In this document: positions 1 through 64,000 of the stretch, in pieces
Layout of the letters: each line of letters begins with the position of its first letter
How positions within the stretch are numbered: position 1 is the stretch's first letter
Assembly: GCA_035235625.1 (NCBI GenBank)
Contig: CP141145.1
Coordinates: 1,798,001 to 1,862,000 of the forward strand
Direction of reading: 5' to 3'
Length of the DNA stretch: 64,000 bases
From: Saururus chinensis
Taxonomy: Eukaryota; Streptophyta; Magnoliopsida; Piperales; Saururaceae
Position numbers and translations under genes: made by a program
Notes under the pieces: model-generated
The model's database searches: none
What the model was told of the DNA's origin: nothing
Seen by the model: only the letters and a program-made list of their open reading frames with translations

Positions 1-3000
1 AGACGTAGTTCTGCTTAGAAACTACTCTATCCTAAGAAGCATAGCATCACACATGCAATGCTTAAGTATTTTCAACCTACATTTTAGTAAGTCCTTTAAT
101 CGTTCCACTTGTTTAATTAACAAGCAACATCAAACATTGTTATTAATTATCTCACATCCTTTGTTTGATAATTAATACCATCAAATCTGTAACTCAGAGA
201 TAACTTGCATCTCGAGAAACCTCCCAAACATGGTACTCCAACTTTGGAGTAGACTACTTAACAGTAGCTTGACCCAAATCCCCAGGGCTCTCAATAGCCT
301 GCCACAAATCTGGGGAAGAAGATCCCAACTGTGCTCATGGACACAGATTGGCAAGAAACACAAGCCTTCCATGATGCTCATGTAACTCCACTTTTCGTAC
401 GTACTAAATAGTCCTGGGAAGACTTGCGGGAGACCAGCGGTAAAGACCCTCTGGTCAATACCCAAACCGCCGTGGCGATGAAGGAGCATGTTACAATCTC
501 CACCTTCCCAACGCTGGGAGAAAATGTCTTATAAGACATTACTAATGTATCAATAGAAGCCTCAGGTCCTTATGACCATTGACTCCCCGAAACATTTGAA
601 ACTTAGGCTAGATTATTTTTATCTAGTCAAGTAACCACTCAACCATGTGAGTCCTCTTCACCTTGTGAATCGGCCCACTAAATAGCTCATCCACTGAGCT
701 AAGACTTAGAGAACATCCCAAAATTACCATCGGTTCATTAACCAAGGTAAGATCTATGTCAGGGCCCCGTTCACTCCATGAACTGGTCCCAACCCTAAAG
801 AGGGTATTTTAGTCATTATCTTTATTAGGTATTCTCCCCTCAAACCAACAACAACCCATGCCTCTTGATTAATCTTCATTAATCTTAAGTTACTGATATA
901 ACTTAAAACATCAATATCAAAAGCATGCATTAACATAATCAACATAAATAACATGCATTCACACCAGTGCGTAAAGAATGAATAAAGGCCCGTTGCACTC
1001 ATTTGCAGGGCTAGGGCTTAGCTAGTTCAACCCTAAGAGTGTAAACAATTCTAATACATCCCGCGAGTTACATATAAAACACTTTAGTCGATCGGTGCAC
1101 TCGGTTGTAGACACATGAAATACGCTGCTTTAAACCTGAGAATTAGGGTTCTACCCCTTATTTTCCATGACACTCTAGCCCGACAAGGTCTTCGTGTCAC
1201 AAACTGGTCATGCTCCTTCCTTTTGAAGTCATGTATAGGGTACTCTACCTCTTAATTCACTAGGTCATCCGTTTCGACAGAAACATATTATATTGCCCCT
1301 AAGGGCATTAGGGTAATTTTACTACCTAGGGTATGATACCCTCCCTTAGGTTATTCTAGTTATTTTACTGCCCCTCTATTGATTTACGTCATTGACCTCT
1401 CACAAGGCTCCACTCTCAGATTGACTCACGCTTCTATTCACACGAATGTGAGCGGGTCCACTCTAAGGGGTATTTCTATCATTTGGTTTAAGGCCTTAAT
1501 GACATCTAATGGGTCCAAAATTTAACTCAAGGGTACTACTAGCCTTCATGGACTCTGTGCAATTTTCCTGACATGTGACGGGGTCGTGAACCCCTTGAAC
1601 CGACTCAGGTGTTGACTAACGGTTTACTATAAACCCTAAGGGCAAAAGGGTTAATTAACCACTCATGGCGATTTTTATTCACTTAGAGATTTGGCCTATA
1701 AATAAGTTACCCATTAAAATATCACTGAGAATTTTCCCAATTTATAGATCAACTCATAGGCCCCTGAACCGAAGCTTCAAACTCGAATAAGTTAATATTA
1801 TACGATAATTAACTCATAGGGGTAAAATGGTTATTTCAAAATCTCTGGGATTTTTCACGAGCTGAAACTCGGTTAGAATAATCCCACACCTCGCCAGGTC
1901 CAAAAGAAATTTTCCCGAATTTCTTTGACACAATTAACCCTCTGAACCGGACCCGATTCACTCTATTCTTTTTTTTAAACTCGGGCCGAACGGGTTGGTT
2001 CACCCAGTCCAGCCCGGCCCGAAACAGAGCCCGACGACCCGCTGGGTTGTCTTCCTCACACCCGGCCAGAGGCCGACTGGCCTCCGCCGACGCCGCCCCA
2101 GGCTGCCGCTCTATGGCGAGGTCTGAGCGGAAATGAATCGCCGCCAGGCGGCGACTCCGACCAACTTAGCCCCGCCACCATCCGGTGGTCGGCTGACACA
2201 AAAATGGGCCTTTCTTCCTTCCTTTTTTTTTAAACGCACTGCTCGCCATGGCGGCTGGTCGCCCCGGCCGGGCAACGTCCTGGAACCAACCGGATCACCG
2301 AGATCCAGCGATTCCGGAGGCCCAGGCTCACTGCCTGTCCCCTGCCGTTTCCGCCCTACCGAGAGTCGGAGTCCTTTTTTTTTTTAAAAAAAAACAACTG
2401 TAACGACCCGGCGACAGCCGATCCGCCGCCGCCAAGGCAACCGGATTTAAGGCTTCCACGGCCAGGGCCAGGGCCGATGAGCCCTTCCTAAGTCTAGCCA
2501 CCAGCCGTCAGCCGATGGCCAGCCGGTGACTGGCCGACGGTCAGAAAATAAGCACAGTACATGAATAGTGATTGCAGAAATCATTATTCATGTTGTCTAC
2601 AAAATAGTTTATATTTTAATAATAAAATATTTCTAATCTCAATTCAAAATTCTACCTTGAACGCTGAGTTGTTGTCGATCCACAGTCGTCAACGCTTTGC
2701 CAGAGTCTCACCGGAAAATTCTCTCCTCTCCTTTCCCGTCCAAAAACTCCCCCTCAAAAAGCCCTAATTAATTCTTTTTATATGCATAGGATTAGGGCTT
2801 CTAATCCCATGAGAAATTAGGCCTCAAAAACCCAATTTAGGAACAGTAAATAATCGGGCCCACAAAACAACTTAAATGGTCCAGTTGCACATTTAAATCA
2901 GGTAAACGGGCCCTATACAACATGTTAAACTTTGAACAGTCATATTTCCCTCATCCGGATTCCGATTCGCACATTCTTAGTGGCGTTTCGAAGCTCTTTC

Positions 3001-3108
3001 TGTTTACTTTTAAGTGATGTTTAAGTTGTTCTCATGAGAGGGTCAAGGGGTTCACCATAATTTCTCGTGGTCAACTTTGGGAATTTAGAAAATTCCCGGA
3101 CGTTACAA
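1..3108 (-). repeat. Long-LTR repeat, family A, minus copy (partial)
   Basis: Read on the minus strand, this stretch begins at 3108 with TGTAACGTCCGGG, the usual start of long plant Ty3/gypsy (Tekay/Del-like) LTRs, and runs off the left edge of the window. Its reverse complement matches the plus-strand repeat at 28630-39538 in the same order: the block at 2740-2830, with a TATA-like ATATAAAA, matches 28640-28700; 1080-1250 matches 35100-35510; and 1-180 matches 38860-39040. Positions 1960-2560 are a GC-rich leader-like section. No coding domain is visible, so the short open frames here are taken as chance. The LTR identity is an inference from the terminus and from the shared order with the second copy. 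Confidence 0.6.
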
Positions 3109-3368
3109 ATATAGTGTTTTTTTTTGTATAACTAATGATCATTGTGATCTTCAAAGCAATGTATTATAACTATAGCATGCAAGCGGGACCCTTGTTCAAT
3201 ATATTTTTTATTTAATTTAATTTATTATATTTAATATGTAATTACACACATAGTACATGTGTATTTTTGCTAGTATATTTAAATTAAATAGAAATTGTGC
3301 AGCCAGGATTTGTGTGACTCACCAAGCTAATGGATATAAGAATAAGAAGGCCAGAATCCAAGAGTGTG

Positions 3369-3376
<8 letters not shown>

Positions 3377-3434
<58 letters not shown>
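3377..3434. repeat. (TA)n microsatellite
   Basis: About 58 bp of TA dinucleotides, preceded by a short GT run. It separates the family A LTR side from the composite tandem repeat that begins near 3458. Confidence 0.95.
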
Positions 3435-3440
<6 letters not shown>

Positions 3441-3457
3441 CCCTATGACATGAGTCG

Positions 3458-4663
3458 TGGGATCATGATCAAATAGCTAATGTCTAATCAAAGGAGTGGG
3501 CTGTTGAGTGGCTCTCGCTGTGCAAAAATGTCTGGCACATAGAGATGCACATGCGTCAAAGGAATATATAGAGGACTCATAACATTTTTTCATGAGAAGA
3601 GTTTTTCATGCTTCCTAGTCTCCATGAGCCTAGCATAAGGAACCCTTGGGACCGTTCATTTTTTAATATCGAGATGCTAGTGTGTGCACTGTCAAACTCA
3701 TGGATGAATAGCCCTCAAGCATTCCTTACGCTAGGCTCATGGTGAGTGGAAAATATTAAAAACTCTTCCTTTTCCTAGATGAATTGAAGGTAAGGAAATA
3801 GTTCTTGTACAAGATATCACCATGGTGACGATCGGTATGGGGTACTCAGATTAGCCAACCTGTTAAAGTTGCTTAAACCATATGTTTAAGTTGCAAATCT
3901 CTTTTGTCTATCAAGATGAAGTGGCATTGGATACTCAGATTTTGAGTGTGCCTCACTTAATGCTAATTTGGAGCAGACACGGAAAATAAGGTCATTTACA
4001 ATATTTAACAGTAAGCAAATGATACAAGAATCTCGGACTATAGAATAGCCAATCTGTTAAAGTTGCTTAAACCATAGTTTTAAGTCGCAAATCTCTTTTG
4101 TCTTTCCAAATGATGAATTGTCCTAGGATACTTAGATTTTGAGAGTGTGCGTCACTTAACGATCATTATGAGAAGACAAGGAAATAAGCTCTTTTGCGAT
4201 ATTTAACAATCATCAAATAATACAAGAATCTTGGATTATAAAATAGCCAACTTGTTAAAGTTGCTTAAATTATTATTTTTACTTTTTTTTTCTTTCAAGA
4301 TGGTGTAGTGGCCTTGTATACTCAAATACTGAGAGTGTGCCTCAAGTATTGCTCAATTGGAGCGGATATAGAAAATAAGCTCTTTCACAATATTTAATAG
4401 TAAGCAAATGATACAAGTATCTTGGACTACAGAATTTTAATTCTATGCCTTTTACCCCTCTTAACACGGAAAAAATAATTTCAAGAATGTGACTATATCT
4501 ACCCAAAAAAATTCCTACGTCTCCTATTATTTGTGTACCCCAAATAAAATCTTCTAAATATTGCGTATATACCTTGCATTTGAATTTATAGTAAAAGTGC
4601 ATGTGTTGACAATGGATATGTTTGCATGGATATGTATACAAATGTCAAACATATTCATTGTCA
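3458..4663. repeat. Composite repeat unit I
   Basis: First of three large related units. Each opens with ATCATGATC(T/A)AATAGCTAAT, contains a foldback about 150 bp downstream, then an array of ~190-200 bp monomers marked by GATACAAGAATCTTGGACTA, and closes with a ~200-bp tail containing AAATGTCAAACATAT. In this unit the monomer array spans about 3840-4440 and has roughly three monomers. The uninterrupted sequence at 3838-3870 is the paralogous empty site for the hAT element inserted in unit III. Confidence 0.75.
3595..3770. repeat. Foldback (inverted repeat), copy 1
   Basis: Two arms of about 45-50 nt, near 3595-3645 and 3719-3770, are nearly perfect reverse complements. The core CATGAGCCTAGCATAAGGAA pairs with its complement in the right arm. 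The loop is about 75 nt. The same hairpin recurs at 4800-4982 and 7140-7312. Confidence 0.8.
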
Positions 4664-7007
4664 TCGGATCATGATCTAATAGCTAATGTCTAATCATATG
4701 CATAGGCTAGTGAGTGGCTCCCACTGCACGAAAATGTCTGGTACATGGAGATGTACATGTGTCAAAGGCATATATAGAGGTCTCATAATATTTTTCCAAG
4801 GGAAGAGTTTTTCATGCTTCCTACTCATCACCATGAGCCCAGTGTAGGGAAGCCTTGTAACCTTTCATTTTTAAGATCAAGATGCTAACGTACACGGTCA
4901 ATGTCATCGATGAACGACACTCAGGTATTCCTTATACTAGGCTCATGGTGAGTATGAAGCATTAAAAACTTTTCGTTTTCCGAGATAATTTTAAGGTAAT
5001 AGAATAGTTCCTCTTGCATATGACTATCACCGTAGTGGACCCTCACTAGGCAGTTCTCATATTAGCAAACCTGTTAAAGCTGAAACCATTGTTTTAAGTC
5101 ACATAACTATTTTGTCTTTGAAGATGAAGTGGCCATGGATACTCAGATTTTGAGAGTGCGCCTCAATTAATGCTGATTTGGAGTGGACATGAAAAATTAG
5201 CTCTTTTACAATATTATACGATAAGCAAATGACACTAGAATCTTAGACTATAGAATAGGCAATTTGTTAAAGTTGCTTAAACAACTATTTTAAATCATGA
5301 ATCTTAGATGATAAATTGTCCTAGGATACTTAGATGCTAAGAGTGTGCCTCGATTAACGCTCATGTGGAGAAGACAAGAAAAATAAGCTCTTTTACAATA
5401 TTTAACAACTAGCAAAAGATACAAGAATCTTGGACTATAGAATAGGCAACTTGTTAAAGTTGCTTAAACCACTGGTTTAACTTTGTCTTTGAAGATGGTG
5501 AAGTGACCTTAGATACTCAAATTATGAGAATATGCCTCAAGTAATGCTCAATTGGAGTGGACAAGGAAAATAAACTCTTTTACAATATTTAACAGTAAGC
5601 AAATGATACAAGATTCTTGGACTATAGAATAGGCAATCTGTTAAAGTTGCTTAAACAACTATTTTAAGTTAGGAATCTCTTTTGTCTTTCTAGATGATGA
5701 ATTGGTCTAGGATACTCAGATTCTAAGAGTGTGCCTCAATTAACTAATGCTCATTTGGAGAAGAAAAGGAAAAGAAGCTCTTTTATAATATTTAACAACT
5801 AGCAAATCATACAAGAATCTTGGACTATAGAATAGGCAACTTGTTAAAGTTGCTTAAATTACTGATTTAACTTTTGTCTTTGAAGATGGTGAAGTGGCCT
5901 TGGATACTCATATTATGAGAGTATGCCTAAAGTAATGCTCAATTCGAACGGACAAGGAAAATAAGCTCTTTTACAATATTTAACAGTAAACAAATGATAC
6001 AAGAATCTTGGACTATAGAATAGGCAATCTGTTAAAGTTGCTTAAACAACTATTTTAAGTTAGGAATCTCTTTTGTCTTTCTAGATGATGAATTGGTCTA
6101 GGATACTCAGATTCTAAGAGTGTGCCTCAATTAACTAATGCTCATTTGGAGAAGAATAGGAAAAGAAGCTCTTTCACAATATTTAACAACTAGCAAATCA
6201 TACAAGAATCTTGGACTATAGAATAGGCAACTTGTTAAAGTTGCTTAAATTACTGGTTTAACTTTTGTCTTTGAAGATGGTGAAGTGGCCTTGGATACTC
6301 ATATTCTGAGAGTATGCCTAAAGTAATGCTCAATTGGAACGAACAAGGAAAATAAGCTCTTTTACAATATTTAATAGTAAACAAATGATACAAGAATCTT
6401 GGACTATAGAATAGGCAATCTGTTAAAGTTGCTTAAACAACTATTTTAAGTTAGGAATCTCTTTTGTCTTTCTAGATGATGAATTGGTCTAGGATACTCA
6501 GATTCTAAGAGTGTGCCTCAATTAACTAATGCTCATTTGGAGAAGAAAAGGAAAAGAAGCTCTTTTGCAATATTTAACAACTAGCAAATCATACAAGAAT
6601 CTTGGACTATAGAATAGGCAACTTGTTAAAGTTGCTTAAATTACTGGTTTAACTTTTGTCTTTGAAGATGGTGAAGTGGCCTTGGATACTCAGATTATGA
6701 GAGTATGCCTAAAGTAATGCTCAATTGGAGCGGACAAGGAAAATAAGCTCTTTTACAATATTTAACAGTAAGCAAATGACACAAGTATCTTGGACTATAG
6801 AATTTGCTTTGCATTTTCCCCCTGTTAACACGGCAAAATAATTTGAAGAATGTGACTATATGCACCCCAAAAAATTCCTATTACTTGTGTACCTCAAATA
6901 AAATCTTCTAAATATCTTGTATGTACCTTGCATTCGAATTACTAGTCAAAGTGCATGTCTCGACAATGGATATGTTTACAAATGTCAAACATATCCATTT
7001 CTATCAT
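4664..7007. repeat. Composite repeat unit II with ~390-bp higher-order array
   Basis: Second large unit: foldback at 4800-4982, tail at about 6790-7007. Between them, about 5040-6790, two monomer types of roughly 190 and 200 bp alternate. The GTTAAAGTTGCTTAAA word recurs near 5455, 5850, 6239 and 6629 for one type and near 5640, 6033 and 6420 for the other, so the A-B pair repeats every ~390 bp. The A-B pairs are nearly identical to each other, more so than A is to B, which points to recent amplification of the dimer. No coding content. Confidence 0.8.
4800..4982. repeat. Foldback, copy 2
   Basis: Same inverted-repeat structure as 3595-3770, with more mismatches in the left arm. Arms lie near 4800-4855 and 4925-4982. 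Confidence 0.7.
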
Positions 7008-7139
7008 ATCATGATCTAATAGCTAATATCTAATCAAAGCTGTGGGCTGGTGAGTGTCTCCCACTATGCGAAAATGTCTAAAATATGGAAATGCACATGC
7101 GTTGAAGGCATATATAGAGGACTCATAATATTTTTTCAA

Positions 7140-7312
7140 GGGAAGAGTTTTCCGTGCTTCCTACTCATCATGAGCCTAGCATAAGGAACCCATGGGACCA
7201 TTTATTTTTAAGATCGAGACGCTAATGTGCGCTGTCAATCTCATAGATGAACAACCCTCAAGCATTCCTCATGCTAGGCTCATGGTGAGTGGGAAGCATT
7301 AAAAACTCCTCA
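7140..7312. repeat. Foldback, copy 3
   Basis: The arms at about 7142-7190 and 7262-7312 are near-perfect reverse complements over ~48 nt (core CATGAGCCTAGCATAAGGAA), with a loop of ~70 nt. This is the best preserved of the three copies. Confidence 0.8.
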
Positions 7313-7332
7313 TTTTCCTAATGATTTTAAGG

Positions 7333-8553
7333 TAAGAAAATAGATCCTCTTGCATAAGACATCACTATGGTGGACCCTCAGTTTGGGGTACTCAGATTTA
7401 CAGTTGCAAATATTAATGGCTGGCCCAACAGCCTGTCCTAGCCCATAAATGTTTGGGCTTGGGCCATAAAAGTCAAGTAGATGGTCGGGCTTTAAATATG
7501 AAAGCCCATTTAATTTTAGGTCAAGGTCGGGCCTAGGCCAAAAAACCTGAAAGCCCGAGCTCATAAAATTTCAGCACAGCTCCCACTCTCTGTTCCAACG
7601 CCCCAAGCCCAACTATAAAACCCTAAGACAAAAGCCCCTAACCACAACTCCCCGTTCTGACTCTCCTCTCCGCAGCCGAAACACCCTATCATCTCTCCAT
7701 CACTCTCTCCACCACTCTGAAACTGTTGTCCTATAGCCTTCTAAGAAAATAGATCCTTTTGCATAAGACATCACTGTGGTGGACCCTCAGTTTGGGGTAC
7801 TCAGATTTAAGGTTGCAAATATTAATGGCTGGCCCAACAGCCTGGCCCAGCCCGTAAATGTTTGGCCTTGGGCCATAAAAATCAAGTAGATGGCCGGGCT
7901 TTAAATATGAAAGCCCTTTTAATTTTAGGTCAGGCTTGGGCCGAAAAACCTGAAAGCCCGAGCTCATAAACTTTCAGCCCAACTCCCACTCTCTGTTCCA
8001 ACTCCCCAAACCCAGCTATAAAACCCTAAGACAAAAGCCCCTAACCACGACTCCCTGTTCTGACTCTCCTCCCCACAGCTGAAAAACCCTATCATCTCTC
8101 CATCGCTCTCTCCACCACTCTGAAACTGTTGTCCTATAGCCTTCTAAGAAAATAGATACTCTTGCATAAGACATCATTGTGGTGGACCCTCAGTTCTGGG
8201 TACTCAGATTTACGGTTGCAAATATTAATGGCTGGCCCAACAGCCTGGCCCAGCCTGTAAATGTTTGGGCTTGGGCCATAAAAATCAAGTAGATGGCCAG
8301 TGTTTAAAATGAAAGCCCGTTTAATTTTAGGTCGGGCTCGGGCCTAGGCCAAAAAACCTGAAAGCCCGAGCTCATAAAATTTCAGCCCAACTCCCACTCT
8401 CTGTTCCAACGCCCCAAACCCAGCTATAAAACTCTAAGACAAAAGCCCCTAATCACGACTCCCCGTTATGACTCTCCTCCCCACAACCGAAAAACCCTAT
8501 CATCTCTCTGCCGCTCTCTCCACCACTCTGAAACTGTTGTCCTATAGCCTTCT
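7333..8553. repeat. Tandem triplication of the hAT left junction (~405-bp unit)
   Basis: Three head-to-tail units start with TAAGAAAATAGAT at 7333, 7742 and 8145 (periods 409 and 403). Each unit contains about 65 bp of the host repeat flank, the 8-bp CTCAGATT target sequence (7391-7398, 7800-7807, 8203-8210) and then the first ~340 bp of the hAT element, beginning TACAGTTGCAAA, TAAGGTTGCAAA or TACGGTTGCAAA. The duplicated segment therefore spans the insertion junction, so the duplication happened after insertion. Open frames in this stretch are repeated non-coding sequence. Confidence 0.85.
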
Positions 8554-8969
8554 CGGCTCAAGTCTCTCGCCTCTTGGTTTACACTTCTCAATGTCCCAAC
8601 TCCGAAGTCCAAAATTGCCTCTCAAGTCTCCATTTTTTCTCTCTGCCAATCTAAAATAGTTTTCCTTTAGCCTAAGTAGCCCTCTCACCTCTCGCCTCTC
8701 CTCTCGGTTCACACTTCTCACCGAGTCACTGTCCCAACTCCAACCGGCTCTCCAATCGCCTCTTAGAACACCGCTCGGCCGACGGTCCACTCTGGCTTTG
8801 CTGACTTGTTGTGTACTACATCTCATCCTTTTCTCTCCGCCGCTCTGAGGCTGATCTCATCCCTCCTCTATGATTGTCACTCGGCCAACAGCCCACTCCG
8901 GCGTTGGTGACTTAATGTGGACTCCACCCCCCTTTCTCTCCAAAGGAATAAGTTTTTTCCTTCCATTTA

Positions 8970-9400
8970 ATATTGTTATCCTCTTTTGACTTGTTTGTGA
9001 CTTATTTACGTTCTATTCTTTAATTTATACTTGTTCTTGTCTCTGTTTTTTAATTTGCACTTGTCTTTGTTTTGTATTTAATCTATTTTTGTTTTTTTGT
9101 TTGTTTTTATCTCTATTCTATAATTTCGACTTGTCTGTAACTTGTTTATGTTATGTTAATGTCTCTATTTTGTTCCTGACTTCCTATCTCTGTTATATAA
9201 TTTCTACGTTTGTCTCTATTCCATTCTTTAATCTATACTTGTTCTTGTCTTTGATTTTTACTTGTCATTATTGTGTAATCTATTCTATTCTAGTCTTTGT
9301 TCTATTTTTATCTTTGTTCTGTAATTTTGACTTGTTTGTGACTAGTTTATGTTCTATTGTAAATTGTTCTTGTCTATGAATCTCTATTTTGTTTGTATCT
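8970..9400. repeat. T-rich imperfect short repeats in the hAT leader
   Basis: Words such as ACTTGTTTGTGACTT, TTCTTGTCT and TCTATTCTTTAAT recur irregularly over ~430 bp just upstream of the transposase remnant. A leader or intron of the transposon is plausible but not shown. Confidence 0.5.
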
Positions 9401-10192
9401 ACTAATAGAGATGACTAGTTCGTCCACACCGGACAATTCTTCCACTCCCACCCTTACACCTACTGTTCCCCTTAGCACTACATGTTCCCCTCCCCATCCT
9501 ATTCCAAATTCAAGAGCAAGCAGTAGCCAAGGTAGGAAAAAAGGGTTTGATGTTCGTCACAAGTGTGGTTGTATTTCAAGAAAGTTCTTAATGAAAATGA
9601 GTACATGAAGCAACAATATGAAATTATTATAAGCATAGGTTTGTTTTAGAAGGTAAAGATGGTACAACTCATCTAGCAAGACACATTAATAATGTTTCTT
9701 GTAAGATGACACCAAATAGAGATCCTAGACAACCACTCTTAGGTACTGCTTTTGTTAATATATCTGCTTTTAAATTTGACCAATAATGTAGTAGGGAAGC
9801 TCTTGCAAGAACAATAATAGTGCATTAAGTACCAATTTAATATTGTTAGTCATGATGATTTTATTAATTTTATACAAACTTTGCAACATCTTTTTAAAAT
9901 GGTTTCACGAACTACAATTAGGAATGATTGCCAAAAGATTTACACAAAAGAGAAGGTTGCATTGATGGATGTTTTTCAAAATCTTTGCTCTAGGGTTAAT
10001 ATTACTTCTGATTTATGGACTTCAAATCAAAATTTTGGATATGTTTGTGTGACTACTCATTATATTGATTCTGATTGGCATTTACAAAAAAAATTATTAG
10101 TTCTTGGCTTTCATCGCCTCATACTACTCATTATTAATTGTTTGTGTAATAATTTGATGTTGGGCATGTCTTTGAAGGCATTTTTGGATTAG
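9393..10192 (+). pseudogene. hAT transposase remnant (BED finger and N-terminal domain)
   Basis: Resembles plant RICESLEEPER/Ac-like transposases, which bind element ends through a BED zinc finger and cut with a DDE-type RNase H fold. A serine/threonine/proline-rich start lies at 9411-9600. A BED-finger tail reading DGTTHLARHINNVSC is encoded near 9658-9702. The frame from about 9829 to 10192 encodes HDDFINFIQTLQ, then FKMVSRTTIRNDC, and ITSDLWTSNQNFGYVCVTTH, the signature block at the start of the catalytic domain. The pieces are not in one frame and the frame ends after about 120 residues, so most of the catalytic domain and the C-terminal dimerisation region are missing. It could not work on its own. 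Confidence 0.85.
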
Positions 10193-12539
10193 TAATTATC
10201 ATTTTCAGGAATGATTGACTGCAGTTTCTATTTTTAGGTGAGGAGCAGAATAGCCAATAAAACTGAGTGTTCAATGTGTGGTTCTTATGCAAGACTTACA
10301 TTTATTAGTTTACCTTTCTTTTTGTATGTTGACTTATGTGGATGTTGTTTCAAATGTTCCCATAGGATGACGATTGGGAGAATGAAGAAGGAAAATATTC
10401 ATATTTTAAGCTTTTCTAACTCGAGTTATAAGCTTGCAAACAAAGTATATTTGATGCTTTTAATCTTCAAAAATGATATTTGCTCTTACAAATAGTTTGT
10501 TCTTTTCATGTTAGAGACATGGGAATTGTTTGGCGAATGGGTTCTGAATAATTTGAGACATGTCTTTTAGATTATGATCCATGTTCAAATTTTTGGAACT
10601 AGACTCATGGGGTAGGTTGATGGTCTTTCTAAAACTGTTTGTCTTTTGTTATAAAAAAATAATAATATGTTTTGGTTTTTAGCATCAATTAGTGCCATTT
10701 CAATGTATGAATCGGAATCATGTTAATAGATCTCATGACTATCTTTGTGTAAGCACAAACATATGATCCTGATGGATAAATGTGAATGTGTAGCAGTGAT
10801 GTCAGATGTGCCAATGACATGGGCAAATACAATCTAAGCAGATTGAGAATGTGAATGGTTTATATTTTGTTATGATACTAGTTTGTTAGTGGCAAATACA
10901 ATGTACTAGACTGACAATGACATTGGAAAATACTTATGGTTTTTTCTTTTGAATGTTATAGTTTTAACATAGTCAAAGTGAAGACTGGGAGTGTGAATAG
11001 TTTATATTTGGTGTTGTTACTAGTGTGTTATTGTTCTTTTTAGAATGTTGTAGTTTTAACATAGTGAAAGTGAATGTGGTATGTAGATTGTATCTATAAA
11101 GTTGTAGTTTTAGCACAGTGAACTTTTCAAAATAAGTTTTTTTTAGGAAAAAATAAATTATTATTATTATTATGTAAAAAGCTTGAAAAGTCTGTGGCCT
11201 GGCCTGAGCCCTCATACTTTTAGGGTTGGGCAAGCTTTTTTCATTACTAGTTAGGACCGGGTCAGGCCCAATTTTTGTTCTTCCTCTTTAGGGCCAGGCT
11301 CAGGCTTACCTTGGCCCGACTAGTTTGCAACCCTACTCAGATTAGCCAACCTATTAAAGTTGCTTAAACCACTGTTTTAAGTTGCAAATCTCTTTTGTCT
11401 TTCAAGATGAAGTGGCCTTGGATACTCAGATTTTGAGAGTGTGCCTTTTGGAGGCGGCACGGAAAATAAGCTCTTTTACGATATTTAAAAGTAAGCAAAT
11501 GATACAAGAATCTTAGACTATAGAATAGCCCATTTGTTAAGGTTGCTTAAACCACTATTTTAAGTCATGAATCTCTTTTGTCTTTCCAGATGATGAATTG
11601 GCTTAGGATACTCAAATTCTAAGAGTGTGCCTCAATTAACACTCATTTGGAGAAGACAAGGAAAATAAGCTCTTTATGATATTTAACAGTTAGCAAATGA
11701 TACAAGAATCTTGGGCTATAGTATAAGAAACTTGTTAAACTTAAACCACTGTTTTAACTTTCGCCTTTCAATATGGTGAAGTGGCCTTGGATACTTGGAT
11801 TCTAAGAGTGTGCCTCAAGTAATGCTCAATTGGAGCAAACAAGGAAAATAAGTTCTTTTACAATATTTAATAGTAAGAAAATGATACAAGTATCTTGGAC
11901 TATAGAATTTGCTTTGCCTTTTTTCCTTGTTAACATGGAAAAAATAATTTGAAGAATGTGACTATATGGACCCCAAAAAATTCCTATGTCTCCTATTGTT
12001 TGTGTACCTCAAATAAAATCTCCAAAAATCTTGTATGTACCTTGCATTTGAATTTCTAGTCAAAGTGCATGTGTCGACAATGGATATGTGCACAAATGTC
12101 AAACTTAAAGCACTTTACGAATATTTTTAGCACATTATACTAATATATCTACTTGGTTAAAATGTTATTATCAAATATTTATCAATAGGTTTTCTCCAAA
12201 AATACTAGAATTTACTATAAGCTTGTAAATATGTAAACATATATTTCAATAAGGCACACATCTCATGCATTAAATTACATAATTATTTCTTGTAAAAAAT
12301 TCTATATTCATTTAATAAAATTTTAAATATCTCCTATTATTGAAAAAGATACAGTACAAACATTAAAATAAAAAAATATTACTATTTATTTTTAAATTAA
12401 AAAAGTTATTTTCATAGTAAGTAACAATAATATTTTCACATAGATACAATATAAATACATATTTTTTTTCATTTTTTCCAATGTTAAAATGACAATCTGT
12501 ATGTTTTTTACTACATAAATCTAATAGATTAAACCCAAA

Positions 12540-12714
12540 TCGTTCTACATGTAATAGCTCATTGTTAAATATTGGACTGGAAGTCAACTATTATATTACT
12601 GCATAAGTATTAATAGCCACAATTATCATTCTACATGTAATAGCTCATTTGCCAACTATTGGACTAGAAGTCAACTATTACATTATTGCATAAGTATTAA
12701 TAGCCACGATTATC
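12540..12714. repeat. ~87-bp tandem duplication
   Basis: Two adjacent copies start with TTCTACATGTAATAGCTCATT and end with TTAATAGCCAC. They differ at a few positions. Confidence 0.85.
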
Positions 12715-12888
12715 TATAATAACTTTTTTTAATTATTAGGTACATTTTGGTGTTCTCCACACCAAATGTGGTGACTAACATTCCGATAACACAAAATCTT
12801 TTCAATTAGTTGATGATAGAACATTTTATATGAAGCCTATCACTATCTTCATTGCCCATACTTATTCTCTTGTTCTCACAAATAAATC

Positions 12889-12991
<103 letters not shown>

Positions 12992-13519
12992 TTTGTTCAC
13001 CAATTGGTGCATGTAATATGATGCAAATGTGCATTATAGCATATCGACTTGAGAAGGACTGCTCTCACTTGTAATCCACAATCAAATCCAATAGATTCTA
13101 TTATAATAAAATCATGATAACTATCTTACAAACCCAAGTAGCTCATTTTGAGGCATGGTCAAGGCATAAAACCCACATATAGATCAAGCCATTAGGGCAT
13201 AATGTTGTGAGACAATCTTAACATTTCCATTGGTATCATTGTCATTATACCTAACTTATCATTGGCTTTATTCCTCCCATTGGGCAGAAACCCATACGTG
13301 GCTTGAGCATGTCTAACTACCTTACTTGCTCGGGGTGCATTCAATTCAAATTTCAACGGTAAGGACTCTATCTATCATCTCTGGTCCTCCTTAATTTACA
13401 AATATAGATGCCTCTTGAGGATTTTGATACTCCACTCCCTTTTTCACTTCATTGATTCGGTAGGTTAGTTTGATGAAAACCCGTAAGATTTATGAGTCTC
13501 AACCTCTCAATTTTTCTTG

Positions 13520-14705
13520 ACACTATTCTTTGCTGTAGAGAAGTTTCGGTCTTACCTTATAGGATTCAAGGTCATCATCTTTTCTAATCATGCAGCATTA
13601 TGATATCTTCTTTCTAAGACAGATGTTAAACCTTGTTTGATTAGACAAATCCTTTTGCTACAAGAATTTGATTTGGAAATTAGAGATAAAAAAAACTCTA
13701 AAAATGTTGTAGCAGATCACTTGTCTAGGCCCCTTAATGAGTCATTCCCTGATGAGCTGTTATTGTCGGTATCACAGTTCCCTTGGTATGCATATATTGT
13801 TAACTATCTTATTACAAGTCATATTTCTAATGAATAGACAAAACAAGATAGAACAAAATTTTTAACTTAGGTTAGACAATTCATTTGGGATAATCAATAT
13901 TTATTCAAGTATTGTCCCGATTAAATTATTAGGAGATGTGTTCTTGATAATGAGCAACATAGTGTCTTCTCCTTTTGTCATTCTTAGGTGTGTGGTGAAC
14001 ATTTTAGCAAAAAAAACACCACTACAAAAATTTTGCAGTGTGGTTTCTATTCGCCCACACTTTTTCATGATACCTACTAGTTCTGTAAAGCTTGTGAACA
14101 TTGTTAAAAGTAAGTTGAAATTTCTTATAGAAATATGATTCCTCTTTTGTACAAATCAAGATTGCATTTATTTTCAAAAAACCTTTGATCTTGTTGTATC
14201 GGTCCCTTCATTGTGAAGATAGTTTAATCTTATGAGATGGTTTAAAATGGTGACCTAGGTAATAAAAATATTTTTAAAGTTAATGGTCAATGTTAAAACC
14301 ATAATTGGAATTTGTTCCTATAAAGGTTGAGATTGTACCTCTAGTTGATCATTTTTATCAAGATTGAGTTCTCATACTCACTTTGTTTGACTAAAGACAA
14401 TAATCTTGGCTCTTGTGCGAGGCAACCCATAGTTGTCTCATAATTTTTTTTCTTTTGTTAGTGTGTTCTTTTTATTAGTAGGAGTGCTCCACTTTAGGTT
14501 TGAGGTGATAATCTCACATGTATTCTTTGTTTCCTTAACATGAGTTCTGTTAGTTTCTTATTTTTTATTATCGTTTATAGATTCTGACAACATGCACCAC
14601 TACAGGTACTTTCTTTTTTACCACTCTCTTTTACTTGTCGTTGTAGTATTTTCCTTCTCAAGCATTGCGGACAATGTTAAATTTAGATTTGGGGGTGTGG
14701 GTGTA
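13520..14705 (+). mobile_element. Ty3/gypsy pol fossil (RNase H to integrase zinc finger)
   Basis: The plus strand encodes a stretch typical of Athila/Tat-type plant Ty3/gypsy polyproteins: an RNase H end near 13520-13730 ([37 protein letters not shown]) and then an integrase HHCC zinc-finger region near 13870-14110. A polypurine-like TTTGGGGGTGTGGG lies at about 14688-14701. The copy is old and broken, with several breaks; neither LTR is recognisable. Lineage assignment is by recall of the motif set. Confidence 0.75.
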
Positions 14706-17154
14706 GAAAGAGTTTCTCCACAGTTGTATATGTCTTGGTTATAGTTATACTATTATTGGAATATGACTAAATTTTAAAAATAATTGATTTTTATTTAATT
14801 ATGATATTTTTAGCTATTTACATTAATATTCTATTAGATATGTGGCTGTGTTTAATTTTATTACTTTTGATTGCATCATGTTGGTTTCTTTTGCCCTTAT
14901 TTTGAAAAATTAGAAAGATATTTGTCTAAGTTAGAATTTAAACCCTTGATCGGTCTTACACATCTTAATGGATATCATTGAATCTAAGTAATTTTTTATG
15001 ATAGTAAAAATTTGGTATGCTATAGTAGTGTTCAGGTTATCATAATAGAGTTTTTTGCTTAGTTATTTTTGTTTTGTAGATCATTCTAAGATTTTTTTCC
15101 ATCACAATTTAGGTTAGTGTATAATATTAAAAAAAAAGTAGAAAAAAGACTGAATGAAAATTTTGTAGAGCTAAACACTAAAGTCTCTCTATTGAGTAGA
15201 CCGAGCCATGGCTTGCCTCACTAAGCATATGGTGTGGCACTTGTAATTTTTGAAGAGAATTCTCAAATATTTTAGATTATAATATTGTAGAGTAAATTAC
15301 TTAAGCAAGTAGTAACGATGATATGTAAAGAAGATATGAAAATTATTATTTATTTTGTAGATTATGAGTTCTGTTGCTAAGACATCGACATGTTGATGAA
15401 CCTGTCAGTAGAACATTATTTTCACTATCAGCGAGACTAGATGTGGAAAATAACCTATCGATGAGAAAATAATTTCTCTGCTGGTGACGTTTGACGTGTC
15501 TATGGACTCGCAAAAGAAGCTATATTTTCTATGTCGGTAGGGATCGAAGCATCGATGACGCTAAAACCAATCTACTGACGGTTACAAAACTACAATTGAA
15601 GCAGTTTAGATGGTTTTTATAGTTGGTTAAGCACCAATATTCAGTTTTTAAACTTAATGAATTATTGGCCCAAATTGGACAGACCCTCTGACTTTGGGGG
15701 AGAACAGCAGCTTAGAGCAAGTCAAAGTTTTGTAGAAGGAAGCAAGAACTAAATTTGTGGAGATTTCTTCATTGTTTGATCAGAGGTTGGATTGCTAACC
15801 TAAAACTGTGATGCTAAAGAAATAAATTCATGTTGATAGAGTAGTATATGATTTAAATTTAGATTTATCCATTAATGAACAATATGCTCTGTTGATCATG
15901 GTATTTATGAATCATGTATATATATATATTTCATGTTATGCTGATGAATATCCCTTTAATCTCTCCATGTAATAGTTAGAGATCAAATTAAAGTTGATTA
16001 CATGATTCCAAAAAGCTTTTTTATGATGATATATGATTCTGCATTTTCCCCATTCACTGGTGTAATTGTCGACATAATGATGTTGCTACAAATCTGGGAA
16101 GAAGATTAAAGAGTACCGGTGAATCTATGGCACATTGGTGTCTTACCAATAGATTATCGATAATGATGTCAACGTGTCGATGAAGACATCGATGAGGATG
16201 TTTCTCCTATTCATTCCATTGTTGACAAATGATTTGACGCATCAATGAGTTACCGATGGTCATCTGTGACTTGGTTGACACGTGAAAGAGTATACTGACA
16301 GTAAATCGGATTTGGGTATTTTTAGTAGGAAATGTTAGTCTATTATTATGAGAAGTAATAACATATTATTTAATATATGAATTGCAATTATGCGTGATGA
16401 TGTCATGAATTATGATTAGGTGTATTACCCTTACAAGTGAATGTCCTTATGGTAGATGGCATCCCCAAGATTGATTTTTTTAGCACAAGAGGTCATAGGA
16501 ACGCTCAGTGCCTTGGCTCCTCAAGTGAGTCTTTAGCAATGTAGACGGAAAATGTTTGGTATGAAATAGGACTAAAGTCTTTCATCTCTCTAACGATAGG
16601 AGTTATGTAGAACCGCTTCCCTAGCCTGAGAGTTGTGTTCGATTGGATTAGTGCCCTAAAAGATGATTAGTCCTTTCCAGTGCAATAGAGGAGGTTCAAT
16701 GGTCATGGAAGTTGGGGTGCCAATGAGTCAAGTCAAGTTTTAGGCTGATTTGGCTTGAGTTTGAAATTTCAATTTGAGTTTGAGTCGAGCTCCAATAAAA
16801 TGGAGTCGATTTGTTTTAGCTTGCGAGCTGGCTTAATTTTTAATCAGTGTTTACAATATCATTATATAATATATTATTTTAGTAAAAAGATGTAAATATT
16901 GTGACTCCTGACACATCAACCCAATTTATACCTTGCTCATATTCAAGGTATGGATTAAAAAATCAAATAAACTAATATTAGTTTATACCTTGCTCATATT
17001 CAAGGTATGTTTTAATTAGTTTGAATGTATATAAGTCAAAAAATGGCCTTATTTCTCATGTGATATATTTTACTTATATCATGCATGAAAAAGTGAAAAA
17101 TAATACATATTATGAAAGGAGTTGAAATGTGGAAGACATGATACATACACACAC

Positions 17155-17186
<32 letters not shown>

Positions 17187-18942
17187 TATGAATACAAGTT
17201 TTTCTTGAGCTTTGACCTGAGTTTAACGAACATACCTATTATTGAGCTTGGATTGACTAACTTCGAGTTTTAGATCAAATTCGTGCTGAGTCAAATGTGA
17301 GTTGAGTCGAGCTTACGATCTTGCTTTAACACTCTTATATGGAAGTCAGAACTTCAACCACTTGGGTTAATGAACCCTTGTGGGCTTTAACTTCATGGCA
17401 TGAATAGAGCATAATAACTTTAGAGTAGCTGGGGTCCGAATGTATATAGTTCATAGTTTAGTAAGGCGAGATTGTATTCTTAGATGTGGCTACCAAGTTA
17501 TAGAGACCCTTTGATTTGCACTTAAGAAGTTTGAAATTTCTAAGTGAGAGTCATGTGATATTTGGAAGAATTTTAAGCATGAATAGTTGTTATGTTTTAG
17601 AGGATTGAAGTATAATATTCCTTGAAATGGAATTCATGTTGGTTACTATACTTTTCTTTTGGAATGCTGTGAAATAATTTTGGAAGGTATTATAGTTCTT
17701 GTTAAGCCATCCCACTTGATATATTCATACACTCGGCATCCGTTTTGATGTAGGTTCTTCTGAAGTATAATTGGGTGGGGGACAATTGTGCTAAGAGAGG
17801 ACATGAAAGTCTTAGTTCTATGCAAGATTTTAGAATCTTGATATTAAACTTTAGTTGCTATGTAATCTTTAAACAAAGGCATGAGATTGCTAATTACTTA
17901 TAGTTGTGTGTATGATGCATTTGGTATGCACTTGGGCAAGATCCTGTGAGATTAATGTCTTATATATAACGACATGATAGTTTGATTATTGATATGTTGA
18001 AAAATGTGTGAATCACACCCTCGATTAATATATTTATCAAAGGATTTGACAAATGAGTTCATTTTTTTTGTTTTTGTTGATTTTTAATTCAAAAATACAT
18101 TAAAAAAAATCGGGGTGTAACATAGGGTATTCGAGTTCAAAGTTAAGAGTTGATTAACCTATGATATGTGAAGCCTTGTAGCCTATTTGGTTTAGGTTAT
18201 CAAGCATGAGGAGCGTTCAACACCTAGTGCCCTAAACTAACTGGATTGGAAGTCACTGACCTAACACTTGTTATAGGATCTTATAAAAAACTTAAGAAGG
18301 CTAAGCATTGGACTTGTCATGTGAAATGAGAATAGAAGTTTAGTAGCACATTATGCATTTATATCCTGATTGTGTTGCTCATGCCATATTAGGTGTTTAT
18401 TTTTCAAGAAAGCTTTTGCATGATTCTCTATTATGATCTCTTAAAGATGAATGGATGTCAATGTTTATTTTTTAGTGCAAAATTTAAATTGATCAGTGAA
18501 CATGGAGTTGTTAGATTCACGAGATTGAGATTGTATAATACTTGGCAATTTTTATTTTTAAAAATATTATGTTATGTATGAGCATTGACCACCAATATGA
18601 AGTTGTAAGAATGAATTATTATTTTAGAAGACAAGTTGTATTATGCATCACACTTACGTGTGATTGATTAAATGAAGTCACACGCATCAAAGGAGTTGAT
18701 TTGTAAATTTTCATTATCTTTGATTTTATTTATTTTTTTGTTTTGAATTTTGTGGATAGATTCACTGTAAACCTTTACGAGACTATAACTCGTCCACTAG
18801 TGTAAGCTAGGGGTTTTAAGGCTTATTGCATGCGCTAACTGTAATTATAATTTCTAATGAAAGTGGATTAGTTAGATTTTTGTTTTACTTGCAATTTCTT
18901 TGTTTTGCTCATGGACTAGCAATTAGCAAAATCTATGTTTGG
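14706..18942. other. Unassigned AT-rich sequence, probably decayed retroelement
   Basis: No gene or domain seen in about 4.2 kb. The only clear structures are a (CA)n tract at 17143-17186 and a short duplication of ATACCTTGCTCATATTCAAG near 16930 and 16986. GGGGTGTAACA at about 18113-18123 resembles the end of a gypsy LTR, but no partner was found. Confidence 0.4.
17143..17186. repeat. (CA)n microsatellite
   Basis: About 44 bp of CA repeats with one CG interruption. Confidence 0.95.
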
Positions 18943-18955
18943 GGGTGTTTGATGT
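18935..18955 (+). other. Polypurine-tract-like site before a putative LTR
   Basis: TTTGGGGGTGTTTGATGTG fits the polypurine tract plus LTR start (TGATG) used by several plant Ty3/gypsy lineages. The LTR that would follow is interrupted at 19006 by the solo LTR; its right part would continue from 20048. No matching 5' LTR was identified in the window. Confidence 0.4.
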
Positions 18956-19006
18956 GAATACAATATTGTAATTAAATTCTCTCATATGTAGGAAGCTAGT
19001 CCTAAT

Positions 19007-20047
19007 TGTAGAGTGGCCGACCAGCAGCGGAAGCAGTGGTGGGAGAGGTGGCGCACATCAAAATTCAATTTTTACAAGATCTACACCATAAGCATGCAAC
19101 ACTAATACAAATTAGCAATAAACATGCAACACATACAATCAATCAAAGGGAGATACTTAAATATAGGAGAGATACGAACTGACCTGGGCCAAATTAGCCC
19201 CTTGCACGCCCTCCTTAAAAGATCTAGCACGCCAATTGCAAGATCAAAACAAGTGAAGGATGAGATATAGTTACCTATGTGTTGATCCCTCTTAAACCCC
19301 ACTTGGATGAAGAATACGTTGCAATATCTCAGCCCAATCGAACCTCAAAGCAAATCAGCGATGAAGGAGAGTCCTCTCCTTCTTTTCAGCCCGCCTACAA
19401 CGTCTTGGATAGGGATGAGAAGTGGCGGTCAGCAGCTTCTCCAATGGAGAAGCAAAACTCACACAAGGAGAGAGGGGGGGCGGCCAAGAGAGAGAGGGGG
19501 GAGAGGGTAAGAATTCAAATGAATTCCTTAGATCCAAAAAAGAGGGGGGCGTCCCATTTTCAGTTTGGGATTAAGGGAGAATATTCTCCCTTATTCTCTC
19601 CCTCTATTCAATTCCCTTACTTTCCAAATATAGATCGGACCTGATTTGGGTTTTAATTAAATTGGGCCTGCAAGCTTGAATTCTTCTGGTTTCTAATAGA
19701 GGTTCAAACACAACGGGCGCGGTCTCTGTCACACAGAGCCCATGGAGGCCTGGACCCCGTTTACACGGCCAAGCCCGTGATAGGGTAGACCCCTCGCTAA
19801 ACACATGTCCTACCCCCGACACCTAATTCGCGCGACTGGGCCCCACAATGTGTAAATGCACACTTAGATGTATGTCTAGTGTACGGGTGTGACATGTGCG
19901 AGTCCCATCCGAATTATGTGTAATGAGGGAACATGTGGTGTTGGCCCATCTGCCCCCACCACCCTTGGACCACATGACCTGTACCGGTTCACCCGAACCA
20001 CGACATGTTGGACCAAACCGGGCCCAAGCCCATACCATAGTCTAACA
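19007..20047 (-). mobile_element. Solo LTR (1041 bp)
   Basis: On the minus strand it begins TGTTAGACTATGG at 20047 and ends CCACTCTACA at 19007, so it has TG...CA ends. It is flanked on both sides by CTAAT (19002-19006 and 20048-20052), a 5-bp target duplication. There is no internal region, so it is a solo LTR, normally left by recombination between two LTRs. It contains a purine-rich GAGAGAGG stretch near 19465-19505. The superfamily is not certain; the short open frames inside are taken as chance. Confidence 0.8.
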
Positions 20048-20052
20048 CTAAT

Positions 20053-21271
20053 TTCATGCTTATTTGTGTCTGAGGTAGGCTTTGTTCATATTTGATCAAG
20101 TTAATAACTGCATGGACTTGATTTAGGTCTTATGGACATCAAATGGAAATTGGTATGAAATTTGGACATGATCAAACGCAGGAAATGAATTGGGCAGACG
20201 AGGACACTATTACATAAACCGTAGAGAGGTTCTTTTCTCATTTCATTTTATTGTCTTTGTGTGACAATGGTGTTGGGAAGTGGAGTTTGATTGGAAAAAT
20301 TCTGGTGGAAAAGTTATTAGAAGGTGGGCCTATCGCTATCAGTTCTCACAAGTCAGATGAAGGCATGAAGCTTAGCTTTGCTAAAAGGGACATTGGATGT
20401 TACTAAGTATAGAAGAGGCACATCAGAATCGAGCTGGGCAGTAAAAGAGGAAAGACATAGTGAATAGGAAAAGATTGCAAAAGAAATGAAGGGTGATTGG
20501 AACAACAACAGTCCACGTCCAAAGTAACCAATATTCAGAAATAGCAAGCAAGGAACATCCAGCAAGAATAGCAAGCTAGTTCGCAGTAGAGAAATACAAA
20601 GGCATAAAACAGAGAATAGACGAACCAAGAAGAAAAGAAAAGGAACGGAATGATGAGCAAGAAAGAGGAATAAAAGAAATGAATCAATAAATAGAAATAT
20701 GCTATTCATGGACGAAATGAAAAGAAAAGGAACGAATTGATGAGCAAGAAAGAGGAATAAAAGAAATGAATCAATAAATAGAAATATGCTATTCATGGAC
20801 GAAATTGGAGAGATTGAATAAGGAAAGAAACAACTGTCCAGAACTTTAAAAATATAGCAGAATTTCAGAACTTCGGAGCTAAGAAAAACCACAAACTAGG
20901 GAATAATTTAGTCAATTACAGCCTCCCATAATGAGAGAAAAGAGTGTTAGAGGGTTCCAATTTCGAGTCCAATTCAAGAAGTGCAAAGCAAGGAAGAAAC
21001 AGAAAAATTCTGTTTGTAGGTACTGTAGCACCCGGAGGTTGAGGACAAAGTATTGCAGTTGTACACGGCAAGAGTTACTGTTCACATAATGTTCACAATT
21101 ATTGTTGCAACCGCAAGAGGGAATTTTCTGACGAATTTTCAAGGAAGAATTCAACGGTGGTAGTATTTATTTTGTCTTATTTTATTTCCCTCTCCGTGGA
21201 TTAATGCTTAATGTTGTGATATTCATCAACATCTACTTAACTAGGGCTTGATGATGTATAATGATGTATGT
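20053..21271. other. Unassigned sequence, likely older LTR material
   Basis: Continues the sequence interrupted by the solo LTR. Apart from the tandem duplication at 20641-20814, no domain is visible. The longest open frame (minus, 20353-20892, 179 codons) runs through the duplication and is a Phe/Leu/Ser-rich low-complexity string, so it is not called a gene. Confidence 0.5.
20641..20814. repeat. 87-bp tandem duplication
   Basis: Two nearly identical adjacent copies begin AGGAACGGAATGATGAGC at 20641 and AGGAACGAATTGATGAGC at 20728. The high identity suggests a recent event. Confidence 0.9.
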
Positions 21272-21279
21272 TATGTGCA

Positions 21280-21935
21280 TAGGGGTGTTTATGGATGTTT
21301 GTTGTCCGTATGTCTGTCTGTGTTGTTTAATAAAATGGACAATTTTTTTGGTCCAAGGTGGACATAGACGCGGACGCGGACTAACATAGATAGACCCTTA
21401 TCTATGTCCGCGGATGTCCGCATCCACCACCCTTATCTAACTCTCCCATAAATATAGTAGTAATTATTAACTACTAGAAAAAAAGTAGAATTCAATTCCT
21501 ACGTAGCATCTTAAGAAAGTCCTAACATGCTTCATAGGCACTTGACAAGTTAAAAACATGAATTCAGTACTTATGTAGCAGGTTAGAATAGTCATAACAT
21601 GCTACATAGTATTAGACAGCTTGAAAATATGAATCTAGAACATATGTTGATTGTTAGGACAATCTTAACATGCTACATAGGTATTAAACAACTTGAAAAC
21701 ATGGATCTAGTACCTAGTACCTATATAGCATATTAGGACAATTTTGACATGCTATAAAAGTACTAAAAAGTTTGAATTGGGAGAAAAATTTAGGTGTTGA
21801 AATATTTATCCAAGTCCGCCCGTCTGTGTAATGGGCGTACTTGGACAAAGTATGATATGGACTAGGTGGACATAGACAAAAGATATTCAAATGATGGATG
21901 TTGTCTGTGTCAATTTCTGTCCATGAACACCCCTA
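21280..21935. mobile_element. hAT-type MITE (656 bp)
   Basis: The ends are inverted repeats: TAGGGGTGTTTATGGA on the left and TCCATGAACACCCCTA on the right. The element is flanked by the 8-bp direct repeat TATGTGCA at 21272-21279 and 21936-21943. There is no transposase frame, so it depends on another hAT element. Near 21365-21427 it has an imperfect hairpin of GC-rich GCGGAC and TATCTATGTCCGCGG arms, and at 21490-21780 a ~70-bp minisatellite. Its termini differ from those of the hAT element at 7399-11335, so the two belong to different families. Confidence 0.9.
21490..21780. repeat. ~70-bp minisatellite inside the MITE
   Basis: About four imperfect copies, each with a TATGTAGCA-like start, AACATGCTACATAG in the middle and ACTTGAAAACATGAAT-like end. 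Confidence 0.8.
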
Positions 21936-21943
21936 TATGTGCA

Positions 21944-23489
21944 CTTTTAAATTCTACGGTTAATTTTGAATTAGTAGTTTGATCTATTACTTTCTATTGT
22001 TGAGTTTTACTTTATTTAGTATGTCTTGCACATTAAATTATTAGGATTATCAATAAGTGTGAGAGATAGAAAGCATGTATAATAATTAAGGGGCCTATTT
22101 ACTTTGATTATATGTATTATATGGTTCATGGTTACATTTAATACTTAGTATATTAACTTTTATGTTGAGATCAATGTTTTGAATGCTTCTGGATTTGTGG
22201 TTGGGAGTGGCAATAACATGTGTAGTTATTACATATTCAATGCCTTAGTTCATTTGTATATTTGTTTCTCTTGAAGCTCTTTTTTGGTTGTTTTAGATTT
22301 TCAATTAATTATTTTTAACAAATTCTTATTTTGATAGTTTGCCTAGGTTTAAGTTAGAAACAACAATTAGTGATATAGGGTTTTCAACTACTTCTCGAAA
22401 ATTAGCATTCCTCATGGGATAGACCTCAGATCCACCGAGCACTTTATAACTTCACTACATGTGCTTGGGTAACACTTTTGAAGTTGTAGCAAGTTTTTGG
22501 AGTTGTTGTCATGGAATTGCAACTTGAAATTTTTTTGAATATATGATTTGTAGTTTTTATTAAATTTTGGTAGTCTTAGTTCTAACCAAAATTTTTTTAA
22601 AGCAGTAAGCAAAAGAAACAAGAAGAAATTTTTTTCCATAAGATGCTTCGTCATAGAGAGCATTAGTTCTCTTTGTGCTCTTTTCTAAGGCTTCAAATTG
22701 AGACATGTCTTAATAACAAAAGTGTTGCAAAAACAATATTATGACCTATATGAGGTTATAGAATATATTATATGAATGCATAAATGGTCGCTATGTATGT
22801 AAATATAGATATATGTAGATCCACCAAAGAAATATACAAAGATAACACTGCAAAGACCCAAAATGTGAAGAAAAGAAGATTTTGAAACTTCAAACATAAA
22901 CAAGCATCAGTTTGAAGCTCAACCCTCTCTAACAACTTGAAAGATTACTCCAGAATAAGGAAAATTTCATATTATGTAAACATGAAGGACTCACATAATG
23001 ACCAACTCAACCCTCCCTAACAACAAGTAGATTTAGCGCTTGTTATAACTTGTACAATCAATGGGAACCAACTATACACACTAAATCAACAAAGAGAAAT
23101 AAGACGAAAAGATCAAATTTTGTGCTCCCTCTACTTTTAATAGATAATTGAGATATCAGCATTTCAGGTGAAGCAAACCAAGTTCATGGTGAATTCCTCT
23201 CCAATAAATGAGTTGCAACAAATACTAGAGGGTTGCTTGTAATAATAGAACTAGGTGGCTCCAACAGTTCCACAAAAAACATATAACTAATTGAACATAG
23301 AATGTTAGTTATTTGTATTTGCTAAGTTTGCATGTAATAATAGAACTAGGTGGCTCCAACAGTTCGACAAAAAACATATAACTAAGTGAACATAAAATGT
23401 TAGTTATTTGTATTTTCTAAGTATTGAGCATAGATTCAGTTATGTAGTTCACTAGATGAGGCACTCCAACAGTGCAGAAAGTATTGAAA
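21944..23489. other. Intergenic sequence
   Basis: AT-rich; no gene recognised. It contains a 95-bp tandem duplication at 23235-23424. The 3' part could belong to the end of the broken Ulp1-like gene that starts at 26243, but no motif was recognised there. Confidence 0.5.
23235..23424. repeat. 95-bp tandem duplication
   Basis: Two adjacent copies carry TAATAGAACTAGGTGGCTCC and end in GTTAGTTATTTGTATTT. They differ at only a few positions. Confidence 0.9.
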
Positions 23490-26243
23490 CTACAAAAGGC
23501 TCAAATCAAATAATTGTTTACATGTTGATGAATGAGTTTGAATTTTACTGCAAGAAGAAATCAAAGTAGGTAAATGAGTAAAAAAGAAACAAAAAGCATG
23601 ATAAGATGGCCAAATATGTACAAGGAAATGTGGGTAAAAAATGTGAACTTTTGGATGCCCTTCATTGTCCAACTCCCCTCCTTCCACATAATTCTAGGGC
23701 AGTGCTACATATGCATTGACAACAAAGTTGTCAAACCAGTCAGCGTTGTCCCCCTTGTCCTCCTCACCAATGTATCCTCTCTACCTTACGCTTTGCAAGT
23801 TATCAACATTAAAAGGTAAGCTCCCAACCAACCCTATGTTTTGGAATTGTAACTCCCAAGGGATTCTCCATATGAGATCCACTAAGGTCTCATATTTGTT
23901 GAGGATGTCAAACTCATTCTCAAGGCCATCCTTAATTTTGCGCTTCCATGCATGATCACAATAGATAGGGCTTCGACAACTAGGCCCTGGTAATGCCTCC
24001 CTCGCATAGGATGCCAGCTTGAAAAGATCCTTTTTTTGTTGCTCATGTTCATACTACAAACTAAAAGAGGGTATTAGAAATTGATGCCTCCAATTTAGAT
24101 AAATAGGGTATTCAAAATCCACGTTAAGAAGCTTACCACAAGTGCCTTAAGGTCAATGATGGGCATCATGACAAGTAGGGCATAAGTAGTTCGATGGAAT
24201 TGCAATAACCAAATGCAAACCAATAGAGGTTGTACCCTCCACCACCAGGATTTTGGCCGAGGGGTAGTCCTTATCCTTTGCTACAGTATCCGCTATAAGC
24301 TGATCTAATAGTTTAAGCTCCTTGAAAGTGGTCCCGGGTGGCTCTATTGGAGATAGCATATTCTTCTATCCTTCGTCATTTGGGGGGATGTGAGATTGGT
24401 CAGTGGGAGGGGATGTCACTCTTTCAAATCGGCGAAACTAGAAGCCCGGAATATGTGGTAGGTGAGGGAGGAAATTGTCTCATCATTATCCTCAAATAAC
24501 ATCCGTTGCTACAACAATGACTTTGTTGCGCTCGTCTAGAAGTGGATGTTGGACAAGTGAGTAGAAAAAGTCTCATCAACATGCACAGGCATTGGCCATG
24601 GGGGCATTGATCAGCTAGCCATCTTAGCTTCAAGGGCCTTCTCAAGCACCCTCCACCATTGTTGTAAAGAGTAGCTTTCTCTATGCTATTTGTACTTCAA
24701 CTTGTTTTTTTCATCCCTCAACCGCATGTTGACATTATAATGTCATAATGTTTTGCAGCAACTACTGTATCAACTCTTCATGAGCCTACAAAGTGATTAC
24801 CCACCTTTTGAAAGTGGGGCTCACACCTCTATCAGCCTTGGCCTCATGTCTCCCCATACATTGTGAACTTGGAGAAGGCTCCTGTTGTATCCCTTGCAGA
24901 TGACTATGATGTTGAGGAGGGCTCATACATTGATGAGAGCTCCGCTGCAACTGAGAATCATGATTTTCCTCCTCTCCATGTAGTGGTGTCGTGGTGCTCA
25001 TGCCTGCAGGAGGGGTCCTATGTGGGTAGGAGTCAAGGGATGTCTCCCCATGTAGTTGGGTGAGAGGGCTCATGGGTCCAACATAGGTCCTCCATGGCTC
25101 GGAGTCATGCATGTGATGCCACCTCATGCACATGTGGAGGAGGGCTCATGTCTCAAGGGGGCTCCGCTCCAATTGGCTCATGTCGTCTTCTTGAGAGTAT
25201 CATGGGGGGATGCCTCATCACATGCTCTCTTCAAAGGTTTAGGGGGTATAAAAGGCATGGATGATACCTTATCGCCCCTCTCCTCTAAATCATGTATCTC
25301 CTCTATCTTCTCCGATGATGCTAGGGCCCTAACCACAATAAACATTCCCTCCTCTTTATCGGTGCCTTGAATGGAGTGGACAGATTGCTCTTGCACAATT
25401 TAGATACTTTGCTTCAGGTCCGGTGCTAAGTCCACGCGCCATTGCCAATTTTTGGCCACTCATTTGTGCAACCCATGATCTCCACAATGGAAGGAGATAT
25501 GTTGAGATACCGGTACTAAAAGGAAAACACATACCAAAAGTCTATGTGAGAAGTACAATACATATGCAAGTAATTAGTAAAAATAGTAAGTTATGTCAAC
25601 ACATATATTTAAGAAACACTTACTTGCAAAACATCTGAACATTCAAATAAGTTGACCTTATCCTTGTATAAACAATTGTCTTCATTCCTCACTGCTCGCC
25701 TCAGGGCTTGGTACACCATCTTCCCCCAAAGGTGCACATTGAATAATCTAAGGCTTTCCTCCTCTACCAAGAGCCAAATTTCAAGTCCATTGTTCCCCTG
25801 CTCTGGGGACTAGGAAGACAACCATCACATATAGAAGAGCAAGCTTCAGCTTGCCCTCCATTATGGTGTTCCTTGCTGTCATCTTGTTCAATCTATCAAT
25901 ATCTTTGATAGCTGACATTTTTGGAAAGAGCCTTTCTTTCAAGGTGGACTTGATGGATTTTTCAGCTACGTCTGCATCTTGCTGATCATGAATGGGAAGA
26001 CTAAGGAAGAGGTTAACATCTAATAGCCTTAAGATGGCCATCTTCCCACTAATTGAATGTGAGACCCAATTGTCACACATATAGCAGGCTGGCAATTAGT
26101 TGATGGCACACTTGGGTCAATGGTAGATGTAGCAGCTTCTTAAAACATGTGGCCACAAAGGCTACTTTAACGTCCCCTTTCAGGATTCTGTTTAGTTCTT
26201 CCAATCTGGATGTAAAGCATCCACAATACAACTTACCAATCTG
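23490..26243 (-). pseudogene. Broken DUF1985 / Ulp1-like (C48 peptidase) gene
   Basis: Minus strand. The first part, from about 26243, encodes a DUF1985-like region: CGCFTSRLEELNRILKGDV, VAFVATCFKKLLHLPL and QVCHQLIASLL. It continues at 26095-25781 (KLKLALLYVMVVFLVPRAG) and 25800-25624 (LEIWLLVEEESLRLFNVHLW), ending at a consensus splice donor GTAAGT (25623-25618). Further on, a likely 83-bp GT-AG intron occupies 24136-24054, joining DLKALV to YEHEQQKKDLFKLASYAREA. The Ulp1-like part at about 23770-23690 reads DWFDNFVVNAYVAL, the usual start of the peptidase domain, and is followed by KVHIFYPHFL. Frames are interrupted by stops, and no catalytic His/Asp/Cys set was found. DUF1985-Ulp1 pairs usually ride in Mutator-like (Kaonashi-type) or CACTA transposons; no terminal repeats were identified here, so transposon cargo and host pseudogene both remain possible. 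Confidence 0.6.
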
Positions 26244-26279
26244 CATAAATATGAAGTTTAGGGTTTAATAGCAAAATTG

Positions 26280-28630
26280 ATTTATCTATTTTTTGTTGAT
26301 TTTGTGGGATTTTATTGTAATTTTTGATAATTTAAGGGTGTGGACCCCACTATGGGCCCCATGTCCACAATTGGCGGTGTGTGGCCCACATGACCTTAAA
26401 CTTCAATTATTTTATATTAGGGAATTTTGAAATAATTAAACTTATTTTTAGCCCTAAAATAACCATAATTAGCCACTTAGGGCAATTTTACCTTATTTTA
26501 CAGCCCAACAGTTTGTTTGTATAGCCCAAAACTCTTACTATTTAATGAAAACCCTAGCCTATTGCCCAAATGAGGAAGGGTTGTGCTAGAAGACAAGGAG
26601 GTGCTCGACCCCCATTTCTCAAAGATGAAAGTTGGATTTAGGTGAGATTTTAGCCCTAATCACCCCTAATCTTTCAATTTTTAATTTCAATTTCAAACCC
26701 TAAATGGGTGATTTTCGTTTTTAATCAAAGGAAATCATAGATCTACCTATTTTCAAGTTGATTTGAACTTATTAATTAATTTTAATTAAGTATTAACTAA
26801 AACCCTAATTTTGGGTAGGATTTCTTGAGGAGTGAAGCTTCTTTGTCGATCTAAAGATTTCATAGAGATAAGGCGATTTCATCTCGTGTGGTTTCATGTA
26901 TTGGATTGCATGTTTGAAGGTTTAAGTGGGTTCTTACTCTATTTTGTGCTTTAATGGTGATTTGTTAAAAGCATGTCATTTATGTCTATTTTCTTGTTAT
27001 TAAGCATGAGAATGGTTAGATCTATCATGTTCGAGAGTTGTATTTTGATATCATAAAGTTCTATGGTGATTTTAGAATTTATCTAGAATTTTTGGATAAT
27101 TTGGTTTGACTTTTGGAAGGTTGAAGATGAACCAGGGAATAGGCAAAAAGTAACTGTTAAGGGTGTTTGAACGGCCCAACAAGCGTTCGAACTACCGACC
27201 GTTCAAACGGCCTGTCTGGCCGATTGAATGTCCTCATGTTCGAACGGCCCGACAAGCGTTCAAATGGCCAAATGATAGATTTTGTGATTTTAGCCATTTT
27301 GTATATTTTGGCAATTTCTTGTTCTCTTCTCGTAAATCCAATTTCTTATGATTAAAATGAGTTATTATTACATATAAATGCTGTTGTGATTGCATGAGGA
27401 CCAACTTGGAATGTATGATTTAGCTCAAGCACGATTTAGGTTATTTTGCCTAATTTTAGCATGGTATTCTACTCGTTTTAAATTCATGTCTGGCGACTAC
27501 TTCATGATTCCAGTAGGTTTAACTAAGATGATGTAAATATATGCTAGCATATGTTATATTAATTTTATGTGAATCATGTTCCCATGTTTTTGTTTAAGTA
27601 TGAAGATGTTTATACATGTCTAAGTCTAGCATGATGTAATACTTATTCTTGAACTCGTATTTCGATGTTTTTATCACATTTACTCCATGATTCTAGTAGG
27701 GTAGGACTATGATAAAATTAGGGATGCTTGCATATAAAACCTTGATTGTAGCTTGTTTATGTTTCACATGTCCTAGCTTAGGCTTTAACACTACCACTTA
27801 TGTACACACTCGTGTAGATGTTTATGATGTTATTTGACACAAATGGACCATGTGTCATGCACATGTGAATTGCTTTGAGCATGTTTTCTTGTATTTGGAC
27901 TCATGTAACATTTGCTCATGTATGTATTATGTTGCATGCATCATGAAAGTGATTTATAAACGAGATTAATCGTGATTATCCATATTTGATCGATTGGATG
28001 CAAATGGATGCCATTGGTTGTCAGATTAATTGATCGAAGGCTTATCGAATTGGTGTTACGTCCAAAAGGATGAGGTTTACGTCCCTTTGAGGATGGGTTT
28101 CCTCCCCGGGTGAGAAGTGCAGAATGCTATAATAAGTTATTTGATAAGTTATCTAGACCCTGAGAATCCAGGATGATATGTCCATGTGCACTGCCTTACC
28201 AGTTTGCTTGGGACTTCGATCTTAATGAGAAGGTTTGGTCGGGACATCAGCCTTGATGAGCAGGTTTGCTCGGGACATTAGTCTTGATGAGCAGGTGTGA
28301 TCGGGGCTTTGGCCTTGATGAGCAATTTGCGCAGGGTTTTGACCTTGATAAGCAAGTTTATTTTTCTCAATTGTGAGACATTCACAATTTATTGTTGCAT
28401 GTGTATGGGAGATTATGCTCATTGATATAGGTTGTGTATAAACAATAGAGCTTACGTTACACATGTGATTATGGTATGATTTGCATAGATATGCAAGATG
28501 GTGTGTGTGGTTGATGCACTTAATGTTGCAGGCTGAATATTTTTATTAAGAAATGGATATGCATGATATGTTTATATTGAGGAATGATTCATGCAGGATG
28601 TTTATCATGATATGCATGATATGTTTAGTT
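26280..28630 (+). repeat. Long-LTR repeat, family B, copy 1
   Basis: About 2.3 kb that matches 55230-57600 in the same order and orientation. Shared landmarks are GTCCACAATTGG/GATCCCAC near the start, TTGCATGCATCATGA (27930 and 56870), the clustered GTTCGAACG motif (27185-27250 and 56208), and TTTCCTCCCCG (28088 and 57040). No coding domain. Copy 2 ends in the gypsy-LTR-like GTGTGACA, so this is best read as a 3'-truncated long LTR. It abuts family A sequence at about 28630. Confidence 0.6.
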
Positions 28631-29169
28631 TTCCCAAACCTCTTGGGGGATTATGAACCCTAATCCCTTTTATTATAAAAACTTAATTAGGGTTTTCGAA
28701 AGAGGGCGCTTTTTGCCCTTGGAGGAAGGGAGAGAAGGAGCCGCCGGGGAGGTTTTTTGGCAAAGACGGCCAATGACAGAGGGGAGGAGGAGCAAGCTTG
28801 AAGATCAGTGGCTTAGCAAGGTAGGGTGCGTTGCATAAATTTGATTTAATCCTCATGTTGTTTTCTAAGGTTATAATTCACTTGTTTATTTTCATGGCAG
28901 AAGTGCGCATCACACCCGTCGAAGATATTATGCATATACGCTAGTCGATGGCCATGTGCTTGCGTAAAGGGGAAAAGCCTCGTTGTTTTGCAATTCAGTT
29001 GCCTGAGGAATTGGTGGTGTGTAGCGGCTGCCAAGTAGCAGCTAAGGGGACGAAGGCCATAAGTTTGTGTTGTGGCTTGTAGCAAAAGCTTCTCACTCCG
29101 GCAAGATTAGGCACCCAGGTTCAGCAACAGCCTGGTGCTGCACTACTCTGGCGCAAGGATTGGTCGGCC

Positions 29170-29650
29170 CACCCACTGGATGGTGGGGGCTGTCATGACC
29201 AAAAGGCATTGAGGCAATGCTCGGTGGACAAGGCTGCCAGTGATGCCATCCAGAGGGAGAGGTGTGAGATAGAGAGGATTTTCAAGGGTGACGACATATG
29301 GATTGGGAGAAGGCAATGAGATTGGCTCCACCTCCGCCACTCAATGGTCGCTGAAGGCCATAACTTCCACCTCGGGTGAGATATCAAGAAGTAATTGGCA
29401 AGGAGATGCTCTATCAAAGGCAAAGCTTCTACCATGGCTGTGAACCATCTCTGGAAAGGAGGCAACCATTGGATCGGAGGAAGACAACACGATGGGTTCC
29501 GCCTCCACCACCGATTGTCCACCAGAGTCCATAACATCCACCTCGAGTAAGCTATCATGGAGTGAGAGGCTAGGCAGTGCTTTGCCATAGGTAGAGCCTC
29601 CGCCATAGCTATGTAGCATCTCTGTGAAGGAGACGACCTCTAGACAGGGG
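29170..29650. repeat. ~170-bp tandem repeat, about three imperfect copies
   Basis: Recurring words are CC(T)CCACCTC(G), GCC(T/A)CCGCCA and ACCATCTCTG-like ends. The units starting near 29368 and 29537 align over more than 100 bp; an earlier, more diverged copy starts near 29195. GC content is higher than the surroundings. Minus-strand open frames of up to 137 codons run through it but match nothing I know. Confidence 0.65.
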
Positions 29651-29697
29651 GATTAATCCCTGGTCCGAATCAGTTATTATATAAAAACAAAAGAGGG

Positions 29698-30061
29698 TGT
29701 TGTGGACGATTGCCCATAAGCATGGAGCGGCACAGGGAGACCGGGAAAGGGGAGGGTGGATGGCGTGGCCATCAGACATAAAGGGGAGAAGCACAGAAGA
29801 AAGGGAAGGAGATTAGATAATTAATCATTCACTCTTCCACTTAAGGCGTAGCCCTTACATTTAAATAGGCTAACTAATGGGCTCACTAATAAGCACCTAA
29901 GGCCCATTAGCATAATTAAAATAAATAACTAATTACCTAATTAATCAAATTACTTAAATACCTTTATTTCCTAATACTAATTAAAGCACTAATTACCCTA
30001 GCATGTGGCTCCAGTGGTATCCTTAGAACGTGCACAACAGAGCCCTAGAACGTGCACAACA
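29698..30061 (-). repeat. 3' LTR of the gene-capturing element
   Basis: TGTTGTGGACG...CACAACA. Compared with the other LTR it has an extra ~22 bp, a short tandem copy of the CTAGAACGTGCACAACA end. It is the 3' LTR because the element is read on the minus strand. Confidence 0.9.
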
Positions 30062-31268
30062 TTCCACCCTGCTTCCGCATCACCTCGTCCCCGAGGTGAC
30101 CATAAACTCCCACCCATGGGCCCACCACATCTCTGCTTTGAACAGCCAGTCCAGAACAACGAATGCGGCTGAGTCACAAACAAATACTAGAAAAGCACAA
30201 GGCGAGTCCAAACGATGACATGAGTAGCAACTTGATGTGCCTGGGGATGGCACAATAGGTACCTAGGAGATCTACGAAGTGAAAGGGAAGGAAGAAGGGA
30301 GAAAGGGGAGGAAATCTGAGTTCTTTAATTGCATAACCAGCAAAACAAGAGAGGGCCGCCCCATATAGGGGACGACCAATCCCCTAGGGAGTCGCGCCAG
30401 CCCCAAGCCAGGCCGGTCCGATTCCCTAGGTGAACCCGCCAGTTAGTGGACCGGCTAACCCGGGCCACTAACTGAACCAACATCGTTTACAATTAAACCA
30501 AACTAAAGCAAACTAAACTATTACAATAATAAATAGTTTAAGGCAGCATAAATAAAAGAGATAAAATAGAATCGGATCATTGTGGGCTCATCTTGCACAA
30601 CACAACTCCCATTGTGCATGAATCAGCGACATCCTAGGCAGGGCTGAAAGCAATGCGAGTGAAATAAGCAGTCACCAACCCAACAACCCGTCCAGCCCAT
30701 GCAATAGAGAATAATAAGACCCAATTCGCCGCAACTGGCTGCGCACCAAAATGGACGGTTGTGACAAACGATGTAAACCCAAACCAGTGAACTTCCAACG
30801 GTCACCAGTTTACAGATGTTCGCCAATGCCCAGAAGCTAAACCACCAGTGAATGAGTAGAGAAGCCACACAAACACGAGTATTAGGATCAAAATTTCTCC
30901 CATCCTTCAGCCAGTGAATATCAGAAAAATTGACCAATGGCAGCATCGTCAAAATCAGTAGTGGGCAAGGTCGAATGAGGAGGGCAGCTTTCAATTCCGT
31001 AAGATCGCCAATTGAGGAGGCGCTAACGCCACATTTTGGCAAGGACCTCGCAGCCAATGCTTGCTGGGAAAGATTGAGAGCGAAGCCATTAAAAACATCC
31101 TGAATCATTGGCTAGTATGGGCTGCCATCAGCTGCGCAGAAAGTTCCTTCATCACCCTCTGCTTCATGAACGGCCGGGAGACAAGGATTTCCGCCGCTTG
31201 CCCTCAGCATTCCAAACACCATTTTACTCAGGATTGTGATCCCGATCACCTCTAAGTCCATCCCAGCT

Positions 31269-33260
31269 TCATCGCTCCAAGCCGGCCCCCATAATCACCT
31301 CAACAGATGCAAGTAATTTAGTATCAGAAGCCTGCGCCGTCACCATCTTGAAAGTAGCATCACCAGTAACCGCTTCCCATAGTAAGGATCTGCCAGAGCT
31401 CGTAAATCCATCCAATTCTGGTTCTGTAACTTCTAGCTGTCGCCAGGCAAGCGCTGCCATCTCCCACATATTAATCTCAACAAGAACAAGTGGTACTGAT
31501 TTTGCATCATCCCTGCTAATGCCTGGATCAATCTGCCCACCACTAGCCATTCCCAACCGTTCTTGCCCACATTTCTTCCTGGATGTCAGCACATTACAGT
31601 GGAAATGGTAGCACCGATTTCCATTGTTAACAGTCAATGCTGACCCACTAAGAACACTAGGGATGGTGTAATGGTCAGTGCAGATTTTGGCCACCAGGAC
31701 AGTTTCAAAAGTAAAATGCTTATCAGAAATTCTCTCCCAATAGACTTCATTCAATATTGAAGAGGCAGTAGTCCTCAGATGTGATTCTCTAGCATCTGCC
31801 CTGAGGGTCACAGCAAGAAGAGCCGGGACAATTTCTTGGAAGTAAGGAGAAAGGGGAGATGATGAACTCACATCTTCGTAACCTTGAACAAGGAAGTAAA
31901 GGGCTCCACAAGCCATTTCAGCAGCATTTGGAACGTCTTGCAGGCGTTGCAACAAAACTGTATGAATCTGTGGATAATTGGCCTGGATGATAATTGAAGT
32001 CGCCACAGTGGACCCATGAAGAAAATCAAACCCACCCTCTGCTCCATTAGCTGGGTGAAAAAAACCAATGAAGGATTTGTGCGGAACCACTGACAGGGGA
32101 CAATTTTTGGCCTGTGAGCAACCTGCAGTTTTCTCTGCGGAAGTGATCAAAACCGCCTGATGTTTCTGCCAGTCGGCCGCACCAAAGTACGCCGACAGCA
32201 ACTCGGAGACAACTGGAACAATGGTATTCCCACCAAGAGAGATAGCTAACCAGACCAGGCAGTCTTGAGCCACGCTATACCAGCTCGTCTTCCCCGCATC
32301 CTCGTCTTTGCTCTTGGAAACGTGCCACGCAGGGTCGTCCGCAATATCCAGCAACATTGGCACCAATGTGGAAAACAACCTTCCAGGGAACTGAGGCAGC
32401 TTCTTCATCATCCCACAAGGCGTCTGCTCTCTCATTCTGAAGATGCCCATGGCCTCTGCAAACTTCCTCTGCTTGAGCAGAACCCCCAAGAGAGCATTGT
32501 AGGGGACGACGATCCTCTGGGAATGCCAGTACATCAGCTGCTGGCAGGGAACCGTGGCCTCCCTTTCCCTACCCTTCTGGAAGAAAGCCTCCATCATAGT
32601 AGCATGAGCCACTCCATCGTTCACTAAGCACTTGTGGTGCCATTCATCAAACAGTTTGAGGGCCTCCAGCATGTCTTCCAGTTTGCTATGACCACCCGAC
32701 ACACTATTATAGACCAATGAATCAGCTCCGTGGCCCTTGGTGAACATCTTCTGCAGCAGAACCAGTGCCTCCGTAATGAGGCCGGCATCCCCAAAGTCTG
32801 GTGGATAACTCAAAGCAATCTGTGTGAGTTGTTGCATGCCGTAGAGTTGGAAGCTCACCGCCCGTGCAAACCAGATTTTTGCAGATTCAATAATCGTCGC
32901 CTGTAGCAGAGCATCCGTGGGAAGGTCAAGATGACATGGGACAGAGGAAATTCCGGAGTGGGCGAGCTGCACTACGACAGGGGAATATCGCAACGAACTT
33001 GGGACCACCGAACCAATAGCCAGAGCCGCAAAACCATCACAACCGAGATTTTCTGTTCCAAAACTCACCTCCCATAACGCAAGCCAAATTTCCCGAATGA
33101 TCCGGTGCAATTCTTTGTAAACAAGCCGTGGCAGTGACAACAATTTCCTCACAAATTCCCGATTCAACATTTGAGCGGCATCTCCAAACCGGGAACACCA
33201 ATCCAGAAAATCCCGTGTGAGGAGCTTCATCTCCAGCTTGGCCGAAAATCTCTCAATCAA
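31269..33260 (-). CDS. Chimeric ORF of captured host pieces: PPR-like, importin-5-like, importin beta-1-like
   Basis: 663 codons on the minus strand inside the LTR element. Residues 1-110 are unrecognised. Residues ~160-278 look like PPR repeats (LVYNSVSGGHSK, NDGVAHATMMEAFFQKG, VPYNALLGVLLKQRKFAEA), in the style of plant mitochondrial PPR proteins such as Arabidopsis At3g49240. Residues ~283-383 resemble plant importin-5 (MMKKLPQFPGRLF, LLDIADDPAWH, LAISLGGNTIVPV). Residues ~398-507 resemble importin beta-1 (FDFLHGSTVAT, DVPNAAEMACGALYFLVQGY). Residues 508-663 are unrecognised. Importins are HEAT-repeat nuclear import receptors; only ~100-residue slices are present, so transport activity is not expected. 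Family matches are from memory. The pieces follow one another without introns, as expected of RNA-based capture. Whether it is translated is unknown. Confidence 0.75.
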   Translation of the reverse strand: MIERFSAKLEMKLLTRDFLDWCSRFGDAAQMLNREFVRKLLSLPRLVYKELHRIIREIWLALWEVSFGTENLGCDGFAALAIGSVVPSSLRYSPVVVQLAHSGISSVPCHLDLPTDALLQATIIESAKIWFARAVSFQLYGMQQLTQIALSYPPDFGDAGLITEALVLLQKMFTKGHGADSLVYNSVSGGHSKLEDMLEALKLFDEWHHKCLVNDGVAHATMMEAFFQKGREREATVPCQQLMYWHSQRIVVPYNALLGVLLKQRKFAEAMGIFRMREQTPCGMMKKLPQFPGRLFSTLVPMLLDIADDPAWHVSKSKDEDAGKTSWYSVAQDCLVWLAISLGGNTIVPVVSELLSAYFGAADWQKHQAVLITSAEKTAGCSQAKNCPLSVVPHKSFIGFFHPANGAEGGFDFLHGSTVATSIIIQANYPQIHTVLLQRLQDVPNAAEMACGALYFLVQGYEDVSSSSPLSPYFQEIVPALLAVTLRADARESHLRTTASSILNEVYWERISDKHFTFETVLVAKICTDHYTIPSVLSGSALTVNNGNRCYHFHCNVLTSRKKCGQERLGMASGGQIDPGISRDDAKSVPLVLVEINMWEMAALAWRQLEVTEPELDGFTSSGRSLLWEAVTGDATFKMVTAQASDTKLLASVEVIMGAGLER

Positions 33261-33275
33261 AATCTTTTCCGCCAG

Positions 33276-33845
33276 CTAGTGAAGGAAAAGATTCTCCATA
33301 GCCGAAGATCGCGGCTGTTTTGTGGGAGGAGATGCCAACGGAACAACTCGAGGCAGAGCACAGTGGAAGGCTGACAAGACGGCGGAATCGAACGGCGGAG
33401 AGGATGGAGACGACGATGGCGGAGGATGGTGGCGGAGGCTGGAGGTCAGTCGAGGGAGCGACTGTTGGAAAAACCTAGACTTTGGGTGTTTGGCCGCTGG
33501 TCCCTTGTTTCGACAGAGAAACAGGGTGCCGATCGGGTGACGGAGAAGAAGGCGACCGGGTTGCCGATGGCAGGGGCTCTGGCGGAAGGCGGATCCAGGG
33601 AAGTCGATAAGGCGGGAAACGGCGCCGGCGGCAAGATTGCCTCCCCTGTTTTCGACTGTGAAACAGGGAGTGGATTCAGCACTGAAGGAGACAAACTGAT
33701 CTGAGAAGCCATGGGACTGCTCGGCAGGGCGCTTGTGCTGTTTGTGGGATGTGGTTGCAGCAGAGTTGATTTTGTTGGGCTCCTCAAACAGCAGATGCAT
33801 TGTTCGGGAGGCCATCCTGTTCCTTGGGCAGCGGCATGTTGTCAA
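33276..33845 (-). CDS. Leader ORF 2 of the gene-capturing element
   Basis: 189 codons between the first leader frame and the mosaic frame. It is rich in serine, proline and arginine, with a segment (SLPRLTSSLRHHPPPSSSPS) that looks like an organellar transit peptide or a low-complexity linker. No domain recognised. Overlapping plus-strand frames exist here and are considered shadows. It might be part of the captured PPR gene's 5' end; this is a guess. Confidence 0.35.
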   Translation of the reverse strand: MTTCRCPRNRMASRTMHLLFEEPNKINSAATTSHKQHKRPAEQSHGFSDQFVSFSAESTPCFTVENRGGNLAAGAVSRLIDFPGSAFRQSPCHRQPGRLLLRHPIGTLFLCRNKGPAAKHPKSRFFQQSLPRLTSSLRHHPPPSSSPSSPPFDSAVLSAFHCALPRVVPLASPPTKQPRSSAMENLFLH

Positions 33846-34062
33846 TGACGGAGGGAGGTGGTGCCATCCGGGAAGGCTGTGACAGTCCGCCCGGTACAGA
33901 AGGGGACGGCCCAGGTAGAAGAGGCGGCCCTAGTAGATTGGCCCTTGTGTGTGCCGTCGTCGTGCCGTTTGCTGCGCTCACCATTTTTGTTAGGACTTCC
34001 AATGTAGCTAGGATTTTGTTGAGCTTGAGTTCGTAGGCTATCGCAGGATCACCTTGAGCCAT
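33784..34062 (-). CDS. Leader ORF 1, possibly gag-derived
   Basis: Starting at the ATG at 34062 (MAQGDPAIAYELKLNKILATL), about 20 nt past the primer-binding site, this frame encodes ~93 residues: a short helical segment (LKLNKILATLEVLTKM) and then a proline/glycine-rich tail. The open frame extends upstream into the LTR, but the first ATG after the primer site is the more sensible start. Its position matches that of a gag start in LTR elements; no nucleocapsid zinc knuckle is present. Confidence 0.4.
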   Translation of the reverse strand: MAQGDPAIAYELKLNKILATLEVLTKMVSAANGTTTAHTRANLLGPPLLPGPSPSVPGGLSQPSRMAPPPSVIDNMPLPKEQDGLPNNASAV

Positions 34063-34079
34063 AGCCGGGGATTGTAAAT

Positions 34080-34092
34080 ACTTCGATACCAA
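34080..34092 (-). other. Primer-binding site (tRNA-Met-like)
   Basis: Minus-strand TTGGTATCGAAGT directly inside the 5' LTR. The plant tRNA-iMet type site is TGGTATCAGAGC, so the match is partial. Confidence 0.65.
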
Positions 34093-34434
34093 TGTTATAG
34101 ACGATTGTCCATAAGTATGGAGCGGCACAGGGAGACCGGGAAAGGGGAGGGTGGATGGCGTGGCCATCAGACAGAAAGGGGAAAAGCACAGAAGAAAGGG
34201 AAGGAGATTAGACAATTAATCATTCACTCCTCCACTTAGGGCGTAGCCCTTACATTTAAATAGGCTAACTAATGGGCTCACTAACAAGCACCTAAGGCCC
34301 ATTAGCATAATTAAAATAAATAACTAATTACCTAATTAATCAAATTACTTAAATACCCTTATTTCCTAATACTAATTAAAACACTAATTACCCTAGCATG
34401 TAGCTCCAGTGGCATCCTTATAACGTGCACAACA
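34093..34434 (-). repeat. 5' LTR of the gene-capturing element
   Basis: TGTTATAGACG...CACAACA, about 95.6% identical by hand count to the copy at 29698-30039. It would contain the promoter for the minus-strand transcript. Confidence 0.9.
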
Positions 34435-37400
34435 GAGGGCACTGAACCAAGTCATATTCAAGAGGCTATAATTATTTAAATTTTTTAGAAAAATTACCAG
34501 TGAACATTGAGAGTGGGACGAGTGTCTTGATGGAGTTTTAGATTGAGGAAAAATGCCAGTATGTAAAAAGACTATTTTATCGTTATAAGTAACTATTATT
34601 CAATTACTCTAATTAGGGGCTCTAGTTAAGTGGCCTATGAGTGGATTTAAAAATTGAGAAAAATCTCAATGAGAGGTAAGGGTGTACTCTAATACAGAAC
34701 AATTCATATGGTCGGGGAAAATTCTCAATAAATGGGTAACTAACTACTTTACCCTTAGGGTCAAGGGTAAACAATTAAGCAAACCAGGTTCGGCTCAAGG
34801 GGTTCACGGCCTCATTAAATGCCAGGAAAATTACCTTAGGTCCATGACATCAAGGAGTACCCTTGGGCTTAGTTACATACAAATTAGAGTGCAGGAAAGT
34901 CTGAAAGAAATGATAAAAATACCCCTATGAGCGAACCACCGCATTTGTGTAAATAGAAGCGCAAGTCCATTTGAGAGTACAACCTCTAGAGAGGTGAATG
35001 ACTTGAAATTAATTGAAGGATAGTGAGATGAGCAAAATGACATAAGGGAGAGTACCATACCCCAAGTGGGAGAATTACCTCATTGTCCATTGGGGCAGTC
35101 TACCCCATTTTTTCTAAAATAGATACCCTAGCGAAAGGTGAGTTAGGGCACCCTATATTAATAATCGTAAAGATCTTCAATTGGAAGGGGTGTGACCAAC
35201 CGGTGATAGAAGACCTTTACAGGTCACACTATCATGGTAAATAGGGAGAAGAACCCTCATTCTAAGGGTTTAAGGCAACATATTATATATGTCTACAACA
35301 CCTTATATCAAACGGCTAGGGTAATATGTACGTATCTCAGATAACACGTAAAAGTTATTTACATTCATGAACATGAATTTCTATAGCCCTAGCCCTGCAA
35401 ATGAGTCAATGAGCCTTCGTTTATTACTAATGGGCTTGAGTCTTGTTGGTGTTGTTTGTTAAGATTTATGTAAACCATGATATTTATCTTTGATGCATGC
35501 TTTTGACATTGACCTCCAGTGCGCTATCATGGAGTGAGAGGCCAACATGGCTTTGTCATAGGTAGAGCCTTCGCCATGGCTAGGTGGCATCTCTATGAAA
35601 GAGACAACCTCTAGATAGGGGGATTAATCCCTGGTCCGATTTAGTTATTATTTAAAAACAAAAGAGGGCACTGAACTAGGTCATGTTCAAGAGGTTATAA
35701 TTGTTTAATAGGTTTAGAAACATTACGAGTGAACATTGAAAGTGGAACCAGTGTCTTGATGGAGTTTTAGAATGAGGAAAAATAGCAGTCTATAAAAAGA
35801 CTATTTTACCCTTATAGGTAACTGTTATTCAATTACTCTATTTAAGAGCTCCAGTTAAGTGGCTTATGAGTGGATTTAAAAATTGAGAAAAATTTCAATA
35901 AGAGGTAAAAGTGTACTCTAAGTATAGAACAATTCACATGGTGGGGAAAATTCTCAGTAAATGGGTAACTAACTACTTTATCCTTAGGGTTGAAGGGTGA
36001 ACTATTAAGAGAACCAGGTTCAGTTCAAGGGGTTCATGACCTTATTAAATGCCAGGAAAATTACCTTAGGGCCATGACATCAAGGAGTACCTTTGGGCTT
36101 AGTTATATACTAATTAGAGTTCAGAAAAGCCTGAAAGAAATGATAAAAATACCCCTATGAGCGAACCACCACATTTGTGTAAATAGAAGCGCAAGTCCAT
36201 TTGAGAGTCAAGCCTCTAGAGAGGTGAATGACCATACCCCAAGTGGTAGAATTACCACATTGTCCATTGGGGCAGTCTACCCCAATTTTTATAAAATAGA
36301 TACCCTAGCCAAAGGTGAGTTAGGGCACCCTATATTAATAATCGTAAAGGTCTTCAATTGGAAGGGGTGTGACCAGCTAGTGACAGAAGACCTTTACAGG
36401 TCACACTATCATGGGAAACAGGGGGGAGAAACCTTATTCTAAGGGTTTAAGGAAGCATATTATATATGTCTACAACACCTTATTTCAAATAGCTAGGGTA
36501 ATATGTACGTATCTCAGATAACACGTAAAAGTTATTTACAATCATGAACTTGAATTTGTCTAGCCCTAGTCCTGCAAATGTGTCAATGAGCCTTCATTTA
36601 TTACTAATAGGCTTGAGTCTTGTTAGTGTTGTTTGTTAAGACTTATGTAAACCGTAATATTTATCTTTGATGCATGCTTTTGACATTGACCTCCAGCGAG
36701 CTATCATGGAGTGAGAGGCTAGGCCGGGCTTTGCCATAGGTAGTGCCTCCGCCATGGCTAAGTGGCATCTTTGTGAAAGAGACGATCTCTAGACAGGGGG
36801 ATTAATCCCTAGTCCGATTTAGTTATTATTTAAAAACAAAAGAGGGTGTTGAACCGGGTCATGTTCAAGAGGCTATAATTGTTTAAAATTTTTAGAAAAA
36901 TAACCAATGAACATTGAGAGTGGGATGCGTGTCTTGATGGAGTTTTAGATTGAGGAAAAATACTTCTCTATAAAAAAACTATTTTACCCTTATAGGTAAC
37001 TATTATTCAATTACTCTATTTAGGGGCTCCAATTTAGTGGCCTATGAGTGTATTTAAAAATTGAGAAAAATCTCAATGAGAGGTAAGGTGTACTCTAAGT
37101 ATAGTACAATTCACATGGTTGAGAAAATTCTTAGTAAATGGGTAACTAACTACTTTACCCTTAGGGTTAATGGTGAACTATTAAATGAACCAGGTTCAGT
37201 TTAAGGGCTCACGACCTCATTAAATGCTAGGAAAATTACCCCAAGTCCATGACATCAAGGAGTAACCTTGGGCTTAGTTACATACCCATTAGAGTGTAGG
37301 AAAACTTGAAAGAAATGATAAAAATACCCCAATGAGCGAACCACCACATTTGTGTACATAGAAGCGCAAGTCCATTTGAGAGTAGAGCCTCTAGAGAGGT

Positions 37401-39538
37401 GAAAGACTTGAAATCAATCGAAGGATAGTGAGATGAACAAAATGACCGAAGGGAGAGTACCATACCCCAAGTGGGAGAATTACCTCATTGTCCATTGGGA
37501 CAGTGTACCCCATTTTTTCTAAGCCAAAGGTGAGTTAGGGCACCCTATATTAATAATCGTAGAGGTCTTCAATTGGAAGGGGTGTGACCAGCCAGTGACA
37601 GAAGACCTTTACAGGTCACACTATCATGGCAAACAGGGGTAGAACCGTCATTATAAGGGTTTATGGCAACGTATTATATATGTCTACAACACCTTATATC
37701 AAACGACTAGGGTAATATGTATGTATCTCATATAACACGTAAAAGTTATTTACATTCATAAACTTGAATTTTTCTAGCCTGAGCCCTGCAAATGAGTTAA
37801 TGAGCCTTCATTTGTTACTAATGGCCTTGAGTCTTGTTAATGTTGTCTATTAAGAATTATGCAAACCATGATATTTATCTTTGATGCATGCTTTTGACAT
37901 TGGTGTATTAGCAATAAATGGGAACTTGAGATCAATGGAGATTAATCAAGAGAGATTGGTTGGCTTTAGATTGGGGGGAGAAGTCCAAATCAAGATAATG
38001 ATTAAAATACTTTCAATGCGGTTTGGGACCGGTTCATGGAGTGAACATGGCCCTAACTTGAAAACTTTCCTTCGTTACTGAACCGAGGGTAGTTATGGGA
38101 GTTTATTCTATTTTCAAGCAGATTAATAGGGTTTGAGATTAGTTTTGAGTCATAGCTCATTGCATGAGCTATTTATTGGGTTGATTCATAGTGTAAAAAG
38201 AACTCAATTGGTTGGACGAATAATTAACTGGATAAATTTAATCGAGTCTAACTTTAGAATGTTTTGGGAGTCACTGGTCATATAGACCTTAAGCTTTTAT
38301 GGGTTACATTATTTTATGTCATCGAGGATAGTTTTCCCAGAGTTGGAGAGGGTGGAGATTGTGATACTTATACACTTTCTTCACAGCCATAACAGTTTGA
38401 GTATTAGCCAGAGAAGTCTTTACCATGGATTTCCTATAGGTCTTCACATGACTATGTAATGCGTATGAAAAGAGAAGTTGCATGAGCATTATCGAAGACT
38501 TGTGTTTCTCACCAATTTGTATCCATGAGCACAATTGTGATCTACTTCTCTAGATTTGTGTCAGACTATTGAGAGCTGTGAGAAGTTTGGTTAAGATACT
38601 GTATAAGTAGTCTTACTCTAATGTTGCAGTTGGCTATTAAAGGATTTCTTGAGAGTTGAGTCATCTCTGGGTTGGTACATATTTATATTATGCTCTTATA
38701 TCCTTACATGGTGATTGTAGCGTATTGAACTTCATTCAGAGTTATATTCTGTTAACTAGAGTTGGGTCAGAACAACGAAGGGTGGTTAGTATCACGTGTT
38801 ATTTTAGTTGATATATGATTTGTCTATTTGTTCAAATAATTAAATAGGGTTATTAATTATTAAACAAGGGTTGTTAGATAATTAATAACATTATTTTCTA
38901 TTGATTGTTAATTAGCACAAGTAGAATAATTAAAGGACTTACATAAAATGTAGGTTGGCTAAAAATAATTAAGTATTGCATGTTTGATGCTATACTTCTT
39001 AAGATATTGTAGTTGCTAGGTAGAACTACATCTGGTTCCGATCATGTTGGAACTAACATTAAGATGTTGTCTTATGAGTACATAGGTAACTAACATCTTG
39101 GTAATGTTAGCCCGATCCAAAAAATATTGATTAATTTTTTTGTTCTTTTAGAAATTCTTCTCCTGAAGGTAGAGAGGTTCTTTTGTTGTTTGGTTTGGCT
39201 AGTTGCGGGTTCTTTAGGTGGGGGCTAGTAAGACCAAGAAAGAAAAGTGTGATATGTAGTTCCTCGTTTTTGCAATTCTGATAACTAATTGTATCTTTGG
39301 TGTAAGTGTCAACTTAGTTATTTATTTTTAGACTAATAATGTACTTGTACTTAGATAAATAGCCTGATCTTATGGATTTTTCATATATGAAATAATTTTG
39401 TATGTTTTGATATTTATATTTTTAAACCCCAATTATCATGACTTGGATATTTAACCAAATAGTTTATTTTGCAATAATTTTTTTTGTGACTTATCGTTTG
39501 TGCTATTTAAAAAAGGTTTTAAAAATCTAGGCCGTGAC

Positions 39539-40709
39539 ATCATCTCAAACATGTGAGGCTGATTTGCATTAAATGCTACTTATTCTATTTTGTTTACAAA
39601 ACCCATCTTTATTCTAGTTTTTTTCTACAAAACCTAGGTGCATTTTTTTATTTTTCACCTTGATGCTTGAAAAAAAATTCTCCTTATTTTAAATTCAAAA
39701 CAATTTTCTAACTTTAAATGATCAATACTTGATTTACTGAACTCAAATTCATGTACTCTTAGTAAGGTTGGACTCATATGAGATAAAAGTGTATTATTTT
39801 CTAATATTTATGCAAAGGTTCACTGTATAGACTCCCGTACACCATCCGATTTAGCCGGTTTGGATACAAGGTTTAACATCTTAAACATTGTTTGAAAGAT
39901 TTGAAACAAAATAATATTTACATGTCATGGGCTATGGGAATTTTCCATTGGAAAAGAATTGCTGATATTTTAGGGTATGTTATGAGTGGAATTATGTGTT
40001 CCAATGGCACATAAATCAATAAGATAGTTAAATCTGACCGGTAGCTTGGATGGAGCTGAGATTGCTAATCCTCAACCTCTATGGCTGGAGTGAAGATGAG
40101 TGTCCGAATGAAGGTTGGCATTGCTTTCCGGGAGAACATTTTATCGTTTTTGTTTTCTGTTTTTGGGAAAATGAAGTATAAGTCAATTTTTTCTCAAAAA
40201 AGATACAAGCTGCGGTAATGTCTTACTATCAAAAATTCTAATGCACAGTATAATTGTATTGTGAGAAATCATAATACACTATATACCTCTATTGTGCTGT
40301 TTCGGTTTATTGTTCTTTTCACAAATATTTTAGGTTTAATAGACAATCTAAAACTTGCAATGAGGGCATATTTCTTAGAAAAAGGTTTCTATGAGCTCGG
40401 GCACGTGTGTCAATGTGAGTCCGGGCATTATGAGCAAGACTAAGATTGATAGCGAAGAGGGAAGAAAATCAATCTAGCCTTAAATAATGTCTGCTATCAA
40501 ATTTTAATCTGAAACCATATAATTATCGGGCTCATGCTTATACCAAACGATACTCTATTTCTTACCATGATATGCAGATTTAAAATGCTACTTACCCTAC
40601 AACAATTGATAGGGCCATTATGCGGGCCTAATGTTTGCACACCATGGGCCCACATATCGCTCATATGTTGCGACTTGAGTAGTGCATGTGCCTTGTGGAC
40701 AGGCCATCA
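39539..40709. other. Intergenic sequence
   Basis: Lies between the family A LTR end and the copia element. No domain, repeat or terminal structure was recognised. Open frames of 60-82 codons look random. Confidence 0.5.
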
Positions 40710-41108
40710 TGTAGGGAATAAAACAGCCCATGCTAGGCTAATCTCAAGCGGCGAAAGAGAGAATCGTAGGAATGCCAAGTAGAAAGCAAAGAACACCAAG
40801 AAATTTAACATGGTTCGGTCTTGCTGCCTACATCCACGGGATCACACAATTCCACTAGATAGAGAAACAATTACAAGGGAGAATTACAAAGATTTCTCTC
40901 AGCACCTCTCACACAACTGACAGACGAAATTGCAGCCTCTCTTTCTCCCAAAGACGTGCTGCCTTCTCTTGGTGCGTGGCAGCTTCTTTTCTCCCTGGTT
41001 CAATCCTCCACATCTTGCCCTCTCTAATCACCTTAATTAGGTTTACATAGCAAAGGACAAAACTACCCTCAATGACTCATGAAAGCCAATTAGGGCTCAC
41101 TGCTCACA
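40710..41108 (-). repeat. Copia 3' LTR
   Basis: TGTAGGGAATAAAAC...GCTCACA on the plus strand. The purine-rich AAGTGGAAGAT lies directly before it on the minus strand, as a polypurine tract should. Confidence 0.9.
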
Positions 41109-41263
41109 ATCTTCCACTTGAGACCTATTTGCTTGAAATCTTCATCACCAACTCTCTCACTCAAACTGATCCCTATTGAATCAAGTTTTCAAATATAGCC
41201 AAGTGCAAGCAAGACAATTACTCCACTCTTATCTAATGCAACTGTGTGATCACCAACATTCTT

Positions 41264-41548
41264 CTAGTGTAGAAGGCCGATGGCGGTTGAGCAAATGCTC
41301 AATTTCTCCATCATTACCACTTTAGTGAGCATATCCGATGGATTCTCCTTAGTATGTATTTTCTCCAGGAAGACCTTCTCTTCAACAAGTTCTCTCACAA
41401 AATGATATTTGATTTCAATATGTTTTGTTCTTGCATTAAACACATTGTTCTTTGCCATATCAATTGCACTCTTGTTATCACAATAGAGTATGCACCTCTC
41501 TTGAGATTTACCCAACTCCTTCAAGAATGATTTTAGCCATAACATCAT
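41264..41548 (-). pseudogene. Copia RNase H domain
   Basis: Encodes the copia RNase H C-terminal signature: CDNKSAIDMAKN, RTKHIEIKYHFVRELVEE and NPSDMLTKVV. Part of the broken copia element. Confidence 0.85.
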
Positions 41549-41842
41549 TTTGCAAGCCTCGGTAGCTGCAATGTACTATGCCTCAGCAGATGAATTTATC
41601 ACAGATTTCTACAATTGTGATTGCCAAGCAACTGCACCATTGCCCAATGTAAAGATAAAACCTGAAATACTTCTCCTGTTATCTAGATTACCTCAATAAT
41701 CTGAATCAACAAAACCAACTAAGTTAATCTTTGAACTCCCACCAAAGTGCAAAGACATACCTGAGGAACCCTTCAAATATTTAAGAATCCACTTCACTAC
41801 ATTCTAGTGCTCTTCACCTGGGTTTGCCATAAACCGTGCTAC

Positions 41843-42600
41843 CTAACTCACAACATGAGAAATATCCGGCCTAGTGCCTGTGGCTGCATACATCATGAAC
41901 CTACAATAGATGCATAAAGAACTCTGTTCATGTGAGATATTTCCTCTAGTCGAAAGCCTGAAGTGAGCCGCCAAAGGGGTACCAACTGGTTTGACACCCA
42001 ACATGTTGAACTTCGTCAAGACCTTTTCAACATATTCCTCTTGGGACAATTTCAACATTTACTGCTCTCTATCTCTTGTAATTTGCATACCAAGGATCTG
42101 CTTGGTTAGCCAAATATCCTTCTTTGCGAAATTAGAAGATAAATGTTTCTTGAGCTTCTCAATCTCACCAATATCTGCTCCTGCAATCAACATATCATCC
42201 ACATATAACAACAATAGCAAATAGGAGGTTCTCAACCTTTTATAATAATAGCAATGATCAGAGCAGCAATGAAAAAATCCAATAGACTGCATAAACCCAT
42301 TAAATTTCCACATAACCTTGAGGTTGATGCATATAGATCTCCCATTCCAAGTCACTATGTAGGAAAGTTGTTTTAACATCCAACTGCTTTAAATGCAGAT
42401 CCTCAACTGCAACGATGGATAACACCATTCTGATAGTAACAATTCTGACAACAAGAGAAAATATTTCTGTATAATCCACTCCATACTTCTGTTGAAAGCC
42501 TTTGACAACAAGTCTAGCTTTGTACCTCTTGCTCCCATCAACAACCTATTTCATCCTGTAAACCCACTTGTTATGTAATGCCTTTTTACCTAGGGGTAGG
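41843..42600 (-). pseudogene. Copia reverse transcriptase region
   Basis: Carries the reverse transcriptase blocks YKARLVVKGFQQKYGVDY, LKQLDVKTTFLH and the catalytic YVDDMLIAG, in the usual order. Part of the broken copia element. Confidence 0.85.
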
Positions 42601-43088
42601 GGAACTAACTCCCAAGTGTGATTAGAGGTCAATGAATTCATTTCATCCTCCATAGCACGCTCCTACAGAGCCGAAGTGTCTATCCTGCAAACTTCCTCAA
42701 AACTTTCTGGTTCACCACTGTCAATCAAGAGCAAATAATTCAAATTGGGATCAAATATGGAATGCATACCATATGTGCTCTTAGGGTTGGAGGGATCAAA
42801 TAACCATTTCTTCTTAACCTACTGAGAGTTGATCCAACTAAGTGGTGTCTGTAAGGGAACAACTGGAACAATAACTACCTCTGGAACTGTCTGTGAAGAA
42901 GTATCAACCACCTGTTTATGACTAGATGCACCGGCCCCCATATCATCATCTGAAGAATTTTCAGCCTCAAGTTCTACAAACTCAGATTCAACCAGTTTCA
43001 TCTTCCCCTTTTGTAGATCTTGACTGTGCTTATAAAGCTATGCCTTATGAAAGACAACATCTATGCTCCAGATCACCTTCTTATAGAT

Positions 43089-43874
43089 CTAACCATAATC
43101 ATCTCCACCACAACTAACAAAGCAACATTTGTTGGACTTTGAATCCAACTTGCCTCTATGTTCTGTATCAACATACACATAAGCAGCACAATCAAAAACT
43201 CGTAAGTGATCAATCTTTACCTCTTTCTTTGACCATGAATATTCAAGAATGCCTCCATCGAAGGGGTAGCATGGAGACCTATTGATAAAAAAATATTGCA
43301 GTGTCAACAGCATAACTCCAGAATGTGAAAGCAGAAGGCCATAGTGTAGTCGCATGCTACGTGCTTTCTCCATGATGATCCTGTTCATCCACTCAGCAAC
43401 ACCATTCTGTCTTGGTTGTCTAGGAGTAGTTAGCAATTTACGAATCCCATTTTTCTCACAGTAGGATTGGAATTCCCTACTAAAGTACTCGCCTCCATTG
43501 TCTAACTTCAAACACTTCAATTTTAACCTTGTCTCATTCTCAACAAGTGTTTTCCATTGTACAAATATATAAAATACATCAGATTTATTCTTAGCAAAGA
43601 AAACCCATAACTTGTGAGAAGCATCATCAATAATAATAATGAAGTAAGATACACCTCCAAGGGATAGAACCTAGGTTGGTCCCCAAACTTCTGTGTATAC
43701 AAGCTCAAGCCGCTCAGACCTACGCTCCAGGGTAGCTCTTGTCAATGAAACTTTGTGTTGCTTGCCAATGACACAATGCTCACAGAAATCCAGACCAACA
43801 CACTTTAAACTAGATAACTTCCCCTTAGCCTGTAACATCTTCATCCCCTTTTCTAACATATGCCAAGACGACAA
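43089..43874 (-). pseudogene. Copia GAG-pre-integrase and integrase
   Basis: GAG-pre-integrase and zinc-binding part (FCEHCVIGKQHKVSL) near 43750-43810, then the integrase core (LDNGGEYFSREFQSYCEKNG, RQPRQNGVAEWMNR). Part of the broken copia element. Confidence 0.85.
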
Positions 43875-44044
43875 TGCCTCAAACTCACATCAACAGTATT
43901 AGAGGCCACTTCAATAGAGTGCTTATGACAACTGGATGTCATATATAATGTTCCAATTTTCTTCGCCTTAGCCACTACCATGACACCTTTACTCATTTTC
44001 CAACTGTCACTCATAAAGTGAGTAGTAACACCACAGGTAGCCAA

Positions 44045-44320
44045 TTAACCAATAGATATAATATTCTTTGTCAACCAAGGCACAATACGAACAACTTTCA
44101 AAACAAGAACAATATTATCATCAAACAATAAACGTATGCCACCCTTGCCTACGATTTCACAAGCTTGGTCATTACCCAAATAGATATTGCCCAAATCACT
44201 AGCCACAAAATTCTGCATCAAATCTTTTCTAGATGTAGCATGAAATGAGGCACCACTATCAATAATCCAAGCATCACATTTACTCTCCATAGATGTATAT
44301 GCAATCAGATTTTGCAACAT
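44045..44320 (-). pseudogene. Copia aspartic protease
   Basis: WIIDSGASFHATSRKD holds the DSGA active-site motif; NIYLGNDQ and GKGGIRLLFDD follow as in Tork/Tnt1-type proteases. Confidence 0.85.
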
Positions 44321-45110
44321 TAACTACATTTTTGTCATGATTTTGTGCTTTCTCATGAGGGGGATTTAGGCAATCTCTCTTCATATGGCCTTTTTGCCCA
44401 CACTGCCAACAAGCCCCATCACCCTTACGGTGTTTGGACTTGGACCACCCCCTCTTTGACTTCCCTCTCCATCCAGGTTTGCCTCTTTGAGGACGCCGCC
44501 CACACTCCTCCATAGTGAGAGCAGAACCCGATGAGGAATTACCGCCTTTACAACGTGTATCTTCAGCCAATATCATTCCACAAACATCATTCAACTTAAA
44601 TTTGTTCGTATTATGAGAACTATGAACAACAACTTTAAATGATTCCCAATTAGACGACAAAGACTTAAGAAAAGCAATAGAGTGTATATCTTCTGTAAAA
44701 TTAACATCTACTGCTTCAAGTTGATTCACCAAGGCATGAAATGAATTCAAGTGATTGGCCACGGTCTCATCATCAGACATTTTCAAATCAAAGAAACTAG
44801 TCACAAGATGTACCTTATTTGTGGAAGAAGGACTCGCATACAACTACTCTAGCAAATCAAAACATTCCTTCATGATCATGGCCTTCATGATGTTTTATGT
44901 CACTGATGAAGAAATTGACAATTTGACCGCCCCCAGTGCCTCGAGGTCAAGTAACTCACACCTTGTCTACACTGAAGGGCTTGTTTATAGTCAACGGTTG
45001 ATAGAGATCCTTCTAGTACAAATAGTCCTCAATTTGTATGCGCCAAAATTTGTAATTTTGACTATTAAATTTCTCAATCTTGAACTTGCTGTCATTGGCC
45101 ATTTCCTCCT
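44280..45110 (-). pseudogene. Copia gag with CCHC zinc knuckle
   Basis: Begins with MANDSKFKIEKFNSQNYKFW shortly after the primer site. It includes the UBN2-like middle (NHLNSFHALVNQLEAVDV) and ends with the nucleocapsid knuckle CWQCGQKGHMKRDC near 44370-44410. Confidence 0.85.
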
Positions 45111-45112
45111 GA

Positions 45113-45126
45113 TGCTCTGATACCAA
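45113..45126 (-). other. Copia primer-binding site (tRNA-iMet)
   Basis: Minus-strand TTGGTATCAGAGCA directly inside the 5' LTR: a full match to the plant initiator tRNA-Met site. Confidence 0.9.
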
Positions 45127-45127
45127 T

Positions 45128-45547
45128 TGTAGGAAATAAAATAGCCCATGCCAAGCTAATCCCAAGTAGCGAAAGAGAGAATCGAAGGAATGCCAACAAG
45201 AAAGCAAAGAACACTAAAAAATTTAACGTGGTTCAGCCTTGCTACCTACATCCACGGGATCACACAATTCCCTAGATAGAGAAACAATTACAAGGGAGAA
45301 TTACAAAGATTTCTCTCAGCACCTCTCACACAACTGCAGACGAAATAACAGCCTCTCTCTCTCCCAAAGACGTGCTGCCTTATCTTGGTGCGTGACATCC
45401 TTCTCTTGGTGCGTGGCGGCTTCTTTTCTCCCTGGTTCAATCCTCCACGTCTTGCCCTCTCTAATCACCTTAATTAGGTTTACAAAGCAAAGGACAAAAC
45501 TACCCACAATGACTAATGAAAGCCAATTAGGGCTCACCGCTCACAAA
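45128..45547 (-). repeat. Copia 5' LTR
   Basis: TGTAGGAAATAAAATAG...GCTCACA. Contains a short tandem copy of CTTGGTGCGTG that the other LTR lacks. Confidence 0.9.
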
Positions 45548-46860
45548 TCCCACATGTGAGCCCTATGCCTTCATCGTGGCAGCGTGTTGGGAGGGTGTAG
45601 GCACAAGCAACAATTGAATTAATTAAGTTTCAATTTTAAAATTCAACTGTACAAAGAGTATGCTAGTCAATGATAAAAGTCTTCGGTCCACAATAGGGGC
45701 CAAAAAGAGGGATCGCACGTCCGCATATATCTGTTCAAAGGATTCACATTTCTGCATAGCTATAGAACTTTATACTTGAATCACATGAGCACCATATCTA
45801 CATTGTTGACTCAGAAAAACTGGTACCATACTGTCATGTGGGTCATGATGATACTTGGAAAAAGATTGATCAAGATAGAACGGAACAGGAAATAAATGCC
45901 ATAAGGAGACATCCGAGTCATCTCCTTAACTCACATATAAACAAGAAGTATAAATGGAGAACAAACAGTACGGGAATTGTATTTTCAATCACTTCAATTA
46001 GCTACACATGTAACTTCAGGGGGCAAAATTTCCTTTGTTTTTTTTTTATCACCCACAAAAAAAAATCATCATCCAAATCCATATCTGGCAGTTTGTTCAA
46101 CTCATCATATATTCTGTAATTTTTTTGCTTAATATTACATATTCTAAATTTCTTTAAGGAATATAATAATATTCTAAAACTTACCAGAAGATAGAAATAT
46201 AAAAATCATTTGAAGTCTGTAAAACTTTATTGAAATACTATATTGGTGAAACAAGAAATTTCATGTCCAAAAGAAAAGTCCAAGTCCGAAATCTGATCAT
46301 ACAGTTGGGACTCAAACTGTAATTGCCACTTGCGTCGAAAACTAGGATTCAGGCCGATCTCCATTGTTAATTTGAGTCTGCCTTGGTCTATGAATTTGTC
46401 ACGTCATGGTTACCACTCACTATGTGCAACTTAAAGAGTGCAAAACACCTAAATGGAATATTGGTACTGAAACAAAAAATTATAGAAATGACTTTGGCAA
46501 CCGTGAAAAATGGAATGACATGGATGGTTCCTGTTTTGTACTAACTGTTGTCTTTATTTAGCACATGGTTTTCACTAAAGATAGATATAAATATAGATCA
46601 GAGAAACATAGTCTCTTACAAAAATGTACACTTGATGTTGGTTTTACCACTGAGGTTAGCATTAAACACTAAGTTAGTTATAGCTTCTGGATAACACCAA
46701 ACTTCAACTCGCTTGAGCCGCTGTCAATTTGGGGAAATCTATCACGACGGAGAGGCTGTGCATGGTTTGTTACCATGATAATATCATGATTACAACTCTA
46801 TCAAGTAAAGAAAGATTACATGGAATATAACATGATTACAATGCTAGAAGAAAAATTAAA
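45548..46860. other. Intergenic sequence
   Basis: About 1.3 kb without recognised domains or terminal repeats. It is less AT-skewed than its right neighbour, but no gene can be supported. Confidence 0.5.
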
Positions 46861-47069
46861 TACTCCCTCCTTCCTATATTAATATCCACATACTAAAAAA
46901 TAGTGGTTTTTATTGAATGATGAAACCCATATTAAAAATAAGCTTATAATACTTTTTTTTCAATACCTAACTATTTAAATTTAATAACTCAATTTAACAA
47001 AATAGATTTATTAATATGGAGCAAATTTTTTTACGAAATGGAGCTATTAATTTAGGAGGAGGGAGTGTA
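46861..47069. mobile_element. Stowaway-like MITE (Tc1/mariner)
   Basis: CTCCCTCC terminal repeats in inverted orientation (TACTCCCTCCTTCC on the left, GGAGGAGGGAGTGTA on the right), a TA on each side, and a ~209-bp non-coding, AT-rich interior. Inner arms TATTAATAT also pair. Typical Stowaway layout. Confidence 0.85.
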
Positions 47070-47079
47070 CTCTTTCAAA

Positions 47080-47510
47080 TACTCCCCTCAAGTTTGAGCA
47101 TGTAGATTGTGAATGCTTGACTTGGGAATTAAGTGATGAAATTGATTTATTTCAAGTGGCTTCGTAAATATCTCTATAGGTTATTTAAACATGGAAACAT
47201 AATTAGTGAGAATCAAACCCCTCTGACATTTCTTACAAACAATATGACAATCAATCTCAATACTCTTGGTTTGCTCAAGATATACAGATATACATGTTTA
47301 ACAATAATATGAAGGGCAACCTGATTATCAGAGTATAGCATGGCTGGAAATGGTTATAGAAGCTAGAGATCCTACATTATAAAATAGAGCGTGTTTATTT
47401 CTCCCCAATAAATACTGAGAGCCCCCACAACAGAAAAATAACTGATATTTTTTAATAGCTTAGTACCCCCCATGCACCCTTATAATTTTACTCAATGCCC
47501 ACCTCAACAT
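47080..47510 (-). mobile_element. Ty1/copia 3' remnant (RNase H end)
   Basis: The minus strand encodes decayed pieces of a copia RNase H C terminus: AMLYSDNQVALHI, IEIDCHIVCKK and FTKPLEINQFHHL, ending near the usual NLHAQT. It is a different, older copy from the element at 40710-45547; no LTR of its own was recognised. It is broken in several places. Confidence 0.75.
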
Positions 47511-47540
47511 GCATTAAGTTATGTATATTGTGATGGTAAC

Positions 47541-48523
47541 TTATCGTTTATAATTAAACTCTTTGCAAGTATACAAGGTAATTGTACTAGGATAAGTATT
47601 TAAGGGTTGTCGAACCTCAGGGATGAATGAATTATCACTAAATCTAAAGAGGAATTTGCTTATTGAAAAGTAGAAAAAACTTAAATTTAAATTAAGCAAA
47701 AGAAAAGAATCAACTAGTTTAAAAACAAGAGATTAATATAATGGAATTTACTTAGGAAATTGAATCCACTATAAAACCATAACAATTCCTTAACTTTTAA
47801 TCTAAATCTAGTATGAATATGAACAAGTATTCTCAGCTACAAGCTAGAATTACTTCAGAAAGAATCATTAATTAAATTTCATGACATGAACTATCTTTGA
47901 CAATAGCACGAATCATCTACACGAAACTAGCTATAGGCATGACCCGTCTAATCCTATTATAACTCATCCAAGTCATTAATTATCTGAATATTAAAACTAT
48001 TGCATCACCATCTCATCTAAATCACAGAAATTAGAATCGATGAAAATATCAAAACCACATCAATCTATCATATACAAGACAATAAATCAACATAGACTTG
48101 AATAAACATGAAAAACTCTTCCATTAAAAAGGAAATCCATATCATACAATTGTCATCATTCACAACTAAGATCTAAATTAAAAAGAAAAGAAACTAAAAC
48201 TTATCTATAGCTTCATCAACTCCTAAGTAAAAGAAAAGTTTAGACTTCCATTGTAGAAAGAAGTACTTGAATCTCCATTAAAAGCTTTGAGTTCTCTTCC
48301 ATCTTCTTTTTCCTTTTTCTCTTCAGAAAATCTACTGGAATCCCCTAATTTCAAGCCAAATATGTCTTTTTATAGGCATAAGAGCCGGAGAAAGAAGTTT
48401 AAGATGAAAAGGATTCAAAATTGGCTTAAACTAGGAAACTGTGCGTTATCCCGTTCAAACTCCCTACATGCCCGTTCGAACGCCTATACTGTATTTTTGT
48501 CCGAATTCACGTTATCCCGTTTG

Positions 48524-48562
<39 letters not shown>

Positions 48563-48572
48563 ATACTTATCA
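47541..48572 (-). repeat. Gypsy-like 3' LTR (shortened)
   Basis: Aligns with 53198-54180 over nearly its whole length, then switches to a TA tract (about 48526-48560) and rejoins at the common end ATACTTATCA. Confidence 0.9.
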
Positions 48573-50182
48573 AATACCCCCAAACCTATATTTTGCTAGT
48601 CCTCGAGCAAAACAAAACAACTAATCTAGAAAAATAAATAAAGGCCACTTTCGTAGGGAATCACAATTGCATTTAGCGTATGCAACAAGCCTTTAAACCC
48701 CTAGGTGTCCCTAGTTGGACGAGTTGTGTCTCGTGAGGGTTTACAGTAATGATACCCACAAACATCTAATCCTAAGAAATAAAATAAAATAAAACAAGAA
48801 AATAAAAATTCTAAAAACAATCCTCTCTTAAAAACACAAAACTATTTTTAAAAAGAACCAACTACAAATACTTGAAACAATTAAACAATTTCGATCTGAT
48901 CACTTTCAAGTAAGGAATAATCCATTCTATAACCTCATCTTAGAAATAATTGTGCAACTACATATATACATTTAAAAAACATAAAGTGTAGAAACTTTGT
49001 AGTCATACAATTTTATTCTTTATTAACAAGCATATCTTATGTGACCCATTAATCAAGCTCATTAAAGTTCACTAACTCAAAAATATAACAATGACAATCT
49101 TTCATCCTTAATATATCATAATAAACCCTTATGTAATAACCTTCAAATTTCAATTAAATTCAGGGAATAAGAGCATAATATACCTCAAAATATGACTTGT
49201 GCAATACTTAGTTCTATTAAGCTTTCTAAATAGTCCATGTAACAAGTGTTAAGCCAGTGTCCCTAATCCAGTTGGCTCAAGGTACTAGGTGTTAAAACAC
49301 CCCTCAGGCTTAATAACTCGAACTATAAAGGCTACAGAACCAAGCAAATCATAAAAGAATTTATCTCAACTTTTCACCTTTTGACGCGATCCCTTATACT
49401 TGCCTAGGCACAAGGTCTGGTTACTCAATAAAAAGAGAAACAAACCTTTACTCTCTTTTTTTCATCAATTTTTTTTCATTCAATCTATTTTTTTCTTCAA
49501 CTTTTTTTTCCATTCTATGTTTTATTCTTTTTTTTTCATTATACACTTATCCCAAAAAAAATCTTCAAATAAAAGCTAAACAAAAAGATTTATCATAAAA
49601 CAGTAAAAATTACTCAATTGTCAAGTTTTCAAAAATATATGCTCAGTTAAAGATATCCCACTAAGATTACAAGTAATAAATCATAAAATTATATTCCTAC
49701 AAGTTTCAAGTGTGTGAAATGTGATTTAAAAATATAAGCACAATTATCCAAGATAAAGAAAATAAAATAAAAATTACTCACTTAATCATTTTCATCACTT
49801 AATTAATTACTTGCACTTTCTTCATGAAATTGTTCTCTTTAAAAACAGACATATACTTTTAAAAGAAAATAAGCGATAAAACCCACTTAAAAGTAAACAA
49901 AAGAAAAATGAAAAAATACTCTAAAACATCCTAAAAGAAAAATAAGAAATAAAAATATCTTTCTACACCCCCAAACCTAAACTGAACATTGTCCTCAATG
50001 TTAAAGAAAATATATACTACAATGATAAGAATAAGTAAGAGAGGGAAAGATAGATATCACCTGAAAGCATAACTATTCCACTAATCTGAAAGTGAAGTAC
50101 ATATGATTGGAGAAAAGAAATAAATATAAGTGATGAGCAATTCCCCAAACCTAAAGTATTATATCCCATAAAAGAAGAAAAA
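48573..50182. other. Non-coding part of the gypsy-like element
   Basis: AT-rich. It contains a second TTTGGGGGTGT-type purine tract on the minus strand near 49970-50000 (RC of ACACCCCCAAACC), similar to the one at 14688-14701. No pol domain. Confidence 0.6.
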
Positions 50183-50342
50183 CTATAATGAGAAAAAAAA
50201 CTGAGAAAATAAGTTAATAAAGCCTAAATGAAGCAAAGAAAATAAACAAAAGGAAAAAAAATATATCAAAAACATGGGTTGCCTCCCAAGAAGCGCCAAG
50301 TTTATTGTCTTTAGCCAGACATTGCTAACATTCTCAAATATA

Positions 50343-51347
50343 TCAGGGCGGTTGGTAGATATTAGCATTGGCTCTTCTCTTAAGTCTCCAAAAAGATGAT
50401 GCAGAAAAATTAAAAGACATGGCATGATTATGGGTTGATGCTACAAAAGATGGACCTTTATCATAAGCATCAAATCTAAAATTGCCAACCATAAAACATT
50501 CAGCATTAGAAGTTGCAGGTAAATTGTTAGACACATCAAAAGCATTTAGTTGCACTTTCATGTTCCCAAAGGTCATCTCCATTACCCCCGTCCTACAATT
50601 TATGCATGCATTAACTGTGGCAAGACAAGGGCGACCTAGAATCATAGGAATCTAATATGTGGAGTTGGCACCGGTCTCCATATCTAAGACAATAAAATCA
50701 ACAGGAAAAAAGAACCGGTCAACTTTCACTAAGACATCCTCAATGACTCCTCGAGTCTTACGCACAAAACAGCCAGCTAGCTGCAAGGTAACTGATGTAG
50801 GCTGCAATTCTCCTAACCCTAATTGCTCATACACCGAGTAAGGGAGTAGATTGACACTCGCACCAAGGTCAAGGAGGGCTCTATGAATGGAGTGATCACC
50901 TATGACACACGAAATAGTGGGTACTCCAAGGTCCTTATACTTAGGTGGGGTGTCAAACTTCAAAAGAGAGCTTACTTGCTCGGTGAGAAAGACCGTCTTA
51001 GACACATGGGTCTTGGATTTACGCTTATGAGTGCATAGGTCTTTGAGGAACTTAGCATAAACAGGGACTTGCTTAATGGCTTCTAAGAGGGGGACATTAA
51101 TTTTGACTTGTTTGAAAGTCACAAGAATTTCATTAGTCCTAGTTGTGCTCTTTCTAAATGGTGGGGCCATGTCAAGACACTGAGGAAAAGGTGCCCTAGG
51201 GATATAAGATCCCTCAAAAGTGGTCTTAAATTGTGGCTCTGAGGAAGGGGAAGGAGATACAAACTCTTTCTCATGTGGTGCACTAACTTCTATTTGAGGT
51301 TCATTAGGGGCTGCCCTCTCTAACTCCTCACTCCTATCATCTGTCAC
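50343..51347 (-). pseudogene. Gypsy-like aspartic protease region
   Basis: Encodes PVYAKFLKDLCTHKRK, then TISCVIGDHSIHRALLDLGA followed by SVNLLPYSVYEQLGLGEL, the retropepsin-like motif of Athila/Tat polyproteins, and VDFIVLDME; near 50600 MILGRPCLATVNACI completes the domain. The usual reverse transcriptase does not follow. Confidence 0.85.
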
Positions 51348-51509
51348 TGGTATCCCCCCAACACTCTTGTCAACATCCTCCCACTCCTAAGGGTCATTAT
51401 GGAATTAACTTGTTCATTAGAGGGAGGAGCTCCCTCTACCTGAAATTGACCTTTAAGGTTTGGTATGGGTTGACTTGGCAACATCCCCATCTCTCTCTTG
51501 TTAATAACA

Positions 51510-52898
51510 TTAGCTAGTTGTCCAATTTAGGCTTCTAACTTTGCTATAGATTGTGTGTGAGAGTGGAGGAGTTGGGATTAAGATTGAAGGCCTTGCAAGG
51601 CACTCAAGACCTTTTTCTTCAAAACTTGGACTCCTATTGGGTTGGACATACGGAGGTTGCACTTGAGGTTGGTGGATAGGGGCTGGTGGAACTTGGAATG
51701 GTTGCCTAGGGGGTTGGTTACCCATAACCCCTTGGTTTTGTGTTCGCCAAGAAAAATTAGGATGATTCCTCCACCCAGGGTAATATGTGTTTGAAAATGG
51801 ATCTTTTCCAACCCTAGGGAAGGATTAGGTGGCATTAATATGATCTTTGACAAGCCCATACACTCCATGATAGTATGGGCTGGGCTAAGGCATATTGTGC
51901 ATGCATATTGAGTGAAGGGAGTGGGCTGATGGGTTGAAGTCATAAGAAGGTCCAACTTCCTACTTAAAGTATCAACTTTGGAGGAGAGGTCTAATGAGTT
52001 TTTGACTTCATACAAGCCACCCCTAGAGGGGGCATTGTTCAAGGTAGATAATCCATTCTCATTTCTATTCAACGCAGCATGTTGAAGAGAATTTTCACTC
52101 AAGTCCTCAAAAAGTTTTCATGCCTCATTTTTATTTTTTAACAAAAAGGTACCCCCACAACTTGCATCAACAAGATGACAGTTTTGTTCAGTAAGACCCT
52201 CATAAAAACATTGCACTAATTGCCACTTAGGGACAGCATGGTGAGGACACCTCCTAAGAAGGTCCTTAAGTCTATCCCAACTCTCATGGAACTGTTCAGT
52301 GGGAAGTTGGGCAAAAGTGGTTATGACCTTTCTCATTTGGTTGGTCTTACCTAGGGGAAGTACTTTTTAAGGAATCATATTGCATTTGGGCCCAAGTTGT
52401 GATGGTGTCTGGCTCTAAAGAGTGAAGTCATTCCTTAGCCTTATCTTTCAATGTGAAAGGAAAAAGGCGAAGTTTAACAGCTTCATCGGTTAAATTTGAG
52501 AGCTTAAAAGTTGTACATATTTCGAAGAAGTCATCTAGGTGCCTATACGGGTTTTCATTATTAAGCCCATAAAAGGATGAAAGCATTTGAATGACATTGG
52601 GCTTAATCTCATAATTTTGAGCAGCAACCACTGGCAACCTAATGCATGAAGGAGAGGTGTACTCATTGGGAGTGTAATACTCCCTTAGAGCTTTGAGTGG
52701 TGCATCTACTAACTGATGTTTAGCCATGATGAGGGTAGAAGTAGTGTGGGTGGAGGAATTAGTTGGAGAGTTTGGGGGTGTAGGGATGTAGGTCGAGAGC
52801 AACTCAACTCTCCTAAATGTCCGCTTAGGCTCAGGGTCAAATGGTACTAATCGGGGGAGTAAGGAGCGACGACCACACATACACCACAAACACACCAC
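51510..52898 (-). pseudogene. Gypsy-like gag
   Basis: The gag core includes YRHLDDFFEICTTFKLSNLT and LRLFPFTLKDKAKE (about 52550-52430), then ESWDRLKDLLRRCPHHAVPK and LVDASCGGTF (about 52290-52150). A cysteine-containing stretch (CTICLSPAHTIMEC) and a proline/glutamine-rich tail follow. Fits retrotransposon gag of the Athila/Tat group. Confidence 0.85.
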
Positions 52899-53164
52899 AC
52901 AATTTTAAGTGTAAAAAGGAGAAGAATAAGCAAAAACTAACTAAGAAAAGAACTAAAAATAAAGAGAAAAAAGGATCTTGCAAACCGAAGAGAAGCACTA
53001 TGCTTGTCGATGTCCACTTATGGCCACAAGTGTAGAGAGCACAATCTTCAGCTCAACCTACAAGATCAAATTAAAAGAATGTAAGAAACTAAGAGTAACC
53101 TAAAAACTAAAGTAAACTGAATCTAAATTAGATAGAATTATCCTAATACTAATTTAGTAACAAA

Positions 53165-53197
53165 TCAACACCGTCCCCAGCAACGGCGCCAAAAACT
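53165..53197 (-). other. Gypsy-like primer-binding site (tRNA-Asp type)
   Basis: Minus-strand TGGCGCCGTTGCTGGGGA lies a few bases inside the 5' LTR. Confidence 0.9.
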
Positions 53198-54619
53198 TGA
53201 TCGTTTATAATTAAACCCTTTGCAAGTGTACAAGGTAATTGTACTAGGATAAGTATTTAAGGGTTGTCGAACCTCAGGGACGGATGAATTATCACTAAAT
53301 CTAAAGAGGAATTTGCTGATTGAAAAGTAGAAAAAACTTAAATTTAAATTAAGCAAAAGAAAAGAATCAACTAGTTTAAAAACAATAAATTAATATAATA
53401 GAATTTACTTAGGAAATCGAATCCACTATAGAACCATAACAATTCCTTAACTTTTAATCTAAATCTAGTGTGAATATGAACAAGTATTCTCAGCTACAAG
53501 CTAGAATTACTTCAGAAAGAATCATTAATTAAATTCCATGGCATGAACTATCTTCGACAATAGCACGAATCATCTACACTAAACTAGCTATAGGCATGAC
53601 CCGTGTAATCTTAGTATAACTTATCCAAGTCATTAATTATCTGAACATTAAAACTATTGCATCACCATCTCATCTAAATCACAGAAATTAGAATCGATGA
53701 AAATATCAAAACCACATCAATCTATCATCTACAAGGCAATAAATCAACATAGACTTGAATAAACATGAAAAGCTCTTCCATTAAAAAGGAAATCCATATC
53801 ATACAATTGTCATCATTCACAACTAAGATCTAAATTAAAAAAAAAAAGAAATTGAAACTTATCTATAGCTTCATCAACTCCTAAGTAAAAGAAAAGTTTA
53901 GTCTTCCATTGTAGAAGGAAGCACTTGAATCTCCATTAAAAACTTTGAGTTCTCTTTTGTCTTCTTCTTCCTTTTTCTCTTCAGAAAATCTACTGGAATC
54001 CCCTAATTTCAAGCTAAATATGTCTTTTTATAAGCATAAGAGCCGGAGAAAGAAGTTTATGATGAAAAGGATTCAAAATTGGCTTAAACTAGGAAACTGC
54101 GCGTTATCCCGTTCGAATGCCCTACATGCCCATTCGAACTCCTATATTATGTTTTTGTCCGAAATCATGTTATCCCGTTTGATACATCAAATGCCCCATT
54201 CGAACGGCTACACTGTTTCTACAATCTGGACAGTCCAATTTTCTGTTCATTAAGCTTTTCTTTATGTCCATATTAATTTCCAACTTGTTTATAACTCCAA
54301 AAAGTTGTCCAAATCACTTTAAAACATGTCAAGACTATTTTCAATTATTTCAAACATCGTCCAAGTACCTCGATAAGCTCACTTCACCTACAAAACATAA
54401 AATATTATACTTCAGACATGTACAATGTAATTAAAATTCCAACTTGATTTAAATACATGCCTAAACTACTAATAACTACAAAATTAATTAATAATTAAAC
54501 TAAAATATTAATAACTATCTTAATCTAAATAAACCATAAGTAACTCTTAATTAACCTAATCTATACTAGCAAATAAGATAAAAAGGCATATAAAATATAT
54601 ACATATTTCATACTTATCA
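53198..54619 (-). repeat. Gypsy-like 5' LTR (full length)
   Basis: TGATCGTTTATAA...ACTTATCA on the plus strand, 1422 bp. Contains copies of the TTCGAA(C/T) motif near 54113-54215. Confidence 0.9.
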
Positions 54620-54624
54620 GTAAC

Positions 54625-55229
54625 CACCCCCCACCAGAAGTTTTTCATAAGTTTAAAAAGCTTTTGGAGGTTTCGTGACCGGGGTACCCTGCCTAATAAA
54701 ACTGCATTATACAAAGAACAATGGTCCCCGTTAATGTTTGCATATTGTGGTGATGACCTCTTCCCATGAGAAATAATCCAGAGGTTTTAAAAATTTCTTG
54801 AGATTTCTTGGCGGGGGATACCATCTGCCGAATAAAACTTATTTGGACGGAGACCTCAAATTTGTCGTATCTTGGCGATAATCACTCTCCGCCAAAAACC
54901 ATCTAAAAGTTTTCCAGAGGAATAGTAAAGTGAGGGGGTGATGGAAAAAAATCATGGAAGAGGAGCCATCAGCAAGGGGAAAGAAGGAAAATAGTCAAGG
55001 AAAAGGAGCCATAAGCGATGTGGGATATAGAAGAGCTCATGTCGGAGGGGAAAGATTGGGAATGGTGCAATGAAAGAGTAAAAATAGAGTTAAAAAAAGA
55101 GTAGTGGGGGGGCTATTATTTAATAATTTGTTTAATTTTTTTGGGGTGTGTACAGTATGGGAGGGCTTGAGTATAATCATACTGTGGTTTAATGTCAATT
55201 ACAATTGGTTTTGACTCTTTTGGAAATTA
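54625..55229. other. Unassigned sequence
   Basis: Right flank of the gypsy-like insertion. GGGGTACCCTGCC/GGGGGATACCATCTGCC and GAATAAAAC(T) occur twice about 125 bp apart, hinting at an old degenerate duplication. No gene seen. Confidence 0.4.
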
Positions 55230-58200
55230 AAGTGTTTAACAAAGGTTTTAACTAAAATTTGATCACATTTATAGTTTTTAAGTTAATTTAAGTCATTTTG
55301 ATTTTTTTTGAAATTTTCATCATTTTTCCAGAAAAGTTAGGGGACGGGAGCTATCATGGATCCCACATGCAAAATTTGAATTTTTAGCCCTAAATGACCT
55401 TAACATCAACCTAAGACATAAAATAATTATTTTAAAATTTTTAGACTTCAATTGTGTTCAAATAAGCAAGTTTATCCATTTTAGTAGTAAATCCTATTTG
55501 TACCCAACTAATTAATTAGGTTTACCCCACCCTTTACTATAAAAGAAATGAAACAACCACTTTTCTAATTGGGAAAGAGCTGAGACCTAGAGTTTAGGAG
55601 CCTAATCCCCATTTTCCTAAAAGAGAAAGGAGATTAAGGTATGAATTTGCTTAATTTTTTATTAATATTTTAGGGTTTTTCTTAAATCATTCAAAGCCCT
55701 TCCTTTGCTTTAGATTAATCTCAATTTCTACTAAAATTCTACTGATTTGGGTTTCTATTTCAAAACCTAACAATGGGAATTTCAGTTTTAAGTCTCTTGA
55801 ACCCTAGATCTACTAGTTCCTGAAGGTCTTAGGTGTTTTAAATTGGATTTATGAAGGTACTAGTAAAAAGCCCTTTGTTGGGTAGGTTTTGAAGGTGTTG
55901 GAGGAGCTAATTCGAGTCAAAAAGTTGCTAGAAGGTAAGTGTTTTGGTCTTAAACGTTGCTGTGATTTCGTTTTGTTAGAGTTTGAAGTGGGTTCCATGT
56001 TTATGAGCTTTAATGGTGACTTGCAAAGGTGCAATCTTTGATGGGATTTCTTAGGATTTTTGTTTAGTAATAGCTAGATTTGATGTTGATTAAGCATGAA
56101 TTTAATTATGGTGATGTTTGGGAGCAGGATTTGGTAGTTTGAGTTTTTCATGAGAAGTTTCAGTTTTGATTTTGAAGTGGGGAAGATGAACTCGGAACTG
56201 CCGTTATGGCGTTCGAACGACAGTATTGCAGTTTTGGCCATTTTGTTTCTTTTGCTTATTTTTATATTTTTACTCTTAAATATAATTTTTTATGTTCATG
56301 CTGAGTAATTTATACCTGAATGAGCTACTGGAAGGGCATGATATTAATGTTGGAAATTATGAAGAATATTAAGTATTATGTGAAATTGCATGTTGTTGGC
56401 TAAACATGTTAGGATTGCTTATCTTGAAACCATGATTTGATGATTCCGTATATTTTAAGCATGATTCTAGCAGGATGGAAGAAGAGTGGATTTGTATGCC
56501 TTTATTTATTATGATTAAATTATGGGTGAATGGTGGTACCTTGTCTAGCTTCAAGTATGACATGAAATATGCTTATATAGGTCTAGCATGAAGTTGCACT
56601 TGAGTTGATTGATGTTTTTAGATAGTTTTTTTCACTCATGATTTCAGTATGGAACCATGATTAGATGTTAAAGAGCATGTGTGCAGGGTGTTAATATCTA
56701 TAATGCATGTGCATATGCTTAAAGAAGAATGTTTCTATTTAAAACACACACGTGGGGGTAATCATGGTAATTGATTTATATTCATGGTTAAATGTGATGC
56801 ATGTGGCCTGATGGGAGCACGTTCCATGAATTAGAATTCATGTAGTCATTGCTCATGTATGTACTATGTTGCATGCATCATGAGCTGGATTTACAAAAGA
56901 GATTTTATCGAGATTAGCCATGTTGATTGATTGGATGTAATTGTGTGATATTACTTGCCAGATTAATCAATTAGAGGCTTATCGATTCGGTTTTATGTCC
57001 GAAAGGACGGGGTTTTATGTCCCTTGAGGACAAGTTTTCCTCCCCGAGTTAATAAGAGCGGCAATGCTATAAGGAGATAAACTGTTTGAGACCATATGGA
57101 CCCTGAGAATCCATGCTAGTGTAGCCAAGTTCACTGTCTTAATAGGGGGTATTCTTCCCCATTAGGGAATATACCTAAACTGCGGAATTCCTTCGAACAT
57201 TCCTGTCGGGGATTGTTTGCAGTGCACAAGGACTGCTCATCCTTCGATTGATTGAGCAGAGTTATTTTTATCAACTTAGATAGATCTGAAATGTGTGTTA
57301 AAGTCACTTTAGACGCAGGTTGATATATGTGATGTTTATGCATGATCTGAAATATGTGTTACAGACATTTCTCATGGAGGTTTATGTGATGTTTATGCAT
57401 GATCTGAAATGTGTTTTAGAGACACTTCACATGTAGGTTTATGTAATATTATGCATGATCTGAATGTGCAGTAGAGACACTTCTCATGCAGGTTTTGTGT
57501 GATGATTATGCATGATGTGATTTGGTGAAAATTACTTATCATGCGGGATATATGCTATGCCATGATGTGATTATTCATGTCTAGTACGTATGAGCTACTC
57601 ATATGCAGGATACTTATGGGTAAATAGGGGTATGGTAAGGTAATTAATCAGAAATTAGGATACTGTGTAAAATGTAGATCTAAATTATCATGTTGAAGCG
57701 TCGTGGTTGTTTTTTGATTAATGTTACCATATTTCAAACCTTACTGAGTTTTACTCACCCCTATTTCTGTGTTCTGTTTTGGGGTTGCATGGTATGACAT
57801 GCAGTTGATCAGGATTCTCTGTATGAGGGACAAGCGGGAAATGCATGGGAGTAGGCGTGGATGCCTTAGTACCCTATTTTGTCTTCTGATTTATGCTATT
57901 ATGATTATAGAGCGCCTTGTATGGATGATTATGTTTCAGGCTCATGTGTATTTTATGCTTTTAGACTTAATAAAGATTTCCTGATTCAAGCCATGTGTTT
58001 AGGCTTAGGATATGAAGTATGTGGGTTAAGTTTAAGGATTAATTTCATAGATATTATCCTCTTTAATTTCACCTTATTTCTCTTGCACAAAGGACTTAAG
58101 GTGCGCAACTCCGTGTTTGTGTTAAATACGCGAATTAAGAGGAGTCTTCTGCAATGAAATCTTGTCGCCCCCATATGCTTCGATTGGCGCTTGGACTAAG

Positions 58201-58234
58201 TTCAGCTTGGGTCGGGCAGGCACCGAGGTGTGAC
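55230..58234 (+). repeat. Long-LTR repeat, family B, copy 2
   Basis: Matches 26280-28630 in order and orientation and continues to GGCACCGAGGTGTGACA at 58234, a plausible gypsy LTR end. Near 57740, CCTTACTGAGTTTTACTCACCCC is typical of Tekay/Del-like LTRs. No primer site follows, so it is read as a solo or truncated LTR. The open frames of 60-92 codons inside show no domain. Confidence 0.6.
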
Positions 58235-59192
58235 AGTGCATCCCCCCCTAGAGTCCTTACTAACCCCACCCCTATTTTCTAGGGCATGTACCAAACATTA
58301 AGTGGCTAGAAGGGGACTAGTGTGTCCACCCCCTAGAGTCCTTTCCAACCACCCCCTATTTTCTAGTTGTTGTGCCCATCACCACCTCCCCAACCAAATC
58401 CTAGTACCTTTAGGAATTCTATACCCCAACTCGACTAGGGCTCCTCTCTCAAGTTATGTTCCTAGTAGGGTCGAACCCCCTATTTGCCAAAATGACCCCC
58501 TCACCAAGGTCGGACCCCCCTTGCCATAATGGGGCCCCTCACAAATAAAGGTTAGTACCCATTACACCTTATATGGGGTGAAAAAAAAATCTTACGATTC
58601 CAATCAACCAAGCAAATAGAACAAGCACATACAAGTAAAAAAAATTACCTATAATTAGGGATGTTACAAAACCCTAACGGTATTTTAAACCTATTACTTT
58701 AAAAGTAAGCATTGATTTCAAACTTGAAAGAACTTTGAAAAATGGAGCCTAGTGCTAGCATGAAATTTGGATTTAGCACCACCTACCCTCATGAAGCCTT
58801 CACTCGTTGTTCACTTAAGTGCGACGGAAGGCACTTCCCCTTGCACTGAGATAGTCCTATTGTCCGACTTGAGTGAAACTGGCAGAAGCTCCCTTAGAAC
58901 TAAGATGATCTCCACTTTTGGCCCGAGAGTGGCAGAAAGAGCCTCCTCTTCGTTCATGTCATTTTCTCCTTTTAAAGAGGCTACCTTGAAAAATAGACCC
59001 CCTTATGAATGTAGGGTACCCTCGAATTAGCTAGGATTTCTTATTGAACAGAAGAAATTGGGCAAGAAACAACTTAGAAATGAGTGTTTACAGCTTTAAA
59101 GCAGGTAGAGGTCAAAAGAAAAGAGAGGAGAAAGAGGTGGGGCAATTGGAAACCCCTTCCCTCTCCTTAAATAAGAAAAGCAAGTTGTTAAT
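58235..59192. other. Mixed repeat debris
   Basis: A short repeat (CCTAGAGTCCTT...CCCCTATTTTCTAG) occurs twice, at about 58250 and 58333. ATTAGGGATGTTACA at 58651-58665 could be a minus-strand LTR start (TGTAACATCCC). No gene recognised. Confidence 0.4.
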
Positions 59193-61382
59193 GTGTGACA
59201 CCTGTCACACATCCAACGGCTGCAAGGAGCCCATGCCCCTGCAGCCAAACCCTAGGCCAGCTTGCGACTCGCTTGTCCATTTCCTGCTCCATTGCGGTAG
59301 GTTTCACTTGCCACAGTAGGTGCTGGCATCAACACCTGTTGTTGCCCGTGTGTCACCTCTGCCTGAAGCCACCTTTGCTAGTGTTAGCATGCTGATGCAG
59401 ATTTTATCTTATTTTTATATTTTAATCTCAATAACTCTTTACCTTAAACTCATATTCGTGTATTCTTCTCATCATTGGGGTCATATCGACGAGCCCTTCA
59501 AAATAAGACCACACAAGGGTATATTTCTTTGCGAAACAAAGGTGGGTCCCGCCTTTGATACGTTTCTCGAGGCCATGGCTTACGATCTTCGTGTCAGATT
59601 TTTGCCTTCATTGGCTCATCACAATCGTCTATCCGAGCCCTATGAACGATCTAAGAGGTCAAGAAGGAGATTAAGGCTCGAACAATGTCAAATTTGTAAA
59701 AAGGTTTATCAGGCCTAAATGTGATGGCTGTTTTTTTTTATTATTATTTAATATATCGTCACAATGTTCGACACGCTCTGCCATCACACATGCGTCCGAA
59801 CACAATGGCCGTCAATGCAGATCACAGTCAGATATGCTTTATATTAACAAAAATGAGCATGTCACGGAGTCATAGCACAGCAAAATGTTAATCATGTGCT
59901 TAATTATTTCACACAAACCATGGACTTAGATTCGTAGAGTTGAAGTTTTACAAGCGTTACAAGTCTTTGGGCATATCGTGCCCTTAATCTGCAATCATAT
60001 AAATATTACATATTTTTCAAAATCAGGGAGTTGATAAAATATCTGGAACACTGCACTTCCTTCACCTTCGCCCTTGCTGCATTACCTACAGAATCTGGGG
60101 GTGGGTGAGTATTTTAAAATACTCAGCATGTTGATTTAAAATCTAATAGAGGTGCTAGCAGAAATCCCTTTTGAAAACCCTACACATTTTCTTTAGAAAC
60201 CTCTACCACGATAAATTATGCATAAAACAACCGGTTCTAAATCACAATAAAACCACAAGCCGCGACACCCTACGGCCTACCCTCGGTGCTCGTGGGGCAA
60301 ACGAGGGCCACTTAGGGACAGAGCTTTCCCACGATGCTCTACCTTGTGCGCGCCACTTGCCGATTTATTTTTCTCGGTGGGCATCATCACTCTATGATTA
60401 TTCCGGGTTCTTAAGCCCAGGAAATAATCATCACATCGTTCAAAATATAGCAATATTCATGCTAAAACAGTTCATCACATAACATGTCTCACATAAATCA
60501 ATCACATAAGCTTAATCATGTTAAATCATGCGTAAAGAAGTTATACTAAGCACACATTTAGAGTTTAAAGTCCCCTACCTTAACCCTTGGTCACAATTTT
60601 GTAACCGTAGAAGCCCCAAATAAAGAAACCGACCCCACCACAGCGTCCAGAACGTTGAATTCAGTAGGAAACGCCTTTTGAATCACTTGATTCGGACTTA
60701 AAATGGTTAAGAACAGAGAAAAAACGGGTTCAGAAGTGGAAAACTCGAAACCAGAGAAAAAAATAGGGCCGGATGCACTATTTAAGGGCGCGCACACATG
60801 GGGCCCGCACGCGCTCCTCGCGGTCGTGACACACGCGCGTTACCCGGGCCCCATCGCGACGACATGCGTCGCGGTTGCTACGCGCGTCGTCATGGGCCCG
60901 GACCGGCCCCGCGCGATGTGGACCCGCCACGCAGGTCCGCAGCGCGTCGCACACCTGGGTCCATGCGGTGCCGGCTGACGCTGGCCCGTGTGTCAGCTTG
61001 CGTCAGCCAACATTTTTATAAAAAAAAATTTTAAAAAAAAACACAAAAACTTTAAACACGTGTATCTTTGTCACCCGGACTCCGATTCACGCGTTCTTGA
61101 TACCGTTGGACTCATATCGACGAGCTCTACCAAACTAAACCCACACGGGTAGGTTATCCCGCACTTCCAAAGTGGGCCCACCCATGTGGCATACTTCCCG
61201 AGGCCGTATCTTTTAGCCCCGATGTCCGAATTAAGTGCTTCGAAAGCCGTTACACTCATTTTTTCGCACATTACCATAAACTCATAAGATTAAATATGTA
61301 ACACACTATAACTAATTAAAAGAATGCTACAAACTCCAAAATTAACGTATTAGAAAGCGTACTGGAAATTTAGGGTCGTTAC
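59193..61382 (-). repeat. Long-LTR-like gypsy repeat debris, minus
   Basis: At 61382 the minus strand begins TGTAACGACCC, a common long-LTR start. Two blocks share CATATCGACGAGC...ACCACAC(A/G)(A/G)GG and CGAGGCC (59487-59580 and 61110-61205), so at least two related LTR pieces are stacked here. CCACCCCCAGATTCTG on the minus strand near 60100 and ACTCAGCATG fit the mid-LTR region of this group. 60780-60990 is strongly GC-rich with many CGCG words. Confidence 0.45.
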
Positions 61383-63014
61383 ACTAAAAGCTCAAAATAG
61401 GCCCAAAGGTTTATTTTAAAAAAAAATCATTTTTGTTATAGCTACTATGCACTCGCACAACTAACTTCGCATCTATCCACCAACACATCTTGTCTCCCTA
61501 TGGGCCTTGCATGGGTCCCCCATACTACGGCCAAGTTCTTCATCAAATTTCAGTCCACATGCCTGCATCATATCATGTCATTTTCCATCCATGATAGAGA
61601 TGTTCAATAGGTACATAGTTAGTGGGTTTTGCCTAACCCACTTCAAACCTACTAATGATATCCTGAATTTTGATCCCACTTCAAGGCTACACTAAAGGTG
61701 CTATGAAGGTGTGATTCTCTCCAATGCTAATGTTTTTTTTTCTTTTTCTTTTTTGTAAACTGAATCCCTAGGGAAAAATTAAAATTTTATTAATTTATGA
61801 GAACCATCCTAAAAAAATGACACTTATGTAATTTTTTTTAAAAATGGGAAGCATAGAAAGCCACCAAGAAGAGAACTTATCTAAGGGAAAATCTCATTAT
61901 GGTGAGCAAGAGAGTTTGCTTCAAAATACATATGATATTTATCTCGAAAGTAATACCATGGTTGTGCCAAGGGGTGTTTGCAATGGCTGGGAATTTCTTA
62001 AACTCGGGTACATAGAAAATAGTGAGTTTATCCCTTAGACTTTCTCTATAGAATAATTTTTTCTATATATCAAGGGTTCAAAATATTTATGTTAAAAATA
62101 GACAAAAAAAGCTTCAAACTACCACAAAAAATGTGTGAATTAGAGTTTTGATGGGAAACTTCTGGCCATTCAAAGTTGGACATGTCGCACTGTCGATGTA
62201 CCATTGAAGCAATACCAATTTGACCCTTGGCCCTTCTAAGTAGAGTAACTTGTTCTATTGTGGAGTTTAGGTTAAACTTAGGGTTAGAAAGTTAACATAA
62301 AAATATTTGAAATGCCACAAAGAACGGGCAAATTGGAGTTCGAATGAGGACGTTATACTTATTCAAAGTTAGACTTAAGGTATTGTTGGTAGACCCACTG
62401 ATGTGTAGGCCAAGTTGCAGACACTTGAAACAATTTTACTGATGAACTCAGAAATTGTCCAATGCGACTATCATGTACTAGATTTTCATTCGTTCTCCAT
62501 TATAAATACCCTTCGATGCCCCTTAGACTCCTATTTATTTAAAAACTTGTCAAAATCAAGAGGAAGGAGGCCAAGGGCACGCTAAAACCGGAAGGATCAT
62601 GGGAGGGAACAAATTTTGAAGAGAATGACTGACAACAAGCTTGAAAAAGGATTTCTATTTTGTGAAAAAGTTCAAATCGCTCACTATTAAACCTTTATTT
62701 TTTAGACATGAAAAGCCATGATCTTAGGGCTTATGGATTACACAATCATCATGAATTTATAGTTCTATGTTTAAGTACTTCGTATGAGATGACTATATCA
62801 TCATGAATAGAAAATAATGGGTTGAAACAATGAACCTAGAATACCAAGTGTAATTTTTATGTATAAAAGGCATGAATCTAAGGCTTTATGTAAGTGTAGG
62901 TTTTATTTGAATGATTCTTTTTCAAGGAATTGTTGTGAAACCAACTCTGGAATGATTGATTCTTATTCTTTTGCCATTGGCACATTCACTCACATGTCAA
63001 TGATGATGTTGATT
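61383..63014. other. Unassigned sequence
   Basis: No recognised gene. A TATA-like ATTATAAATACCC near 62500 followed by purine-rich sequence could be LTR promoter debris. Open frames of 61-64 codons have no recognisable domain. Confidence 0.4.
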
Positions 63015-63015
63015 G

Positions 63016-64000
63016 TCACGCCCCGCCACACCCCCTTGACCTAAACCCAATTTAAGATGGTGGGACATAGCGTGACATAGCAGAAGACTAACCCATCTTC
63101 TATTCACATCAAAGTACACAATACATGCCCTTTGTGCAAAAGTAAATAACAAAAAGTAAAATAGATTAATTAATCATCTTAGGCCAACACAACACCTACA
63201 ATATCTATAATGAATATAGTCTTAAGCCCTAAGGCTACAACATATATAAAGTTATCATATGCTATCCAAAGTATGAAATAAAGTCACGTCTAAGAACATC
63301 ATATCACATGACAAATCTAAAACAACCCAAACATCTAGGCCCCCCTCATGGTGCATGCCCATCTATAAGCTCGACATAAAGACCATTTGAAGCACCTGTA
63401 TGACATAGCATACAACCCCAAAACAAAACCACAAACAAAAGTAGGGTGAACCTAGCTCAGTAAGAGTTTTAAAATAAAACATAAGCTCATGATAACACAA
63501 CATGCATTCTTCTCATAACAGTCAATTTAAACATACATCACATATCCAATCTCTATACCTATGCATCATGAGATAAATCACGTTGCATATACACATTCAC
63601 ACCACCTGTGTATGATAAGTTCATTCATAATTCATAACACACATACACACCCTGTGCAATCATTTAAGTTTTATGGTTCATTCACATCCTACATGAAACA
63701 AGTATCAATATTCACATGCACCCTGGAAAATCAAGTGAACAAACCACATTCTATCCTGCATGTTAAAGTGTAATTATTTCATATGCATCATGTGTAACAT
63801 AAGCATCATTGTCCTTACTCAAACTATGTCAATGAGCATTATAATTCATACACATACATAAGCAATTTGATGAGTCTCACAATAGAGAAAACAACCCGGC
63901 TTATCCTGACCAAAGCACAACCAGACCTACTCACCCTGAAAATTCTAACAAGAAAGTCTAAAAACCTAGAAAGTAAAACTAAAGCAATTTGGGTAAATCT
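63016..64000 (-). repeat. Partial long LTR, running off the window
   Basis: TGTCACGCCCCGCC at 63016 is the reverse complement of a GGCGGGGCGTGACA LTR end. GCTCAGTAAGAG near 63455 is the complement of the CTTACTGAG motif seen at 57740 in the plus-strand family B copy. So this is probably the 3' part of a minus-strand Tekay/Del-like LTR whose start lies beyond 64000. Confidence 0.5.

Follow-up and report, generated by a model that had tools for sequence, protein, structure and literature searches.

Gene capture by LTR retroelements is already known from Bs1 of maize, and to our knowledge it has usually been argued from single end products. In the transduction of cellular genes by infectious retroviruses, template switching joins spliced, sense-strand host mRNA to the element, and recombination at homology follows later; Pack-MULEs and Helitrons are DNA transposons that carry genomic DNA with its introns. 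According to the accessible part of one report, Pack-MULEs and Helitrons carry fragments of several plant genes, and Bs1 is an LTR element with three fused host-gene fragments, described with one gene set (PMC13317346). In a maize survey of 425 elements, at least 189 captures were counted, and its accessible part gives none with more than one standard nuclear gene under the conditions of that survey (PMC2774510). A further source, in its accessible part, mentions single LTR elements with two or three genes, one being chosen as the retrogene (PMC5664825). Family-scale multigene mosaicism of LTR elements was not found in the literature searchable outside subscription papers and preprints.

We analyzed a stretch of 64,000 nucleotides of Saururus chinensis DNA (contig CP141145.1, positions 1,798,001 to 1,862,000), called the window here, and confirmed that positions 29698-34434 are a nonautonomous LTR retroelement with sense-strand pieces of PPR, importin-5, and importin beta-1 genes. 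All features of the element lie on the minus strand. The 3' LTR (29698-30061; 364 nt, TGTTGTG...CACAACA) has 22 nt at its end that are absent from the 5' LTR (34093-34434; 342 nt); both are in direct orientation, start with TG, and end with CA. The pair had been predicted to be about 4% apart, and indeed 15 of 342 aligned sites differed (K2P, 0.0457), which at an assumed rate of 1.3e-8 per site per year places integration of the window copy about 1.8 million years ago. The predicted target site duplication, GAGGG, was read directly from the sequence on both sides (29693-29697 and 34435-34439), and a paralogous empty site with GAGGG is present at 35664-35668, within a duplicated flank that is about 90% alike. 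Adjoining the 5' LTR is the leader (33775-34092), which has a short frame and a primer-site-like word, TTGGTATCGAAG, at 34081-34092; this may be a Met-type tRNA primer site, and relatives carry similar words. Beside the 3' LTR, the end of the backbone and the polypurine tract (PPT) region (30062-30232) resemble what a chromovirus-like family has at its 3' end. Between this region and the rest of the backbone lies a nested solo LTR (30233-30602; target site duplication, AGTTG) from a different, pol-bearing chromovirus-like family; it is a later addition to the original element, and its insertion site is empty in relative L003. No pol was detected by Pfam in four frames of the window element, as had been claimed. 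TRIM elements have very short LTRs and a very short internal region; with LTRs of 342 to 364 bp and about 4 kb between them, the window element falls outside that definition.

The cargo lies largely within a frame of 668 codons, counted from stop to stop (31269-33275), which is made up of part of a segment termed segU, the PPR, importin-5, linker, and importin beta-1 segments, and part of the backbone; the original prediction was correct about the PPR and importin segments but gave 663 codons. SegU (32799-33592) is common to many family members and has no Pfam match, and neither Pfam nor a search for related places found a donor for it. The PPR-gene piece (32414-32798) has 79% DNA identity over 318 nt to the candidate donor at C5:19890490 and, as judged by eye, contains an internal deletion. 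The importin-5 piece (32115-32413) is 85% identical in DNA to the candidate donor C4:17853649 (paralog, C10:20859569), and the importin beta-1 piece (31744-32030) is likewise 85% identical to C6:23767321 (paralog, C3:30500967). Matches over the Pfam cut-off were obtained for all three segments: PPR (2.8e-9), Importin_rep_4 (7.1e-8, residues 283-354), and TPR_IMB1 (6.7e-8, residues 439-511). With candidate donor loci for each, the segments are supported as captured parts of three host genes. A single importin gene was considered as the source, since a weak continuous importin-5 match spans residues 277-489; however, the DNA matches separate two donors, and the two pieces come from two different host genes, named by PDB matches to the hosts. 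The linker (32031-32114), which several family members have ahead of importin beta-1, shares 7 nt (CAGGCCA) with importin-5. The 3' backbone (30603-31752), 94% identical to that of L014 and present in other members, shares 9 nt, GAATGAAGT, with importin beta-1 at 31744-31752, and the PPR/importin-5 join shows only about 1 nt, so that microhomology at the three joins of the window copy is 1, 7, and 9 nt.

At least 42 matches to the LTR family were found (best 40 of 1356 candidates scored). Many relatives are also mosaics, with other gene sets; one complete copy of 2.9 kb holds pieces of five genes, and about 10 kinds of donor gene were recognized across the family. For Pfam, 173 chosen frames were kept and 130 sequences scanned, the window included, after leaving out frames from duplicate loci and part of the antisense ones; the families considered are the best 25 of 65. 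Most loci were 3 to 4 kb, and many elements were therefore seen in part. Three weaker donor matches were not counted: pyruvate kinase in L033 (E = 0.003), SufE in L034 (below cut-off), and FKBP in L035 (E = 1.4e-5). After matches below 40% identity were removed, donor pieces lay on the same strand as the element in 26 of 26 loci (25 elements) with both element and PPR or importin parts, but because most loci were chosen by their match to the window frame or DNA and share ancestry, the 25 elements are not 25 independent captures. One backbone piece is reversed in L031. In L002 and L004, which were found through their LTRs alone, no PPR or importin part was seen.

The original prediction also held that the pieces are joined without introns. 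A single host exon contains the whole importin-5 piece of the window, and the evidence of intron loss therefore comes from the relatives and not from the window copy. Comparison of exon structure revealed that importin-5 exons 1 and 2 directly adjoin in all nine loci that have both (host introns of 376 and 805 bp), and in seven of the nine a gap-free join pattern also fits with at most five substitutions. A dehydrogenase-like locus of the host (C1:10116498-10118372) is matched in four separate exons, and residues 5-129 run unbroken at four other places (query included), three of them in L011, L020, and L073. Two donor genes thus have introns that their element copies lack. For the PPR gene and the importin beta-1 stretch that was captured, the host sequence is itself an open frame and cannot discriminate between capture from RNA and from DNA. 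An exchange between importin-5 paralogs was found in three elements. At informative sites 596-679, L073 (13/14), L076 (11/13), and L028 (9/14) are C10-like; beyond 679 the same elements are C4-like (137/148, 141/164, and 142/161, respectively), with Fisher P values for the switch of 4e-14, 6e-10, and 3e-8. All three change paralog at about one common point, whereas L078 is C10-like throughout (12/14, then 138/159; P = 0.25). The C4 tract spans the joined exons, i.e., it was already spliced.

These observations bear on the possibility that capture and shuffling occurred at the DNA level, through Helitron- or Pack-MULE-like gap repair or through ectopic gene conversion among copies and host genes. 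Dispersed DNA copies can exchange, so that joins between elements may be DNA-level recombination, and DNA repair also makes microhomology joins; the open host stretches of PPR and importin beta-1 fit either route. Nevertheless, the introns missing from the importin-5 and dehydrogenase copies, the spliced state of the C4 tract now standing in place of C10 sequence, the uniform sense orientation, and the LTRs, target site duplication, and PPT likeness make this route improbable as the general explanation.

We also considered whether selection maintains a chimeric protein encoded by the 668-codon frame, as proposed for Bs1. The length of the frame and the long frames of relatives (L035, 615 codons; L083, 670 codons) would be compatible with this, as would a dN/dS of 0.47 for the PPR piece against its donor, although the donor itself may be constrained, or the true donor may be another gene. 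A frame of 832 codons at C1:43892022 was set aside, as the L083 sequence there gives frames of 670 and 160 codons. Without confidence intervals, dN/dS was 1.14 (importin-5) and 0.69 (importin beta-1) between window pieces and donors and, again without intervals, 1.48 (window versus L011) and 0.85 (L035 versus L083) between copies, compared with 0.05 between the host importin-5 genes. Many related places carry stops. Selection for a protein is thus very unlikely; the cargo appears to evolve about neutrally between copies, and we infer that it is probably passive.

The mosaic of two import receptors with PPR was present as predicted but is not a one-off. The PPR/importin-5 join occurs in six elements and the importin-5/linker join in four, the window included in each count. 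Moreover, importin beta-1 position 1321 or 1322 is the start of 13 of 52 matches, and importin-5 positions 926 and 596 are the starts of 8 and 6 of 32 matches, respectively. L006 and L084 have an internal deletion with 8 common nt, TGGGCCTT; splicing was rejected as the source of internal deletions, the importin-5 and importin beta-1 breakpoints listed not being consistently at AG or GT. Un-joined arrangements were found for importin-5 exons 1-2 (L017 and L010), linker-importin beta-1 (L022, L020, and L035), and the backbone (L014), indicating that the window copy was assembled by recombination between capture-bearing elements. The earlier and narrower view was that one element took up all three genes alone. 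The genome search recovered relatives with the LTR family and mosaics. The window copy does combine three genes with LTRs and a target site duplication; yet the two joins recur in five and three other elements, and these un-joined relatives contradict lone capture as a full account, leaving it scarcely tenable. Assembly chimerism or chance similarity can be dismissed almost entirely, being already contradicted by identical joins on C4, C5, C6, C8, and C9, by Pfam E values of 1e-7 or better for three donor types, and by the 79 to 85% DNA identity to hosts.

A young pol-bearing chromovirus-like Ty3 family is a candidate helper on the basis of common leader and PPT sequence. Its pol domains are present, and seven LTR pairs tested gave K2P values of 0.005 to 0.031. 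Leader alignments to it scored 105 for L037 (shuffle maximum, 26) and 46 for L019 (27), with a weaker score of 35 for the window's own leader (29); the PPT side scored 54 in local alignment, against a maximum of 27 in 200 shuffles. The first 11 nt of the LTRs, TGTTGTGCACG, agree between the two families, and the LTR bodies gave no alignment (29 versus a shuffle maximum of 30). In L051, a chromodomain match fell under the Pfam cut-off (22 versus 25.1 bits). A pol-bearing partner sharing the LTRs of the window family was sought at two places. The 6.9 kb upstream of L003 (L081) had no match to the window element, the PPR host, or the importin hosts. A 9.1-kb LTR pair at C9:17771114-17780225 has RNase H and integrase inside (L085); close by is sequence with 73% identity to the family of the nested solo LTR, and this pol was tentatively read, from 4 kb (L085) plus L002 of the locus, as a nested chromovirus-like element and not as the element's own.

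Together, intron loss, microhomology joins, un-joined parents, and the spliced paralog switch point to a reverse transcriptase that switched templates, moving between mRNAs of the host and RNAs of the elements. The window family probably consists of satellites of the chromovirus-like Ty3 family, a view drawn from sequence likeness. Packaging and copying of element RNAs would take place in trans and would at times include spliced mRNAs of the host and RNAs from other copies; the reverse transcriptase would change template at short matches, stitching sense-strand mRNA pieces into the element, and longer homology would allow one captured paralog to be exchanged for another. New mosaics would then integrate and multiply. 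For the window copy, a PPR piece would have been joined to importin-5, then to a module of linker plus importin beta-1, and finally to a separate backbone, before integration. The sequences themselves show the structure of the element and its candidate donors, the sense orientation of the pieces, the loss of introns in relatives, the recurrent joins with their microhomology, the switch between paralogs, and the resemblance of leader and PPT to a pol-bearing family. Packaging, reverse transcription, and mobilization in trans are inferred, and we hold this whole account, a nonautonomous satellite family copied in trans whose mosaics of spliced host mRNAs arise by template switching, to be highly probable. 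With less assurance, we lean toward regarding the family as a continuing RNA-level exon shuffler, which repeatedly takes in spliced mRNA, joins it at microhomology, re-edits it by exchange with mRNAs of host paralogs, and makes ever new multigene fusions in one genome. Packaging of mRNA and copy-choice recombination in plant retroelements become testable, and long chimeric PPR or importin frames in annotations can be element cargo.

Like Bs1, the window element is an LTR element with fused pieces of three host genes, as far as the accessible part of the Bs1 report shows (PMC13317346). Intron-free host pieces within LTRs are a further likeness, here seen in relatives; the ATPase, glucanase, and xylan endohydrolase pieces of Bs1 are not among the Pfam matches of four window frames. 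The window family differs in its many copies with different, overlapping sets of about 10 gene kinds, its traceable joins and parents, and its paralog swap. LTR elements of maize, rice, sorghum, and pepper also carry host gene pieces, and many pepper ones lack gag or pol, according to the accessible parts of those reports (PMC2774510, PMC3726574, PMC5664825); in contrast, several elements of the window family fuse pieces of at least three genes. One element combines pieces of five, compared with no more than one gene per element in the accessible part of the maize survey under its conditions (PMC2774510). Unlike Pack-MULEs and Helitrons, the window family has LTRs, a PPT, and intron-free pieces (introns being absent in relatives), and unlike retroviral transduction it involves plant LTR elements with fragmentary, apparently neutral cargo. 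Because intermediates, parents, shared joins, and a crossover coexist in one genome, capture order and template-switch joins can be read directly, and the DNA of the family lets one follow the way in which a genomic parasite can reshuffle the coding sequence of its host. If the exon-shuffler reading is true, it would give plants an equivalent of retroviral gene transduction at the scale of a family.

The original prediction, that an LTR retroelement carries pieces of three host genes, was confirmed by its LTRs, its target site duplication (TSD), an empty site and Pfam support for all three pieces (PPR, importin-5 and importin beta-1) in a 668-codon frame. The element (window positions 29698-34434, minus strand) consists, from 5' to 3', of a 5' LTR (34093-34434, minus), a primer-like site (34081-34092, minus), a leader, a segment common to many family members and here called segU (32799-33592), the PPR and importin-5 pieces, a linker, the importin beta-1 piece, backbone, a nested solo LTR (30233-30602), a PPT region and the 3' LTR (29698-30061, minus). 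The TSD is GAGGG. The flank at 34429-36500 is a tandem duplication (spacing about 1.2 kb, pieces 86-96% alike), and the empty site, a paralogous one, lies in it. Comparison of the two LTRs gave 15 differences over 342 sites (K2P 0.0457), which would correspond to an age of about 1.8 million years at a rate of 1.3e-8, as used in the methods of PMC5664825. Neither a Pfam match nor a host gene was found for segU. Two 32-nt direct repeats, 78% alike, lie within segU (33502-33533) and just upstream of it (33644-33675).

Candidate host genes were located in the 516-Mb genome (11 contigs) for importin-5 (contigs C4 and C10), importin beta-1 (C6 and C3) and the PPR piece (C5, with a relative on C6). 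The C4 and C6 genes were named Importin-5 and importin beta-1 by PDB matches (E 2e-54 and 3e-181). The window pieces are 85% (importin-5, 323 nt), 85% (importin beta-1, 287 nt) and 79% (PPR, 318 nt) identical to their candidate hosts.

The prediction of a single mosaic proved too narrow; the element belongs to a whole family of mosaics. A genome search gave at least 42 matches to the family LTRs, a lower bound on copy number since 40 of 1,356 candidates were scored; several matches, window included, form pairs 2.7-4.4 kb apart. When chosen frames from element loci (L numbers) were scanned with Pfam, the domains above cut-off were TIP49 (L019, L023, L037), NAD_binding_2 or NAD_binding_11 (L011, L019, L020, L034, L073), mitochondrial carrier (L020, L035, L083), TPR (L035, L083), AAA_2 (L026; L024 fell below cut-off), Ldh_1 (L017, L033) and UBA (L028, L076). 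PDB matches were to RuvB-like protein in L019 (E 2e-31), ADP/ATP carrier and O-GlcNAc transferase in L035 (E 2e-32 and 3e-58) and a 6-phosphogluconate/3-hydroxyisobutyrate dehydrogenase-like protein in L020 (E 3e-15). With the PPR gene and two importins, the chosen frames hold ten gene kinds, or twelve donors with importin paralogs counted separately. Host loci were found for the PPR gene, importins and dehydrogenase; possible RuvB-like host exons lie at C3:6183991 and C11:32593494. With an LTR at either end, L019 (C4:42721297-42724677) spans 2.9 kb (456-3371 of its locus) and combines pieces of RuvB-like, dehydrogenase, importin-5, importin beta-1 and PPR genes, the last of them short (34 residues, E 4e-7); the 5-mers beside it, TAATT and TGATT, agree at 4 of 5 positions. 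L083 (G000:C1:43891300-43894600) holds TPR, importin beta-1 and mitochondrial carrier pieces in frames of 670 and 160 codons; an 832-codon frame given there by the genome search is not borne out by the sequence of the locus.

After matches below 40% identity had been removed, donor and element strands agreed in all 26 loci holding both element and PPR or importin parts. These are 25 elements, because L012 and L023 overlap, and fewer than 25 independent events, since most loci were selected because they resemble the window, and they have common ancestors. L025 has donor parts and no element part; L002, L003, L004, L008, L014, L024, L026 and L060 have element parts and no PPR or importin match passing the filter. 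One backbone piece is reversed in L031 (2483-2586), the rest of that element being sense. Importin-5 exons 1 and 2, separated in the hosts by introns of 376 bp (C4) and 805 bp (C10), are contiguous in 9/9 loci with both (L010, L017, L028, L031, L033, L034, L073, L076, L078). Similarly, the dehydrogenase-like host locus (C1:10116498-10118372) gives four exon matches, and residues 5-129 are unbroken at four places, query counted. The arrangement indicates that cargo was probably captured from spliced RNA in the sense orientation.

L078 is C10 importin-5 throughout (90.7%); L073, L076 and L028 begin with roughly 80 nt that resemble C10 and then resemble C4. The 5' join is the same in L073, L076 and L078; in L028 the blastn match starts 24 nt further in and the preceding sequence differs. 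In the simplest history, C10 mRNA would have been captured first and part of it later exchanged for C4 sequence. The C4 tract runs across the exon junction, which means that it came from a spliced source, and we take this as the strongest sign of recombination via RNA or cDNA.

Joins recur across copies. Importin beta-1 position 1321 or 1322 starts 13/52 matches, and importin-5 matches start at position 926 in 8/32 and at 596 in 6/32. Identical or nearly identical PPR/importin-5 joins (about 1 nt shared) occur in L010, L011, L012, L017, L019 and the window, and the importin-5/linker join is common to L011, L012, L019 and the window. Un-joined parental arrangements exist in L017, where importin-5 exon 1 runs on into exon 2, and L022 (backbone, linker, importin beta-1); both contain CAGGCCA at the window's crossing point between them. 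Likewise, host importin beta-1 and the L014 backbone share GAATGAAGT at the window's importin beta-1/backbone crossing, a join seen in the window only among the loci examined. Together, these joins argue that cargo was captured once and thereafter copied and recombined. The C3 importin beta-1 paralog was a separate capture, in L006 and L084 (92-98% identity), which have the same internal deletion with 8 shared nt. A short importin beta-1 piece (1009-1152) ending at 1152 forms a separate group at ten places in the genome.

Point values of dN/dS were 1.48 and 0.85 between copies, 1.14 (importin-5), 0.69 (importin beta-1) and 0.47 (PPR) against donors, and 0.05 between the host importin-5 genes. 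Leaving the PPR piece aside, we consider the cargo largely neutral.

The nested solo LTR (TSD AGTTG; 92-95% identical to scored copies elsewhere) derives from a young, pol-bearing Ty3-type family, in which L051 has a Tf2-1-like SH3 domain above and a chromodomain below cut-off, and L085 has RNase H and integrase. Seven LTR pairs tested gave K2P of 0.005-0.031. Leader and PPT-side sequences are common to this and the gene-carrying family; no alignment was obtained between the LTR bodies, so the likeness does not support common descent of entire elements. We infer that the pol-bearing family is a putative helper of the gene-carrying elements. Its members also seem nested in other mosaics (L085, G000:C9:17771114-17780225; L064 and L051, G000:C1:68318048-68323500), and at the C1 site carrier-like sequence flanks the LTR pair on either side.

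Under the conditions of one maize survey, no LTR element carried fragments of more than one standard nuclear gene (PMC2774510); Bs1 is the multi-gene case that we found described in the literature (PMC13317346). Gene capture by LTR elements is known; in the present family, gene sets differ between copies.
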